A stretch of DNA of 64,000 nucleotides, taken from contig JBBELK010000380.1 of assembly GCA_037783545.1 (NCBI GenBank), forward strand, positions 372,001-436,000. The letters are read 5' to 3'. Shown here one piece after another: positions 1 through 64,000 of this stretch. Each line of letters opens with the position of its first letter. The stretch's first letter is position 1. Under the pieces are notes generated by a model. That model was not told the origin of the DNA and did not search any database. It saw nothing but the letters and a program-made list of their open reading frames with translations. This DNA is from Henricia sp. BOLD:AAB3569 (lineage: Eukaryota > Echinodermata > Asteroidea > Spinulosida > Echinasteridae). The position numbers and the translations under genes are program-made.

Positions 1-458
1 GTTTGCTTCCCTCGTCAGCTTTGGGAATATGAGTTTATAACTCGTTCTGAATGTGACCGTACCATATTAAGAACGTGATGTGTTTACGTGAATTTGATAT
101 ATGTTGTTGAATAAAGCGGGGTGAGCATGCTCCACCTTCCCAAATGTGCTCCAAAAATTTGGCTTTGTATCTTTCATTTATTACTGTTTTTAACACATGA
201 GGGAAATATAGAAAAGAAAACGTTTTCTTTCGGAAGAATGGAGAAAGAAAGGTTACAATGTGCAATTTATTCCGAAAACATACAAATTTTCCCCTTTATT
301 TTTGTTAGTGATCTCCCAATTTAACAGTTTCTTAAGAGATGACACGGTACGATCAGAAAATTTGTTGATCCTGTTTATAAATGTCCATGACAAGCCACAG
401 CTTACGAAACTCTACGACAAGCTACAATTGCACTGTAACAAATCTTAGAAAATCGTAA
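1..458. other. Unassigned AT-rich flank of the satellite
   Basis: No gene is recognised here; the short ORFs show no domain features. Positions 194-251 are a diverged inverted copy of the repeat found at about 59537 and 61159: all three share the purine-rich core that contains CGGAAGAATGGAGAAAGAAA on this strand. The rest is plain AT-rich sequence. Confidence 0.5.
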
Positions 459-1975
459 TGCTTAGCGCTTATTGTATTGTTGTGATATGGATTTTTTTAT
501 AAATACATACGAATGTCTGCGATTCTTTACGATTCCTTACGATGACAGTACAAATCTACGACAGCATCTGCGACTTGTTCAGACACATACAAATGTCTGC
601 GATCATGATCATACATTGTGCGATTCATTACGATCCCTTACTATTTGTTATGATTCATTACGATGACGCAGTACAAATCTACTGTTACGACATCTGCGGG
701 TTGTTCACAGACAGTCATTTTGTTACAAATCTTAGAAAGTGTTAACACTTATAAATTAGCGCTTATCGTATTGTAAAGATAAATGCATTTTCAGTATACG
801 AATGTCTGCGATCATGATCATGAGCACACATTGTGCGATTCATTACGATTCCTTACTATTTGTTACGATTCCTTAATATTTGTTATGATTTCTTACGATG
901 ACGCAGTACAAATCTACTGTGACGACATCTGCGTGTTAATTGTTCAGACAGTCGATCATTTTGTTACAAATCTTAGAAAATTTTAACGCTTAGCGCTTAT
1001 CGTATTGTAAAGATAAATGCATTTTCAGTATACGAATGTCTGCGATTCCTTACAATGACAGTACGAATCTACGACATCTGCGACTTGTTCAGATACATAC
1101 GAATATCTGCGATCATGATCACACATTGTGCGATTAATTACGATTCCTTACTATTTGTTACGATTCCTTAATATTTGTTATGATTTCTTACGATGACGCA
1201 GTACAAATCTACTGTGACGACATCTGCGTGTTGTTCAGACAGTCGATCATTTTGTTACAAATCTTAGAAAATTGTAACGCTTAGCGCGCTTATCGTATTG
1301 TAACGATAAATGCATTTTCAGTATACGAATGTCTGCGATCATGATCATGAGCACACATTGTGCGATTCATTACGATTCCTTACTATTTGTTACGATTCCT
1401 TAATATTTGTTATGATTTCTTACGATGACGCAGTACAAATCTACTGTGACGACATCTGCGTGTTAATTGTTCAGACAGTCGATCATTTTGTTACAAATCT
1501 TACAAAATTTTAACGCTTAGCGCTTATCGTATTGTAAAGATAAATGCATTTTCAGTATACGAATGTCTGCGATTCCTTACAATGACAGTACGAATCTACG
1601 ACATCTGCGACTTGTTCAGATACATACGAATATCTGCGATCATGATCACACATTGTGCGATTAATTACGATTCCTTACTATTTGTTACGATTCCTTAATA
1701 TTTGTTATGATTTCTTACGATGACGCAGTACAAATCTACTGTGACGACATCTGCGTGTTGTTCAGACAGTCGATCATTTTGTTACAAATCTTAGAAAATT
1801 GTAACGCTTAGCGCGCTTATCGTATTGTAACGATAAATGCATTTTCAGTATACGAATGTCTGCGATTCCTTACGATTCCTTACAATGACAGTACGAATCA
1901 ACGACATCTGTGACTTGTTCAGATACATACGAATGTCTGCGATCATGGTCACACATTGTGCGATTCATTACGATT
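459..1975. repeat. Higher-order satellite array (about 527-bp period)
   Basis: The marker CTTAGCGCTTATCGTATTG or a close variant recurs near 460, 756, 988, 1280, 1514 and 1805. The alternating spacings of about 235 and 290 bp sum to about 527 bp, and blocks 783-986 and 1310-1513 are near-identical at that offset, so the array is a dimeric higher-order repeat. Each monomer is itself built from short degenerate words such as ATTACGATTCCTTACGATT. The short ORFs repeated in every unit are by-products of the repeat. The array stops abruptly inside a unit at 1975, where the Polinton begins. Confidence 0.85.
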
Positions 1976-2118
1976 AGTAGTATAGGAAAGGGGGCTCCTG
2001 ACACAAGCCACTAAATCGACTTGCATCACCCTCCTTTTCCCACACTAATCATGTCAAAAAAAAATGACATTTTAAAAAAACTTTTATTTAAAATTATAGT
2101 TGCTATATATAAATATGG
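1976..2118. repeat. Left terminal inverted repeat of the Polinton
   Basis: It matches the reverse complement of 17637-17778 with few differences. It starts AGTAGTAT and runs through a G-rich tract, ACACAAGCCACTAAATCGAC, CATCACCCTCCTTTTCCCAC and an AT-rich inner part ending in TATATATAAATATGG. The satellite unit next to it would normally read ATTACGATTCCTTAC; it breaks right after ACGATT, which fixes the insertion boundary at 1975/1976 and agrees with the usual Polinton terminal dinucleotide AG. Confidence 0.93.
2100..2114 (+). promoter_or_regulatory. TATA-like leader within left TIR
   Basis: TATATATAAATATGG lies immediately before and over the start codon at 2115 and is repeated in mirror orientation at the other terminus. 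This suggests that both TIRs supply the same late- or early-type promoter and start context to the two outward genes, transcribed inward. Function is inferred from sequence and position only. Confidence 0.45.
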
Positions 2119-2351
2119 AAATTGAACTCGAAACTAAATATTGTTCCACGTGCCACGTGCTCAAAGACATGGAACGTTTTAAAATTAAAGTTAATGGAAT
2201 AAGAACTAAAAACTGCGATAAATGCTTGGAATTATTAACGTTGCGTAGAAATAAATATAAATGTATTCACGGTAAACAGAGAACTAAATGTAAAGAGTGC
2301 AACGGAGTTAGAGTATGTAATATCTGTAAAGAGAAATACCAAAGCGAGTAA
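2115..2351 (+). CDS. Small Cys-rich zinc-finger protein
   Basis: A 78-aa protein, taking the ATG at 2115, which lies in the TIR start context, rather than the in-frame ATG at 2100. It has an N-terminal CxxC pair (CSTC) with a second pair about 25 residues on (CDKC), as in treble-clef or zinc-ribbon domains, then the string CIHGKQRTKCKECNG and a last CNIC pair. Cys/His modules of the form C-x-H-G-K-x-R-x-x-C-x-x-C are frequent in large DNA viruses and are related in look to EsV-1-7-type repeats. It probably binds nucleic acid and might regulate transcription, but no function is proven. It is the only gene at the left end and faces inward from the TIR. Confidence 0.7.
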   Translation: MEIELETKYCSTCHVLKDMERFKIKVNGIRTKNCDKCLELLTLRRNKYKCIHGKQRTKCKECNGVRVCNICKEKYQSE

Positions 2352-2401
2352 AATCAATCTTTCAAAATTGGCGCGCTGGGAATTACGCGTAAATCTTCAT
2401 A

Positions 2402-2432
2402 AGCGGGCGGGCCTTCGTTGGTCCACCCGCTC
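2402..2432. terminator. Hairpin between convergent genes
   Basis: AGCGGGCGG pairs with CCACCCGCT (one G-U) around a short loop, followed by a T run on the plus strand. It lies in the 91-bp gap between the stop codons of the zinc-finger gene and the convergent membrane-protein gene, so it could end or process transcripts from both sides. Confidence 0.5.
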
Positions 2433-2442
2433 TTTTTTACGT

Positions 2443-3144
2443 CTATTGTGAATTTGAATTCAAAAGTTTTCCTATAAGATCCTTTTTTTCTTTAGCTAAT
2501 CTTTCCGCGACTCGCTTTTCGACCTCGGTCTCGTCTACGCTTTTATTTTCTTTGGATCTATACTTTTTCTTTAGCGAGTCTGACATTTCATGAAATTTGG
2601 TCAGCTCGTTATTAATCAGAGCAAATTCTTCGTGACTAATTTTACCGTCGTTTATGGCGTGGCTGATTAAATCTTCTATAGTGTTTAGTTTAGACATTGC
2701 GAGCACTCTTATTTCGTCGTGCTTTTTAGACTTTGACTTTACTTTGCGGCTAAAGTACTTTAGCCCGAGAGCGCACGCTACGGTGCCCAGCGCGATACCC
2801 TCAAATATAAATCCTAAAGGCGCCGAAATGACACCGGCGATCGCCGCTATACCAACCGCCCCGCTAACGGCGGAAGTGGCTTCGGCAAATGTTTCGCCCC
2901 ACGTCAATACCGCGTTCACCTTTTTATACTTGTTATAAAGCCCCGCCCGTTTATCTCTCTCTCTAACAATCTCTTTCTTTACCCCGTCGATTTTTGATAG
3001 TCTGTATGAGGTATTGTCTACAATTACCTCGTCGTCAATCTGAGTCGGTAATACCGCGGGTTCTACCCGCAGATCTGGATAAATTTTTCCCTCTCTGGGG
3101 TCAGGCAATCTCGCTTCCATTTTTACTTTAACTAACTTTAACAT
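2443..3144 (-). CDS. Polinton membrane protein with conserved KLNTI-type tail
   Basis: A 233-aa protein. After a charged N-terminal part (SKIDGVKKEIVRERDKRAGL, about residues 49-68) comes a Gly/Ala-rich hydrophobic stretch of about 50 residues (roughly 85-130) able to cross a membrane twice, then a basic patch and a helical tail with EIRVLAMSKLNTIEDLISHA and an EF-hand-like DGKISHEEF. From memory, proteins with this layout recur in Polintons of cnidarians and other invertebrates; their role is unknown, perhaps an internal-membrane or virion protein. The start overlaps the stop of the upstream gene (TAATG type), implying co-transcription with the three paralogous genes. An alternative start is Met9. 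Confidence 0.8.
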   Translation of the reverse strand: MLKLVKVKMEARLPDPREGKIYPDLRVEPAVLPTQIDDEVIVDNTSYRLSKIDGVKKEIVRERDKRAGLYNKYKKVNAVLTWGETFAEATSAVSGAVGIAAIAGVISAPLGFIFEGIALGTVACALGLKYFSRKVKSKSKKHDEIRVLAMSKLNTIEDLISHAINDGKISHEEFALINNELTKFHEMSDSLKKKYRSKENKSVDETEVEKRVAERLAKEKKDLIGKLLNSNSQ

Positions 3145-3833
3145 TAAATAATTTCAATATTTAAAACCAGTTTTAAATGTTCGTCTACAATCAGGCATTC
3201 GTTACAATCTTTTACCTGAAATTTAAACTCGTTAATTATACCGTTATTTAAATTAACGCCGGGTTTTGCCGTATATTCTTTATCCGCTACTTGGTTATGA
3301 TAATTGCGATCGACGTCGCTCAGAGGTAAGCTACCCAAAATCGTGCTCGGATTTCCGTTGTAAAAGTTTTCGTTCATAGAAATTTGTTCGCAATAAATCA
3401 TTATTGCCCCTATGGTATCTCTTACCGGGTAGCTGATGTGCTGGCCGTAAGCTATCCAGCCTCTAGACAGTCCTAATATCTCTCCAATTTTATTTAATCT
3501 AATAGCGCGTTTTGGACTTACGGAGGTGTACAATTTATGGCCGCTCGGATACCACGAAAACTGTAACCCCGCTATTTCTAGGTAATTAAGTTCTCTAATT
3601 ATTTCACTAACGTCGTTTATGCCGGGATCCATGTGGTGCTCCATAACGTTAGATCTCTTCGAATTGCTTCCTACGTCGGCCCATTGGACGTTAGTTCTAT
3701 CTCTGATGTTGAAAAATCTCAGGGGCATGCTGGCGTTCAACAACTTTATCTTTTTGATACCGTCAGAGTTGTCTATGGGACTATGCAACTGAAACGTTAC
3801 GTCTGATTTTTTTATTACAAAGGTGTGATTCAT
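3144..3833 (-). CDS. Tandem paralog 3: candidate minor capsid/spike protein
   Basis: I chose the internal ATG at 3833 (229 aa) because it aligns with the starts of the two upstream paralogs (M-N/K-HTF); an in-frame ATG at 3890 would add 19 residues and overlap the neighbour. Shared family features, in order, are HTF followed by TFQL and PIDNS near the N-terminus, a block ending in FNIRDRT and W, a central IYCEQI...NF.NG...ILG segment, and a C-terminal NGIINEFKFQVKDCNE plus a strand-like LKLVLNIEI. The alternating polar/hydrophobic pattern suggests an all-beta fold. The layout resembles Polinton structural proteins that may form vertices or spikes, but I cannot prove this. Confidence 0.7.
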   Translation of the reverse strand: MNHTFVIKKSDVTFQLHSPIDNSDGIKKIKLLNASMPLRFFNIRDRTNVQWADVGSNSKRSNVMEHHMDPGINDVSEIIRELNYLEIAGLQFSWYPSGHKLYTSVSPKRAIRLNKIGEILGLSRGWIAYGQHISYPVRDTIGAIMIYCEQISMNENFYNGNPSTILGSLPLSDVDRNYHNQVADKEYTAKPGVNLNNGIINEFKFQVKDCNECLIVDEHLKLVLNIEII

Positions 3834-3871
3834 TTTAATACTAGTAATTACTATTTTAATTATCCAACTTT

Positions 3872-4600
3872 TTATTGAACATCGGCGCATAAGACCAAGT
3901 CTATTTTATCGGTCAACATCTCGCAACCTCTGCAATCTTTTATCTCAAACTCAATCTCGTTAATTACTCCATTTATCAAAGGAATTCCATCATTTTCTGT
4001 GTAATTATTGGCGACGGCTTGACCGTAATCGTGCGTGTGTAAAAAAGTTGCCGGTACCACTCCCAACAGAGTGCTATTTTCGCCGTTAAAAAAGTTGTTT
4101 TGCGTATTAATTTGTTTACAATAAACATTTACTGCGCCTGGGCTTTCGCCGATTGTCGGTTTTACGATTATTGACCTTGTACTGTCGGCCGAAAATAAAA
4201 CGGTTTCATCCGTTAATCCAACTATTTCAGCAATTTTAGTGAAATCTATAAAACGCAAACGCTCTATCCGTATTTTTAGATAACTGTCATCTAATATATC
4301 AAACTTTAACCATCCCAAATTGTAAGAGTTAAAAAAATCAACAAAACTGTGAATGGTATAATATCTAGGAGGCATTAAAATCGGTCTTATACTAGTGGAA
4401 ATATGTTTTTGCCCATCGCGGCCGGGGGCCCAAGTCCCCCAATCGATCGTCGTGTATTTTTTAATATTGAAAAATATCCTAACGCGCACGCTGGCACTCA
4501 ATAGCCTAATGTTTTTACATCTAACGGCGCAACTATTATCGATCGGCGAGCTTAGTTGGAAAGTTTGATTTCTACTCCTGATGAGAAAAGTGTGTTTCAT
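3872..4600 (-). CDS. Tandem paralog 2: candidate minor capsid/spike protein
   Basis: A 242-aa protein starting MKHTFLIRSRNQTFQL, with PIDNS at about residues 19-23. It shares the family blocks: IRLLSASVRVRIFFNIKKYT near residue 50, VNVYCKQINTQNNFFNG near 160, LLGVVP, and NGVINEIEFEIKDCRG with a C-terminal strand LVLCADV. The middle third differs strongly from its paralogs, as expected for surface loops of a spike or receptor-exposed capsid protein. It is co-oriented with its paralogs and is preceded by the same TTTTATTAA-type spacer before the start. Confidence 0.72.
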   Translation of the reverse strand: MKHTFLIRSRNQTFQLSSPIDNSCAVRCKNIRLLSASVRVRIFFNIKKYTTIDWGTWAPGRDGQKHISTSIRPILMPPRYYTIHSFVDFFNSYNLGWLKFDILDDSYLKIRIERLRFIDFTKIAEIVGLTDETVLFSADSTRSIIVKPTIGESPGAVNVYCKQINTQNNFFNGENSTLLGVVPATFLHTHDYGQAVANNYTENDGIPLINGVINEIEFEIKDCRGCEMLTDKIDLVLCADVQ

Positions 4601-4621
4601 TTTATTAACATGTATACGTTT

Positions 4622-5359
4622 TTAATCGCTAATATCAACGCATAATATCAATTTTAAATCATTGATCATGAGTTCTTCACCGTTATAGTCTCTTAATTCA
4701 AAAGTCAACTCGTCGATTACGCCGTTTTTCAAAGGAACCCCGGTATTGTCCGTAAAGCTTTTTGTGATTTCTCTAGTATAATCTTGTCTGTAAGATACAG
4801 GCGTTGGTATAAACCCTAACAAATTGCTAGAAATGCCGTTATGAAAGTTTTGTTGGGTATTAATCTGATTACAATAAATGTTAATAATGGCATTGGGATT
4901 TTTCCCAATTAGTGGCGTTATAGTCTTGGTCAATTTATGGAGGATGGGGACATAATAATGTGTATCCTCTAAAGCCTCAAGGTTGGCTATAACAAACCTA
5001 GGCTCAAGTAAATTAGTAACTGGTCCAAACGCCATAATGTATCCGGCTTCCGCTTCTATTTTTGAATCACCATTTTTTAAAATACTAAAACTTATCCATT
5101 CTAGATTGGAAGATTTAAACACATCAATTAAACTTTGTAATGAATAATAGCCAGGTTCAAATATTATCTCGCTCCAATCTTGGTCCCCGCCGTGTTTCCA
5201 TTGAACAACTAATTGTTCTTCAATATGATAAAACATTGTATACGACATGCTAACGTCTAAAAGCCTAATTTGTTTACGTGAGCAACCAAAACTATTGTCA
5301 ATCGGCGGGTTTAATTGGAAGGTGTGATTTTTAGTCTCGACAAGAAAAGTGTGTTTCAT
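4622..5359 (-). CDS. Tandem paralog 1: candidate minor capsid/spike protein
   Basis: A 245-aa protein starting MKHTFLVETKNHTFQL, with PIDNS, IRLLDVSMSYTMFYHIEEQL, PGYYSLQSLIDVF (a block also seen in many Polinton beta-rich structural proteins), INIYCNQINTQQNFHNG and NGVIDELTFELRDYNGEE. The first gene of the minus-strand run, it is separated from the divergent 521-aa gene by 117 bp that also hold the tail of a decayed fourth copy. Function is inferred as structural (vertex or spike); an unrelated attachment role is possible. Confidence 0.72.
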   Translation of the reverse strand: MKHTFLVETKNHTFQLNPPIDNSFGCSRKQIRLLDVSMSYTMFYHIEEQLVVQWKHGGDQDWSEIIFEPGYYSLQSLIDVFKSSNLEWISFSILKNGDSKIEAEAGYIMAFGPVTNLLEPRFVIANLEALEDTHYYVPILHKLTKTITPLIGKNPNAIINIYCNQINTQQNFHNGISSNLLGFIPTPVSYRQDYTREITKSFTDNTGVPLKNGVIDELTFELRDYNGEELMINDLKLILCVDISD

Positions 5360-5382
5360 TTTATTAATAACTGATATTATTT

Positions 5383-5417
5383 TTAATTACTAATATCGAC
5401 TCATAATATCAATTTTA
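5383..5417 (-). pseudogene. Relic 3' end of a fourth tandem paralog
   Basis: These 35 bp match the last codons plus stop of paralog 1 (4622-4656) at about 31 of 35 positions, in the same orientation and at the same distance from a downstream ATG-proximal spacer. The relic carries an in-frame TGA where the paralog has a Cys codon and still ends in a TAA stop. It indicates that the array once held at least four copies and that one was deleted. Confidence 0.65.
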
Positions 5418-5476
5418 TACCAACAAAAAAAAGGTGTTTTTATGATTTAAAATAGTATCTAATTATATATTAAAAT
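5418..5476. promoter_or_regulatory. AT-rich divergent intergenic region
   Basis: Very AT-rich sequence ending TATATATTAAAATATGG just before the plus-strand 521-aa gene; the TATA-like run and the ATATGG start context resemble those in the TIRs. It may serve the plus-strand gene and, with 5360-5382, the divergent paralog operon. Functional assignment is by position only. Confidence 0.4.
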
Positions 5477-7042
5477 ATGGTCGACGGGTACGATGGATAT
5501 TATACGCGACCGTGGATTCAAGATAAAAAAGACGAATACATCGAAAAGAACTTTAAAAAAATGGCCGCAAGATCATTATACGATACAGTTCAAAAATCTA
5601 CTCCGAAACCGCCACCAAAGATTGATTTTGAAATTAATAACCTTAAAATAGTCGTAAACTCTAAGTCGTCGTTTACGTTTAAGTTTACTGATTTAACGCG
5701 AGATTATAAAATTGGCGGCTTGGATATGGTAACTGCCGAAGTTGCTGATGAAGCTGTAAAAAGGTGGTCGGGCGACCCGATGTTATTTTTTCAAAATCAG
5801 TTTAATTTTGCCACGTGGTGCGCTACTACAGGATGTGGAGTGGGTGCAGATTTATTGAATTCCGACAACGTTTACGTTGCGGCTATATTTAGGTTTCATT
5901 TATACTTTACAATCAGAAAGATACTGTATAAAATGGTAGTTGCCATACCCGGCGAAAACAATTTTGATAAGCTAAATAATTCGATAGACAAAAGGGCTTT
6001 TTTTGACGAGTGTAATTTATTTGGAGTCGATCAAGCTCATTCTTTCAAGCAAACTAGAGACGCGGATACAAAGGGGCTGGGGGCCGCCTATTTTAATGGT
6101 AAACCTCTCATCGGTTTTGATTATAATCCAGAGATATTAGAAATACGCAATCGGAAGGGTGATCACGAAGATTTTTCAGACACTACTCTGATGGGCTTTG
6201 GGGGAAAAGATCTACCACCGGCATCGGGTCAACACTATGCGTTTGTGATGAGTAATATTGCGCAAGATGATAAAGTTGCGGATGCGTGGCAAGATTTTGT
6301 ACCTACAAATAGCGTATTTACGAACGTGGGGGTTACAAAAATATATGCTTCGATAAGAGCTTACGTATACGCTTTGTTAGGTGCCCAAGCCCAAACAAAA
6401 ACTAGCGCATTATCAAATAGTACCGGGTTAGACGCGCAGAAACAATTTAATAACATAGTCGAAGACTTAATAAGCATAAATCAGTATCAAGACTCTCTAC
6501 AATACGCTAGAACGCCGTTAAACTTTGTATTAAAGCCTAGGTTGTATCTCATTCCTTCTGACATGGAGTTGAGAGTGGGCGTGCACGAGGGTTACAATAA
6601 TAACATACAGATTGCCGCCGGAAATGTACAGACTGGGGTTAACCAAAATTTAAACAAACGGCCGAGCGCCGTTGAAGATGAGGGCGCGTTTAAACCTCAA
6701 CTGTTAGACGTGAGTAGCGAGTATCTGTCTTCTCAAATAAATAGCATGGACCCAGGCGAATTCCAGAGTATACCTATGCCACGACCGAAACTAAAACCAA
6801 AAATTGTCGCTTACTACGAAGCTAAATCGGAGGCGCTAAAATCCGAACCGGTACCGAGAGTTAATAATATAGAACGTGTAATTACACCTAAAATTGAGCA
6901 AGACGAAACGACATTTGTTGATAAAGTTAAATTAGATGACGTTTTGACATCTGGTGACCACGAAGAAGAAAAGACCTCTTTAATAGTTGGATATTTAGCT
7001 ATTGCTGGAATGGGTTATTTGATTTATAAAGTAGTCTATTAA
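5477..7042 (+). CDS. Polinton structural protein with C-terminal membrane anchor (521 aa)
   Basis: A 521-aa protein. A charged N-terminus is followed by a globular region with the distinctive block FFQNQFNFATWCATTGCGVG (about residues 105-124), then FRFHLYFTIRKIL, and later IRAYVYALLGAQAQT and DAQKQFNNIVEDLIS, with LYLIPSDMELRVG near residue 355. From memory this combination recurs in uncharacterised proteins of cnidarian and other invertebrate Polintons. Residues of about 400-495 are Pro/Lys/Glu-rich and probably flexible, and the last 20 residues (LIVGYLAIAGMGYLIYKVVY) form one membrane segment. It is likely a membrane-attached virion component; no enzymatic motif is seen. It converges on the downstream coiled-coil gene at a perfect palindrome. 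Confidence 0.82.
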   Translation: MVDGYDGYYTRPWIQDKKDEYIEKNFKKMAARSLYDTVQKSTPKPPPKIDFEINNLKIVVNSKSSFTFKFTDLTRDYKIGGLDMVTAEVADEAVKRWSGDPMLFFQNQFNFATWCATTGCGVGADLLNSDNVYVAAIFRFHLYFTIRKILYKMVVAIPGENNFDKLNNSIDKRAFFDECNLFGVDQAHSFKQTRDADTKGLGAAYFNGKPLIGFDYNPEILEIRNRKGDHEDFSDTTLMGFGGKDLPPASGQHYAFVMSNIAQDDKVADAWQDFVPTNSVFTNVGVTKIYASIRAYVYALLGAQAQTKTSALSNSTGLDAQKQFNNIVEDLISINQYQDSLQYARTPLNFVLKPRLYLIPSDMELRVGVHEGYNNNIQIAAGNVQTGVNQNLNKRPSAVEDEGAFKPQLLDVSSEYLSSQINSMDPGEFQSIPMPRPKLKPKIVAYYEAKSEALKSEPVPRVNNIERVITPKIEQDETTFVDKVKLDDVLTSGDHEEEKTSLIVGYLAIAGMGYLIYKVVY

Positions 7043-7055
7043 AACGTAAAAATGA

Positions 7056-7109
7056 CGTAAAAATGGGGTTACTCGGCTAAGCGCTTAGCCGAGTAACCCC
7101 ATTTTTACG
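7056..7109. terminator. Perfect 54-bp palindrome between convergent genes
   Basis: Two 27-nt arms meet with no spacer at AAGC/GCTT (7082/7083); each arm contains TTACTCGGCTAAGC or its complement flanked by a run of A or T. It sits in the 75-bp gap between the stop codons of the 521-aa gene and the convergent coiled-coil gene. A transcript from either strand would end in the same long hairpin, as expected of a two-way terminator or 3'-end processing signal. A cruciform or recombination role cannot be excluded. Confidence 0.8.
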
Positions 7110-7117
7110 CCAAGGTT

Positions 7118-7846
7118 TTAAATTCTTTTTTGCACGTAAACAAATATCAACAGCGCAACGCCGCTAATCATAGCCCATATGTTTTGGGCTAATAGGCCCG
7201 TAAACTTGCTCAGTAAATTAAATAGCCAACTGGCTAGACCCCCTAATATCGCCGGTAATGCGGCTAACGCTTTAACCCCTAGCTTCTTAAACAAATTTGC
7301 CAAGTTTTCTAGTTGGCGTTTTATCCAGTCTGTAACGTTATTTGGTTTAGTAGGTTGTGCTGGGGTGACTGGCTCGTCTGGCTTGGCCGGCTCGACCGGC
7401 TTGACCGGCTCAACTGGCTTGACGGTCGACCCCGCGACTGCGGTTGCTGCGCCTCTTACTCCAGCTACTACGCTAGCTATTAACGTGCTTACCGCTAAAG
7501 AAAAAGCGGCTAGAACGCTTACGACAGTGACCCCCTGTTCTCTGAATAGAGTTTTAATTTTATCTCCCAGAGTCTTATCTACATGCAGCATACGGTCGAC
7601 CGTAGCTTTAATTCTATTCATCTGGTTCTTAAGCTCTTTAGAATCAGCATCAACTAACTCTCGCCTAGTCGACAAATTTTCTAGCAAATTTCTTAATTCA
7701 TTTTTAGTTTTAGAAACGCCTTCTTCTTTAGTTTTTAAATCTTCTTTTAATTTTTCAACGTCATTTTTGTAACCTTGCATATCTTCTACGGGGACAGAAA
7801 GTTTTTGCGTCGTAACGGGCACGCCCGTCCGATGCAGTTGTCGCAA
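7118..7846 (-). CDS. C-terminal part of coiled-coil/membrane protein (frame-shifted from upstream ORF)
   Basis: The ORF has no ATG at its 5' end (it opens with a TTG codon at 7846; the first Met is residue 23). It overlaps the end of the upstream ORF by 86 bp, and a coiled coil seems to run from one into the other, so one gene with a frame break near 7780-7846 is more likely than two genes. Features are a coiled coil (about residues 25-95), FREQGVTVVSVLAAFSLAVS with a hydrophobic span, a Pro-rich linker of VKPVEP-type repeats (about 140-165), then VTDWIKRQL and a long hydrophobic C-terminus (about 185-240) with two membrane spans. This C-terminal layout recurs in Polinton proteins of unknown role. 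Confidence 0.7.
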   Translation of the reverse strand: MRQLHRTGVPVTTQKLSVPVEDMQGYKNDVEKLKEDLKTKEEGVSKTKNELRNLLENLSTRRELVDADSKELKNQMNRIKATVDRMLHVDKTLGDKIKTLFREQGVTVVSVLAAFSLAVSTLIASVVAGVRGAATAVAGSTVKPVEPVKPVEPAKPDEPVTPAQPTKPNNVTDWIKRQLENLANLFKKLGVKALAALPAILGGLASWLFNLLSKFTGLLAQNIWAMISGVALLIFVYVQKRI

Positions 7847-9038
7847 ACTTTTCTTCTACCGATTTTATTTTATATTTTAATTGAGACACCTCGTCTCTAC
7901 TGGCCGCCAATTCCTTTTGAGCGGCATCAACTTTCCATTGTATTTTCATTAGTTCGAGCGTATTCAATGTTAAGCTCTCTTTTGTAGTTGACATTGTATT
8001 AGCCGCATTAGCCAAGTCTCTAACTTTATATTGTTTGCCTTCGTACGTAATAAATTCTTCATTCGTAAAATTACCGGGATCTGTTTGTGAAGATTGATTG
8101 TCAGTACGCTCATTAATAAAAGAGGTTTCTTCAGTCTCATCTTCGTCAATGGTTTCGCTAGCGGGGAAAAATAAATCTTCATCCAGCGTTATTTTAAATT
8201 GTCCAGACCTAGCTATTAGTTCTTGAGGAGTAGCGCCGTTTACATCGGTTTCTACAATACTCGTTACTCCGATTACGAATTTAATTTCACCCTCGGGGAT
8301 ACCCAGAGCTCTAGCAATTTTTTTAAAGACTTTACCCTTATATGCGTCAAATAATGTTTTAACGGTAAGAGGTTCTCCACCTCGTTTTGTAATGCGATAA
8401 CTGTTTCCTTTCCATTTGGCATCTATACTTTTGTCTTCATTAACTTCAAACTTTACGTCTGGGTCGGGGACATATATAGTTGTTTTTATATAATCTTCTA
8501 TCGCCCCATCTCTAAGATCATCATCTTCAGTTACTCTTAACGTTACGTCTACCGAGTCTACGGTTGTATTTAGATCAGACTTTCCAGATTCCATGGGCTG
8601 TTGGGTCTTTTTTGGTCCTACTTCGAGACCTAGTCCGTTTCGAATGAAAGCGGTCTTATGTGCAACTAGAAGAGTATTTTTAGCATATGGATTTCCATCA
8701 GGTTTAATTAACAGGATGTCTCTCTTTTTCCACGTTACGTACAGTTTACTATCTTTTAACTTAAATTTATCATAGTCGATTATAGGCGGTTTATCTTTAC
8801 CGGCAATTTTATCGTAAAATGAATCTACTTGTTGTTTTCTTATTTCTATAGCATTACGACTAATAGTCTGCGAAGCGGTTTCAGTCGGCCGTCTCAGTCT
8901 GTCTAACCGCCCTTGTAGTCCTGGCGCTAGATCATCAAGATTGTCATCGTCATCCATTTCTTCATATTCTTCATCTTCTATCTCGGCCACTACTGGGTCT
9001 AAGTCTTCCATGGGTTTAAATTCACCGCCTTCAGCCAT
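7761..9038 (-). CDS. N-terminal part of coiled-coil/membrane structural protein
   Basis: 425 aa in this frame. The first 50 residues are very acidic (EDEEYEEMDDDDNLDDL), followed by RLDRLRRP and a region with repeated beta-like blocks (LKDSKLYVTWKKRDILL; KWKGNSYRITKRGG), then ALGIPEGEIKFVIGV. The last 90 residues form a coiled coil (LELMKIQWKVDAAQKELAAS). The final about 20 residues are basic and break the heptads, as expected after a frameshift; the following frame resumes the coiled coil. No catalytic motif is recognised. With the downstream ORF it would make a protein of about 640-670 aa that ends in the membrane. Confidence 0.72.
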   Translation of the reverse strand: MAEGGEFKPMEDLDPVVAEIEDEEYEEMDDDDNLDDLAPGLQGRLDRLRRPTETASQTISRNAIEIRKQQVDSFYDKIAGKDKPPIIDYDKFKLKDSKLYVTWKKRDILLIKPDGNPYAKNTLLVAHKTAFIRNGLGLEVGPKKTQQPMESGKSDLNTTVDSVDVTLRVTEDDDLRDGAIEDYIKTTIYVPDPDVKFEVNEDKSIDAKWKGNSYRITKRGGEPLTVKTLFDAYKGKVFKKIARALGIPEGEIKFVIGVTSIVETDVNGATPQELIARSGQFKITLDEDLFFPASETIDEDETEETSFINERTDNQSSQTDPGNFTNEEFITYEGKQYKVRDLANAANTMSTTKESLTLNTLELMKIQWKVDAAQKELAASRDEVSQLKYKIKSVEEKFATTASDGRARYDAKTFCPRRRYARLQK

Positions 9039-9090
9039 CCTTATTTGTTAATACAGATTAAATTTATTAATAACATTTTAAAATCATTTT

Positions 9091-9324
9091 TTAAACCGAA
9101 TTCATTACGTTTGGGGGTAATATACCCTGGGTAGTCAACCAACTCTTTGTAAGGTTGGCAAAAGTCAAGAGTGCAGTTATCTTAAAGACATCCATCAAGT
9201 CTGCCTTATCTATGTCTACGGATTTCATACTAAACAACTTTTTGCAAAACATTGCGTAACTGATCGTAATCCCAGACAATACCGCCGAGTGATAAACTGT
9301 GTTTGCTATCGTTTTGTCATTCAT
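9091..9324 (-). CDS. Small membrane protein (77 aa)
   Basis: A 77-aa protein: TVYHSAVLSGITISYAMFCK forms a first hydrophobic segment, then a short charged part (VDIDKADLMDVF) and a second moderately hydrophobic segment (KITALLTFANLTKSWL), ending GILPPNV. From memory, the same order of motifs recurs in short Polinton proteins next to the capsid genes. It sits in the capsid-side minus-strand run with 41- and 52-bp gaps to its neighbours. It is likely a virion or internal-membrane protein; the function is unknown. Confidence 0.7.
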   Translation of the reverse strand: MNDKTIANTVYHSAVLSGITISYAMFCKKLFSMKSVDIDKADLMDVFKITALLTFANLTKSWLTTQGILPPNVMNSV

Positions 9325-9365
9325 GTTTATTTATAATTAGATGCTATAATATTTAAATCATTTTT

Positions 9366-9773
9366 TTAATCTTCCATGTCTCGTAATTCTGGAGGTTTAG
9401 CGTCAACGGGGGCATCTCTGACGACGTTTGGTTTAACCTTTTCGTTAGAGTAGCTCGCAACATTTTTACTAGCGACTAATTTATATACATATATCGACGC
9501 CCCAACGCCTATTACAGCCACCAATGCGTACCACTCGTAGTTGTTGCCGCCGCTTTCCGTCGGAGTACTATCCGAGACCTTTAGTTCATTAGCCGCCTCT
9601 CTCAACTTGAAATTTTGCTCTTTAATAAGTTTGTTGTGAGCGGCGAGCTTCTTGCCGAGTTGTACTCGTTTAGGATCTTTTTGTTTGGTAGCGGTGATCT
9701 TTTTGATTTTAAGTTCTGGTTTGACTTCTTCTACGTGACTCGTTTCCTCGACTAGAGTATCTATAGTATCCAT
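9366..9773 (-). CDS. Single-pass membrane protein with KDPKRVQLGKKLAAHNK motif
   Basis: A 135-aa protein. The N-terminal half is charged and contains KDPKRVQLGKKLAAHNK (about residues 32-48), a motif that, from memory, recurs in Polinton/adintovirus minor proteins; its basic character suggests DNA or capsid contact. Residues of about 80-101 (WYALVAVIGVGASIYVYKLV) form one membrane span, followed by a 35-residue polar tail. No enzymatic motif is seen. Confidence 0.72.
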   Translation of the reverse strand: MDTIDTLVEETSHVEEVKPELKIKKITATKQKDPKRVQLGKKLAAHNKLIKEQNFKLREAANELKVSDSTPTESGGNNYEWYALVAVIGVGASIYVYKLVASKNVASYSNEKVKPNVVRDAPVDAKPPELRDMED

Positions 9774-9808
9774 TTTACTACAACTATATATTATAATTTA
9801 ATTAAAAA

Positions 9809-10033
9809 TCAATTTTCTTCATCTTTTTCTGATTGCAATTCATTTACAGTTTCAACTACAGCATCATCTTCTGCTTCTACAACTTCAACGTGACTAGCCG
9901 TAATTAAAAACGCGGTCAACGGGCCGACCAAGTGTCCGTAATTGAAGTAAACACCGCTAAGCAATCTACTCACGCTCGAGTTTACCGCCGGATTCGTCTC
10001 TAATTCAACGTGCAGCTTGGTCTCGTCGTCCAA
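9809..10033 (-). CDS. Small acidic protein with hydrophobic core (74 aa)
   Basis: A 74-aa protein with a weakly hydrophobic middle (GHLVGPLTAFLITASHVEVV) and a strongly acidic C-terminus. It lies in the same orientation between two better-supported genes, with 35- and 17-bp gaps, which is the main reason for accepting it. No family is recognised. Confidence 0.55.
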   Translation of the reverse strand: MDDETKLHVELETNPAVNSSVSRLLSGVYFNYGHLVGPLTAFLITASHVEVVEAEDDAVVETVNELQSEKDEEN

Positions 10034-10050
10034 GTTTAATCTTAATTTGC

Positions 10051-10464
10051 CTATATACCGAATTTGGGCAACGCAAATTTTACAATCTTGGTAAAGGCCG
10101 TAATTATCGGCAACCCGAGCCCTTTTATCATCTCCGCTCCAATCTTTGTTTCGTATAATTGTTCGAGTTTAGTCAGCGTCTCGTCGTTCATAGCCTCGAC
10201 TTCCTTTTGAGAGTAGTCTTTACCGAGGTACGATTTAGATTTGCCCGCGGCGACGACTTCCAACATTTTGCTCTTCAAATCCGGCTTATCTCTCATTACG
10301 CTTTCTAATTCCATTTTAGTTTTAAATATAGACGCTATTTTATTATATAGCTTTTTTACAAAAGTTAATTTACCGTTTAACTTGTACAATTGATAAGTAA
10401 TTGCAGATAGCAACGTCAATACGCCTATCTGGTATACTGAGTTTATTGCGTTACAACTGTCCAT
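10051..10464 (-). CDS. Small membrane-associated virion protein (YETKIGAEMIKGLG motif)
   Basis: A 137-aa protein. An N-terminal hydrophobic helix (VYQIGVLTLLSAITYQLYKL, residues 10-29) is followed by a basic linker, a helical region with LGKDYSQKEVEAMNDETLTK, then LYETKIGAEMIKGLG and a final amphipathic, hydrophobic segment. The KxGAEM-KxLG motif with a preceding helix is, from memory, a recurrent Polinton feature; a membrane-active or core role has been guessed for such proteins. The gene directly follows the packaging ATPase with a 47-bp gap. Confidence 0.72.
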   Translation of the reverse strand: MDSCNAINSVYQIGVLTLLSAITYQLYKLNGKLTFVKKLYNKIASIFKTKMELESVMRDKPDLKSKMLEVVAAGKSKSYLGKDYSQKEVEAMNDETLTKLEQLYETKIGAEMIKGLGLPIITAFTKIVKFALPKFGI

Positions 10465-10511
10465 GATCTATAATACCAAACGCAGTTATTTACAACGAAA
10501 AACGTAATTAT

Positions 10512-11132
10512 TTATAGTACGCTATAAGTTACCGGCGGGTCGGTCTTCAATATCAATTTCGTAAAATTTATATTCTTCAACTCGTACTCTATCTCTCGTA
10601 ATTTTTCTTTGGGTACTCCTCTATTTTCTTTCATACACTGGTTAAAAGATCCCTCGTCCTTGCAGTAAAACATGGCTATCCACTCTGTCTGTTCTCTAAA
10701 ATCCTTGAGCACGCTGTTGTATTTTTGGGTAAGCAACCAGCAAGAGTGATTGTCGTGTCGCCCGCTCATGGCCAGATTTGACAACTCGCAATTTTCGCAG
10801 TCTTTCAGACTCTTGCGGTATTTTATGTCTTGTCGAGAGCTGCAGTCGTCGATGATAAACAGCGTGTGAAATCCCTTTAAAACGCTTCTGTATGAGCAGA
10901 GTGCCCGATTTAAATCTAATCCGTCCAAGTCGTTTAACACCACGCACTCGTCGCTCGTTATCCACTCGTAGTTGTAGTAGGTCTTGTTTTTATACACGGT
11001 CGGACACATAATTACTACGTATTCAAAGGTGTCTTTATACGCGCCCGACAGCAAATCTAAAATAAACTTGGTCTTGCCAGATTTCGTTCTTCCGCATATC
11101 AACGCGCAGTGGGGTTCCGTCGGTAGTTTCAT
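10512..11132 (-). CDS. Genome-packaging ATPase (A32/FtsK-HerA type)
   Basis: A 206-aa P-loop ATPase. Walker A is GRTKSGKTKF (residues 14-23) and Walker B is HTLFIIDDCSS (residues 89-99). A downstream MSGRHDNHSCWLLTQ fits the sensor region of viral packaging ATPases, in which a polar residue follows a strand. Proteins of this length and motif spacing pump DNA into preformed double-jelly-roll capsids in Polintons, adintoviruses and virophages. It is encoded immediately after the major capsid gene with a 1-bp gap, as in a single transcription unit. All catalytic motifs look intact. Confidence 0.93.
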   Translation of the reverse strand: MKLPTEPHCALICGRTKSGKTKFILDLLSGAYKDTFEYVVIMCPTVYKNKTYYNYEWITSDECVVLNDLDGLDLNRALCSYRSVLKGFHTLFIIDDCSSRQDIKYRKSLKDCENCELSNLAMSGRHDNHSCWLLTQKYNSVLKDFREQTEWIAMFYCKDEGSFNQCMKENRGVPKEKLREIEYELKNINFTKLILKTDPPVTYSVL

Positions 11133-11133
11133 T

Positions 11134-12405
11134 TTAATATTGAAGACTATTAAATCTACCCTCTCTAATTACTAATTGTGAATCCATGACCAAATAAATA
11201 TAGCACTTTAATTGGCCGGTCGTCTCGTCGGCCGACGTAAGCTCAATTTGGATACCTCCGCCGTGAGAACCAATGTGCCTGCCGCTTCCGTGGGCCGAGT
11301 TGTCGTCAGAAGTTCTGAAATCGAGCCAAAGGGCGTATTTGTCGGTCAGGTACCTGGACATCGCGATAGGAATCATTTCTACGTATTTCGACACGGCCGA
11401 TGGCATATGCGCTTCCGGGCCGTCTACAAAGTACTTGCAAATCTCGCCAAAGTGTTGATCGCGCCTAAACTCTGGAACGTACAACGCTTCCGGCATTCCC
11501 TCGACTTGAACTTTTACTTTAGTCAAGTCCGGGTTATAACTGTTTTGCGGGTTCTTGTCGGTCAAGTCCTTAAAAATTAAAAACACACCCTTTAAGCTCT
11601 TTACGTTGGTGTTAATGTTGAGGGTCCACGCGTTGTCCGCTTTATTTAGAATCTTTTCGTATTGGCGGTGGACTCTGTCGAAATAAAAAGAAACCCCGCT
11701 CTTGTACCTGCTTTTAATTTGACTAGCTAGTCTAGAATCATTTATTACTTCATACTGCAATTTCAAGTGAGTAATCTTGTAAGTCGCGGCGTCGTCGGTA
11801 GACTTGACGACCCTAGAGTGATCGTTCCACTTTATGGCAAACGGCAGTTTACCCTCTAATCCACTCGGGTAAAACGGGTGATGGTCGGTTAAAATTCCAA
11901 TGTCTAACGGAATGGAGTAAAACTTGCCGTAAGTGTTTGCCACCGCCACGTCGCCCTTGTTTGTTTTTACCGCGTCGTCGGCTTCCGTCCTGAGTTTAGT
12001 TACGTTTTCTTTTTCAATACCGAAAAGACTCAAATTATTTTGGTGATGAGGCGATATCCAGTGATCTTTATAAGACTGATAGACGTCGTAATCGTCCAAG
12101 TTGTAAATCTCGTTGCCGTTCATAGAAATTCGCATCTGCTTTACTATATTGCGAGACACGTTGTTGTAAAGAGTTTTGTTATCGTCCGTGTCGCTATTTA
12201 ATACTATTCTAAATATCAACAATGCCGTCCCCGGAATCAACACGTCGTCGTTGGTCAATTTGGGGAAATCTAGATTAAAAGTACTGCCGGCGCTCGCGGT
12301 CTCTGCAGACACCTCGGCGCAAATTAACCTTCTCTGGCCTTTAATAGAATTTGGGTTTTTGATTTCTCTGTAAGGATCAATTTTCTCTCCAAAGTGTCTA
12401 TTCAT
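11134..12405 (-). CDS. Major capsid protein, double jelly-roll
   Basis: A 423-aa protein. Recognisable blocks are the N-terminal RRLICAEVSAETASAGSTFN; MRISMNGNEIYNLDDYD; PLDIGILTDHHPFYPSGLEG; a middle GVSFYFDRVHRQYEKIL; SLKGVFLIFKDL; and a C-terminal LWLDFRTSDDNSAHGSGR followed by the beta-strand LKCYIYLVMDSQLVI. These match Polinton/adintovirus hexon-like capsid proteins, whose trimers tile an icosahedral shell. The length and position next to the packaging ATPase agree. The reading frame is complete, with no stop or frame break, so the element retains capsid-coding capacity despite its dead polymerase. Confidence 0.92.
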   Translation of the reverse strand: MNRHFGEKIDPYREIKNPNSIKGQRRLICAEVSAETASAGSTFNLDFPKLTNDDVLIPGTALLIFRIVLNSDTDDNKTLYNNVSRNIVKQMRISMNGNEIYNLDDYDVYQSYKDHWISPHHQNNLSLFGIEKENVTKLRTEADDAVKTNKGDVAVANTYGKFYSIPLDIGILTDHHPFYPSGLEGKLPFAIKWNDHSRVVKSTDDAATYKITHLKLQYEVINDSRLASQIKSRYKSGVSFYFDRVHRQYEKILNKADNAWTLNINTNVKSLKGVFLIFKDLTDKNPQNSYNPDLTKVKVQVEGMPEALYVPEFRRDQHFGEICKYFVDGPEAHMPSAVSKYVEMIPIAMSRYLTDKYALWLDFRTSDDNSAHGSGRHIGSHGGGIQIELTSADETTGQLKCYIYLVMDSQLVIREGRFNSLQY

Positions 12406-12457
12406 CTTTATTTTACTATATAATAATGATAATTTTATATTTAAATTTTTACCGCTT
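12406..12457. promoter_or_regulatory. AT-rich divergent promoter region (capsid / 143-aa gene)
   Basis: A 52-bp AT-rich spacer between divergent start codons contains TATATAATAATGATAATTTT-like runs on both strands. It is the only upstream space for the capsid operon (minus) and the 143-aa gene (plus), so it most likely holds both promoters. Confidence 0.45.
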
Positions 12458-12889
12458 ATGATTAAAATGGTGTCGATAGCGATGATGCTTGGTGGAGCCG
12501 TATTGAATGCGGTTGCGTTCTCGGGGTCAAATTTCTTGGTTGCTAAACTCGGAAAAGACGACGAAGAACGTAAACGATACGACTTGGCGTTAGAACAACT
12601 TACTACCGCTAAGCAACAATTTGAAAAGAGCCGCTTAAAATATTTGGATTACTTAAACGACCGGCTCAGAAAAGAAGCTCACGCTCAGCGTACTTTTAGC
12701 GACGTCGACGAGGCACTGTACGAGTACAACCAGCTCACCGGCGAAGATAACAAAATGCCGGTAGGATTAACTCGCGAGCCGAAATTGTCCGACTTTTACG
12801 CCAAGCCAGAACACGTAAAAGACGGAGAGCTAGTATTAATCGTGGGTGGTCTGGGTTTACTGACATTTTTGGTTTACAAATATATCTAA
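12458..12889 (+). CDS. Polinton membrane protein with two terminal hydrophobic segments (143 aa)
   Basis: A 143-aa protein. The N-terminus has a hydrophobic stretch with NAVAFSGSNFLVAKLG, the middle is a long charged helix (KQQFEKSRLKYLDYLNDRLR) with FSDVDEALYEYNQLTG, then REPKLSDFYAKPEHVKDGEL and a C-terminal membrane span (VLIVGGLGLLTFLVYKYI). This order of motifs recurs in Polinton proteins of marine invertebrates (from memory). It is encoded just upstream of the integrase with a 15-bp gap, suggesting one transcript. The role is unknown; it is likely a membrane or virion protein. Met4 is an alternative start. Confidence 0.78.
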   Translation: MIKMVSIAMMLGGAVLNAVAFSGSNFLVAKLGKDDEERKRYDLALEQLTTAKQQFEKSRLKYLDYLNDRLRKEAHAQRTFSDVDEALYEYNQLTGEDNKMPVGLTREPKLSDFYAKPEHVKDGELVLIVGGLGLLTFLVYKYI

Positions 12890-12904
12890 TTCAAATATAT
12901 AAGT

Positions 12905-13891
12905 ATGAACGACGAGAAATTTAGCAAGTTGTATTACGGACCGAGGGGATACTGGAAGGGCGACGGTGCGGTTAAAAATTTAGCTAAAATAGCAAAGACG
13001 AGTGAATCGGAATCTAGAAATTGGTTGCGCAAACAGGCAATGTGGCAAATTTATCTACCTCCGCCGACGTATATACCTAGGCCTACTTCTTTAAATTCTA
13101 GTTACGGAGTACCAAACGTCATGCATCAAGCCGACCTGTTGTTTTTACCCTACGACAAAAGCAAGTCTAAAACTTTCAAATACGCGTTGACGGTCGTGGA
13201 CGTCGCGAGTAGATATAAAGAAGCCGAGCCTCTAACTTCTAAGACCGCGGATCAAGTTACCGACGCCATCAACAAAATTTACGAGCGATCGCCTTTGACG
13301 TGGCCAAAGATTATTAAAGTAGACCCGGGTAGAGAGTTTATGGGCAATTTTAGCGCGCTCATGAATAAAAATGGCGTTATAGTACAACGCGGCATACCCG
13401 GATTACATCGAGCCCAGGGTATAGTAGAGAGATTCAACAGGTCATTAGCCGAGGTATTATTCGGCCATCAATACTCGAAAGAAATGCTAGACCCAAAGTC
13501 TAGAAATACAGAGTGGGTAAAGAGACTTCCCGGCGTAATCAAAGCTATGAATGACGAGGTGACGCGTTTGATCGGTAAGAAACCCGCAGACGCCATTAAA
13601 TTGAAGCGAGTCGAGCAGACAGCCGCAGCGCCCGGCACTAAAGAGACGCCGTTGGAAATTGGTAAAGATTTAGTCAGATACATGTATCAGCCGGGTGAAT
13701 CAGAGGGCGGTGAAAAGAGGCGAGCGACAGATCCCATATGGTCTCTTTCGACGTTTACGATCAAAGAGTACACGCGCACGCGCGGTCAACCAATATTGTA
13801 TTATTTAAACGACCCCGCTCCAAAGAGGTCTTTTGCGCGACAAGAGCTTCAAGTAGTGCCAGCGGGCACGGAGCTACCACCCGTAGAGTAG
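12905..13891 (+). CDS. Retroviral-type DDE integrase
   Basis: A 328-aa protein. The N-terminal GPRGYWKGDGAVKNLAK block is followed by the rve core with catalytic Asp77 (in MHQADLLF), Asp140 (IIKVDPGREF) and Glu175 (GIVERFNRSL), a D-x62-D-x34-E spacing typical of retrovirus-like integrases. The C-terminal part resembles the SH3-like/chromo-like tail region, with FTIKEYTRTRGQPILYYL. In Polintons it inserts the linear DNA and makes 6-bp target duplications. The frame is intact. Its last 43 bp overlap the end of the convergent polymerase gene. Confidence 0.95.
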   Translation: MNDEKFSKLYYGPRGYWKGDGAVKNLAKIAKTSESESRNWLRKQAMWQIYLPPPTYIPRPTSLNSSYGVPNVMHQADLLFLPYDKSKSKTFKYALTVVDVASRYKEAEPLTSKTADQVTDAINKIYERSPLTWPKIIKVDPGREFMGNFSALMNKNGVIVQRGIPGLHRAQGIVERFNRSLAEVLFGHQYSKEMLDPKSRNTEWVKRLPGVIKAMNDEVTRLIGKKPADAIKLKRVEQTAAAPGTKETPLEIGKDLVRYMYQPGESEGGEKRRATDPIWSLSTFTIKEYTRTRGQPILYYLNDPAPKRSFARQELQVVPAGTELPPVE

Positions 13892-16800
13892 TGTCCGTAC
13901 GCTAGTGTATTTATGCCGTCGTTTAAAAGAAATCTCTTTGTATCCAGAGGCGAAATTGCTAACTTGTTTTGAGTGATTGAGTAAATTTGATGTTTTTCGC
14001 TCTTTAAAATGTTTTGTTTTTCGTAAACCAGAGTAGATTTAAATAGAGATTTTTTGTACGAGTCTAGCGTCAGGTTGTCCCTGACCACCGCCCTTTTAAT
14101 GCCTTTTGCCTTTTTGATGACGTCTCGCTCCGTCTGAATGGCGTACAATTTCGGTCTGATGCACACCGCCTCTATAATCTGTTGGCCAGCGACCTCGTCT
14201 TTAAATTTGCCTATGACCTTTTTATTAGAGTCGTCGTACAGCTCGTGATCTTCAGGATAATTTGAAAAGTCGTACAAGCGCTTATACTTTGCCATGTCGG
14301 CGTATACGTCGTCGGTTTTAATTTCCAAGAGAAGGCTGTCGGTGTCGGTGTACACTAGACTCGCGTTATCTTTGTACTTGCTCTTCAAATGATTGTAATA
14401 AAAGTCGTACATTAACGTTTTCGACGAGTCGAGGATAGTCATTCCGCAGTAGATTGGCTTGTCCAGCACCGTCTATGTTGACCATAGCCAATTTGCAGTC
14501 TTCAAAGACGGTAGTAGATTCGTAATTCGGTAACGAGCACATTTTAGAAAGCTTCTTTTCGTCTTCTAATCTGACTAGCTCCGAGTTTAGTCGATTCCGC
14601 ACATTTTCCATCGTCTTACCAAAGACCGAATTGTTCATCAACTTAAAAAAGTCTTTTTCAAAATCCGATTTTGATTCTTTGCGAAGCTGAGTGTTTTTGT
14701 CGATGTACGACTTCATCTAATCAGTTTGCTTAAACGACAAAATTCTGTGAATCTTGGTCAACTTGATACCGAGGTTGAGATACAGTTTTAGAGTCTGATA
14801 GTGAACGACGTATTTAGTTCTATTTTTCAGAGTGCACGTTAATTTGTCCACGTCGGGTGGTGACAAGTCGTTTTTCTCGATTAGTCGTCGTTGATAATCC
14901 GAAAACCACTCTTGAGAGACGTTCAAGTTTTCCGGAGCTAGAGGATAGTCGTTGTGCTTGTCGTGTAATTCTTTCGGATATTCCAAGTCTACTTCCAAAA
15001 TGTATCCCCTCTCGGATTGAGCTTCCAATATTTTTAGTACGTCTTCCGTAAAGAATTTAATCTTTCTGTCGGTAAGCCATTTAAAGTCACCGACTGGCAG
15101 CGGTTGAGACATTGCCCACCCGTACAGGTTATTGGCGTCCAAATATTGTATAAACGTGCTCGGTTTTGTCTCGTCGTAATCTTGCAAGTACTTGTTGTTT
15201 GCTCTTACGTATCTCTTGGAACCGACGCTAGAAATTCCGCCCCTTATCCCGCGCTCTACAAAAAGATACATGTCGTAATCCGTCAGTAATTCTAGTTGAG
15301 CCTTTGAATGTTTTAGCAACGCGTCCCAACTGAGACCCGGAGATGTAAAGTAATTGGCGGGGTCTAGCCCGTAGTGCTCTAGGCAAGTCTGTCTAAAGTT
15401 TTGGAAAATGTCCGCCAACAACAACGTGTCGGTCTGTACGTACAGGTCGTGATATTCTCCCATATTAGCTATTTCAAATTCTCGCCAAGCTCTTTGAGCG
15501 TGCAAATAGTCCTCGTCGGATACGTTACCGTTGTTTAACTTGCTATAGAATTTTGATTTTGGCGGTAATTTAATCTCTTTAAATTTCTCGAAAGAGTCCA
15601 TGTACTCGTAAGGATAAACGCCCTTTTTCAAGATCAACTTGAATTTTTCTTCGTCTTGAGTCAGAGTTTTGAGCAAGTTAAATTGCTCTCTGGGGCATAT
15701 TTTACTAAGTTTGTCTAGAGAGCTAGCTAAAAAGTGAAACGAGTCGACAAATCTCAGTTGGCCTAGAGAAAACGAAATGTATTTTTCGGACGTCTTTGGT
15801 ATACAAAAAATGTCTCCGCTAAATTCAGAAATTCCTTGCATGAGCAAGTGCGCGTCGTAATTTTCCAAATTATGAAAAAAGACTGGGATTTTAGTTATTT
15901 TTGGTTTGATGGAGAGTTTCAGATTACAAGCGTTGTGAGCCGCACCCCTAAAGTTGCCGGTTATATGACAGTGGTCTCTCACCTTTGAAAAAGACTGAGT
16001 TTCCTTTTGACACTTTTCGCACCAGTAGACATCTTTACCATTCCGTTTTATTTTCTTTGACTTTGGTAACTCGCACGTACACTTTGATTGATCTAGTTGC
16101 CTAATGGGTACTCGCAAATCCAACAATTGTTTGACTCGTTAAATTTTACCTCGTCTTCTTTAGTGTAAATCATGTTTTGCGCAATTTCCTTTTCAAAAAG
16201 TTTGTTTATGTCAGATTCCTCTCTCTGTAAGTTTTCTAGTAGATGTCCAACCGCGTTTTCACGCCTATAATATTTTTTACTGAGTAGGTACCCGTCGTGT
16301 CTGACTACTACGTAAGACCACCCGCACGCAACGTGCTTTTGAGTTTTTATTGTTGCGTTGCCCGCTTTTTCTTCGTGAGGCACGATGAGAGATTCAAAGT
16401 AATATAATCTGACTACTAAAATGCTGCAGACAGCGAGGGCAAACGGGCTTCTTTTGTTTATGTTTGGTCTCGCTAAATAATAGTTTATTTAGATTTTGAT
16501 CCAGCAGTAATGATTTTTATCGCCGTCCGAGTATAGCATGAGGTTAATGACCTCACCCGACTCGCTTTGCGTAATGTATATCGGGTATATGCCATTCTTT
16601 TCGTCGTAACCAAACACGTTAATATTTATGTCGTTTTGTTTTTCAATCTTGTATATTTGACTTATCGGCGTCGGAAAAGTTATACCTCTAAAATTTAGCC
16701 CGTCGTCTTCTTTATAAATTGTTATACGATCGCGATTAACTCTACACTTTAATTTCTTAGTAACGTCATCTAAAAACTTGTCTTTAAATTTCCCAAGTGC

Positions 16801-17640
16801 GGCTCTTAATGCCCATCTTATACATTTATCGTCGACGTTTTTCACGTTGACGACGGCCTTTTTATGTTTTATGTAGTCCGGTAATTCTATGTAAGAGCTG
16901 CCCCTGATTGGCTTGTATTCCGTAAAGTTTATGTACAGAGTGTTTAGCTTAAACACGGACCACCCGCTCTTTTCAGTTTGAAATTCTTCTAGTTTCGCCT
17001 TTAGATTTTCTATATTACTATTTAACACTGGGTTAATGTCGCTGTTGTTTAAAACCAGTTCATTTCTCGTGCGGAATGTGATTTCTTTTTCTTCAATTTC
17101 CCCCTGCGAGTTTAATTTTCTTAGAGTTACGCGTAATCCCAACTGAAAATTATAATTTGGTTTGTTCCGTATCATTTCAAGCATTTTACCAGAAATTGTA
17201 TTTCTGTTGTATTTAAAGAAATTGACGTAATCCAAATTCTCGCGACCAATTTTTATTTCGTAATTTTGAATTACGTTGGCAAAGCGTTGAGGCACTATCC
17301 CCCCAAAATCTATTGGCTTTATGACCCCGCTGTATATAGGCCGCCAATAATTTCTTATCGACTCTAAGTAATCGCCCTTTGTGTACTTGTTATTTTTACC
17401 CGTGGCTTCAACCTTATTTATGTTATACTTGCCGATTAGCGGTAGCAGACTCTGTTTAGCTTGGCCTCTGATATGCTGAAATTCATCAGCATATCGCTTA
17501 ACCGTTTTAATTAGTTGTCTTCTCGTTCCAATTTTCTCACCGACGCCAATAACGGCCGGCAAATTTTCGTCGCTAATAAACTTGGTGAGTCGTTTTTTGT
17601 TCCATCCAGAATATCCCGTTGGCTTGTGACCAGTTGCCAT
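13849..17640 (-). pseudogene. PolB: Protein-primed family B DNA polymerase, broken
   Basis: Spread over five frame segments on the minus strand. 16489-17640 is the N-terminal domain (RGSSYIELPDYIKHKKAVVN; HYCWIK near its end). A C-x2-C finger lies near 16420-16450 and a second Cys/His finger with RDHCHITGNFRGAAHN near 15960. The exonuclease signatures (FFHNLENYDAHL; YVQTDTLLLADIF) and polymerase motif A (DANNLYGWAMS) lie in 14717-16126; motif B (NNSVFGKT) in 14366-14716; motif C (YTDTDS) in 13849-14469. Breaks are frame changes near 16490, 16395-16420, 16093-16126 and 14470, and an in-frame TAG at 14717-14719. The start is inside the right TIR. The enzyme would copy the element from terminal-protein-primed ends; this copy cannot make it in one piece. 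Sequencing error at homopolymers could explain some breaks but hardly all. Confidence 0.9.
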
Positions 17641-17778
17641 ATTTATATATAGTAATTATAATTTTAAATAAAAGTTTTTTAAAAATGTCATTTTGTTTGA
17701 CATGATTAGTGTGGGAAAAGGAGGGTGATGCGAGTCGATTTAGTGGCTTGTGTCAAGAGCCCCCTTTTACATACTACT
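17637..17778. repeat. Right terminal inverted repeat of the Polinton
   Basis: This is the inverted counterpart of 1976-2118. It includes the polymerase start codon and the TATA-like leader in mirror image and ends with ATACTACT. Flanking DNA after 17778 (AAAGGAACG) is not satellite and does not repeat the left flank, so no target duplication is present. Confidence 0.93.
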
Positions 17779-17780
17779 AA

Positions 17781-18649
17781 AGGAACGAAGAAAATACATT
17801 GTTTATGTGCATGAAAGGCCATTAAATACCGGTAAGCTAAAGAAAGTCTGAAGATTGGAGACCTACAAGTACACTTTTTTATTATCATCATTGTTATTTT
17901 TATGGGGGAAAAAATTTGCAATGCGCAAAAACCTTTAAAAACATAGTGCGCGCGCTTTTTTTAGCCTTATTATGAAATTTACAGGTGTGCGTAAAGTGAT
18001 TTGTTAAGTCATGGCACTGGAACATGTTATCAACAAGTGCACAGCATACATGTACATGTATGCCAAAAATATTGAATAGAATGTCAAACCAGAGAAGAAG
18101 AAAAAGAACGGACTTCAGTGATTTGTATGGATCTGACATACTGTACCAGTACATGTAATCATTGCCTTTGCCATGTTTGCCGCCGTCCCCACTCAACGGT
18201 GCTTACCTAGCATAGGGAGATGAGCTCACTTTGCCCCCTTGCATTTCATTCCAGCTCCGCGCTGCTCATTATACACTAAGCTGTACAACCCCTGATTATT
18301 ACTGTGGGAGGAAACGGAATCCTCACTGTCGTTCATACCTCATTGATTTTTCGTGCCCTCATTCCGAGTCGAGAAAGGTTAGGGCAATATACCTCCTGGC
18401 GCTTAATTGCACGTACATGTACGGTACCTATGTTTTGTACGAGTGGACATGTATGCATACCGTGATTCGTCAATGTCTGTTCAACGTTACTTGATTTGTG
18501 ATACGGTTTTTATGAACGTGTTTCCTCATTGTTTTGTATGCAGTTGTTCATAATGATAATGATATGGATTTATACCGCGCACTTATCCGGGGAATCCCGA
18601 TCAAGGCGCCTACATCTTTAGATTATAAAATAAAATCTTACAGTTATTG
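17781..18649. other. Host DNA without recognisable gene
   Basis: AT-rich non-coding sequence with several GTACATGT palindromes. No domain-bearing ORF, RNA gene or splice-bounded exon was recognised. Confidence 0.5.
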
Positions 18650-18960
18650 GCTTTTTTCGTCGAAATTACAGAAAGAGTACTGTGACTTTAAAGAAGCGTG
18701 TCCAGATAATATTTTTGAGCCTCCCATTTTTCACATGGGTGTTGAGATTTTGATATCATACTGGTGTATCATTGGTAAATTCTAAAATTTCGCCAATGTT
18801 TTGTAAAGCTGTGCAGTGCACCACCCTTTTTGCTTCCATATCCAAATTGGAGATTGCAATTTTCCTGTTTTCTTCCCATGGATAATATTTTGGGGAGGTA
18901 TTTTATATGATTGTTAGGTTAAAACAAAATATATTTTATAGAAAAATCTGAGCACGCTCC
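18650..18960 (+). repeat. Dispersed repeat, partner of 37440-37790
   Basis: Words such as CATGGGTGTTGAGATTTTGA, ATTGGAGATTGCAATTTTCC, TTCTTCCCATGGATA and ATTTTATATGATTGTTAGGT occur in the reverse order and orientation at 37440-37790. The two copies are diverged, so this is an old interspersed, probably non-autonomous, element. No ORF is seen. Confidence 0.65.
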
Positions 18961-20755
18961 TTTAAGGGGCTATATTTAATGTTCTACATTTAATGCTACA
19001 CTCAAAACACCGAAATATTGAACAATTTATGGGTAATTTCTATAAACTTGGGGTCTAAAAGTGAGACATTTTAGTATCCAAAATATTACAGCTGACAGTA
19101 CATTTGTACCTGCGCAATTTGCCAAAACGATAGAAATGTCATTTAGGTTGCCTTCAATCCATTTTTCAGTAACCATTCTGGGTGAATGTGTCCTGAAATT
19201 ACATGTACTGCGGCCATTAGATATTACAGGGGATACCAAAAATTAAGACCCCAAATTTACCTCCCCTATGTTGGTGGATGATAAAAAAGCATGAATATTA
19301 ATGTGGACCTATTTCCAAATGAAACTGAAAATGCATACATGCATAAGGCTATGTATTGGAAGATTGATGACAGGTTGTGGAATGAACACCAACTGCCTGA
19401 ACACCAACTGCCTAAACAGGGACCCGTTAATGGATGTGTGCCTCGAGGGGGGAAAATGCAAACTGATTAAGTTTGGTAAATTGGAGGCTACATGTACATG
19501 TAGTACTAAAAACAAGTCGGGTGTTTGTAGCAATTGTGGACAGTCAAAAACTGACAGTGCCAAAAAATCTGACAGTGCCAAAAACTGATTTCATGTACCG
19601 TAGTTTAGGGAAATCAAAATTAAACCATTAACAACACAAAATGTTCTCTCCTATGGAGCAGTAGCCTGGTACTTAATATTTACTTGATAATGAGCGTGAT
19701 CCAATTCCGTACCTCACGTGAGGGACGGAAATCAGGAGACAAATGCCTTTCCTTTTAAAATCAATACAACAGATGAAAACTAAAGTGAACTGATGTTAAT
19801 ACACACACCCAGTTTATCACATGTTGAAATTGACTTACAGTTTTATGCAGCTACATGTAGGTTATAATAAAATTGACAAAAATTACAATTTTTTATATGC
19901 ATTTTCAACTATTTCTTGAAAATGTGATGGCACAGTGTGCCCAGCCAAATTTATTCTGTTAGTTTTTGTAATATGATTGTAAAATATGGACATTTTTTGT
20001 TATTGTTTGAGGTACATGTATTATTTTGATTAATTTAGGAAATTGTAAAATGTTTATCCATCGTTTACCAGTTTTGGATTACGCTCTAATAAAAAAAACC
20101 CTCAAACAGTACATTTACAGTATGTACAGTACATGTACATGTACATGTACCGGTATGTAAAGAGAATGCATGCTACGGTATACACGTACTTTAATGTACG
20201 AGCAGGACTGGAAGCACAGTGCATTGCACGTACATGTACGCTCTTATTCAACATGCTCATGTACCGGTACCTTCTAGTGTCGAATGCATACATGTACATG
20301 TTTTCTTTACTATGTATTGTACATGTACATATTTTATGTACATGAATGTATGTTCAGGTACTATACTGACAAACTTTACAAACGCAAAACACACACTTGA
20401 TGGGAGTGCATGGCATCTCTTGATTGTGTCTTGCTTTTAATGCATCCAGGCACTCGTGTTGCACGTGCATTGCATTCAACATGATTTTGCATGCCTGTGA
20501 CAGCTGCACAGAATTTTCTGCGTTTTGTCAATTGTTTTCATATTGGAAACATGGATGAGATTCAAAGTAACCCAGCCTTATTGACAAATTTATGTCTTTG
20601 CCACTCACAAATGTTGTTTGGGCCTTATCGTTCTTCTTACCTGCATTACTAAAGTGTATGTGTCAGTATATTTCAACTTGAGAAATAAATTGGAATAAAA
20701 ATTGATTACTTGCTATCATAAAGGAAAAGTTTTTAACTGAGATATGTATCATCAA
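18961..20755. other. Host DNA, low-complexity palindromes
   Basis: No gene recognised. Positions 20105-20345 are rich in overlapping ACATGTAC/GTACCGGTAC palindromes. A 95-aa Cys-containing ORF at 19301-19588 has no credible family and an internal short duplication (AACACCAACTGCCT), so it is not called. Confidence 0.5.
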
Positions 20756-20765
20756 TAGAAAGTCA

Positions 20766-21101
20766 ATGTGTGATCACATAACTCCCATTCTGCTCAAACT
20801 TCATTGGCTACCCATTAGGTACAGGATTCAATTTAAAGTTGCATTGTTGACATTTAAAGCCCTTCATGGATATATGCACCATCTTACATTCAAGACAGTG
20901 AGACCGAGCCTCAGGTCAAGAGGTAACATGCTATATGTCCCCAAAACCTGTCTGGTAACCTATGGGGATAGGGCATTTTCCAGTTATGCACCCCGTCTTT
21001 GGAATTCTTTGCCGGATGAGCTGAGAGCCACACGTGATCTTTCTGTCTTTAAACGGCATTTAAAGACATTTCTTTTTCACCAGGCTTTTCACAACAACTA
21101 G
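20766..21101 (+). pseudogene. 3' end of a LINE reverse-transcriptase ORF (5'-truncated copy)
   Basis: 111 codons encode the typical C-terminal region of Jockey/CR1/L2-type LINE ORF2 proteins: HITPILLKLHWLPIRYRIQF, FKVALLTFKALHG, then YGDRAFSSYAPRLWNSLPDE and FKRHLKTFLF before a stop. No reverse-transcriptase core lies upstream, so this is a 5'-truncated insertion, and an (ATT/TTA) microsatellite about 70 bp after the stop (21175-21190) fits a LINE 3' end. It sits about 250 bp upstream of the PLC-beta-like exon. Confidence 0.88.
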
Positions 21102-21349
21102 TGACTTTCTTTCTTGACCTGGCGCCTTTGAATGGCCTCCAGATATTAATTGTGCGCCTAATAAGTGCTTTGCTATTATTATTATTATTAGTTATCCTGG
21201 TATTGATTTATCCTGGTGATGAATGACTTCAAAATCATCGCATTTTTGTTTACAGATATTGTAATTTACCTTTAGCATAAAACATTACATTTAAATGTGG
21301 TGCATTGTTTTTGTAATAATATCTTGGATTTTTGCTTTCATTTTAACAG

Positions 21350-21409
21350 GAAGGTCAGGTGTTGGAACTTTCACAAATCAATGATGTTCGAAAGGGAATT
21401 GCCCCAAAG
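21350..21409 (+). CDS. Internal exon, probable phospholipase C beta (PLCB4/NorpA class) PH domain
   Basis: A 60-bp segment bounded by a pyrimidine-rich CATTTTAACAG acceptor and a consensus GTAAGT donor, open in phase 0. It encodes EGQVLELSQINDVRKGIAPK. In PLC-beta proteins a strand of the N-terminal PH domain reads similarly (an EGQVLE block, then an IR/VR-x-G-x-x-PK block), closest in my memory to the PLCB4/NorpA subgroup. If right, the enzyme cleaves PIP2 to IP3 and diacylglycerol downstream of Gq. No neighbouring exon could be assigned, so the introns on both sides must be long. This is the best host-gene evidence in the window; identity rests on 20 residues. Confidence 0.55.
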
Positions 21410-21669
21410 GTAAGTTAACTCATCAAAATGTCACAAATTAAATTCCTGATTTGCAAAATACTTCAAATTACAAGGTGTTTAAAGGTAGAATATGCATGTT
21501 TGGTATCTCGAGGAATCAGAAATGCTCACAGATTTACACATAACTTACACAATATTTATAAACATGATGACGGGAGAAAACTTCCCCTGAAATGGTTTTG
21601 CAATAGTGCAATAGTCTTTGAGAAATGAGCAAAACAATTATTTTTTGTCTCGCGAGACGTAAAAATTAT

Positions 21670-21844
21670 TTCGCCCCAAAACCACCTCGCCCTGGACCAC
21701 TTCGCCCTGAAGCACTTTACCCAAAGGCCATTTCACCCCAAAACCACATCATCCAAACACTACCTCGCCCAAATGCCACTTCGCCCCCAAACAACTTCGT
21801 GCACAGGCCGTGGTTCAGGGCGAAGTGGTTTTGGGGCGAAGTGA
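21670..21844. repeat. Degenerate minisatellite, CGCCCCAAAACCACTT type
   Basis: About ten imperfect copies of a 15-20-bp unit related to TTCGCCCCAAAACCAC run along the plus strand. The last two copies are inverted (GGGCGAAGTGGTTTTGGGGC), so the array ends in a foldback. No coding capacity. Confidence 0.8.
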
Positions 21845-22559
21845 CTGTAAACCAGTTTTTGACTGTTTTCTCAAAAGGTAGACGAAGGTAGAGCTGATTT
21901 TTTGCTCAGGTTGGTTTTAATCATGCATACATGGCCCATTCTCCGCTAAAGTGCTCAGAATTGCCATTTATGTGTCGCTTGCACATTTCGGACTGATGAT
22001 ATCATTTAAAAGAATAATTTATTGTGAATTTATTTGTGATTCGGATTTGTTTAAGAAATTTATGGGGTAAAATTATGGTTACCCACCAAATATTTGAGAA
22101 ATGGTGACAGTAAGGTCATATATGTTGCGATTTCCTGATGTCGCCGGTCAAAGTATATTTTACACAAACGCTCCAGTTCGTTCCTGGGGTGACATACCGA
22201 ATGTTTATCATTTTACATTATAAGCTCATAGTATGTACTCATTGCACAATGACGAATTAAAAAAGTTGAACTCATAAATTTTGCATTAGCCACGTGAAAA
22301 TACATGTCGCCAATTTTACAACCAGATACGTTACCGTTTTTTCCTGAACTATCTGAACATGTTACATTCGAGGAATATCCACATAGAGTTAGCCCAGGCA
22401 ACAGGCCAAACCAGTGATTATATTGTACATATGCCAAAAGTATAAATGTTTTCACTTAAGAAAATATAGACCTCTCCTTGGACAAAAACCACCGTGTTAC
22501 GCACGAGTCGCGACAGATACGTTACCTACATTCCCCTATCCTCTGGAGAAACCCAGCGG

Positions 22560-23140
22560 TATCAGCCCTATTGCACCATACCAGTCAATAGTGGGCTGGG
22601 CCATGACCAATCAAGGAGCGATAGATGTAGTGTAAGGTAGCAGAATTTGGAAATGACAGCATGTTTAATTATTGGCCGGACAGATACGTTACGCGAGATA
22701 CGTTACCGAAACCAGATACGTTACCAAACAGAATTTGAATTTTTGAGTTTTCAACCCTTATCAGCCCTCTTGCACCATACCAGTCAATAGTGGGCTGGGC
22801 CATGACCAATCAAGGAGCGATATATCTAGTGTACGGTAGCAGAGTTTGGAAATGAAAGCATGTTTCATTATTGGCCGGACAGATACGTTACCGAAACCAG
22901 ATACGTTACCAAACAAAATTTGAATTTTTTGAGTTTTCAACCCTTATCAGCCCTCTTGCACCATTCCAGTCAATAGTTGGCTGGGCCATGACCAATCAAG
23001 GAGCGATAGATGTAGTGTACGGTAGCAGAGTTTGGAAATGACAGCATGTTTCATTATTGGCCGGACAGATACGTTACGCCAGATACGTTACCAAAACCAG
23101 ATACGTTACCAAACAGAATTTGAATTTTTGAGTTTTCTAC
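22560..23140. repeat. Three tandem copies of a 186-199-bp unit with CAGATACGTTACC motifs
   Basis: Units begin near 22561, 22760 and 22946 with ATCAGCCCT(A/C)TTGCACCAT and continue with GGGCTGGGCCATGACCAATC and GGCCGGACAGATACGTTAC. The short word CAGATACGTTAC is amplified further (22310-22340, 22515, 23243). The copies are highly similar, so the triplication is fairly recent. No ORF spans the units. Confidence 0.85.
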
Positions 23141-23249
23141 CTTTATCTTAATACAAATATCGCAAAAGACATGTGTTTGTGTATAACTACTGCTGTTAAC
23201 TACGATATGTAACTCTTTTTGTCTGTTTCAAATTTGATTTGCCAGATAC

Positions 23250-25263
23250 GTTACCAGACACATCCTTATATAATTTATCGTGTTGTCTGAGTTTGGGAAG
23301 AAAAATCTGTGTTATTTCATGTTCGTTGAATTTGTCGTGACCAGTTGATTAGTTTACGGCGGTTAATCAAAACTGCAAGACGGGGAGCAATGAATAAAGC
23401 GAGAACAATTATGTCGACATCCATGTCAGACAGAACTTACCCTGATTTGTTTCAACAACACACGGGGGGAAAACGTGTTTTGGATTATTTACCAGTCAAA
23501 AATGTCAATTAAACCGACGTGTTTTGAATGTGTCCGATAGGAGGCCTAACACCACCATTCACACAGTTTAAACTTTATCATACTCAATTCACAGACATGC
23601 ATTTTCTACAAGTAGAATTGTGGTAACGTATCTGTTATGTTGTTAAAACACGTTTAACAAGGTCTGACTTTGTGTTCGTATTTCTAGAAAGGTAGATGAG
23701 TTAAAGATCACCCATGCCTTGTTTGATATTCTGGAGCTATTACACTTTACGATTTTGACCATATTTGTTTTTTTCATTGTTGTCAATATTTCGCCAATTG
23801 TCACTCCCAACTTGAGCACTTTAGCGGAGAATGGGCCACATGTACCTTCAATCACACAGGGGGATGAAACTACATGTACATGTATTTTGTAATGGTTTAC
23901 CAAATTAAAAATTGTTTCACCAAATTGTACGAATTTGACCCCAAAAAAAGTTTAACAAAAAGGAAGAGGGAGCAGTATAGATTTAGTATAGATGTACTTT
24001 TTTTTGCAGATGGCCACTGTATCTTAGAGGACTTTTGGTATCAAGTTTTGATATACAAGTACATGTACATGTACATATACATGTACATGTAGTACATACA
24101 TGTACTACATGTACATGTAATGTTGGACACAATATCACATACAGATTCATCTGCTATTTCATTCATATTAGCCAAGGTACATTGCACATCTGTATTTCAG
24201 TTTAGAAATTGTCTCCCTCACTGTACATGTATAAGTGCTATTTCTTTATTTTAAAATAAAAAGAACATTAAGAGACTTGTGTCATGGTTTGCGCATGCTC
24301 AGAAGAATGTAGTGCAACTTTGTTACACAACGCCATCGTGTATACTCGGCACATGCTGCATGTGCAGTATACATGTACAATGAGTGTTTACAATACGTAC
24401 ATGTAGAATTCAACTGCATAGTACATCGTGTTGTGCGCCTTCGTTCGATTTCGCGCAGTGTCTGGAAAAAATCAGTAGAGCGGTAGCGGCCACGGTGTCT
24501 ATTTCCATCGACAGAAGATTTGCTGTCAGGACAGATCAGGCCTCTTTTTACTTTACTAAGGTAATACTTGCACAAATTAACAAAACTGAAATAATGAAGA
24601 GTTTATTTTATGGATATTTGGCCACAGATCAGAGCAGGATCCATTTGTTTCTTGTGTAGACCATGGACTATGCTATGGAGCTACATGTACATGTAGGCCT
24701 ACATGTATGTGTATAGACAAACCATTGTATTGTTCATTATGTTCACATATAATGAACAACATTGTTCATTGTAGGACACTAGCCAGAACAGTTTTATTTA
24801 GTCTTAGATAATTATTTTACCTACAAATATCACTAGGTATCAGTGTCAGGAAGTGTAAATTTGACATAAAAATTAAGCAGTTAGTTTAGCTTAAATTTAG
24901 CAGAAAAAAAGATGCTGTGATACATGTATCAGGATAGCCAAGCACTCTCAATCGGTCATGTCCTTGGTTTTGCATGTGTACTGTGATCTTCTCATAACAC
25001 CTCTGATTTATGCCTAAATTCATTTTGTAGGACTGAGTTTTATTTTTTAGCAATTAACATGATTAATGCATTCCTTTCAGCTGCTCATAGAGCAAGGAAC
25101 ATGCAGTTTTATCTTGTTAGGTTTACTCAACAAAACTCAAAAGCTTCACATTTTTCTAAGTTGTCCCTGCGGTACATAAATTAGCTTGCAAAATTTCAAA
25201 AATTCCAATCCCGGCAAGTTTGGGGCAAGCTTGCTGGCGAGCGGTAGGTACGCATGTACAGTA
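23250..25263. other. Host DNA without recognised gene
   Basis: Contains a dense ACATGTAC/TACATGTA block at 24055-24120. An exon-like segment ending in TTTACTTTACTAAG followed by GTAATA near 24560 lacks a recognisable family and is not called. Confidence 0.45.
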
Positions 25264-25543
25264 GGCAAGCTTGCGGCAAGCTTGCGGCAAGCTTGCGGCA
25301 AGCTTGCGGCAAGCTTGCGGCAAGCTTGCGGCAAGCTTGCGGCAAGCTTGCGGCAAGCTTACTGCGAGCTTGCGGCAAGCTTACTGCGAGCTTGCGGCAA
25401 GCTTGCTTGCGGCAAGCTATACGGCAAGCTTGCTGCGAGCTTGCTGCAAGCTTATGGCAAGCTTGCGGCGAGCTTATGGCAAGCTTGCGGCAAGCTTGCG
25501 GCAAGCTTATGGCAAGCTTGCGGCAAGCTTGCAGCAAGCTTGC
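25264..25543. repeat. Palindromic 11-bp minisatellite (GGCAAGCTTGC)n
   Basis: About 25 copies of an 11-bp unit whose core GCAAGCTTGC is its own reverse complement. The first part is perfect; later copies vary (TTATGGC, TTACTGC, TTGCTGC). Because the unit is self-complementary and not a multiple of three, long repetitive ORFs (KLAASLRQACG-type) appear in most frames of both strands; these are artefacts of the repeat. Such an array can fold into chained hairpins. Confidence 0.92.
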
Positions 25544-25593
25544 CCTCATTTGCATTTTTGGAACCTTGCAAGCTTGCAGACAAGCTTTTGGCA

Positions 25594-25700
25594 ATTTGAC
25601 AAAGCTGAAATTTCTTCGGATAAGTTTGTTGATGTCTTTCTTTTGATTTATAATGGTTTTATTCGCAGAATCGCTCAAAAACAGATCATCTACAGGGCCT
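25594..25700 (+). repeat. Truncated copy of a TTAAAGG-ended dispersed element
   Basis: Shares GACAAAGCTGAAATTTCTTC, ATGTCTTTCTTTTGATTTAT and CAGAATCGCTCAAAAACAGA with 58310-58430 (inverted) and, less closely, with 38290-38381. Only the right third of the element is present. Confidence 0.75.
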
Positions 25701-25841
25701 TTAAGGGCACAGGCTCGTCAGCAATGCGCGCGCGCCATATTCGTGCCACAAAATACGCAGCTCCATGCCTATGCTATGGAGCTGCGTATTTTGTGGCACG
25801 GATTTGGCGCACGCACATTGCTGACGAGCCTGCGCCTTTAA
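25701..25841. repeat. 141-bp foldback with TTAAAGG ends
   Basis: Two arms of about 57-66 bp, each containing CAGGCTCGTCAGCAATG and CAAAATACGCAGCTCCAT or their complements, flank a 9-bp loop (GCCTATGCT). Ends read TTAAGGGC / GCCTTTAA. It directly follows the truncated copy of the TTAAAGG family and may be its terminal hairpin or a separate MITE. Confidence 0.85.
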
Positions 25842-25844
25842 TGT

Positions 25845-27304
25845 ATGTATGTATAAGTGTGACATTTTGTCCGATGGTGTTGAAAATGTCAGTCTATTTT
25901 GGGCATCATATCCCCGTAGTGAGCCCTAGAATGCATATGGGAAAGCTATATTTAGCAACTCAATTCCTGAACGTTGCATTACTGTCATAAAAGCTGGTGC
26001 TTTAATTAAACCCAGCCAACTCGTATAGTTGGCTTCAACTCCTTTCTCTAATTAAAGTTTGAGATAGTAATTATAATCTGTTATCTCAGGATGTAGTCAA
26101 CGAGCTGATATTTTGACTGCTGCACATACATGATTGCACTTCTGTCTCTAGAGTGTTATTTCCGTGGTTCTTTCCATGAAACTGTGCCTTTTTTTTGTAA
26201 TTATCATTCAAAATGATATCCAACATTCAGATTTAAACCAGCAGGTACCCAGTAAATTTTGTTTTACTCGAATATTATAAAAAAGACTTACAAGTTGATC
26301 AAAATGTTTCACTTTGCATCTCTTTTTCACAAAATGACCCATAACGGTTCATCTTCTTCTGTCATATTATAAAAAGGACATGGTCAAAATGTTTGGGAAT
26401 TTTGGTGACTGCATTATGATTAATATCTTTGTTATTCTACTACATGTACCATCATGAATAAGCCTCCAACTTAAAGATAGATTACATGATTGGAAAACTT
26501 TTAAAAACAGGAATGACAGCATCACATAACTAAAGAATAATGTTGATAAACTGCCTTGTAGAAATTTCAGCCACATAGATCGTTGCAGTAATACTGTACT
26601 TCGATGCAGAAAACCTTAAAAATCCATGCATGGGTTTTGTTTTGAATAAAATGGTAAAAAAATTGTTTCCAAACTTCTTTTTTTTGTAACCACCTCCAGT
26701 TGGCAATTTCTTCCAAAAGGGTACCATTTTACATGGGAAAAATTGTATAGTGTTTGTTAACATTGCTATCAACATTTTGGGTAACTGCAAGGCTTTAAAC
26801 TTCCTACACCAACTTGAACAAGCATATACAGCTGCTTTTATTATGTAAAACAATAAGAAGTCGCACCTTGGCATTCCTACACATGCAAACTATTGCAAGT
26901 GACGTCAGAAAGCGTGCTATAACCGGGATGAAGCGTACACGTATTGGGCTGTTGCCATGGAGACTGTTGCCATAGTGATTAGAATCCTAGTCAGCTATAG
27001 GATGATCCCCCTAGTTATGTAGAGAGCTCTCTTGATTGCACTTTTTTTCCCATAGCTCATTTGCGGTGTGTACTCCTGACGGCGTCATGTGCTAGCCCTC
27101 CAGAGAGAGGTTTATTGCATCTACTCCTGGGACAATTCCTAGAAAACCCACATTATGTTTGACCGTTTATGTACATGTACATGTAGCTATGTGTTCTACA
27201 TGTATTTCTAGAATGAAACCTGTTGGGCTGTATGTACGGGTACGTGTGCTTATAAGACAAATTGTTCATGTTTAAATTTTCAGTTTACGTAAGTATGTAC
27301 ATAT
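25845..27304. other. Host DNA without recognised gene
   Basis: AT-rich, no domain-bearing ORF, no RNA gene recognised. Confidence 0.5.
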
Positions 27305-27758
27305 GGGTCTTTCCACGCTAATGGGCCTATTTGAAAAATAAGTCAATAATTCCTTTCAGATGTCTTCAGTTTAAATCAAACTTAAAGAAATTCCCTTGTA
27401 CTGTTTTCAGGAGATACATGTAGCTTTTGCCCAAAAAGGTAAGAAAAGGCTGCCACGACATACATCTCTGAAAACCCCGTGCACAATTTTTCACTTATAA
27501 ATAATACGAATGTAACGTGGACAGACAAAAAGTCACAATTTTATTGTCTGTCCACGTTACATACATAATTGTACGTACATACACAAGTTTTTCAGAAATG
27601 TATGTTGTGGCAGCATTTTCTTACTTTTTTGGGCAAAAGTTATCTCCTGAGAACAGTATCAAGGGAATTTCTTTATAAAGTTTGAGATAAACTGAAGACA
27701 TCTGAAAGGAATTAAACTGACTTATTTTTCAAATAGGCCCATTAGCGTGGAAGGACCC
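27305..27758. mobile_element. 454-bp foldback MITE
   Basis: The whole segment is an imperfect palindrome: the left arm starts GGGTCTTTCCACGCTAATGG, the right arm ends with its complement, and the centre (about 27510-27555) has ATGTAACGTGGACAGACA facing its complement around a short loop. The arms, about 215 bp each, differ by small substitutions and indels. There is no ORF, and no clear target duplication at the ends. It is probably a non-autonomous DNA transposon. Confidence 0.88.
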
Positions 27759-27759
27759 A

Positions 27760-28773
27760 TGTACGTACCGGTACATGTACAGTCAGAAGTATTAAATACA
27801 AAGTACTGTATGTATAAAACATGCAACCAAGTGTTAAAACTGGTGTGCTAGCTTTGTAACAGTCTTTACTAAATTCTTGATTTTGTGGAATTCCTCACGT
27901 GCATGCAGTACTAGTACTTAAAACATACATGTGTAGCTTGTACATGTACATGTACACCTTGCAATGGTTCGGGTAGACCTGTTTACCATTTTGGGTGATG
28001 ATGGTAGTGGTGTACGTACATGCCCAATGGGGCCACGTACTGCCCATTGACAATTGGATGCCATCTGTGACCAGAAATCCAAGTAAAAAGGATCTTTTTT
28101 TACGATTGGGCACTGTACTTGCGTATCGTGATTAGGGTATCAAAAACTCAGAAAAACTGAATAAAGGGTACTTTAAAAAAATCTTTCCCCAGATACATGT
28201 ACATGTAATTAGGGTCCTTGAGAGGACTTGCAATGGGATCATAAAATGTTTCATTTTATATTAATGGTGTTTTATTATGATCATTATTGCAGCCCAATTA
28301 ATAGGCTGAATTGCACATGATCTAACAAACTGTCACATTACAAAAAAATAAATTAACATAAAATATACATTAAATAACAACAAGTATTAGGGCCAAATTA
28401 ATTAATTAGACTTACAATATATTTAGGATACACAGGATAAATTACACACGATCAACCACCACCCACCTCCCACCCCAACCCCCCACTGGTCTCTATCCAT
28501 TGTTATTTAGAATCTTAATAAAGGAGGGAATTGGACTAGTTTTATACCACTCAGTTTTACACATAATATATTTAAATGGTTTTTGTCTCAATTAGTTAAT
28601 TGGCTGCATGGCTTCAAAATGGGCAGAAAATACAATCAATGTGCACTGTACCGGTATGTGTGCAGTAGGTCTGCATGTGTGAATTCACCAGTGCATTTTG
28701 CGGAACGTCTTTAATTGTACTTGTTAAGCATGTTAAGGGGTGCATTTTTGGACTGTAGAAATTACGTGTTTAG
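27760..28773. other. Host DNA before the gypsy insertion
   Basis: No gene recognised. Contains pyrimidine/purine-rich and AT-rich stretches; the last bases TTAG (28770-28773) are the left copy of the gypsy target duplication. Confidence 0.5.
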
Positions 28774-29374
28774 TGTAGTGAACTGGGTTTTCGTGAAGAA
28801 ATACTTGTTTTGGCACGGCCGACAGCAAAAGTTAGTTGAATGATTCTGCCAACCAAAAGAGGGCGCACTTTAACGGTGGCGCGCACTAACACATAACTTT
28901 AGACTGTGATAAGGCATAAGTTCTGGTGTTATTTTATTTAGGAAAAAGTTACGATTAAGCCTTATCAACATGGAGCAATAAGTTTGTCATTTTTAAATAA
29001 TCAATGGAGATGTTTTAATGTAAGATTTGCTATCCTGTAACGTTTTGGGTGAGATTAACCATTGTATTAGGGCAAGGCGGATTGAGAACAGTTGGGTTAA
29101 GTGACCGGAACTATATTCCGTAGCGTTCTCTCTGGACGTAGCCGCCAAAGTTGTTGGTTGTGTCTCGACAACCATGACATAATTGTCACTATTTTCGGGA
29201 TGTGAGACGGCTTGGAACTCCACTCTCTCACCTAAAATGATGATCAAAGATTAGAGAACAGATCAGTTGGTTTTCTTCTGGATGAGAAAATAAATGGAAT
29301 ATTCCTGATTTGTCGTGCAACCCAACCAAGGTGTCATGCCTCTTGTCTTCGGACTCTAAAACCATAACACTACA
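28774..29374 (+). repeat. 5' LTR (601 bp, intron-less form)
   Basis: Matches the 3' LTR along its whole length except for lack of a 6-bp CCACTT insertion and of the 319-bp splice-like segment. The point where that segment is missing is 29269/29270, reading CAGTTG/GTTTTC. Confidence 0.95.
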
Positions 29375-29377
29375 AAT

Positions 29378-29395
29378 TGGTAACACGGATGGGGT
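29378..29395 (+). promoter_or_regulatory. Putative primer-binding site
   Basis: TGGTAACACGGATGGGG begins 3 bp after the LTR end; TGG pairs with the CCA end of a tRNA. Which tRNA it matches could not be decided. Confidence 0.55.
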
Positions 29396-29899
29396 TGCTA
29401 CATTACATGACTGGTTGTCAACGTACTACCAAGGATTCGAGTTCCGGACGGGGAGTGGGAACCCAGTGAATGACGGCACGGAGATGGAATCCTGGTGCGG
29501 ACCTCAAGTTGGAGTTGCAGTCTTTACCGGCCAGTGATCAGCTGCTCAGCGCAGTGCAAGTGGAGAATACCCGGTGGTGCTGTCACACCCGTTTGGATCT
29601 ACGGACTTGAGGTGCACACGTATATGTGCATGTGTTTTCAAAGAACAGTGGTAATTGACCAGCGCTGTAAGGTGGGACTATGTTATTCTTTTATATTGAT
29701 AGTGAAGCCATCTAGTACCAATAGCACACAATGATGTAGAGCATGCTAGTTTTTATTCAAGAAGAAAACCAACTGATCCTGTTGAAGCATTTAATTTTGA
29801 AATTGTGAAATGTATATGGGCATATAGTCTCCATAGGTGTTTATGATTTTTGATTGTACATGTAAGGTTACGATTTGAGTCACAGTATTTTGACCCGCA

Positions 29900-31060
29900 A
29901 TGGCCACGCCCGAGGCTGACCTAGTGACCCGCTTAGTAGCAGGGCTTACTGATGCACTTCGAAAAGATAAGCCAAAGTCTGTTGTTCAGAGGCCTTTAAA
30001 GTTAAGTAAGTTTTACGGGAGGCCTAGTAAACCTGGAGACCCGACCATTATTGAATGGCTTGAAGATGCAGAAGTTTATTTGCAACAGTGCAATATCCCA
30101 AAGGCGGATAAGGCTAAAGTGCTTGTTCACCACCTAGCAGGTGTAGCCCGTGATGAGGTAAAATGCCACAAAGAAAATGTGACGGGTAATTGTGAGGCAT
30201 TGAAAAAACTTCTTCGGCACCAGTTTGGTGCTGAGGAGTCGGTACAGTCACTTCAAAAGGCCCTTTTTGAAAGACATCAGAAAGATGACGAATCCCTTAT
30301 GGATTTTTCGCGCTCACTCATGCGAATGCATGATCGAATTTTAGAAGTTGCCACAGAAGCAGAAAAAAATAACTTAAATGGGTTGCGCGATAGGATGCTA
30401 ATTGGGCAGTTTGTGGCAGGGGCGAGAAACCAGGGTGTTCGGCTTGAGCTAAGGCGGTTAGAGTTGGCTAATCAAGGTCAAAGTTTTGCTAACATGAGGG
30501 ACGCGGCTCGCGAGTTATTCAGGGATCTTGAGGGAAATTCCCGGGGAACTCGACGTGGTGCAAGTGTGCACCACTTAGTCACTGAAAATGTTTCAGACAG
30601 TGATGAGTCAGTTATGGATAACAGCATAAATGTTAACCAAGTAGTTAACCGGTCTTCAGAGGAGACACAGTGGCAAAAAATGTTGCAGCAGCAACAAGAA
30701 ATTCTTGAATGTGTGCGAAGCCAACAAGAAACTCTATGTAAACAACAGGAACAAATTACTACGCTTATGCAGGCAGTAGTAAGGGAACGTGGGGTTCTGG
30801 GACAACAAAGTATGCATGAAAGTGCAGGAAGGCAGCAGTATGCGGGCAAGCCGCCTGTGCGCTGCTTTTATTGCAAACGACCTGGTCACATGAAGCATGA
30901 ATGTAGACTTCGTATTGCGCATGAGAAAGCGAATGGTAGTGCCCCAGAGGGGCAGGGGCAGGCTAAAGCGGGCACGCACAACAAAGGACGGGAAACCAGT
31001 AATCTCTGCCACTGTAGGCCAAGTGGCAGAGGAACAATCTGGAAAGGCCTCACGTGTTGA
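29900..31060 (+). CDS. gag: Gypsy Gag
   Basis: A 386-aa protein. The N-terminal half is a retrotransposon gag region ([33 protein letters not shown]; a helical stretch with [13 protein letters not shown]), followed by a Gln-rich helix (about residues 255-295) and a CCHC zinc knuckle C-x2-C-x4-H-x4-C at residues 322-335 ([14 protein letters not shown]). It packages the RNA in virus-like particles. The pol frame begins inside its 3' end, in the +1 frame. Confidence 0.92.
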
Positions 31061-33989
31061 AGGGGTAACAGATAAGTCTTTTGATGATGTATTAACCAGT
31101 TTAGTAAAGGAGAGCCCCAAGGCTCAAATTACTTTAGCTGGGGTATCAGTAACATGTGTCCTTGACACAGGGGCGGAGACATCTCTGATTAGTGCCTCTT
31201 TTTATAGGGATCACCTGGCAGGGAAGCTAAGTGAAGTGCAGCCTTTAGGTACTTACCTGCGTGTGTATGGGGCAGGGAATAGTGAGGTACCAATTGAGGG
31301 GTACATACGTGCTCCATTGGTAGTACATAACCAGACTGTAGATGCACATTTTCTTGTAGTCAAAGAGTTTCCCAGAAGTGAGGCCAGTAATCGCAAAGGT
31401 TTTCCAGTTTTGTTAGGGTGCAATGTCCTTCATAAGCTTAAGGGGGTGGTAGTTGATTCAAAGCAACCAGACGCAGATGCTTGGGCCACAGCTATCCAGT
31501 GGTATAGTCTGACTAAAAATCCAGTAGATGAGGAGTCACAAAGGGCAAGTAAGGTTGTACAGGAACCAGTGGGTGCTCGTACAGGTAGAAATACCATACA
31601 TCTACTGCCTAGAGAAGTGCGTAGTGTAACGTGTTATGTCCCAGTTCATGTAAGTGTTCTCGATGGACAGACAGTTCTGGTTGAGAGTCTTTCTAGCTTC
31701 GCAGCTAGTGGTTGTCATTCCCCCATGCAAGTGCAGGCCAGTAACTTAGATGGTAATTGTCGCATTTATGATTCATGTACCGTTGTTAGTGGCAGGACCG
31801 TAAGTGTGTTGGTTGCAAATATGGGAATGCAGACAATAGAACTGTGTCCACATACAAAGTTAGCGTATGTAACTGAGGTGTCTTGTAAGACAGATATTGC
31901 TCTTGAGACGGCAGATGACTGCCTCCACGTTTCAGTGAACCAGATCCTCGCAGAATCTGTTGGCCATGCCCAGCTAGGTTCTCATGTAGAGTCCACTGAG
32001 CCAGACATTGAAATGGGGGACACTACCGAGTCACAGACAAGGAAGTTGTATGTGTTTGAGGATGGGTCAGAATATCAGCTTCCCCTTGGAATAAACCTGG
32101 ATTTGTGTACAGAATTATGCAAGAAAGACCAGGACAAGATCGTAAGACTTATCCAAAAGCATGATGAGGTGTTCTCAAAGAACTCTGTGGATTTGGGACT
32201 TTGTGATAAGGTACCCCACAGAATTGACACAACTGATGAAAGACCAGTTAACCAACCATACAGACGGATCCCTCCACAGCACCTAGGCGAAGTTAGGGAA
32301 TTAATTCAGAAGTTCCTTGATCAAGGTATAGTTAGGAAGAGTAACAGTCCCTATGCGAGCCCTATCGTGTTGGTCCAGAAAAAGGACGGGTCGCTGCGAA
32401 TCTGTGTGGATTATAGAAGGCTTAATGCGAAGACAGTACGAAACTCCTTTCCATTGCCTCGTATTGAGGAATCACTGGAGGCGCTCCGGGGTGCAAAATA
32501 CTTTTCGTCGTTAGATTTGGCCCACGGGTATCACCAAGTTGTGATGGACCCAGAATCAGTGAGCAAAACGGCATTCCGAGTTCCTTTTGGGTTGTTCGAA
32601 TACACCCGAATGCCATTTGGGCTAGCAAATGCACCCGGAACGTTCCAGAGAGTAATGGAAATGTGTCTCGGGGACATGAACCTGTCTGAGTTACTGATCT
32701 ACTTAGATGATACTCTTATATATTCTGCTACAGTACAGGAACACATTGATAGGCTAGATAAGGTATTGACCAGGCTAGCGGATTTTGGACTTAAGATCAA
32801 GGGTGAAAAGTGTCAACTGTTTCGTAGCCAGGTGTTATACTTAGGACATGTGGTGAGCCCGGAAGGTGTGTCGGTGGATGATGATAAAGTCCAGCGCATC
32901 AAGGATTGGCCAGTACCCAAAACAGCTGCAGAGTTGCGCTCGTTTCTTGGCTTGGCGGGTTATTACCGTCGGTTTGTGAACGGGTTTTCAAAAATAGCGG
33001 TACCGTTGCATGCTCTTGTGCCTTCAGTGGCTAAGGGCAATGCAAGATCTAAGCCGCCGCCATTTTGTTGGAATTCTGATGCGCAACAGGCTTTTGATAT
33101 TTTAAAGCATACCCTGACACAAGCACCAGTGCTTGCCTACCCGGACTTTGCTAGGCCATTTGTCTTGGAGATAGACGCCTCTTTGCGGGGCTTAGGAGCA
33201 TGTTTAGCTCAGGATGACAAGGATGGCAAAAGACATCCAGTTGCATTTGCCAGTCGTGGGCTCCGAGGAGCAGAATCTAGGTACCCTGATCTCAGTTCCT
33301 TTAAATTGGAACTCCTGGCCCTTAAATGGGCTGTAGTAGATAAATTTAGGGACTATCTACTTGGGATGCCATTCACAGTACTGACGGATCATAACCCCTT
33401 GTCCCATCTCAAGACGGCAAAATTAGGTGCGTGTGAAATGCGCTGGATAGCACAACTCGCTGCTTTCGCGTTTGATGTGAAATTTAGAACAGGGGCTAGT
33501 AATCGCTGTGCTGATGCACTGAGTCGGTACCCAGGTCACTCTCCAGCGGAGAAAGTTCAGGATGTATTGCAGTGCAGGGTTCACTCAACAGTGGTCCCAT
33601 TGCGGGGTGTTAGTGTTTGCGCGGTGTCAGCGGCTCAAGAGCCAGGGGCTAGATCTCCGGAGGTAAACAGCCAATCAGGAATTTTCCCATCTTGGACACC
33701 AGAACAGTTGTCCGCCCTGCAAAGGGCTGACCCCGTATTAAAGTGTATCTGGGAACGTTTGGAGAAGGGCTGGAAACCAGGTGAAGCCTTTAAGACCGTG
33801 CATAAGGAGCCAGCAGAACTCAAATTGTGGCTGTGGCAGTGGCCAAGGTTCCTCGTAAAGGATGGTGTTTTGCATCGCCGAGTTAGGGACCCGTTACATG
33901 GTGATCTAGATCAGATACTAATGCCCAAGAGCTTACAACAAAGGATGTTAGAGGGTTGTCACGATTCCTGGGGACATCAGGGGTTGTAA
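30897..33989 (+). CDS. pol: Gypsy Pol: protease, reverse transcriptase, RNase H, start of integrase
   Basis: 1030 codons in the +1 frame relative to gag, overlapping it by 164 bp, so expression would need a frameshift during translation; the listed start is nominal. The protease has [10 protein letters not shown] (codons at 31164 onward). The RT has [46 protein letters not shown] and YLDDTLIY (near 32700). RNase H has [17 protein letters not shown] and [10 protein letters not shown]. The frame stops at 33989 just after the first integrase zinc-binding histidines; the integrase core continues in another frame. Confidence 0.93.
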
Positions 33990-35314
33990 AGACTTGTTCC
34001 CTACTGAGGAGACGTGTGTTTTGGCCCAAGATGGCAGCGGCAGTGCGTCGCCATATCAGTCATTGTGAACAGTGTGTCATTGCCAAGGCATCAGAGCCTC
34101 AGGCAAGAGCGCCCATGCGCCACCTCTTGGCTTTTCGTCCACTTGAAGTGTTAGCCATAGATTTTGTGAAAGTGGATAGGGGGTCTGGGGGCTACGAGGA
34201 CGTCCTCGTTATGACCGATGTTTACACAAAATTTGTCCAGGCTTTTCCATGTAGGAATCAACTTGCAGTAACTGTAGCCAAGGTGTTAAGGGATCAGTGG
34301 TTCTCAAAGTTCGGTATACCATGCAGGTTACACAGTGACCAAGGTAGAAATTTCGAAGGAGATGTCGTGCGAGAGTTGTGTGCCCTGTACGGCATGAAAA
34401 AGACAAGAACAACTCCATATCACCCTGAGGGTAACGGTCAGGCAGAGCGTTTTAATCGCACGATGTTTGGTCTAATTAAGTCTATGGATGAGAGAGACAG
34501 GCGGAGGTGGCCTGATCTTTTACAGCACCTTGTGTTTGTGTATAACGCTACCCCGCATTGTACGACGGGAGTCGCTCCCTACGTGCTTATGTTCGGCAGA
34601 GAACCTTCGTTCCCTCTTGACCAAATGTTAGGGAGAGTAAATAATGATTGGGACCAAGATTTTGTCAGAGAACAGTCTTTTCTTCTCTCTAGAGCTAGTG
34701 ATTTAGTGGCAGACAGAGTAGCAAAAACCTGCAACCGCAATACGGCTTCTCATGATAGTAAAGTAAGACCTAGTAAGCCTATCCAGGTTAGTTCCCATGT
34801 TCTACTCCGGAAACGCGCGTTCAAGGGACGCCACAAACTGTCTGATGCCTTTGAAAGAGACCCCTATGTTGTCGTTTGGGCAAATGAACACAATGATGTA
34901 TTTCGCATCCGTCCATTAAAGGGAGGTACAGAGAAAGTTGTGAACCGGAAACACCTGCGATTAGACCCTTTAGCAGCAAGTGGCTCAGAAAATGAGATTG
35001 AGAGGTCAGACGAAGATTCTGATTGGGAATTAATGTGTACTGGGCATTCACAAGGTCAGCCTCTGGATCAAAATGCACAGAGGGTAAGCAGTGAAGAAGT
35101 AGGGGAGCCCCCTACAATCATGGGCTCAACGCCACTGTACACAAGAAAGTCTCAAAGAGTTACAAAGGGCCGACACAGCAATCCATTCAGATTTGCTTTT
35201 CTTCTGGTAGTGGGATTGTCTAGTGGATTGCCGATGGTCAGGAAGCTGCCTTGTTGGAAAGACTTGGGGTATCCAGTTTCCACAATGGCACACCTGATCG
35301 GAGCGCACCACTAG
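33956..35314 (+). pseudogene. pol: Gypsy Pol, integrase part in a shifted frame
   Basis: The frame lacks an ATG and continues the integrase from the preceding ORF, so a frame break lies at about 33975-33990, next to a G run. It shows the Cys pair of the zinc-binding domain (HCEQCVIAK), the catalytic residues in LAIDFVKV, HSDQGRNFEG and HPEGNGQAERFNR (D, D, E), the GVAPYVLMFGREP block and a basic C-terminal domain. If the break is real, this copy cannot make integrase in one piece; a sequence error in the G run is the alternative. Confidence 0.88.
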
Positions 35315-35465
35315 ACACTCCTGCATGCTGCCAGTAAACTGACCTTTATTCGGTCGTTGCGAGTAGAAAATACGGGCTTGTTTGTGATTTTTATACTGGC
35401 GGGAGAGTGGTTTTTCACAGTTTCCTCCCCTAGTGTTAAAGTGTATTTTAAAGGAGAAAAAAAAA

Positions 35466-36047
35466 ATGAGTTTTGTCCTTTTTGGACACAGTTTTGTTAA
35501 GCGCTTGCAGAAGAAGCGAAGTTTTCATTTCCAAATTGAGTTACAGCGTCGCGTAGTACCTGTAACATGTGTTGGTGAGGGTGGTCTTACCCTCGGTAGA
35601 ATCCAGGCGAGGCCTAGAAAATACTTTCAGTCCTTAGAACAAGCCAACCCATCGGTTTTGATCTTGGATTTAGGTACTAACGACTTATGTTCTAAAGATA
35701 TGGATTCTGCCCAAGTATACTCTTTGGTATGCAATTTTGTACATGAGTTACCCAAGAGGGGAATTAATCCAGACGTTGTAGTCTTTCTGTCTGTTATGCC
35801 TCGAACAGGAGGGTTACGAGGTGGCCAGGTGTCACTCGAAGAATTTAACAGTCGGGTGGAACAATTCAATAATTTTATCCGACAAGCGACCTTTGTAGAA
35901 GATCGATGGTGGTTATGGGAGCACCGGGGACTACGGAGTTCCCGTTATAACCTTGACGGGGTTCACCTGAATGCAGCCGGAATGTCGCAGTACGAAAGAA
36001 CACTGCGACAAGTTGTTAAGTTCTTTGAGGGGCGCATTAGGGCATAA
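35466..36047 (+). CDS. SGNH/GDSL-hydrolase-like ORF in the gypsy element
   Basis: A 193-aa protein from the ATG at 35466 (an in-frame Met at 35433 would add a Lys-rich 11 residues). It shows the four SGNH blocks: block I FGHS with Ser9, block II GEGG (Gly39/40), block III GTND with Asn72, and block V DGVH with Asp164 and His167. The order and spacing fit small SGNH esterase domains. It lies between pol and the 3' LTR, where an env gene would sit, in the same strand, with intact frame. Esterase-like domains are known in some LINE proteins; here a substrate such as lipid or acylated sugar is pure guess. Capture from the host or from another retroelement is possible. Confidence 0.78.
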   Translation: MSFVLFGHSFVKRLQKKRSFHFQIELQRRVVPVTCVGEGGLTLGRIQARPRKYFQSLEQANPSVLILDLGTNDLCSKDMDSAQVYSLVCNFVHELPKRGINPDVVVFLSVMPRTGGLRGGQVSLEEFNSRVEQFNNFIRQATFVEDRWWLWEHRGLRSSRYNLDGVHLNAAGMSQYERTLRQVVKFFEGRIRA

Positions 36048-36251
36048 GTGCATTTTGTCTGTTGTCAGACCACATTTTGAACGTTGTTGTGGTTATGTAT
36101 AACTGTTTACTTTTTTATATACTTGTATTAAAAAAAAAAGGGTTGCTCGAAATATAATCACAGAACCAGTCTAAAGTGCATAATAAAGCAAGTAAAATCT
36201 GTATATGCAGAGGCAAAATCATTCAATCGATCCCCAGGAGTTGATCGAGCC

Positions 36252-36263
36252 AGTAGGGGAGAT
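36252..36263 (+). promoter_or_regulatory. Polypurine tract
   Basis: AGTAGGGGAGAT directly precedes the TG start of the 3' LTR and is absent before the 5' LTR; it would prime plus-strand synthesis. Confidence 0.75.
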
Positions 36264-37189
36264 TGTAGTGAACTGGGTTTTCGTGAAGAAATACTTGTTT
36301 TGGCACGGCCGACAGCAAAAGTTAGTTGAATGATTCTGCCAACCAAAAGAGGGCGCACTTCCACTTTAACGGTGGCGCGCACTAACACATAACTTTAGAC
36401 TGTGATAAGGCATAAGTTCTGGTGTTATTTTATTTAGGAAAAAGTTACGATTAAGCCTTATCAACATGGAGCAATAAGTTTGTCATTTTTAAATAATCAA
36501 TGGAGATGTTTTAATGTAAGATTTGCTATCCTGTAACGTTTTGGGTGAGATTAACCATTGTATTAGGGCAAGGCGGATTGAGAACAGTTGGGTTAAGTGA
36601 CCGGAACTATATTCCGTAGCGTTCTCTCTGGACGTAGCCGCCAAAGTTGTTGGTTGTGTCTCGACAACCATGACATAATTGTCACTATTTTCGGGATGTG
36701 AGACGGCTTGGAACTCCACTCTCTCACCTAAAATGATGATCAAAGATTAGAGAACAGATCAGTTGGTGAGTAGATTTGTATTTTAGTTCGTACTTTGGGT
36801 AAATTGGACAAAACAACTGAGAGACAACACACGAGGTTAAATGTCATTGACATCCGGGTTTGTGTGTATATTAATGTACTTGTATCACGTGGGTGTATTC
36901 CACGAGTGTCGTTTAAGCACACGACAGGGTATTATTTAATGTGCATGAGGCCACATACATGTAAATTTGATTAGTGAAGTACAGTGTACATAAATTATTT
37001 TGTTGCTTATTTAGGAATTGGATTGACCAGTAAAGCTTTAAATTAATGGTTAAATGTTATTTCTAAATATTGGTTTTTCTTCAGGTTTTCTTCTGGATGA
37101 GAAAATAAATGGAATAGTCCTGATTTGTCGTGCAACCCAACCAAGGTGTCATGCCTCTTGTCTTCGGACTCTAAAACCATAACACTACA
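36264..37189 (+). repeat. 3' LTR (926 bp, intron-containing form)
   Basis: Same ends as the 5' LTR. The excess length of 325 bp is explained exactly by a 6-bp CCACTT insertion and the 319-bp segment at 36766-37084. Confidence 0.95.
36766..37084 (+). other. 319-bp intron-like segment inside the 3' LTR
   Basis: It starts GTGAGT after CAGTTG and ends TTTTTCTTCAG before GTTTTC, with a CTAAAT branch-like word about 25 bp from the end. The 5' LTR lacks exactly this segment. A 3-bp GGT at both edges leaves the boundary ambiguous by 3 bp, but the GT...AG reading has strong consensus at both sites. The inside is AT-rich, non-coding, and has one ACATGTA. It is best read as an intron of the LTR leader; an inserted element with a 3-bp duplication is the alternative. 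Confidence 0.7.
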
Positions 37190-37439
37190 TTAGGGTACGT
37201 AGTTTTGAAAACCTCTGGTCTGCATGCATGGCATATCCACTTGTTAATGTGCAGTGTTCCCCCTGGGTGTACATGTACACATGGGAGCAGGGTGTTATTA
37301 CATGTATGCTTGAACTGACATGTATGATGTACTGGTATGTACATATGGTACTTGGTGTAAATATTCATGGTGCTGGAAAAGGTATTACACAAAAGGACAC
37401 TTGAAGACCAAGACATTGGGTGGATTGCAATAAAAAAAA

Positions 37440-37790
37440 GTTAAGATGTCTTAAAGCTAGGAGTGTCATGTTTAGATTTTTCCCGAAAATGGAATTTGTT
37501 AGAACTAACCTAACAATCATATAAAATACATGTACATGTACCTCCCCAAAATACTATCAATGGGAAGAAAACAGGAAATTTTCAATCTCCAATTTGGGTG
37601 TGCATGGAAGCAGGTTAGTGTGCATGGTCATCACTGCACTGCTAGCTTTATGGAACGGATTTAACTTAGTTTACAAAGCATTGATGTTCTTTTTGACAAT
37701 ATCCTTAAAAAATACATATGATGATACATGTATGGTATCAACATCTCAACACCCATGGGAAAATGGGGGCTAAAAAGTGTGATCAGAACA
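37440..37790 (-). repeat. Dispersed repeat, partner of 18650-18960
   Basis: Inverted relative to the copy at 18650. It shares CCTAACAATCATATAAAAT, CCTCCCCAAAATACTATC, GGGAAGAAAACAGGAAATTT and CATCTCAACACCCATGGGAA with that copy. No ORF. Confidence 0.65.
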
Positions 37791-37804
37791 TGCTCCTTTT
37801 ATAT

Positions 37805-38381
37805 TTAAAGGCGTACTGTATCATTTGCAATGACCCAAAATGTTAATCAACGAGTTGACTAGGAAAACCTAGATTGAATTGATAGCAACGATCCAATAAA
37901 ATGTTTCCACCAGAGATGATATAACTAAATACCAGAAAATATTCCATGATGAAATTTATTTAGATCGTTTGCAAACGATTTACTCAGAAACCCACACTCA
38001 TATTGATTGAAATTACTTACATGTACATATGTACATGCAGTTGGCTTGCATCTGGGCGGTCCGAAAAGGCTGCATGATTCAGCTTCGCACACCTTCCGTA
38101 CCGGTACATGTAGTTAGGTTACACTGTGCATGTGCACTAGACATGGTCGCCCGCACAACCAGTATGACGCGAGCCACAGAGTGCATACGTACATGTACCG
38201 GTATGCGACCGACTGAGAACGAAGAGACGAATTTAGAATAAGTCACGAACAATCATTTTGAAATTTCTCTTAAAACATGGTACATTTGACGGAGCTGAAA
38301 TGTTTTCAGATAGTTTTTTGATGTCCTTCTTTTGATTTATAATGGTTTTATTACCAGAATCGCTCAAAAACAAGACATAGA
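37805..38381 (+). repeat. TTAAAGG-ended dispersed element, copy A
   Basis: About 580 bp aligning along its length to 58310-58856 in reverse orientation: TATCATTTGCAATGACC near the left end, TTAGATCGTTTGCAAACGAT in the middle, CTTTTGATTTATAATGGTTT and AATCGCTCAAAAACA near the right. Non-coding, MITE-like; diverged. Confidence 0.75.
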
Positions 38382-38483
38382 TTAATTTTGTCGTACAATA
38401 AACATTTATGTGTCATAACTTGCATCTTGAGACGCATAAAACTTAAGACACATAAATTTAAAAGTAATGACAGATGATGTGTC

Positions 38484-38899
38484 TTAAGGCACGTTCCCAT
38501 TGGACTTTCTTTTCCGCTGCCTCGCGGAAAGTTACCGTGACCTTCGGTAACATTCCTTCGTGTAATCTTCCCATGCGTTCCTATTTGCAATTGCTTTCAG
38601 TGCCCATGCGGAAAGCTACCGCGACCTTGCAGTAAACTTTTGCAGTGCAAGCCCATAGTTTACTGCAGGGTCGTGTTCATTTTACAGGGCGAAACTGTTC
38701 CCATTGGACTTTTCGAGGGCCCTGTAAAACTCCCGCGGCTGAGCGGAAAGTTTCCGCGGCCTCTCTCGCCCTGTAAGTTTTACATCGTGGTCGCGGTAAC
38801 TTTACAGGGACGCTAATTCTCCGTGCGTCCCCATTGGACTAAATTTTGTTACTCTCCCGCAGTTTTACCAAAAATAGTCCAATGGGAACACCACTTAAG
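38484..38899. mobile_element. 416-bp MITE with CTTAAG...TTCCCATTGGACT inverted ends
   Basis: Ends read CTTAAGGCACGTTCCCATTGG and the complement of CTTAAGTGGTGTTCCCATTG. The word CCCATTGGACT recurs inside (near 38700 and 38830), and the middle has GC-rich hairpins around GCGGAAAGTTACCG. No ORF. Confidence 0.75.
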
Positions 38900-39125
38900 A
38901 CTTAAGATGGTTACATGTACAATGTGTATGTTGCAGTCCACCCCAGGTGCCTCATCAGATACATGTAATGATGTAGAGGCCATTGGCCTTCGATCATGGT
39001 CTCTGTAAAAGTTCATCTCTGCTTTGCACAAATGTGAACTTGAACATGAATATGGGATAGGCAATTTTGCAAATTGAAACAAATTGAACCTCAATGTCAT
39101 TCATGTCAAATTAGCATTTGGTTTT

Positions 39126-39242
39126 TGTTATGTAGTAAAATGGAAGAAAACACGGACACGGAAATCCACGTAACAAACGTTTAATAACAACCAAACTGGG
39201 ACCACTCGTCCTGCCTCTTGAGGGCGCTATGCAGACACAACA
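39126..39242 (-). repeat. 3' LTR of Mag-like element (117 bp)
   Basis: Appears identical to 43596-43712. Confidence 0.95.
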
Positions 39243-39258
39243 TCTCCCCTCTCTTAAG
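39243..39258 (-). promoter_or_regulatory. Polypurine tract of Mag-like element
   Basis: On the minus strand the bases just before the 3' LTR read CTTAAGAGAGGGGAGA. Confidence 0.75.
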
Positions 39259-39528
39259 AAAATCCTTCAAAAAAAACAGTAGTCAATGGCTTCTGACCCG
39301 AGGAACAAAAAAAATTCAACTCACTGCAAAGTGTTTTCTCTTTAGGAAAATAATTAGGCTTACACTTGTTTGCCTTGCAACCTTATCAAAAGTTAACTGC
39401 TCCTCAATTTAAAATTAGGTTTTCTGTGCATAAACTGGGGAGATCAACTCTTCTGAGATCTGCAAAAAAAAATTAACTGAATCAGTGAAACACTTAAATG
39501 CAAATGTTCCTTATTTAAAACACACAGT

Positions 39529-42500
39529 TTATGTTTTGTAATCTTTCATCCAAACGGGAGGTTGTTTAGCCCTAGTTGACCGTCGGAGTGAATGTCCTGA
39601 GTTCTTAGGGGGTTGGCTGTTTGGATTTGCAGCAGCCACTGGGGTCATGAGCGAAGGCGGACATGCGGAAAGTTTTGATGCATTCCAAATTCTACCGTCT
39701 TGCAGTTTGTACGTGTAACGACCCTTAGACTGCACGATCTTCAAAGGTCGCGAAAATTTGGGCGCTTTCGCTTTCTTGGTTGGTAGGCGAACGCGAACAA
39801 GGTCACCCACTTTGAAGGAGGGTGTAACTGCACCCCGTTTAGAGTCAGAGTACACGCGAGCTTTTTCTTGTTTGTACGCTGCACGAGCTCGTACGTCAGA
39901 GTCATCACCCATGGGTACTGCGGTATCGCGAAGTGATAGCCTCGTGTTCATTTTCCTGCAATGAAGCAGCTCTGCAGGTGACTTTCCTGTGGTTTGGTGG
40001 GGCGTAGAGCGATAAGCTGTCAAAAGTTCCAATGTCGCTGTTTTCCATGGTTTTTGTTCCAGAGTAGCGAGTTGTAGCGTTTGTTTCAGTACGCGATTCC
40101 AGCGCTCTACCTCACCGTTGGCTCGCGGGTAATACAAGGAGGACTTAAGATGTCGAATGCCGAGATTATGCAAGTAGTTTTCGAATTCGCCCGCGACAAA
40201 CTGTGAGCCATTGTCCGAAACCAACTCCTGAGGGAGTCCTTCCCTAGCAAAGATAGAGGAGAGGAAGTCGATGATTGTACGAGCAGTAACTTGTGTCGCA
40301 AATGCCACCTCTGGCCACTTGCTGTAATAGTCGATGACCACTATGACGTAACGGTATTCCCTCGCAGCATCTTCAAAGGGACCGGTGATATCAATGGCGA
40401 GTTTTTGCCATGGCCCCTGAGGTAAGGGAACCGGTTGCATGGGAGCATTCCTGGTACGTGCCGTCTTGTCACTCGACTGACATGAAATGCAGTTGCGAAT
40501 GGCGTCCTCTACCATTTTGTCCATGGTGGGCCACCAGTAGCAGTCTCTGAGGCGTTGCTTGCAACGGACGATACCCTGGTGAGCCTCGTGAGCCAATGTA
40601 ATGAGGCGTTGGCGTAAAGTAGTGGGAATAACGAATCTATCCCCGCGCATCAGGCAGTCATCCAATATGGAAAGTTCATCACGCACCATGAAGTACGAGC
40701 GCAGTGACGCGTCTACGTGTTGTTTGCGTGGCCAACCATTCACCGTATAGGTCTTGACTTGCTGGAGCGTATCGTCTGCGCGTGTTGCGTCTTGAAGGTC
40801 GGACTTGCTGACTGTACCTTGCGAAAGTATCGCGTTAATGGACTGTATAAACACTTCGTCGTCACTGTCCTCGAAGGAATCAGTTGAATCAAGGGGGAGG
40901 CGTGACATGGCATCAGCCACAGTGTTAAGTACTCCTGCGCGATACTCTACTGTGTAATGGAAGCGCATAAGGCGTGACGCCCAACGTACGAGTCGCATGG
41001 ATTGACGACCCGAGCCTCTGGATGAGAGTAGAGTCGTGAGAGACTGGTGATCCGTCCTTAACACGAAGTGTCGACCCCAAAGGTAGTGAAACCATTTTTC
41101 ACAAGCCCAAATGCAGGCCAGGGCTTCTTTTTCTCCCACAGAGTAGTTACGTTCTGCTGGAGAAAGAGTCCGCGATGCGAATGCAATAGGCAACTCGCCA
41201 TCATCCAGCACCTGCAGCAATACAGCACCTATGCCATATGCCGATGCATCCGTAGATACGACAACAGGTCTGGAGGGGTCAAACAACCGAAGTGTCACAC
41301 TTTTGGCAATGAGTTCTTTCACCAGGTCAAAGCTACGGCATGCACTTTCTGACCAGGTGAATTCTGCACCCTTGCGAATCATCGCGCGTAGAGGTTCAAT
41401 GACTGTCGAAAAGTCTGAAACAAACCGTGCATAGTACGATGCCAAACCAAAGAACGAACGCATCATGGCTGGATCGGATGGGCGTGGTGCATTCTTTATT
41501 GCGTCAACGTGGGCCGGGTCAGGCTGCAAACCCTCCGCCGATACGATATGTCCCAAGTAGCGTAGTGACGCAAGATTGAATTGGCACTTGCTGGCATTCA
41601 GTGTCAATCCAGCATCTTGTATGCGCTTGAGCACCATGCGAAGGTAGCTATCATGTTCGGTCTGGTCACGACCGTACACTACCACATCATCCAGGTAGCA
41701 TTGTACACCTGGCAATCCCTGAAGCAAAGACGACATGAGCTTTTGGAAAGCCGCGGGAGCTGATGCCAGTCCGAAGCATACCCGCTTAAACCGAAATAGT
41801 CCCTCATGCGTTATGAACGCTGTCAGGTCTCGTGACTCTTCCGCCAACTCCAACTGGTGGTACGCAGAGTTCAAATCGAGTGAACTGAACACTTTGGCGT
41901 GACGCAGTTCCGCGAAAAGCTCCTGAATATCTGGCAGCGGAAAGCGATCAATAACGATAGCACGATTGACCTGGCGTAAGTCTATGCATAAGCGAATGTC
42001 TCCTGACTTCTTGTATGAGACAATGATTGGGGAAACCCATTCACTTGCGTTAACGCGTTCAATGATGTCTGCAGCTTCCAAGCGTAGTAATTCTGTTGTA
42101 ACCATGTCACGTACCGCAAACGGCAGGCGGCGTAATCGCTGCTGAACCGGAGTAGCATCGGGTTTAACCTTTATGCGGTGAGCGAAGCCATGAGCCGTTC
42201 CGATTTGAGGCTGAAACAGCTTAGGAAATTCAGCCCGCACCGATGCTGCGTAATCGGTGGTGGAAGTATTGCATGGCTTTTGAGGGGAGCTTGGAGCAGG
42301 AGCAGACTGGGGCGTGGCCACGTGATGCACTACAGTGACCTTGTCGCCAGAGACAGTAAGGTCCAGTGACCGGATGAGGTCCAAACCCAGTATGGGGTCT
42401 CCCTTCTCAACTATGTAGAAGTCAGCTGACACGCTACGTGACTGTGAGTCCGCGAGACGAACCATGGTAGACATACAGCCTAACACCTTAATAGGGTCAT

Positions 42501-43575
42501 GCAAGTAAGTCGTAAGCCTGACTGAAGTAGGGCGTATAGCCTCGCGCACAAAATTAGCGTCGAACACGGTAATAGGCATGATGGAAACCGGTGAGCCTGT
42601 GTCGAAAATGAAAGACATGCGTGAATCATGGCCAAGTATTAAGTCACATGTCAAGTTGCGATTCTGTGGCGATCCAATCGTGAGGATTTGCAGTTCCTCA
42701 CCTGAAGCAATTCCATCATCAACCCCCACAGTACGGCATGCAACGCGAGATGAAGCTTTGCAGACGCGAGCATAATGTCCCTTTTTCGAACAGCTCGAAC
42801 ATACAGCGTTAATTGCTGGGCAAGTAGGCGAATTAGCCTTGTGGTCAGGAGCACCACAACGATAACAGTAAATCTTGGAAGTACTAGTCTGCGAAGGTGC
42901 CCTTTTATTTTTATTTTGAGCAAAGTTCTTGGTCTGACGTGACTTAGTAGGGAACTTGCCTGACTTGCGGACATTAGTTGCATTCACCGTACCTGCATGT
43001 GGAGATCCAGCAACCGCCTGAGAAAGTGAAAGCGATTCTTTCATTGCAGATTCCATCTGCCGACTCAAGGTCATTGCTGAAGCCAGAGTCAATGTCGGCT
43101 CCAGAAGCAACCGCTCTCGAATTTTCTCCGAATTTGTCTTCTCGACAAGTTGGTCGCGAACCATTTCGTCGGTCAGATCACCAAAATCACATGTAATTGT
43201 CAATGCACGCAAAGCACTGATGTACTCATCCACAGACTCATCATGAAATTGAGCCCTTTGGCGAAAACGGTACCGCTCTGCTACAATGTTTATAGCCGGC
43301 AAGAAGTGTAAATCCAGACGTGTAACTACCTCTGCGTAAGTGAGACAGGCCCCCGGAATCGCTGCAAACGAGTCCGAAGGAGGCAATGTGCCGAAAATCC
43401 GTTGTCCTTCTGGGCCCAAACAGTGCAGGAGTATTGCACGGCGGCGGTCATTAGTGTAAGTTTCGGCCCCCGAAGCGACAATATAAGTCTCAAAAAGACT
43501 CTTCCACTGCTTCCAAAGTATCGTTGGACTACCCGGAGTCTGCAGAAACGAAGGTGGAGGTGGAAGGTGTGCCAT
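39529..43575 (-). CDS. Gag-Pol polyprotein of Mag-like gypsy element
   Basis: One 1348-aa frame. Gag region at residues 1-230; two zinc knuckles at 237-252 and 259-272 (the second CSSCSKKGHYARVC); protease with FDTGSPVSI (DTG at 325-327); RT with RLCIDLRQVNR, SSLDLNSAYHQ (Asp567), FGLASAPAAFQ and YLDD at 627-630; RNase H with STDASAYGIGAVLL and RTDHQSL; integrase with HEAHQG, CISCQ, LAIDITGPFE, VSDNGSQFVAGEFE and PRANGEVERWN, whose D, D and E are all present. A single fused frame without gag-pol frameshift is a property of several Mag-clade elements. It encodes everything needed for reverse transcription and insertion; no stop or missing catalytic residue is seen. Confidence 0.96.
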   Translation of the reverse strand: MAHLPPPPSFLQTPGSPTILWKQWKSLFETYIVASGAETYTNDRRRAILLHCLGPEGQRIFGTLPPSDSFAAIPGACLTYAEVVTRLDLHFLPAINIVAERYRFRQRAQFHDESVDEYISALRALTITCDFGDLTDEMVRDQLVEKTNSEKIRERLLLEPTLTLASAMTLSRQMESAMKESLSLSQAVAGSPHAGTVNATNVRKSGKFPTKSRQTKNFAQNKNKRAPSQTSTSKIYCYRCGAPDHKANSPTCPAINAVCSSCSKKGHYARVCKASSRVACRTVGVDDGIASGEELQILTIGSPQNRNLTCDLILGHDSRMSFIFDTGSPVSIMPITVFDANFVREAIRPTSVRLTTYLHDPIKVLGCMSTMVRLADSQSRSVSADFYIVEKGDPILGLDLIRSLDLTVSGDKVTVVHHVATPQSAPAPSSPQKPCNTSTTDYAASVRAEFPKLFQPQIGTAHGFAHRIKVKPDATPVQQRLRRLPFAVRDMVTTELLRLEAADIIERVNASEWVSPIIVSYKKSGDIRLCIDLRQVNRAIVIDRFPLPDIQELFAELRHAKVFSSLDLNSAYHQLELAEESRDLTAFITHEGLFRFKRVCFGLASAPAAFQKLMSSLLQGLPGVQCYLDDVVVYGRDQTEHDSYLRMVLKRIQDAGLTLNASKCQFNLASLRYLGHIVSAEGLQPDPAHVDAIKNAPRPSDPAMMRSFFGLASYYARFVSDFSTVIEPLRAMIRKGAEFTWSESACRSFDLVKELIAKSVTLRLFDPSRPVVVSTDASAYGIGAVLLQVLDDGELPIAFASRTLSPAERNYSVGEKEALACIWACEKWFHYLWGRHFVLRTDHQSLTTLLSSRGSGRQSMRLVRWASRLMRFHYTVEYRAGVLNTVADAMSRLPLDSTDSFEDSDDEVFIQSINAILSQGTVSKSDLQDATRADDTLQQVKTYTVNGWPRKQHVDASLRSYFMVRDELSILDDCLMRGDRFVIPTTLRQRLITLAHEAHQGIVRCKQRLRDCYWWPTMDKMVEDAIRNCISCQSSDKTARTRNAPMQPVPLPQGPWQKLAIDITGPFEDAAREYRYVIVVIDYYSKWPEVAFATQVTARTIIDFLSSIFAREGLPQELVSDNGSQFVAGEFENYLHNLGIRHLKSSLYYPRANGEVERWNRVLKQTLQLATLEQKPWKTATLELLTAYRSTPHQTTGKSPAELLHCRKMNTRLSLRDTAVPMGDDSDVRARAAYKQEKARVYSDSKRGAVTPSFKVGDLVRVRLPTKKAKAPKFSRPLKIVQSKGRYTYKLQDGRIWNASKLSACPPSLMTPVAAANPNSQPPKNSGHSLRRSTRAKQPPVWMKDYKT

Positions 43576-43578
43576 ATT

Positions 43579-43594
43579 TTAATCCTCGTCGCCA
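43579..43594 (-). promoter_or_regulatory. Primer-binding site of Mag-like element
   Basis: On the minus strand TTGGCGACGAGGATT follows the 5' LTR end directly; TGGCGACGAGG is a common gypsy primer site, perhaps for a serine or leucine tRNA. Confidence 0.75.
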
Positions 43595-43595
43595 A

Positions 43596-43712
43596 TGTTA
43601 TGTAGTAAAATGGAAGAAAACACGGACACGGAAATCCACGTAACAAACGTTTAATAACAACCAAACTGGGACCACTCGTCCTGCCTCTTGAGGGCGCTAT
43701 GCAGACACAACA
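43596..43712 (-). repeat. 5' LTR of Mag-like element (117 bp)
   Basis: Appears identical to the other LTR over 117 bp; inverted ends TGTT/AACA. Confidence 0.95.
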
Positions 43713-43717
43713 GTTTT

Positions 43718-44564
43718 GCATTAAGCCTGAACTGGCCATAAGAAAGGGACTTTCCATAAAAACAGGAGCCTTATAAAGTGTGGAATTTTAATGGTTTGTA
43801 AAATTTGCTTTTTCAAGTTAATTCCTGTGCAATGTCTACATGTAACATATACTAATACATGTATTTAAGATAAAATAAAAATAAACAGTTAAACTTGTAT
43901 TGGTGTCATACATGTAGTTTTGATATAACATTCAAGAAAATTGTTTTATGACATACTAAGAGGTGGCTTTTTTCAACTCTTGCATATATCTACTTTCTTT
44001 CTGTAAAAATACACTACACAATCATGTAGTTTTACCCACCTTACAGTTTGTACTCTATCAATTTAAATTACATTCTGAGAGAAATTTCAATAAATCAACA
44101 ACAGTTTTTTTAATTTCACACAACTTGTCGCCGACACTATGAACTGACACCCAAGTGCAGTTGCGTGTCACTTCGTGGAAACGCACGGTGGGAGACCACA
44201 CGTTTTCACGAACTGACAAGCATGTGTGTGCACACGCACTCTTCGCACTCAACTCGAAATGCAAATATTTCGGTTTCAAGGAGTGACACGCAAGTTTTCG
44301 GTAGATTTATTAGACAAATAAACATGGAAAATGCATGGAAAATGAAAAACATTTGGAATATAAAAATGTAACCAAAACACTCTCTAATTTGTTTTTAAGA
44401 TACATACAGTACAGTTGTCACTTCGTGAAAACGAAAATTACATCCTGATGTAATTTTCAACCTGAGGCGCGCACGCAAGTGCCACTGTGTGGAGTCCCTG
44501 CGAATTTGTAGTTCATGTCCATGATTTTGTGAAATCTGGATGCAGTGAACCGTGCCCGGTGCCC
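43718..44564. other. Host DNA without recognised gene
   Basis: AT-rich. Contains a short internal inverted motif (CACTTCGTGGAAACG and its near-complement, about 44155-44215) but no ORF of note. Confidence 0.5.
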
Positions 44565-44668
44565 TACCAACTCTACACTCCTTTAGCAGTGCTTTGCGCG
44601 CGCCACTTTAGTTTGCCCGCTCCAACCACTGCTAAACTTCGCCGCAAATCCTGCGAAGCGCGTGGGTG

Positions 44669-44779
44669 TGACGTCACCCAAGACCGAGCCTGGATGACAC
44701 TTGCCATGATTGGCTAGATTCTGTCACCTGACGTTGGTTCTGTCACATCATCTGACACAGTAAAGATGGCTGCGCCCAG
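44669..44779 (+). promoter_or_regulatory. Promoter-like block with short first-exon-like segment
   Basis: Within the Mutator-like element: a CRE TGACGTCA at 44669, an inverted CCAAT (GATTGGCT) near 44708, then AAAGATGGCTGCGCCCAG followed by a GTACGT donor-like site. The ATG at 44766 opens four codons plus one split codon before the donor. This looks like a captured host promoter and first exon, but length is too small to prove it. Confidence 0.35.
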
Positions 44780-45089
44780 GTACGTCAACACTAACGTTGC
44801 TTTGCCCACTGTCGCGTCGACTTTTTTTGTCACTATTTCGTCCTGGTTGTTAGTGTGGTTTTACACAGTAAGTATTTGTTTCACGGACATCACTAATCCT
44901 TCACCGTGATCACTGTACATCCCTATAGAAAGGTGGGGAAATCACATTTTTCAAGCTCTTCTTTTACCGCGAAATCATGTGTGTAAACTGATTAGGGGAG
45001 AGCTGGAGATGAAGAATGGGTATTTTTTCATATACATTGAACACGGATTTGGGTAAATTTATATGTTGGAATCGATAGCTTATTCAATT

Positions 45090-45348
45090 CTAAGATATAC
45101 TTCCCACTGACACTTCCGTCGCAAATGTTGCATTTCTGAGATAAATAAATGATAAAATTACTGCATAAAGTAATGCACAAAATGACGTGGCGAGCGGTCT
45201 GTGCGTAAGTGCGACAACAAAGAGCGCTGCGCGCGCGCGTGAATGGTTATCTTGTGCACTAACTGAAGGCAATTTTTGAGGAAGAAAACGTGATTTTTCT
45301 ACAGAAAAGCAACATTTGCGACAAAAGTGCAAGTGGGAAGTATCTTAA
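45090..45348. repeat. 259-bp nested foldback
   Basis: Arms of about 48 bp: TAAGATATACTTCCCACT and GTCGCAAATGTTGC on the left face their complements at 45300-45348. It is nested in the Mutator-like element and is probably a separate small MITE. Confidence 0.8.
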
Positions 45349-47170
45349 AATTACATTATGTGTTGATTCGAGGAGGTAATTTCCTTAAAATCTTTGTTCA
45401 ATGTATACAAAAAAAATACCGAAGAATGCGGTGCAGTATGAAGCGCCCCACAGAGATATATTGCGCCAAGCCAGCGAATAATTCCTCAACTTCAAGTCTG
45501 ATCAGTCTTAGTTCAACACGCTGTCTCGTTTTCTGCTAAACTATAAGCTTAGTCACGAAAGCCTAAATGCAGTATAGGAGTACGTAGCACACGTGGGGGC
45601 ACGCAACGTCGTTGTCAATGTAATAGCACACATTTACGCCTGGAATGAAAACTACGCACTCGACGAAGCTCACGAAGAGGAACTGATAATCATTTTTGTG
45701 TGCTAAAACAAACAAACAAAGGGCATGTTTTTTACACTGAAATTTTGCACAAACACAGACAACAATCTCCCCAAACTGTCGCTGGTTTCACAAGTCTGTT
45801 TCACAACACAAACTACCCTGTTTGGACCAGAAATCTCACCGTCAAACAAACATCTTGCTGTGTTCCAATTTAAATATTTAAAAAAATTGTTTTAAAAATA
45901 AATATCGTCAGAGAGTATTCTTTATTTTCAGTATCTATTCAAAAAGTTGGGATTGAACAATGCTGTTAAGGAGTTTAATTAATAATATTTCTTCATGATG
46001 TACTCTCTGTAACAGCAAAACCTTTTAATTGATGTGACTATTTATTCAGCAGATGGTTTCGCATGTACAGTACGTGTATTTTGGGTTACATTTTTGGCAA
46101 TATTTACGTTTTTGAAATCCACCATGTCATATTTATCAGTTGTGTAGTGACTGTGTAAAGTTGTGTGACAGTGAATAAATAAAGAAAACCGTTAACAGTC
46201 TATCATTTTATGTCATGATGTGTTTCTGTGTCACAAAAACAAAACCATAATATATATTTTTCCCAAAGTGAGTTTGGCTGTTTATTTAAATTTATTTGGG
46301 CAGATGTAAACATAGAGCAAGGAAACAGAAGATTGGGAAATAGAGTAGCTGACCTTTACTTAAATCTTGTGTACAACAAAGTAAAATCTTCAGATTTAAA
46401 TTTGAACTTGCAAATCCTTGCTAAGTGATTTTAAGTAAAAACTTATCAAAACTTGATTAAATACACGCCTGGCTTATTGGCTATGCTTTGAGTTTTAATA
46501 GCTTATTGGTTTTGATTTAGTGGGGCTTAATAATACTGTTCAAAGAAGAGAAATATAGATATTTAAAAAAATAAGGTATGTGTACTTGAATTCGGGGCGA
46601 TTCAATAAAGCTCTTTGCGTACAACTTAACCAACGCAAAATAGGTGGACCGTAAAGCAGTCTAATCTGGAACGAGCAATGACGTCATCGTTAGCCAATCA
46701 GACTACGGGAAACCATACGGCGCCACGGCGGTAATTTTGGATTTCTGTTTTTTCGGAATGCCGTTAGATTTCGTTGGATCCCGACTGGACTAGACAAATG
46801 TACGTAGAATGTTCATTATTTATGGGTAGAATATTACATATTCTTTGTGTAGAAGGGAAACATGGACTGTTTTGAGTATTAGCAGTGGGAAATATTTGCC
46901 GATTTTTGGTGTGTGTTTCATCGTCTTTTTTTGCAAGCGTATATTTCACTTCTCGCGCTGCGGACCGGCGGTATATATGCATATGCATGAACGGCAGGAG
47001 GCGCGGCGCGATACCCGATTGTGATTGGCTATCCGTGCAACAATCCTAACGATTTTGTAAGCGGTGTGCTGATTGGCTTCGCATGATATGCGGCGAAGTT
47101 TAGCAGTGGTTGGAGCGGGCAAACTAAAGTGGCGTGCGCAAAGCACTGCTAAAGGAGTGTATACCAACTC

Positions 47171-47561
47171 TTGCAATTTGCATTTTGAAGATTGCACAAA
47201 GTTTATTGAATCATTCTTGTCATGTATTCGGTGATATCAACAGGTTGTATTAAAAGGCGTTGTTTGATTCAGGATGCGGAGGTCATACTTTGTTTATTTA
47301 AAAAAATCAAATTCAGCCATGTCATGACTGAAGGGTATACAATTGTCCAATTTCATAACCTGCAAGTACCATATTTCTTACCAATGCCAGTATGTGTACT
47401 GCTGACTTATTTTTTCTCCTCGTGCATGGTATAGTGATGCAAATTAGCACTTCATTCTGCAGACTATATCTCTAAACTTTGTGTGTTTAGGGTTTAGTAT
47501 CTTGCGTGCCTATAAAAGGTGCTTAAAAATAGCAGACATTTGACACATTCTTTTCTTTCAG
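47171..47561. other. Host DNA right of the Mutator-like element
   Basis: No gene recognised; ends in the pyrimidine-rich stretch before the exon-like segment. Confidence 0.45.
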
Positions 47562-47600
47562 GGCAGACAAAGGTGGTTTGATTTTTCCTACATGTACAAT
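47562..47600 (+). CDS. Exon-like segment (39 bp), unknown gene
   Basis: Preceded by CATTCTTTTCTTTCAG and followed by GTAAGTGACA, both strong splice consensus. In phase 0 it encodes GRQRWFDFSYMYN, open throughout; a second frame is also open. I recognise no family, and it cannot be tied to the PLC-beta-like exon. A chance match to splice signals is possible for so short a segment. Confidence 0.3.
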
Positions 47601-50600
47601 GTAAGTGACAGGTGGCTTCACTGTGGAATTGTACAAACCTGAAGTACACAATATCTAGAGACAGATATATATATCTAGGTCATTCCCAGGTGCCTCAAAA
47701 CGCCTTTAAATGCACACCCATTGGAATTGTTTTTGCGGAGTAAAATTCAACAAGCCAATGGGTAGGGTATTTTTTAACAAGAAGCCCAGCAAACTCAAAA
47801 TGCTTACTGGACCATGTCTATCTGTAATGTAAACGTTTGTCTGATACATGTACTTTGTTCATGCTGCATGTACTTTGTTCATGCTGCATGTACGACCTGC
47901 CATCCAGTGTTTTGCCCAAACACCAAACATATTTGTTTTCATCTGGCTATGGTCTTTCTTTGGTCTCCAGAGTCAAATGCTTGAGTACATGTGTAAGTAG
48001 ATTTTTAGCAGATTTTAAGCAAATTATCAGTGCATTTTTGGAGCACTATTTCCCAGAATCAAGTCTTTACTGTTCCTGGCCATCACCCGTCCAGAAAAAT
48101 TTAACAGTCAAGACAAAATGGGAAGATAGAGTCAGTCTTGGTAAAAATTTGTGTTGCTGCAGTCATGATCACTAACTAAAGCATGTTACATGTACATGTA
48201 CTGTAACTTGTTTTTGGCTTCTTTTTTTTTACGCTCACCTGCAAGCACACATTTGAATAATTAAAATGCACTATTTGATTTATAATGGACTATTTATAAT
48301 GCACTATTTGATATAATAAATTTCATTATCAAATACACTTGATTATCTGGCATAACATACATGTACACATGTACAAGTACATGTACATGTAATAGAAAAA
48401 TAATACCTGGTACAGCACACCGTACATGTACATTGTACCTGTATTAATTATTTTACAATATAATACATGTACATGTAGTGCTATTTTTGTAGTACCGGTA
48501 CACTTGGATGATGATAACATGGAACTTAAATTTAAGTGTACATATTACGTACTTTGAATGACTCTGTCCTTATAGATAAAAATAATAAAACACTTTCTAT
48601 TTTTGTGTGTGTGAGGGTTATATTTTTATATACATGTATATATATTTTATGCATTGCAGGTCAAATAAGAAGGCACATACATGTAAATAATTGACTTACC
48701 CTACATGTGCACATATACCCCAGAGAAAACTATGTGTACATGTAGCAAATCTGAACCTGTTTGTGGATAAGTATACATGCATCCAGCAGTAAAACAGCAT
48801 GCAAACTAGTTGAATGCAGAGACATCTTTTCAAGGGAAGGTCTGGTGTTTCTAATTACGGTATATATAGGGTTGGCTTTAACGATCACTGGATTGATAAA
48901 AAACAAATCAGGCAATATGATTTGGTAGTTTTGCTTTTGATGTTTTGAAATGTTGTTTACAAGCTTTGAACATAGCAAATGCCAAGGGTTCCCTGAGAGG
49001 AAATGATTTACCATTAAAGAAAGCCTCTGATGCATTTCCTGTACTTTATACTTAGTCCACGACCTTTGTTAAAAAGCTTCTGGTCATTAGGAGGCAGTAC
49101 TGTAGCCTGAGTTATCGTACACAATACCAAGCTGTGACACTGATGATGTTCAAGTCAGGTTTCTGTCCCGAGCAAGCAAAATAACAGAGTTCATATATCT
49201 ATCTACATTACCTCTCCAAGCTGGAAACAGATAGTGGCATTTAGTAATTCAATTAATCGTGGCTGTGTGGACAGTGAGCGTGCCTCTGTAAAAATGAGCT
49301 TTTAAAGACCGTGGCCAGGAAAGCATGCTTAATGGTGCCCTAGACAAATGAGTCGCTAGGATCAGTCAACAAAGGCAAAAAAACTAAAACGAGAGGCTGC
49401 TGTTTTACTCCTTACGTGATGGATGGTGCTTCATGGCCGAAGTTCATCTTGGTTTGGGGATCTAATAAAGATATAGGCCTACTAATGGAAGCTTCTGTTT
49501 GTAAACCTTGGGCGTGTAAAGGGGAATTGTGCTGCATTTGCACTTGTGCTGGCCCAAGAGCAATCAGATCTTAGTTGTCCCATGATTGTTGCATGGTTGT
49601 CGCACAGTCAAGTTGCTGGAGTCAAATCTGAAATGGGTAAATAAATGTGAAAGGAGTGTGACCAGATCACATTTATTTACCCATAATTCCCATGGGTCAT
49701 GAGATTGTTATATCATAACATCCTTATATCATAACATCCGTCATATTTTTATCATTACGGATCTGAAACTCCCATTCTAGGCTGCATATTTCCGAAGATA
49801 TCGTAAAATAACCACCGAATTTTTGTAAACTAATTTATCGGGAGCGGACTGCAGGGTGTTCAACAGTTATGAACACACCGCCACATCTGCGTCTGCATAC
49901 ACAAATTTTTGGGGCAAAGCTACCCGGTACCCTGGCTTTATTTGCGCGAATCGCTAGCAGCGCACAAGATGCACCTGACTATTTGTGTTGTTGGTGGCGC
50001 TGTTCCGTTAGACTGGCGATTTAGACTGGATATTAGAATCATTCGTAGTATGTGGAATGTGTGGAGCGGAAACCAGTCTAGTACATGTACTTGCAATTGG
50101 TAACAAGTTTCCAGCTAGCTTAGCGCGGTGTAACATGGCAAATGAATGGGCACCAGCCGGTGTCTTCCGATCCGGCACGAGTCGATCGTTTCACTAAAAA
50201 ATAGGGTAATTAAAAGTCTTTTTCTAGTCGAAATACTGATCTTGTGTATTCGGATATTTTACCGGGAGGTTCCAATGTGAGTAGAAATTATGCTACAGCT
50301 ATTAGCACTAATAAAATATAGTCGGAAAAGCCAACTTTATAGTCATGTCAGTCCGATTTCAAATTCTGCTACTAAAGCGAAACAGCACGATTTTGATTAG
50401 TATCACTACGTGCGATCAAGATGTTAACTTACTCTCCAATTTCCACCTTAATATTTTGTATTTTTTGTTTTCTTGTCATGAATCTTATTTTTGCGATGTA
50501 TTTTATATGATTATTAAGTTAAGAGAGATGTAATTTGTTTTTAACTTGGGGCAAAGGCATTAGCTCTGGTTGAAATTAAGTGGGATTGAACTCATTCCTG

Positions 50601-50852
50601 GTTGATAAATTATTCCGCTTTATGCATCATCAACATGGTTTGTGTGAATTATAGGTAGACTTAATACAAAATACATTTTGCTGAACCTAAAACTTAGGGG
50701 ATCACTCGAGAAGCAAACAGTACACATATTATTCAGTTTAAATTTATGGATGAGGCCAATCTGGTTTGTGTTGAAGTCACTGCATCATGCAGATGCGCAC
50801 ACCACTGATTCCCAGCACTGATTGGACAATTTGACAGTTTGTTTTACTTCAG
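47601..50852. other. Host non-coding DNA
   Basis: No gene recognised. Noted are a duplicated GTACTTTGTTCATGCTGCAT near 47850-47890, dense ACATGTAC palindromes at 48358-48500, and an 18-bp-arm hairpin at 49633-49684 (ATGGGTAAATAAATGTGA and complement). Confidence 0.5.
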
Positions 50853-50904
50853 GTTCCAAATGGTTCCATGGCCAATGGCTCTATGTGCAGGGTGGGCACA
50901 CACT
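50853..50904 (+). CDS. Exon-like segment (52 bp), unknown gene
   Basis: Preceded by TTTGTTTTACTTCAG and followed by GTAAGTATAT. One frame reads VPNGSMANGSMCRVGTHT, open to the donor and leaving phase 1. No family is recognised, and the internal repeat (NGSM twice) reduces confidence. Confidence 0.3.
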
Positions 50905-52544
50905 GTAAGTATATGACGTTGCACCTAAGAAAGGAAAAAGCCTAAGCTTCCATCAATGTCCTCTTATATAGTTCCATTTATGTACATGTACATGTAGCTA
51001 TATTGGCTTTTTTGTTGTTGAAAGGTTTGGGGTTGCAAAATTGTGATTTTGCTCAGACCTTTTCCAGACAGTTTTTTTTTTCAGTGGAACTCAGAGTTTC
51101 TTAAAAATATGCTGTGCAACATCTGACTATTGAATTGTTACTGTTGAAACACATCATTTAAAAATTGTCAGCATGAGCTCTTTTTTTTTACTTGAGTGTG
51201 GGTCATCTCTATACGTACATTGTACACATGTAGAACTGACAGCTTAGTGCAGCGACCCCTTCTACCTTGCAGGCTCATACTGAATGCAGTCCCCTTCCCT
51301 CCTCATCCCCCATCCTCAATTAGATTCCAAATCTACTCTCTTCAAATGCACTTGAAGATGCACAGATACTTTCAAATCCTTCCCGAACTCGATACTCCTA
51401 GTTGGCCCAATTCCCAGCAGGGACCCGTATTCTCAGTATATGCTAGTCCGCTCCTACCTACGTCACACTTCAGGCTTCTAAATTTGTCCTGTCAAGGCCT
51501 CTGCTAACAAGGATGAGAATGTTCCCCCGGTACAGCTCCTCCTGACCCCCTTGGGCTGATGTGTATGATACGGCTTGTTGAGCTGAGGCGGTTTGAGTTT
51601 GTCGTTATCGTCTGCTCTGGAAAGCCAGGCTTTGGGGGGAGGGGGGTGGTTAGGGGGGAGTATCGACAGTTACGCAAGCGTCTGCCATTCATTGAGGGAT
51701 TTATGTACATGTAGTCAAAAATGGAGGGCCTCCGGCTGCTTGCCGCCACCCTGGCTCAGCTGGAAGATCTCCGACGAGACTGGGGACTTGGCAGGGAACA
51801 GATAATGGCTTCACTAATTTAACATGTCACTAACTGAAAAAATGATAAAGTACATCTCTTAGACCTCTGGTACAGCATTTAAAGCCAAAGTGAATATGTC
51901 ATCTTCTGTTAGTTGACAGAGTAATGCCTCGACACTAAAAATCACTAAACCATTTCTCTGTGCTTTTGCAATGGATGGTTTAGCTGCTGACTCTGTGTTA
52001 CATTTTACCATGGCAACAGACGTCACATTTTGGGATATGAAACACAATATCTGTCACAACTTCTTGCAACAACTTTTCATGTGAAAGTGGATTGAAAAAG
52101 TATAGACACTAGAGTGAAATGACTTAAAAGGGCCACATAGGGCCATTTTTGTGATACAGGATGGGACATGGCTATCCCATGTCAGTTACGGCATACGTAC
52201 ACGTGTGGCATGTGTGGCAGTCACGGGGTCTATGTGGCACTTACAAAGTACTGCGAGGTAATAGAGAAGGAATTTCGAAAAGTTAAAATTTTTAATACCA
52301 TGTGTGCCTTGTCCACTCCCGTGGTGCCAGTTAATTTCATGTGGTTTTTCTGGACCGGTTTTTCATGGGGAACAAGAGTATTTTGGGGAAAATTAGGCCC
52401 AAATTCTGAACCCACACCCTAAAAAGGGGCGGGGCAGGGGAGTGGGCGGGGGAGTCTAGGGCATCCAAATAGTCTGGCAGGAGGATTAGGGTCCTATATG
52501 CACCCTCTTCCAAGATGCCAAAATTATTCGGGGCATCTAGTGCT
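50905..52544. other. Host non-coding DNA
   Basis: No gene recognised; includes a G-rich tract (51640-51660) and short unrelated ORFs. Confidence 0.45.
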
Positions 52545-52547
52545 TAA

Positions 52548-53498
52548 TGCTACGTTTACACCATGTCCCCGGCGCCCCGGTTTGGCCAAAACGTAGCGTG
52601 CCGTGGAACTTTTGTCGTCTTTTTATTACTTTGGCTCGACTCGGCCCTAGTTGGGCCGGTGTGTTGCGTTCTACCACGGTGCGTTACGTCCCGGTACGGA
52701 AAGCGTGGCGCGACGTGCCGGTTCCGGGCCGCGAGACGGACGGCGCGCTACGTTTCAAGCGCCGTTCCACTACGGATGGGTCCACGTCCCAGGCCGGCCT
52801 GCTAAGTTCTGATGCGGTGCCTCGCGTCCGTCCCGTTCGTGTCACGTTTGTTGTCCCGGCCCAATACGTTCCCGACGGTGTGCGAGGGTCTGCTGCGGCG
52901 ACCTGCGACTGAACGTGGCAGCTGTCACGTTTCACGCCCGGTGGTCACCCGGTGGTCTCCCGGTGAGCCCCGGTGGGTATAAATAGTGCGCTCCACACCT
53001 TCATTTTTACTTCGTCCTGGAGCGCGACGCAGTGAGGCGTAACTGGCCGTGAGCAACAACCGTCACACACCTTGTCGCACCGCAGTTCACCAGGCCGCAT
53101 TCACACCATGCTGTGGCCGCTACCGTGTCGGGCCCTGGCAGACCGTGGGGTGCCGGGCTTCCAAACGTGGCGGAGCGCGAGGCACCGGCTGCGATCAGAG
53201 GTCCCCGGCACCCCAAGGTGCCACACCCCGGTGAGTCAAGGCACACTGCGGTCCGTCACGCCCTGTGACGGAAGCCCCGTCCCACTGCGGCCCAGGACGA
53301 TTCTCATTAGTGCCGGGACTGCCGGGGCAAATTTTTTTGACAGAGCTGCTCACCGGCCGGTGGCAAGGGTGAGCTAGCTACGGTCATTCACGTTTCGCCA
53401 CCCCGGTCCCCTACGCTCCCCGACGTCCATCCCGGTGCCTCCACGGTGCTCCTCTACCGGGGCGCCGGGACTGCCGGGGACATGGTGTAAACGTAGCA
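52548..53498. mobile_element. GC-rich 951-bp TIR element with TAA duplication
   Basis: Ends begin TGCTACGTTTACACCATGTC and its complement, about 28 bp of good match extending into CCCCGGC, with TAA on both outer sides (52545-52547 and 53499-53501). A 3-bp TAA/TTA duplication suggests a PIF/Harbinger-type non-autonomous element. The inside is far more GC-rich than the surroundings, with CCCGGTGG-type repeats near 52937-52978 and a TATA box (GGTATAAATAG near 52977-52987). Confidence 0.82.
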
Positions 53499-55499
53499 TA
53501 AGGAATTTTGGTATAATTGCCATTGGACAAAAACTCCCACGGGTCCTAATTAGTATATTTCAAAGATGGCCGCCATCAGAATTCATAGCCACCTTTTCAG
53601 CTGATTTAGACCATGGGGCATAGGTGATTATCTTTCAGTTTCGTGGCGCAGTTCTCAGAACTATGTGGAAATAGCAAATTCTATTAGTCAATGTCAAGTG
53701 AATTACAAAAACCAAAATCCACAAACCCGAAAATCACCAGATTTTTATATTTTTACATTTAAATTTTTCTTTCAAAAATAGCGCCCTCTGTTGGCCAATT
53801 TTGGAGAACTGTGTGCATTTCCTATGGAGGTGGCCATGGTACAGTGTATATAGCCAAATTGACTGCTGTGTGCAGTTTATTAGCTTTTGCTATTAGAGAA
53901 AATTCATGTAATGGCTTCTAGTGTCACATAATGCTAAACAATTATTTAAATCATCAAGGCAAAACCTATACTCGAAATAATTTTTTTGAGGTTTCACATA
54001 GTCTTGCTTTATTCCATTGCACTTCAGTGTGCCAACATCTCATTTGTTTTGCTGAATAGATTTGTGATCTGTGGCCAATTCTGAGATTGGAATACAGTGA
54101 AACTTGTATACAGTGGCCAACCTCGGGACTGCAAAAAAACCTGGCCACTGGCCACATTATAGAGGTTGCTTATGCATTGTACGCGTGGCCACTATAAGCA
54201 GGAGGCTTGTTTATCAAGGTGGGCTTATTAACAAGTTTCACTGTTACAGTATTATTAAACGCATTATACATATAAATTAAAGTTAATTTCCAATATGAAC
54301 ATTTTTGTGGATCTTCAAATTACATTTTACTAATCTGTTAGCTGTCCATGTCTACTCTACTTTTCAGTAGTATATTGTGAATCATCTCAAACTGTCACTA
54401 TGATGGAAATTGGGCACACACACTGATAAACAAAAATGGGCAAATTTTGCCCAACTTTGTTTCAAATATCAACATACCCATCTTTGGGGTGCAAAATACC
54501 CAACTGGTGTTGGGTAACAGCCTTATACCCAATTTTTGGTTAAATTTATTCAACCAATATTTCGGTGAATGTGCATATCCAATTATTGGTTATAAGTTAA
54601 TTATCCAACGTTTGGGTAAATGTGCATGGCCAATTGTTGGTTTAATTCAATCATCCAAGGTTTGGGTAAGATTGCATGTGTGTGAAACTTTGAGAAACGT
54701 TAAGAAATGCCTGTAGCCTATCAAGTTGCTGGATTTTCGCGCATGCTTACTTAGCGTTACTTTTTAACACCAGTAAAATGTACACCAAGATACTAAATAG
54801 GATTATAAAAATCAGGATATACATCTGGAACAACTCCATCATGAGAAGTGTGGAAAGAACACGTACATAAACATGCGCTCCTAAGCATTTATTTCAACAG
54901 CCTTCTGGTCAAATTCAGTCCATACACTATACATTGCTGTTTATTATTTGCAAGCCGAGGAAACTGAACCAAAATTCAAGCAAAAGGCCCATTTCATTCA
55001 TCTTAACATACATAATACACACAAACCTTTTCTACAATATGTTGTCACACTGTGTTTCGGGTTTATTATTTGCAAGTCTGTGATATTAAAATTACTAACA
55101 CCACAATCCAAGCAAATGACGTCTCTGCTGCCCAACACGTTGGATATACAGCAAGCTTTTTAGCAGTATGTTAACGAAGTGGTGTGGTTTTTAATATTTG
55201 GGAGACAAATCACCAAAATCCAAGCAAATTAGACCTGGGTTGCTCAACACATTGGGTAATTATACAGCAAATATTTTCTGCAGCATGTTGGTCACATCAT
55301 GAACATGGCTTACCCAAAAGTCGAGCATATTTGGCCCGAGATACCCAACAGGCATGTTGGGCATATACGAAAAGATTTCTGCTCTATATGTTGAATTTAA
55401 CCAACAATTGTATGCGGTTGTTCCCAGGTGTGCGGTTGCTATAATGCGTCCTGCTTTGTGTTAAAAATTCCCCAATAACTGGAGATAAATGTCATAAGT

Positions 55500-55940
55500 G
55501 TATAATTTGCTCAGCATTTTAATACTTTCAGCACGCGCTATAATAAATGGACACCCCTTGACCAACGGAACTTGGGATGAGCGAAAAATCGTACGGGCCG
55601 TATAGAACTTGGATGGTTTACCCATAAAGAACATTTTCTGCATAATGATCCAACAAATGTCCTAATGAAATTCTCCAACTTTATTTTACCCATCATATTT
55701 TGTACAGTATACTTTGAAGCGCCCACTCTGGTCTTCACAATCTCCAACAGATGGAGAAAATATTGTTTGTCTATATAATATATGCTCAACCTTTTAATAC
55801 TTTCAGCAAGAGGTAAAAAAAAACCACCAATAAATAGCCGCTGTTTCCCCAATTTACAGAACTTTGCATGTAACCAACGTTGGTGTCCTGGATGTTTTAC
55901 CCAACGGAGCATTTTCTGCATATGTTGAGGAAATATGGCC
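55500..55940. repeat. Diverged tandem pair of about 279 bp inside the foldback element
   Basis: The words TTTTAATACTTTCAGCA and, further on, ACCCA(T/A)-AA-ATTTTCTGCATA recur about 279 bp apart (55517 and 55796 for the first). The copies are old and carry only fragmentary ORFs with similar reading (AESIKxLS). Confidence 0.6.
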
Positions 55941-56055
55941 TAACAAACGTCAAAATGTTTACAGTGCACCATTGTTAATAACACGCGTAGAATGCATAAG
56001 CAACCTCTATGTCAGTGGCCAGGTTTTTTTTGCAGTCCCGAGGTTGGCCACTATA

Positions 56056-56590
56056 TGGGTCATTCCATAAATACGGGACCCAGTGTCCCCCTTTACGTCG
56101 TGACACTTCCGGAGTTGATTTTTATACATACCGGGCTTCAGAGAACAGTTACCTTCAGCATATGAACAATATATATATTGGCCTCTTAAATCGAACAACA
56201 CTGGTGCGATCTTCTAAATGCACGTGTGACATTTTGAAATTTATATTGAAGAATTATTGAAATTTCGCTCATAATATGATTTTAATTGATAAGGTATAGG
56301 TTCCACAGGTATAAGGTAAAACCAGAAGCTACCTTTTCCAGAAAGAACCTGGTCAAAAAGAATTTTAAAATGCCTTGGTGTCCCCACTTACGTCGTTAAA
56401 CAATTTTCTCGAATATTATCAAAACTATGACACCATGGCATGTCTAAATGTTTGGAAATTGTTTCAAATATCCTACACTATCAGAAATTGCACGGAAATT
56501 TATTCAAAATAGTTTGGTAACTTGAAAAGGCCATTTTTAAAAATGCATCAAAATGTCACACTTTGGCCCCCATATTTATGGAATGACCCA
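56056..56590. mobile_element. 535-bp MITE nested in the right arm
   Basis: TGGGTCATTCCATAAATA at the left end faces its complement at 56573-56590. The segment has no counterpart in the left arm 53606-54187, which shows it inserted after the large inverted repeat had formed. Near each end lies a CCCCxTTACGTCGT-type word. Confidence 0.85.
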
Positions 56591-57116
56591 CATAGGCCTA
56601 CAAGTTTCACTGTATTCCAATCTCAGAATTAACCACAGATCACAAATCTATTCAGCAAAACAAATGAGATGTTGGCACAGTGAAGTGCAATGGAATAAAG
56701 CAAGACTATGTGAAACCTCAAAAAGTTTGTTTCGAGTATACGTTGACTCTTATGATTTAAATTATTGTTTAGCATTATGTGACACTAGAAGCGCAAGCCA
56801 TTACATGAATTTTCTCTAATAGCAAAAGCTAATAAACTGCACACAGCAGTCAATTTGGCTATATACACTGTACCATGGCCACCTCCATAGGAAATGCACA
56901 CAGTTCTCCAAAATTGGCCAACAGAGGGCGCTATTTTTGAAAGAAAAATTTAAATGTAAAAATATAAAAATCTGGTGATTTTCGGGTTTGTGGATTTTGG
57001 TTTTTGTAATTCACTTGACATTGACTAATAGAATTTGCTATTTCCACATAGTTCTGAGAGGTGCGCCACGAAAATCACTTTCTGAACACATTTTGCTGCC
57101 TTGCCCCATGGTCTAA

Positions 57117-58309
57117 TTTTAAAGATTCTGGTGTTGCACTACAATGTATGGTTTTCTGTGGTTCTGAATCCAATTCTAAGTTTTTTTTAAATGATGAGAG
57201 GTCAGGGTCACGTGATTAGGCTGAGGATCAGGGTCATTTCCAAGATGGCCGCCTTTTAAATTACATGTAACAGATATCGGGTGCAGCCGATTATACCTAC
57301 ATGTACACCTGCAGTGACTACACCTGGCACCTGTTAATTTCTCATTCCCCGGGGTGAGTTTAACCCTGCTCAGGACCAGAGTTGAAAATTTTGGCCCCTG
57401 GCGAGACACTTTCCCCGGGGCGTATGGTAGTGGGAAAAAGGGCAGCCGGGGCGGGTTCTCACGAATTGTTCAAGTGAGGGACGAGGTACCGGGGTGAGTA
57501 CAAATTGTATGTCACCAAATCGTTCTCAGAGACCTTATTGTACTTTGCTTCACGCTTTCATACTTTTCAGGTTGCAGTGGGAGCGCCAGCGTGATCGCGG
57601 TTGAGTGTGGCAGGGAGTACAGTGTACATGTATAAGAGAACAGTGTACATGTACATGTATATTGGACATTAATTTTGTTTGTACCATGCAAACCTGTGAT
57701 TTTTAAAAATCTTGACCATGTACATGTGTACATCACTGCTTTACAGGGAAGAGTTAATCTGGTTACAAACTCTGTGCTTCATGGACTCCTTAATTTTGCA
57801 AATTGAATCAAATCAATTAATCCATCCCACACTTAAGTGTCTAGCTACCAAGGATGCCAGCTGTCCCACTATTGACTGGATTTCAGGATAGCAGAGGTTT
57901 TGAGTGTTACGCTGTCACTGATCTGTTCTGTGTTGTGGCCATCTGTTACATTGTTAGCCGATATTAGTCCGTAACCCAACATATCCTAGTTCGTCCAGTT
58001 CACTCACTGAACTCTACGCATTCAGTGTTCAGTAATGAACATGAGGTCCAGTGATGTCACCTAGAAAATATTTTTAACTTGGTGGATCACTCTCGGCCAG
58101 TAGGATATGATATATGGCAGCAGGATTGATGGCTTTTCCTCTAAATAAGATTTTGAGCCCAGGACACTAGTGTGTAGGTCCAGGTGGCTTTGTGTGTTAA
58201 TCATGTTAATTGCTTTCCAAGCCTTTAGCTAGAGGTCTGGTTTGTTAAAATTCCCACCTGTCAATGCTGACAATAATTATATACTATACGTGTACATGAA
58301 CATTCTTCA
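57117..58309. other. Host non-coding DNA
   Basis: No gene recognised. GC-rich block at 57350-57500; ACATGTAC palindromes at 57620-57730. Confidence 0.45.
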
Positions 58310-58856
58310 TTAAAGGCCTGTAGATGATCTGTTTTTGAGCGATTCTGCGAATAAAACCATTATAAATCAAAAGAAAGACATTGATCAACAAACTCATCCG
58401 AAGAAATTTCAGCTTTGTCAAATGTACCACGTTTAAAAAAAACATGAAAATCCATATGCGTTTTCCTGGTCTTGGCGGGGTGTTTCAAATATTCGTTCTC
58501 GGTTGATCGGGTAGCTATGTGGCTTGCGTCATGCACTCTGTGGCGCACATCATATACTGCGTGTGCGCGCGATCCATAAAAATGCATCGCGTTGGAACAC
58601 GCACACGCAGTACACAGCGCCCATGCATTTTGGACCGCGTAGATGCGAACCAAAAATAAGTAAATCGTTTGCAAACGATCTAAATAATTTCATCTTTACA
58701 GATTATTTTCTGGTAAAATTATATCATTTTGAGCAGAAACCTTTCATTGGGTAGTTGCTATTAATTAAATCTCTACTTTCGGAACTTTTCCCCTGTAAAC
58801 TCGTCGATTACTTTTGGGGTCATTGCAAATGATACACGTGTACACTGGGCCTTTAA
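58310..58856 (-). repeat. TTAAAGG-ended dispersed element, copy B (most complete)
   Basis: 547 bp with ends TTAAAGGCCTG and GGGCCTTTAA, inverted relative to copy A at 37805. The middle contains AAATCGTTTGCAAACGATCT, a perfect short palindrome. A GC-rich internal hairpin (GCGTGTGCGCGCGATCC...ACACGCACACGC) lies at 58560-58610. No ORF; non-autonomous DNA transposon. Confidence 0.8.
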
Positions 58857-59536
58857 GTGTACTTGTATCTTTTCGGTCAGTGACATGAATTGTACATTTA
58901 CAGTCTTGATGTCTTCTAATGTACATAATGCATTTAAATCTTGTACTCGTGCACAGTTAAAAATAAAAGGAAATAAAGGTCAAATTCAAATTAGTACATG
59001 TACCGGTAGTTCAGGTTGCTGTGATTTTTATGCGAAGGTTCTCGACATCGTCCAGAGAACAAGGGAGAAGGAGGGGAGCATCTTTTTTTGGTTTGGAATG
59101 TCTCAAGAGCATGAGGGAGAATTATTTTTCTGAGAATGCGCTATAGGGCAGTTTTAAATATCTTCATGTTCAAAAAGAGTTTAACAAATTGGTAGCTTTT
59201 ATGGACACCTGTACATGTACGGTACTTGTACGTGCACATGTACAAAAGGATTCCACATTTACAATTTTGACACATTGAAAAATACATGTAGCTATGTGTT
59301 TCACTAAAGTGTGCAGAAAATGGGACAATAGGCTATTTAGACCGAGGTCTGATTCACCTTTTTCAAGTCGCCTTTTGGGTAGGGTTGAACCCTAAAATTG
59401 CCGAATTGAGCTCCGCAATTGTCAAGATACATGTATTGTGTAAATTGTAGGATCATTAGTAATTTCAAAAAATTGAAATATGCGATACATTAAAATGTCA
59501 TTAATCAAACAGCCATTAATCATACAGTCAACATCT
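58857..59536. other. Host non-coding DNA
   Basis: Nothing recognised beyond ACATGTAC-type palindromes. Confidence 0.45.
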
Positions 59537-59668
59537 ACATTTTCTTTCTCCATTCTTCCGAAAGAAAATTCTTTTCTTTTCTATATCTACCTCATGTGAT
59601 GAGACACAACACAAAGAAATTACACCAAAAACTTTTTTGGAGAACATTTGGTAGGAAGAGCCGCCTAC
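59537..59668 (+). repeat. Repeat copy 1 (pair with 61159-61285)
   Basis: TTTCTTTCTCCATTCTTCCG to GTAGGAAGAGCCGCCTACCT is shared almost base for base with 61159-61285; a diverged inverted copy is at 194-251. Confidence 0.9.
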
Positions 59669-60486
59669 CTCGCTATATTTCATATACCAACACAATTCAA
59701 TCATTGAATTTGATATACACAACAATAACTTTCAAAACATTTACACACTGTAGCCCAACATGGGCCGATTGCGGAATCCGCTAGAATCAAATGTTCGTTT
59801 GAACAGTGCTAAACAATAGTGAATGGCATACTTCGAAATTTCAGGAGATTGCCGATAAAAAATAAAATAATAATGTATATGCTCAGGGTTGAACAATTAG
59901 TTTAGGAACCCAATGAGTTTGACGATAGTAAGCTGGGAACACCCATCGCAGAAAAATATCTCTCGGCGATTTTACTGGGCAAGTGCGAGTGAAAGTCCTG
60001 CCTGCCTATAGTGACATCCGCTCCTTGACGTAGCTGGTCAGTTTTAGACAGTTTTGTTTTCAGAAATTGTGCAATCGGCACGGCTAACGTTGCTGATATC
60101 GCTAAGACGAAGAGAACCAGCGTAGCTGATGAAGCAACTTAAAAAGGATCCTTTAGTCAGCTAAGGTAGCCGCAGAGTGCCCGTAGGCATCGAAGAGCTG
60201 GCTCATTACCGCCGGTGAAACCGGTTATGGGTCGATAGCTAATGTGCGTCTGTATCTTTGGAGCGCCATCTTGATGAGTGGGTCGTCGTGGGGGTTGCAA
60301 TTAAGTCGACTAAGCGATGTCAAGTATAGGCAAGGTTGCTGGGTCGAACGAGAAACGCCGAGATGCCGTCGTTAGATGATGCCCAGGCTTCCCAGTGCTT
60401 ACACACGGAAGATCAGATCAGAGTAGGTTTTCGTGATGGGTAATGCCTTGGCCGAGAGGAGTATGCGATGGCAACTGACGTCTGGC
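59669..60486. other. Unassigned, probably retroelement-derived
   Basis: No intact gene. GC-richer than the DNA to the left, and adjacent to repeats that also flank the degraded DIRS-like element, so it may be part of a related insertion. Confidence 0.35.
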
Positions 60487-60855
60487 CAGCAGTTGAAGAT
60501 CTGGGTCAGTGTATGATACGAGCGAACTGCTCCCGTGTTTCTGAAACAAAAATATATACGAGAAACAGCAAAGCAGCTGGAAATAGCTGGAGTGTCTAAT
60601 TGACAAACATGAGTTTTTTCTTCCGAATTAGGCATAAAGGCCCATTGTGAAGGTGGCGCGAAGGCCAAAATATTCACAGCAGTTGAAGATCTGGGTCAGT
60701 GTATGTACGAGCGAACTGCTCCCGTATTTCTGAAACAAAAATACGAAAAACAGCAAAGCAGCTGCAGTGTGTAACTGACAAATTAGTTTTTTCTTTCGAA
60801 TTAGGCATAATGGCTCATTATGAACGTGGCGCGAAGGCCAACACATTCACAGCGT
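60487..60855. repeat. Tandem duplication of about 185 bp
   Basis: CAGCAGTTGAAGATCTGGGT starts units at 60487 and 60677; both run through GCGAACTGCTCCCGT, AACAGCAAAGCAGCTG and GTGGCGCGAAGGCCAA to a second ATTCACAGC. Confidence 0.88.
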
Positions 60856-61009
60856 CGATTCGGCGCCCAACACCGACAGTGGCCACGAAAAACCCCCACG
60901 TGGGGGGAAACGTGGGCGCGACCCGGATGTTGGACGAAGGTCGCGCTCCCTTGCTCCGAACGACGCTGCGAAGCAACAATTATTATATAAAGGGCTGGGA
61001 GGGTGGGTA

Positions 61010-61130
61010 AGCGAGGTGAGGTTGCTCAACCGACAATGAACCGTGAATAGAACGGTTGGCGTTTATATGAACGACCACTGAAAAGGGTTACGTAACAAAG
61101 CGCGCTTGGAATTAGCGCGCTACACCTGTC
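61010..61130. repeat. Direct repeat, left copy (121 bp)
   Basis: AGCGAGGTGAGGTTGCTCAA through GCGCGCTACACCTGTC is repeated at 63880-64000 with one visible mismatch. The two copies bracket the degraded DIRS/Ngaro-like retroelement and may be its terminal or split repeats. Confidence 0.9.
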
Positions 61131-61158
61131 GTTCGATAACGAAAAGAAAAGATACTTT

Positions 61159-61285
61159 CTTTCTCCATTCTTCCGAAAGAAAATTCTTTTCTTTTCTATA
61201 TCTACCTCATGTGATGAGACACAACACAAAGAAATTACACCAAAAACTTTTTTGGAGAACATTTGGTAGGAAGAGCCGCCTACCT
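61159..61285 (+). repeat. Repeat copy 2 (pair with 59537-59668)
   Basis: Near-identical to 59537-59668, diverging after GCCGCCTACCT. It lies directly next to the 121-bp direct repeat. Confidence 0.9.
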
Positions 61286-61317
61286 GAGCGAGAACGCCAA
61301 CAGACGGGCAGGGAACA

Positions 61318-61740
61318 AATAGACCACCAAATGGGTCTAACATTTTCGAAATGCACTATAATATATCACTGATGCACGTTAAATCGGCATCCCCAAAAAA
61401 TGGACTAATTCGCAATACCATACAGAGGTACAGTGCTAGCCTTAAAGAGGCAATTAGCAGAACAACATTTCAATGAAAATTAGACCACCAAATGGGTCAA
61501 TTTTTCATTGTACAATAATTTTCCACTGATGCACGCAAATCGGCATCGCCCAAAAAGGGACTGAATGGCAGGAGTTCAACATTTTGAATGTACGCGTACA
61601 GTGTGAGCCTAAAGGGATAAAGACCAACAATTTTCTTTGCAACACAATTAGACGAACAAAAGGGTCGAATATTTTTGGAACGTAAAAATGTTTTAGGAAT
61701 TATTGATGCGAGCAAACCGGCATCGGCAAGAAGACGCAGT
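61318..61740. repeat. Three diverged tandem units of about 165 bp
   Basis: Units start near 61318, 61479 and 61647 with A(A)TTAGACCACCAAATGGGTC or a variant, and carry CACTGATGCACG and AAATCGGCATC-type words. Diverged, non-coding. Confidence 0.75.
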
Positions 61741-61761
61741 TCTCATGAACTGAAAAGATAT

Positions 61762-61892
61762 CGACCCTATGCACGGCGGCCACGACAGAGGGAAGTCACA
61801 TTGTCATAGTACGAGTAGGCACATTGTGGATCTATTGTCACATTTAAATATGAAAACATGTCCCCCGTCATGGCCGCCGTGCACAAGGTCTA
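61762..61892. repeat. 131-bp short foldback
   Basis: GACCCTATGCACGGCGGCCA at the left end faces the complement of TGGCCGCCGTGCACAAGGTC at the right end. Non-coding MITE-like insertion. Confidence 0.75.
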
Positions 61893-61989
61893 TTGTACTT
61901 GTGAGATTTACCACACAACCTGCACTTACGTGCAGAAAGTGCAATGCAGGAAGTACAGAACCCGAAATTAGATGTACGTGTGGGTAATG

Positions 61990-63690
61990 AAGAATCGAAG
62001 CGAAGTGCTAAACAATCAAATGACAGTGTCCTAAGGAAGGAGGGGTAAGTGGAATATGTACCCACCTCCAATCCTTCGCGTTAATGTGCAAGTGGATGCC
62101 GTTGGGGCATACGATAGGCCAAAAAGGAAGATGTAGGCCAACGTGGAACAACCAATGTACCAGTAATATTGCCCGAAAGGATGCGCTTAAATACTTGGAC
62201 TATCAAATAAACTGGGGGACAAAAATAATTATTCTTACCCGCCCAATTAATACTGTGAAAACGCGTCTATACTCTGGCTGCGCGCGCGTACCAGAATCTG
62301 GAACTAAATAGATTAATCTTGGCATTGCGAGGCGAGGCAAATCTATCAACTGTGTGAAGGCTCTATAGGCTATTCAGAAATTTGAATGATTTCTGATCGA
62401 CTGACCAGTTGTCGAAGTCGCGCAATTGACTAATTTTGTCCGCTAGCGAGTTTTCGTGTCTGGGTAACAAAAAAGTGAGGTTGGAAACCGTTTCGGTATA
62501 GGAAAAACATAGAGTCGTCCCACGTGCAGCGAGACTCAATCGCGCGAGTTATGAATTTAAATACAAGACCGAGTGCCAATAAGGATGAGATTATGTGACC
62601 GGTAAAACGGGCCAAGTCTCGCACGGGAATTGTCCGATTGGACTGGTGCAAGTGTAGGAGAAATGAAATGATTACGAGAATTGTCTATTTTTTGGTTTGC
62701 GGAACAAGATAATAAGTCCCATGATGCGATAGTTTAGTTAGGTGACCACACGCGTTTAGTTCTAATTCGCTCTTTGTTGTGATGGAACGAACGAAGGAGA
62801 CGTTGCATGGCGGAAGCGAAATCAGGATCGGGAGATACGATAAGGCCGTCGTCGATGTACATCAACGCGATAATGCCGTTCAGCCGATAGTGGTGGACTA
62901 ATGGTCTAGTGAGCTTGGTAAATACGTGGCAATTAAATGCTACTAAGGCCGAAATTAAAAGGCTGAACGTTAAAGGTAACGCGCGACTGAATCGTTATGG
63001 CGCCAAGAAAAACATTGGATGCAGGAAATAGAAAACTATAAACGCAACTTTTTGCTGCGACCGTCAAAGGGTTGCAACAATATGGAGGACTGAATTGTGC
63101 GTCAATGCAACGTTTTCCCCCAATAACTCCTTCGCTAAAATGCAAATTGGGGGTTTGAGCTTACCCTTAAAACCCCGAGGTACTTGCTCAGAAGTTTCTT
63201 AGTCACGCGGTGGTGACGTCGGTAGTAGATAGTTGAGGTCGGCGCTGGGGCTGTCCGATCGAGTGATCGGAAGGCAGGGCAGTTGGTCCGGACGTACATG
63301 GCCTGCGATTCCACACTGGAAACAGGTGCGGAATTCCGGACGATAGGTGTCACTGCGAAAAAGGGCGAAATGAAGGCACAGCAGGAGGGCGCTCAGGAAT
63401 GTGAGCCTTGGCCTTGAATTTCTTTGCAGATTCAGTTCTTTTTGTAGCGCTAGCAGCCATTTTGTTCTGCTTTTCGGAGTCGTTTCTCATCATCCGAGTA
63501 GTCAGTTAGGTCGTCAGTAATGTACTCTTTAACTGTAGCCCAACCTTGCGAGGAACGATCCGCCAATTTAATTAGTTTTTTGGCGTTGCTTGATGTCGGC
63601 GCTGGCTTGCTCGAGAGCCTCCCTTGTTGCGCTGTTATCTCCAGCGTCCAGTGACGTTAAAGTAGAGTCAATTAAAGCCGAGAGTTTTTC
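61990..63690 (-). pseudogene. Degraded DIRS/Ngaro-type retroelement: Gag, RT, RNase H
   Basis: Read on the minus strand. Gag-like words lie at 63595-63680 (SLDAGDNSATREALEQA) and 63481-63585 (KLADRSSQGWATVKEY; DYSDDEKR), in two frames. RT pieces include FTKLTRPLVHHYRLNGI and MYIDDGLIVSPDP (YIDD codons at 62848-62859), then RDLARFTGHIISSLLALG at 62430-62651. The RNase H/post-RT region has DRFASPRNAKINLFSSRFW (about 62270-62355) and LPFWPIVCP (about 62110). This order and wording are those of tyrosine-recombinase retroelements. Many stops and frame changes make it a relic, and no recombinase domain is visible before the left repeat. Confidence 0.78.
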
Positions 63691-63879
63691 GGTATGGCAA
63701 AACTGGTCTCCGTTTCACTTTTAAAGTCCGGTGGGTTGTCCCCTGCAGTGCGTTGTCTATTGACTGCCGAATCTACATTGCTGTCAATGGAATTAGACAG
63801 CTATCTAATAGCAAAAAGGATCTCTTGGTTGGACGCGTCGGTATTGCACGGGTTCTTGAATGTCTGCATGTAACGGTGT

Positions 63880-64000
63880 AGCGAGGTGAGGTTGCTCAAC
63901 CGAGAATGAACCGTGAATAGAACGGTTGGCGTTTATATGAACGACCACTGAAAAGGGTTACGTAACAAAGCGCGCTTGGAATTAGCGCGCTACACCTGTC
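63880..64000. repeat. Direct repeat, right copy (121 bp, reaches window end)
   Basis: Second copy of 61010-61130; it may continue beyond the window. Confidence 0.9.

What the first reader, a model, noticed from the sequence alone, without database searches (positions are those of the whole stretch)
36766..37084. A 319-bp intron present in the 3' LTR but precisely missing from the 5' LTR of one young gypsy element
The 3' LTR carries a segment that begins GTGAGT and ends TTTTTCTTCAG; the 5' LTR is joined at exactly that point (29269/29270, CAGTTG/GTTTTC). The length difference of the LTRs (926 vs 601) is fully explained by these 319 bp plus a 6-bp duplication, and the rest is nearly identical. 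The simplest reading is that one LTR descends from a spliced RNA and the other from an unspliced one. Standard reverse transcription makes both LTRs from one template, so asymmetry points to template switching in R/U5, recombination between copies, or a fresh intron gain. An LTR-borne intron that is lost and kept in the same insertion would be a marker of how the element handles spliced genomic RNA.
Basis: partly seen in the sequence, partly recalled or inferred. Interest (0 to 1): 0.9.

Follow-up and report, generated by a model that had tools for sequence, protein, structure and literature searches.

The report
Retrotransposon keeping an intron in its LTR
A jumping element carries what looks like a removable intron inside its end repeats; copies read here mostly keep it, a few have lost it exactly, and this one young copy has one end of each kind, which offers a way to see how spliced and unspliced RNA become one DNA copy.

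Summary
The element is one clean Ty3/gypsy insertion (4-bp TSD TTAG; an empty-site haplotype is in the same assembly). In its genome 19 LTRs carry the 319-bp GT..AG segment at one LTR position and 6 lack it, all six joined at CAGTTG/GTTTTC. By insertion: 12 intron-bearing, 2 intronless, 1 asymmetric (this one). So it is an ancestral LTR intron, precisely lost more than once or lost once and spread by recombination; not a gain, not an independent mobile element. The 6 bp is a deletion in the 5' LTR, not a duplication. Splicing is inferred; no RNA data exist here. Ordinary template switching cannot make unequal LTRs; I favour an intronless plus-strand strong-stop DNA (5' LTR) joined to an intron-bearing minus strand (3' LTR). 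Gene conversion after integration is the main rival. New: the leader holds a 19-nt complement centred on the spliced junction (29760-29778), seen in 9 of 9 leaders read; its full stem is predicted to be stable only without the intron (2 of 2 against 0 of 5 leaders). It may be a splice-state RNA switch, but is not conserved above background.

The parts
28770..28773 (+). target site duplication TTAG, left
   Evidence: the empty site on C616 has TTAG once
28774..29374 (+). 5' LTR, 601 bp, without the intron; private 6-bp deletion near 28866 and private T at 29302
29261..29279 (+). exon-exon junction region GATCAGTTG/GTTTTCTTCT (junction 29269/29270)
29289..29294 (+). AATAAA poly(A) signal, 20 nt into the second exon (candidate end of R)
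   Evidence: function inferred
29375..29899 (+). untranslated leader between 5' LTR and gag; candidate primer binding site at its start (TGGTAACACGG from 29378, tRNA not identified)
29760..29778 (-). anti-junction: 19-nt perfect reverse complement of the intronless junction, centred on the exon boundary
29900..31060 (+). gag ORF (PNMA-like capsid, CCHC zinc knuckle)
30897..33989 (+). pol ORF with reverse transcriptase and RNase H
33956..35314 (+). integrase ORF in another frame (H2C2 zinc binding, rve core)
35433..36047 (+). third ORF with a GDSL/SGNH esterase domain
36255..36262 (+). polypurine tract AGGGGAGA just before the 3' LTR
   Evidence: function inferred
36264..37189 (+). 3' LTR, 926 bp, with the intron
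36766..37084 (+). 319-bp GT..AG intron (GTGAGT ... TTTTTCTTCAG)
37190..37193 (+). target site duplication TTAG, right

Best explanation
The 319-bp segment is a spliceosomal-type intron that belongs ancestrally to the LTR of this Ty3/gypsy family. It lies just upstream of the poly(A) signal, probably in the transcribed R region. Usually the unspliced RNA is the template, so 12 of 15 scorable insertions carry the intron; now and then a spliced RNA is copied and the intron is lost exactly. In the window's insertion both states met during one reverse transcription. The minus strand, which gives the 3' LTR, kept the intron; the plus-strand strong-stop DNA, which gives the 5' LTR, lacked it. Two routes would do this. 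(a) Intermolecular second strand transfer: strong-stop DNA from a spliced template joins a minus strand made from an unspliced one. (b) Loop skipping: intron-bearing strong-stop DNA anneals to the spliced 3' R of the acceptor RNA, the intron loops out, and plus-strand synthesis bridges the loop. Shown: the three LTR states, exact junctions, clean insertion, polarity. Inferred: splicing, the R position, and that the mixing happened before integration.
For: Exact GT-AG ends; 5'ss GTGAGTAG in 18 of 19 intron-bearing LTRs (the other has GC) and CAG/GTT at the 3' end in 19 of 19. All six intronless LTRs share one junction to the base. Intronless and intron-bearing lineages interleave: C380 5' LTR groups with C380 3' and C763, while C1015/C306 and C168 group near C8/C928 (19 of 21 attempted rows parsed, short branches, local supports 0.75-0.97 with some lower). 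4 of 5 two-LTR insertions are symmetric (C684=C809, C763, C1052 with intron; C1015=C306 without), as expected when one template makes both LTRs. C380 has one TSD and an empty haplotype, so it is not a join of two insertions. Its LTR exons are identical at all ungapped first-exon sites (0 of 495) with 1 difference in the second exon; they carry none of the 5 to 10 first-exon variants of the other intronless LTRs.
Against: No RNA, so splicing is unproven. Only one asymmetric insertion exists, so polarity cannot be tested. Second strand transfer has been reported as intramolecular in retroviruses (PMC12789967, passages), so route (a) would be an exception, and route (b) is my own construction. 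Four-gamete conflicts between neighbouring LTR sites (306-361, 408-419, 430-454) show recombination or homoplasy in the family, which gives conversion room. Intron state against site 454 also shows all four combinations, so one loss plus recombination is not excluded.
Confidence: 0.55

Rival explanations
1. Gene conversion after integration: the 5' LTR was overwritten around the junction by an intronless LTR or by spliced cDNA of the family; the original insertion had the intron in both LTRs.
For: Intronless LTRs exist as donors (C1015, C306, C168), and LTR sites show four-gamete conflicts.
Against: The tract would have to be short: nearest mismatch to a C1015 donor 58 columns upstream and 28 nt downstream of the junction, to C306 25 upstream, to C168 44 upstream. 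No donor variant was carried over, and the 6-bp deletion and T are in no donor read.
Confidence: 0.25
2. Assembly artefact: a stretch of another copy was placed in the 5' LTR, or 319 bp dropped out in consensus building.
For: Young near-identical repeats are hard to assemble; the reads could not be seen.
Against: The junction is exact, TSDs match, flanking exon variants are those of this element and not of any intronless copy read, and exact intronless junctions occur in three other contigs.
Confidence: 0.06
3. Chance DNA deletion in the 5' LTR between GGT microhomologies.
For: A 3-bp GGT repeat flanks the segment, and the same LTR has another small deletion between CACTT repeats.
Against: The same breakpoints occur in all six intronless LTRs read, and both ends match strong splice sites.
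Confidence: 0.04
4. Fresh gain of an introner-like segment by the 3' LTR.
For: A 3-bp GGT could be read as a target duplication.
Against: The segment sits at the same LTR position in 19 LTRs up to about 9% diverged over the intron, including the most divergent lineages; only 1 of 23 matches, a 158-bp fragment on C370, has no LTR sequence beside it.
Confidence: 0.01

Closest known systems
Proviruses made from spliced pregenomes (foamy virus deletion proviruses; MLV spliced retroelements); recalled, not read
   Same: A spliced viral RNA is copied and the intron is missing exactly from the new DNA
   Different: Those introns lie in internal genes; here the intron lies inside the LTR, most copies keep it, and one insertion has one LTR of each state
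Retroelements that keep introns, such as Penelope-like elements; recalled, not read
   Same: Introns persist although the element moves through RNA
   Different: Not LTR elements of the gypsy kind; no unequal pair of ends
Splice donors in R of foamy viruses and HTLV; recalled, not read
   Same: A donor site within transcribed LTR sequence
   Different: Their acceptors lie far downstream; here donor and acceptor both lie in one LTR
Ty1 CYC5:CYC3 (14 nt) and nt 1-7:264-270 pairings (PMC5454406, passages)
   Same: Leader sequence pairs with sequence present at the RNA ends and promotes reverse transcription
   Different: Here the pairing is centred on a splice junction, so it is contiguous only in the intronless RNA; function untested

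Membership tests
Ty3/gypsy LTR retrotransposon | reverse transcriptase and RNase H followed by integrase | tested here: met
   Pfam RVT_1, RNase H, Integrase_H2C2, rve in that order; RT piece matches Ty3-G chain 7q5b at 1.2e-67
Ty3/gypsy LTR retrotransposon | LTRs TG..CA with short target duplication | tested here: met
   TGTAGT..ACTACA with TTAG on both sides, single TTAG on the empty haplotype
Ty3/gypsy LTR retrotransposon | primer binding site matching a host tRNA | not tested
   TGGTAACACGG follows the LTR at 29378 but no host tRNA set was compared; ARAGORN found none in the window
Spliceosomal intron | GT..AG ends with consensus donor and pyrimidine tract, kept across copies | tested here: met
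   18 of 19 donors GTGAGTAG (1 GC), 19 of 19 acceptors CAG
Spliceosomal intron | exact removal to one junction | tested here: met
   6 of 6 intronless LTRs, as DNA
Spliceosomal intron | spliced RNA observed | not testable with these tools
   no RNA-seq available
Introner or other independent mobile element | copies outside the LTR with their own target duplications | tested here: not met
   22 of 23 genome matches make up 19 LTR copies; the remaining one is a 158-bp internal fragment
Tf1-type self-priming element | complement of the RNA 5' end directly after the 5' LTR | tested here: not met
   best match of the reverse complement of 29375-29405 within the element is 8 nt; the anti-junction lies 385 nt past the LTR
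Ty1-like RNA cyclisation element | leader complement whose pairing is needed for reverse transcription | tested here: inconclusive
   complement present in 9 of 9 leaders and stem predicted, but conservation is not above background and no functional data

The most novel reading that the evidence does not exclude
The LTR intron and the leader anti-junction form a splice-state RNA switch. Only after splicing does the leader find a contiguous 19-nt partner at the exon junction, closing a domain that holds U5 and the primer site; this would set spliced RNA apart (translation) from unspliced RNA (template) and so keep the intron in the family in spite of retrotransposition. When the sorting fails, exact intron loss follows, and the window's insertion is a rare case caught with both states in one DNA.
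Probability: 0.25. Interest if true: 0.88.

Novelty: new variant of a known kind. Interest (0 to 1): 0.7.

Why it matters
An intron placed in the LTR is a natural tag for the template: it tells which LTR came from spliced RNA. Whether the second strand transfer can be intermolecular, and how retroelements keep introns that splicing should remove, become countable questions in this family. The leader complement would make splice state readable by the RNA's own structure.

Tried and rejected
Independent mobile element and fresh gain: rejected by the family survey. C8 and C928 looked like further asymmetric elements (intron in the 3' LTR only) but are 5'-truncated, starting at gag nt 947 and leader nt 53, without any 5' LTR. 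Tf1-like self-priming: no match after the LTR. Internal inverted repeats of the intron: only one 11-nt pair. A clear mosaic origin of C380 (my note: LTR like C763, inside like C928) was dropped: many of the sites that set C763 apart on the 3' side are found in C763 alone, so they do not show descent of C380 from C928-like RNA. Special conservation of the anti-junction: not shown, 1 of 19 columns varies against 47 of 525 in the leader, and 317 of 506 windows of 19 are as conserved. Inverted repeats of 17 nt or more also occur elsewhere in the window, 97 seed positions within 1.5 kb, three of them the anti-junction's, so length alone is not unusual in this genome; the position on the splice junction is. 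Rows dropped: C763_mid and C622 were not parsed for the tree, and C58, C1052 3', C429 and C479 were not put in; C162 ends before the junction and C370 has only an intron piece, so neither is scored. Viral contigs held no relative. Rfam and tRNA scans of the window gave nothing.

Searches not made: protein database (switched off); junction pattern, gag DNA and gag protein in the own genome were asked repeatedly and never answered (gag DNA 79, 82, 84, 88, 91; pattern 93, 95, 99, 101, 103, 105, 107, 110; protein 111, 113, 115, 117, 119, 121, 123, 125, 127, 128, 130); leader search once, not answered.

Full report
Check. The two LTRs are 601 and 926 bp and align end to end with three differences: 319 bp, 6 bp and one base. 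The 319 bp begin GTGAGT and end TTTTTCTTCAG. Both motifs are rare in the window (47 and 6 sites over both strands). Breakpoints are ambiguous by 3 bp (GGT). The 6 bp are a deletion in the 5' LTR: the 17 other LTRs aligned there keep them (12 rows, 5).

The insertion. TTAG flanks the element on both sides. A contig of the same assembly, C616, carries the region without the element and with TTAG once; a query made of the two host flanks aligns through the site, at 82% overall with gaps and nearly letter for letter at the site itself. C616 may be the other haplotype or a paralogous copy; either way C380 is one clean insertion. Its LTR exons differ by 0 of 495 ungapped sites in the first exon and 1 site in the second, so it is young.

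The family. A search of the own genome (740.7 Mb, 2104 contigs) with the intron gave 23 matches, all first-look candidates scored. They resolve into 19 intron-bearing LTRs: 17 near full length, plus C479 and C459 interrupted by other sequence. One orphan fragment (C370, 158 bp) has no recognisable LTR sequence beside it. A search with the 601-bp LTR gave 46 matches in 28 scored candidates and six intronless LTRs: C380 5', C1015 twice, C306 twice, C168. The tool calls its repeat counts lower bounds. C684 and C809 share short flanks, as do C1015 and C306, so I count each pair as one insertion seen on two haplotypes. By insertion: 12 with the intron, 2 without, 1 asymmetric. Two-LTR insertions: 5, of which 4 are symmetric.

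Intron or not. Donor GTGAGTAG stands in 18 of 19 LTRs and GC replaces GT in one (C622); the acceptor is CAG/GTT in 19 of 19. The six intronless LTRs share one exact junction. The exon tree places the C380 LTRs with C763 and the other intronless LTRs near C8 and C928 (19 of 21 rows tried were parsed, branches are short). So the intron is ancestral and was lost exactly at least twice, or once with spread by recombination; four-gamete conflicts in the LTR keep the second reading open. Splicing is the obvious agent but no RNA was seen.

Where it lies. AATAAA stands 20 nt into the second exon, so the intron ends just before the poly(A) signal. If the start site lies upstream of the donor, the intron is in R; the start site is unknown. 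Independently of the start, the copy at the RNA's 3' end has its donor within the transcript.

Why the asymmetry is strange. In the established scheme (recalled) plus-strand strong-stop DNA is copied from the minus strand's own LTR, so both LTRs of one DNA derive from one segment; switching templates during minus-strand synthesis changes both alike. Unequal LTRs need an intermolecular second transfer, a skip in plus-strand strong-stop synthesis, or later conversion. A review reports the second transfer as intramolecular in retroviral studies (PMC12789967, passages only). I favour an origin during reverse transcription (0.55) over conversion (0.25), because known intronless donors would have to leave a tract shorter than 58 columns upstream and 28 nt downstream (C1015), 25 upstream (C306), or 44 upstream (C168), with none of their variants. 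One case cannot decide.

The leader anti-junction. The longest inverted repeat in the element is 19 nt between 29261-29279 and 29760-29778: 0 of 300 dinucleotide shuffles of the element reach 19 (maximum 17), and 500 shuffles of LTR plus leader reach at most 14. It is centred on the exon junction, so it is contiguous only in the intronless form. It is present in 9 of 9 leaders read, from 6 insertions; 3 of 9 have A to G at 29771, which turns an A-U pair into G-U. Predicted duplex with the junction is -41 kcal/mol, against -23.5 with the donor side and -25.0 with the acceptor side of the 3' LTR. In folds of natural leaders, both halves pair with probability near 1 in 2 of 2 intronless ones (end pairs lower); of 5 intron-bearing ones, 2 show both halves at about 0.4-0.95, 2 only the first half, and 1 neither strongly. 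Against a special role: conservation equals the leader's background, there is a single G-U change, and similar inverted repeats occur elsewhere in the window. Because intron-bearing lineages carry it too, it did not arise with the C380 loss. It is either a fossil copied from an intronless RNA or a working element comparable to Ty1's CYC5:CYC3 (PMC5454406, passages only).

Literature. Answered searches listed no paper whose title or the start of its abstract describes an intron wholly inside an LTR or an element with one spliced and one unspliced LTR; bodies were not read beyond the passages named, and subscription papers are mostly missing from that library. The relatives named from memory are marked so.

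Verdict. A real and unusual family trait with one striking asymmetric copy. New variant of a known kind. Interest 0.7.

Noticed in passing
window 35433-36047: A third ORF with a GDSL/SGNH esterase domain follows the integrase of this gypsy element.
   Followed up: no
window 33956-33989: The pol and integrase ORFs meet in different frames inside the integrase zinc finger, so this copy may be broken there or the assembly has an error.
   Followed up: no
L002, L003, L004 (C763:5501-24307): Tandem LTR-internal-LTR-internal-LTR arrangement, all three LTRs with the intron, GTAC on both outer sides.
   Followed up: partly
L006/L024/L030 (C8) and L007/L025 (C928): Elements with a 3' LTR but cut off at the 5' side, starting within gag and within the leader.
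   Followed up: partly
L008 (C622): Intron with a GC instead of GT donor.
   Followed up: no
window 37469-37700: Dispersed repeat next to the element; the flank query gave 2778 first-look candidates in the genome, 40 scored.
   Followed up: no
window 53639-57073: Inverted repeat arms of 279 nt at 99% and 146 nt at 95%, 2.5-2.9 kb apart.
   Followed up: no
window 25208-25598: Tandem repeat with an 11-bp period.
   Followed up: no
window 37075-37096: The intron's end and the second exon's start are near-identical 11-mers in tandem, TTTTCTTCAGG and TTTTCTTCTGG.
   Followed up: no
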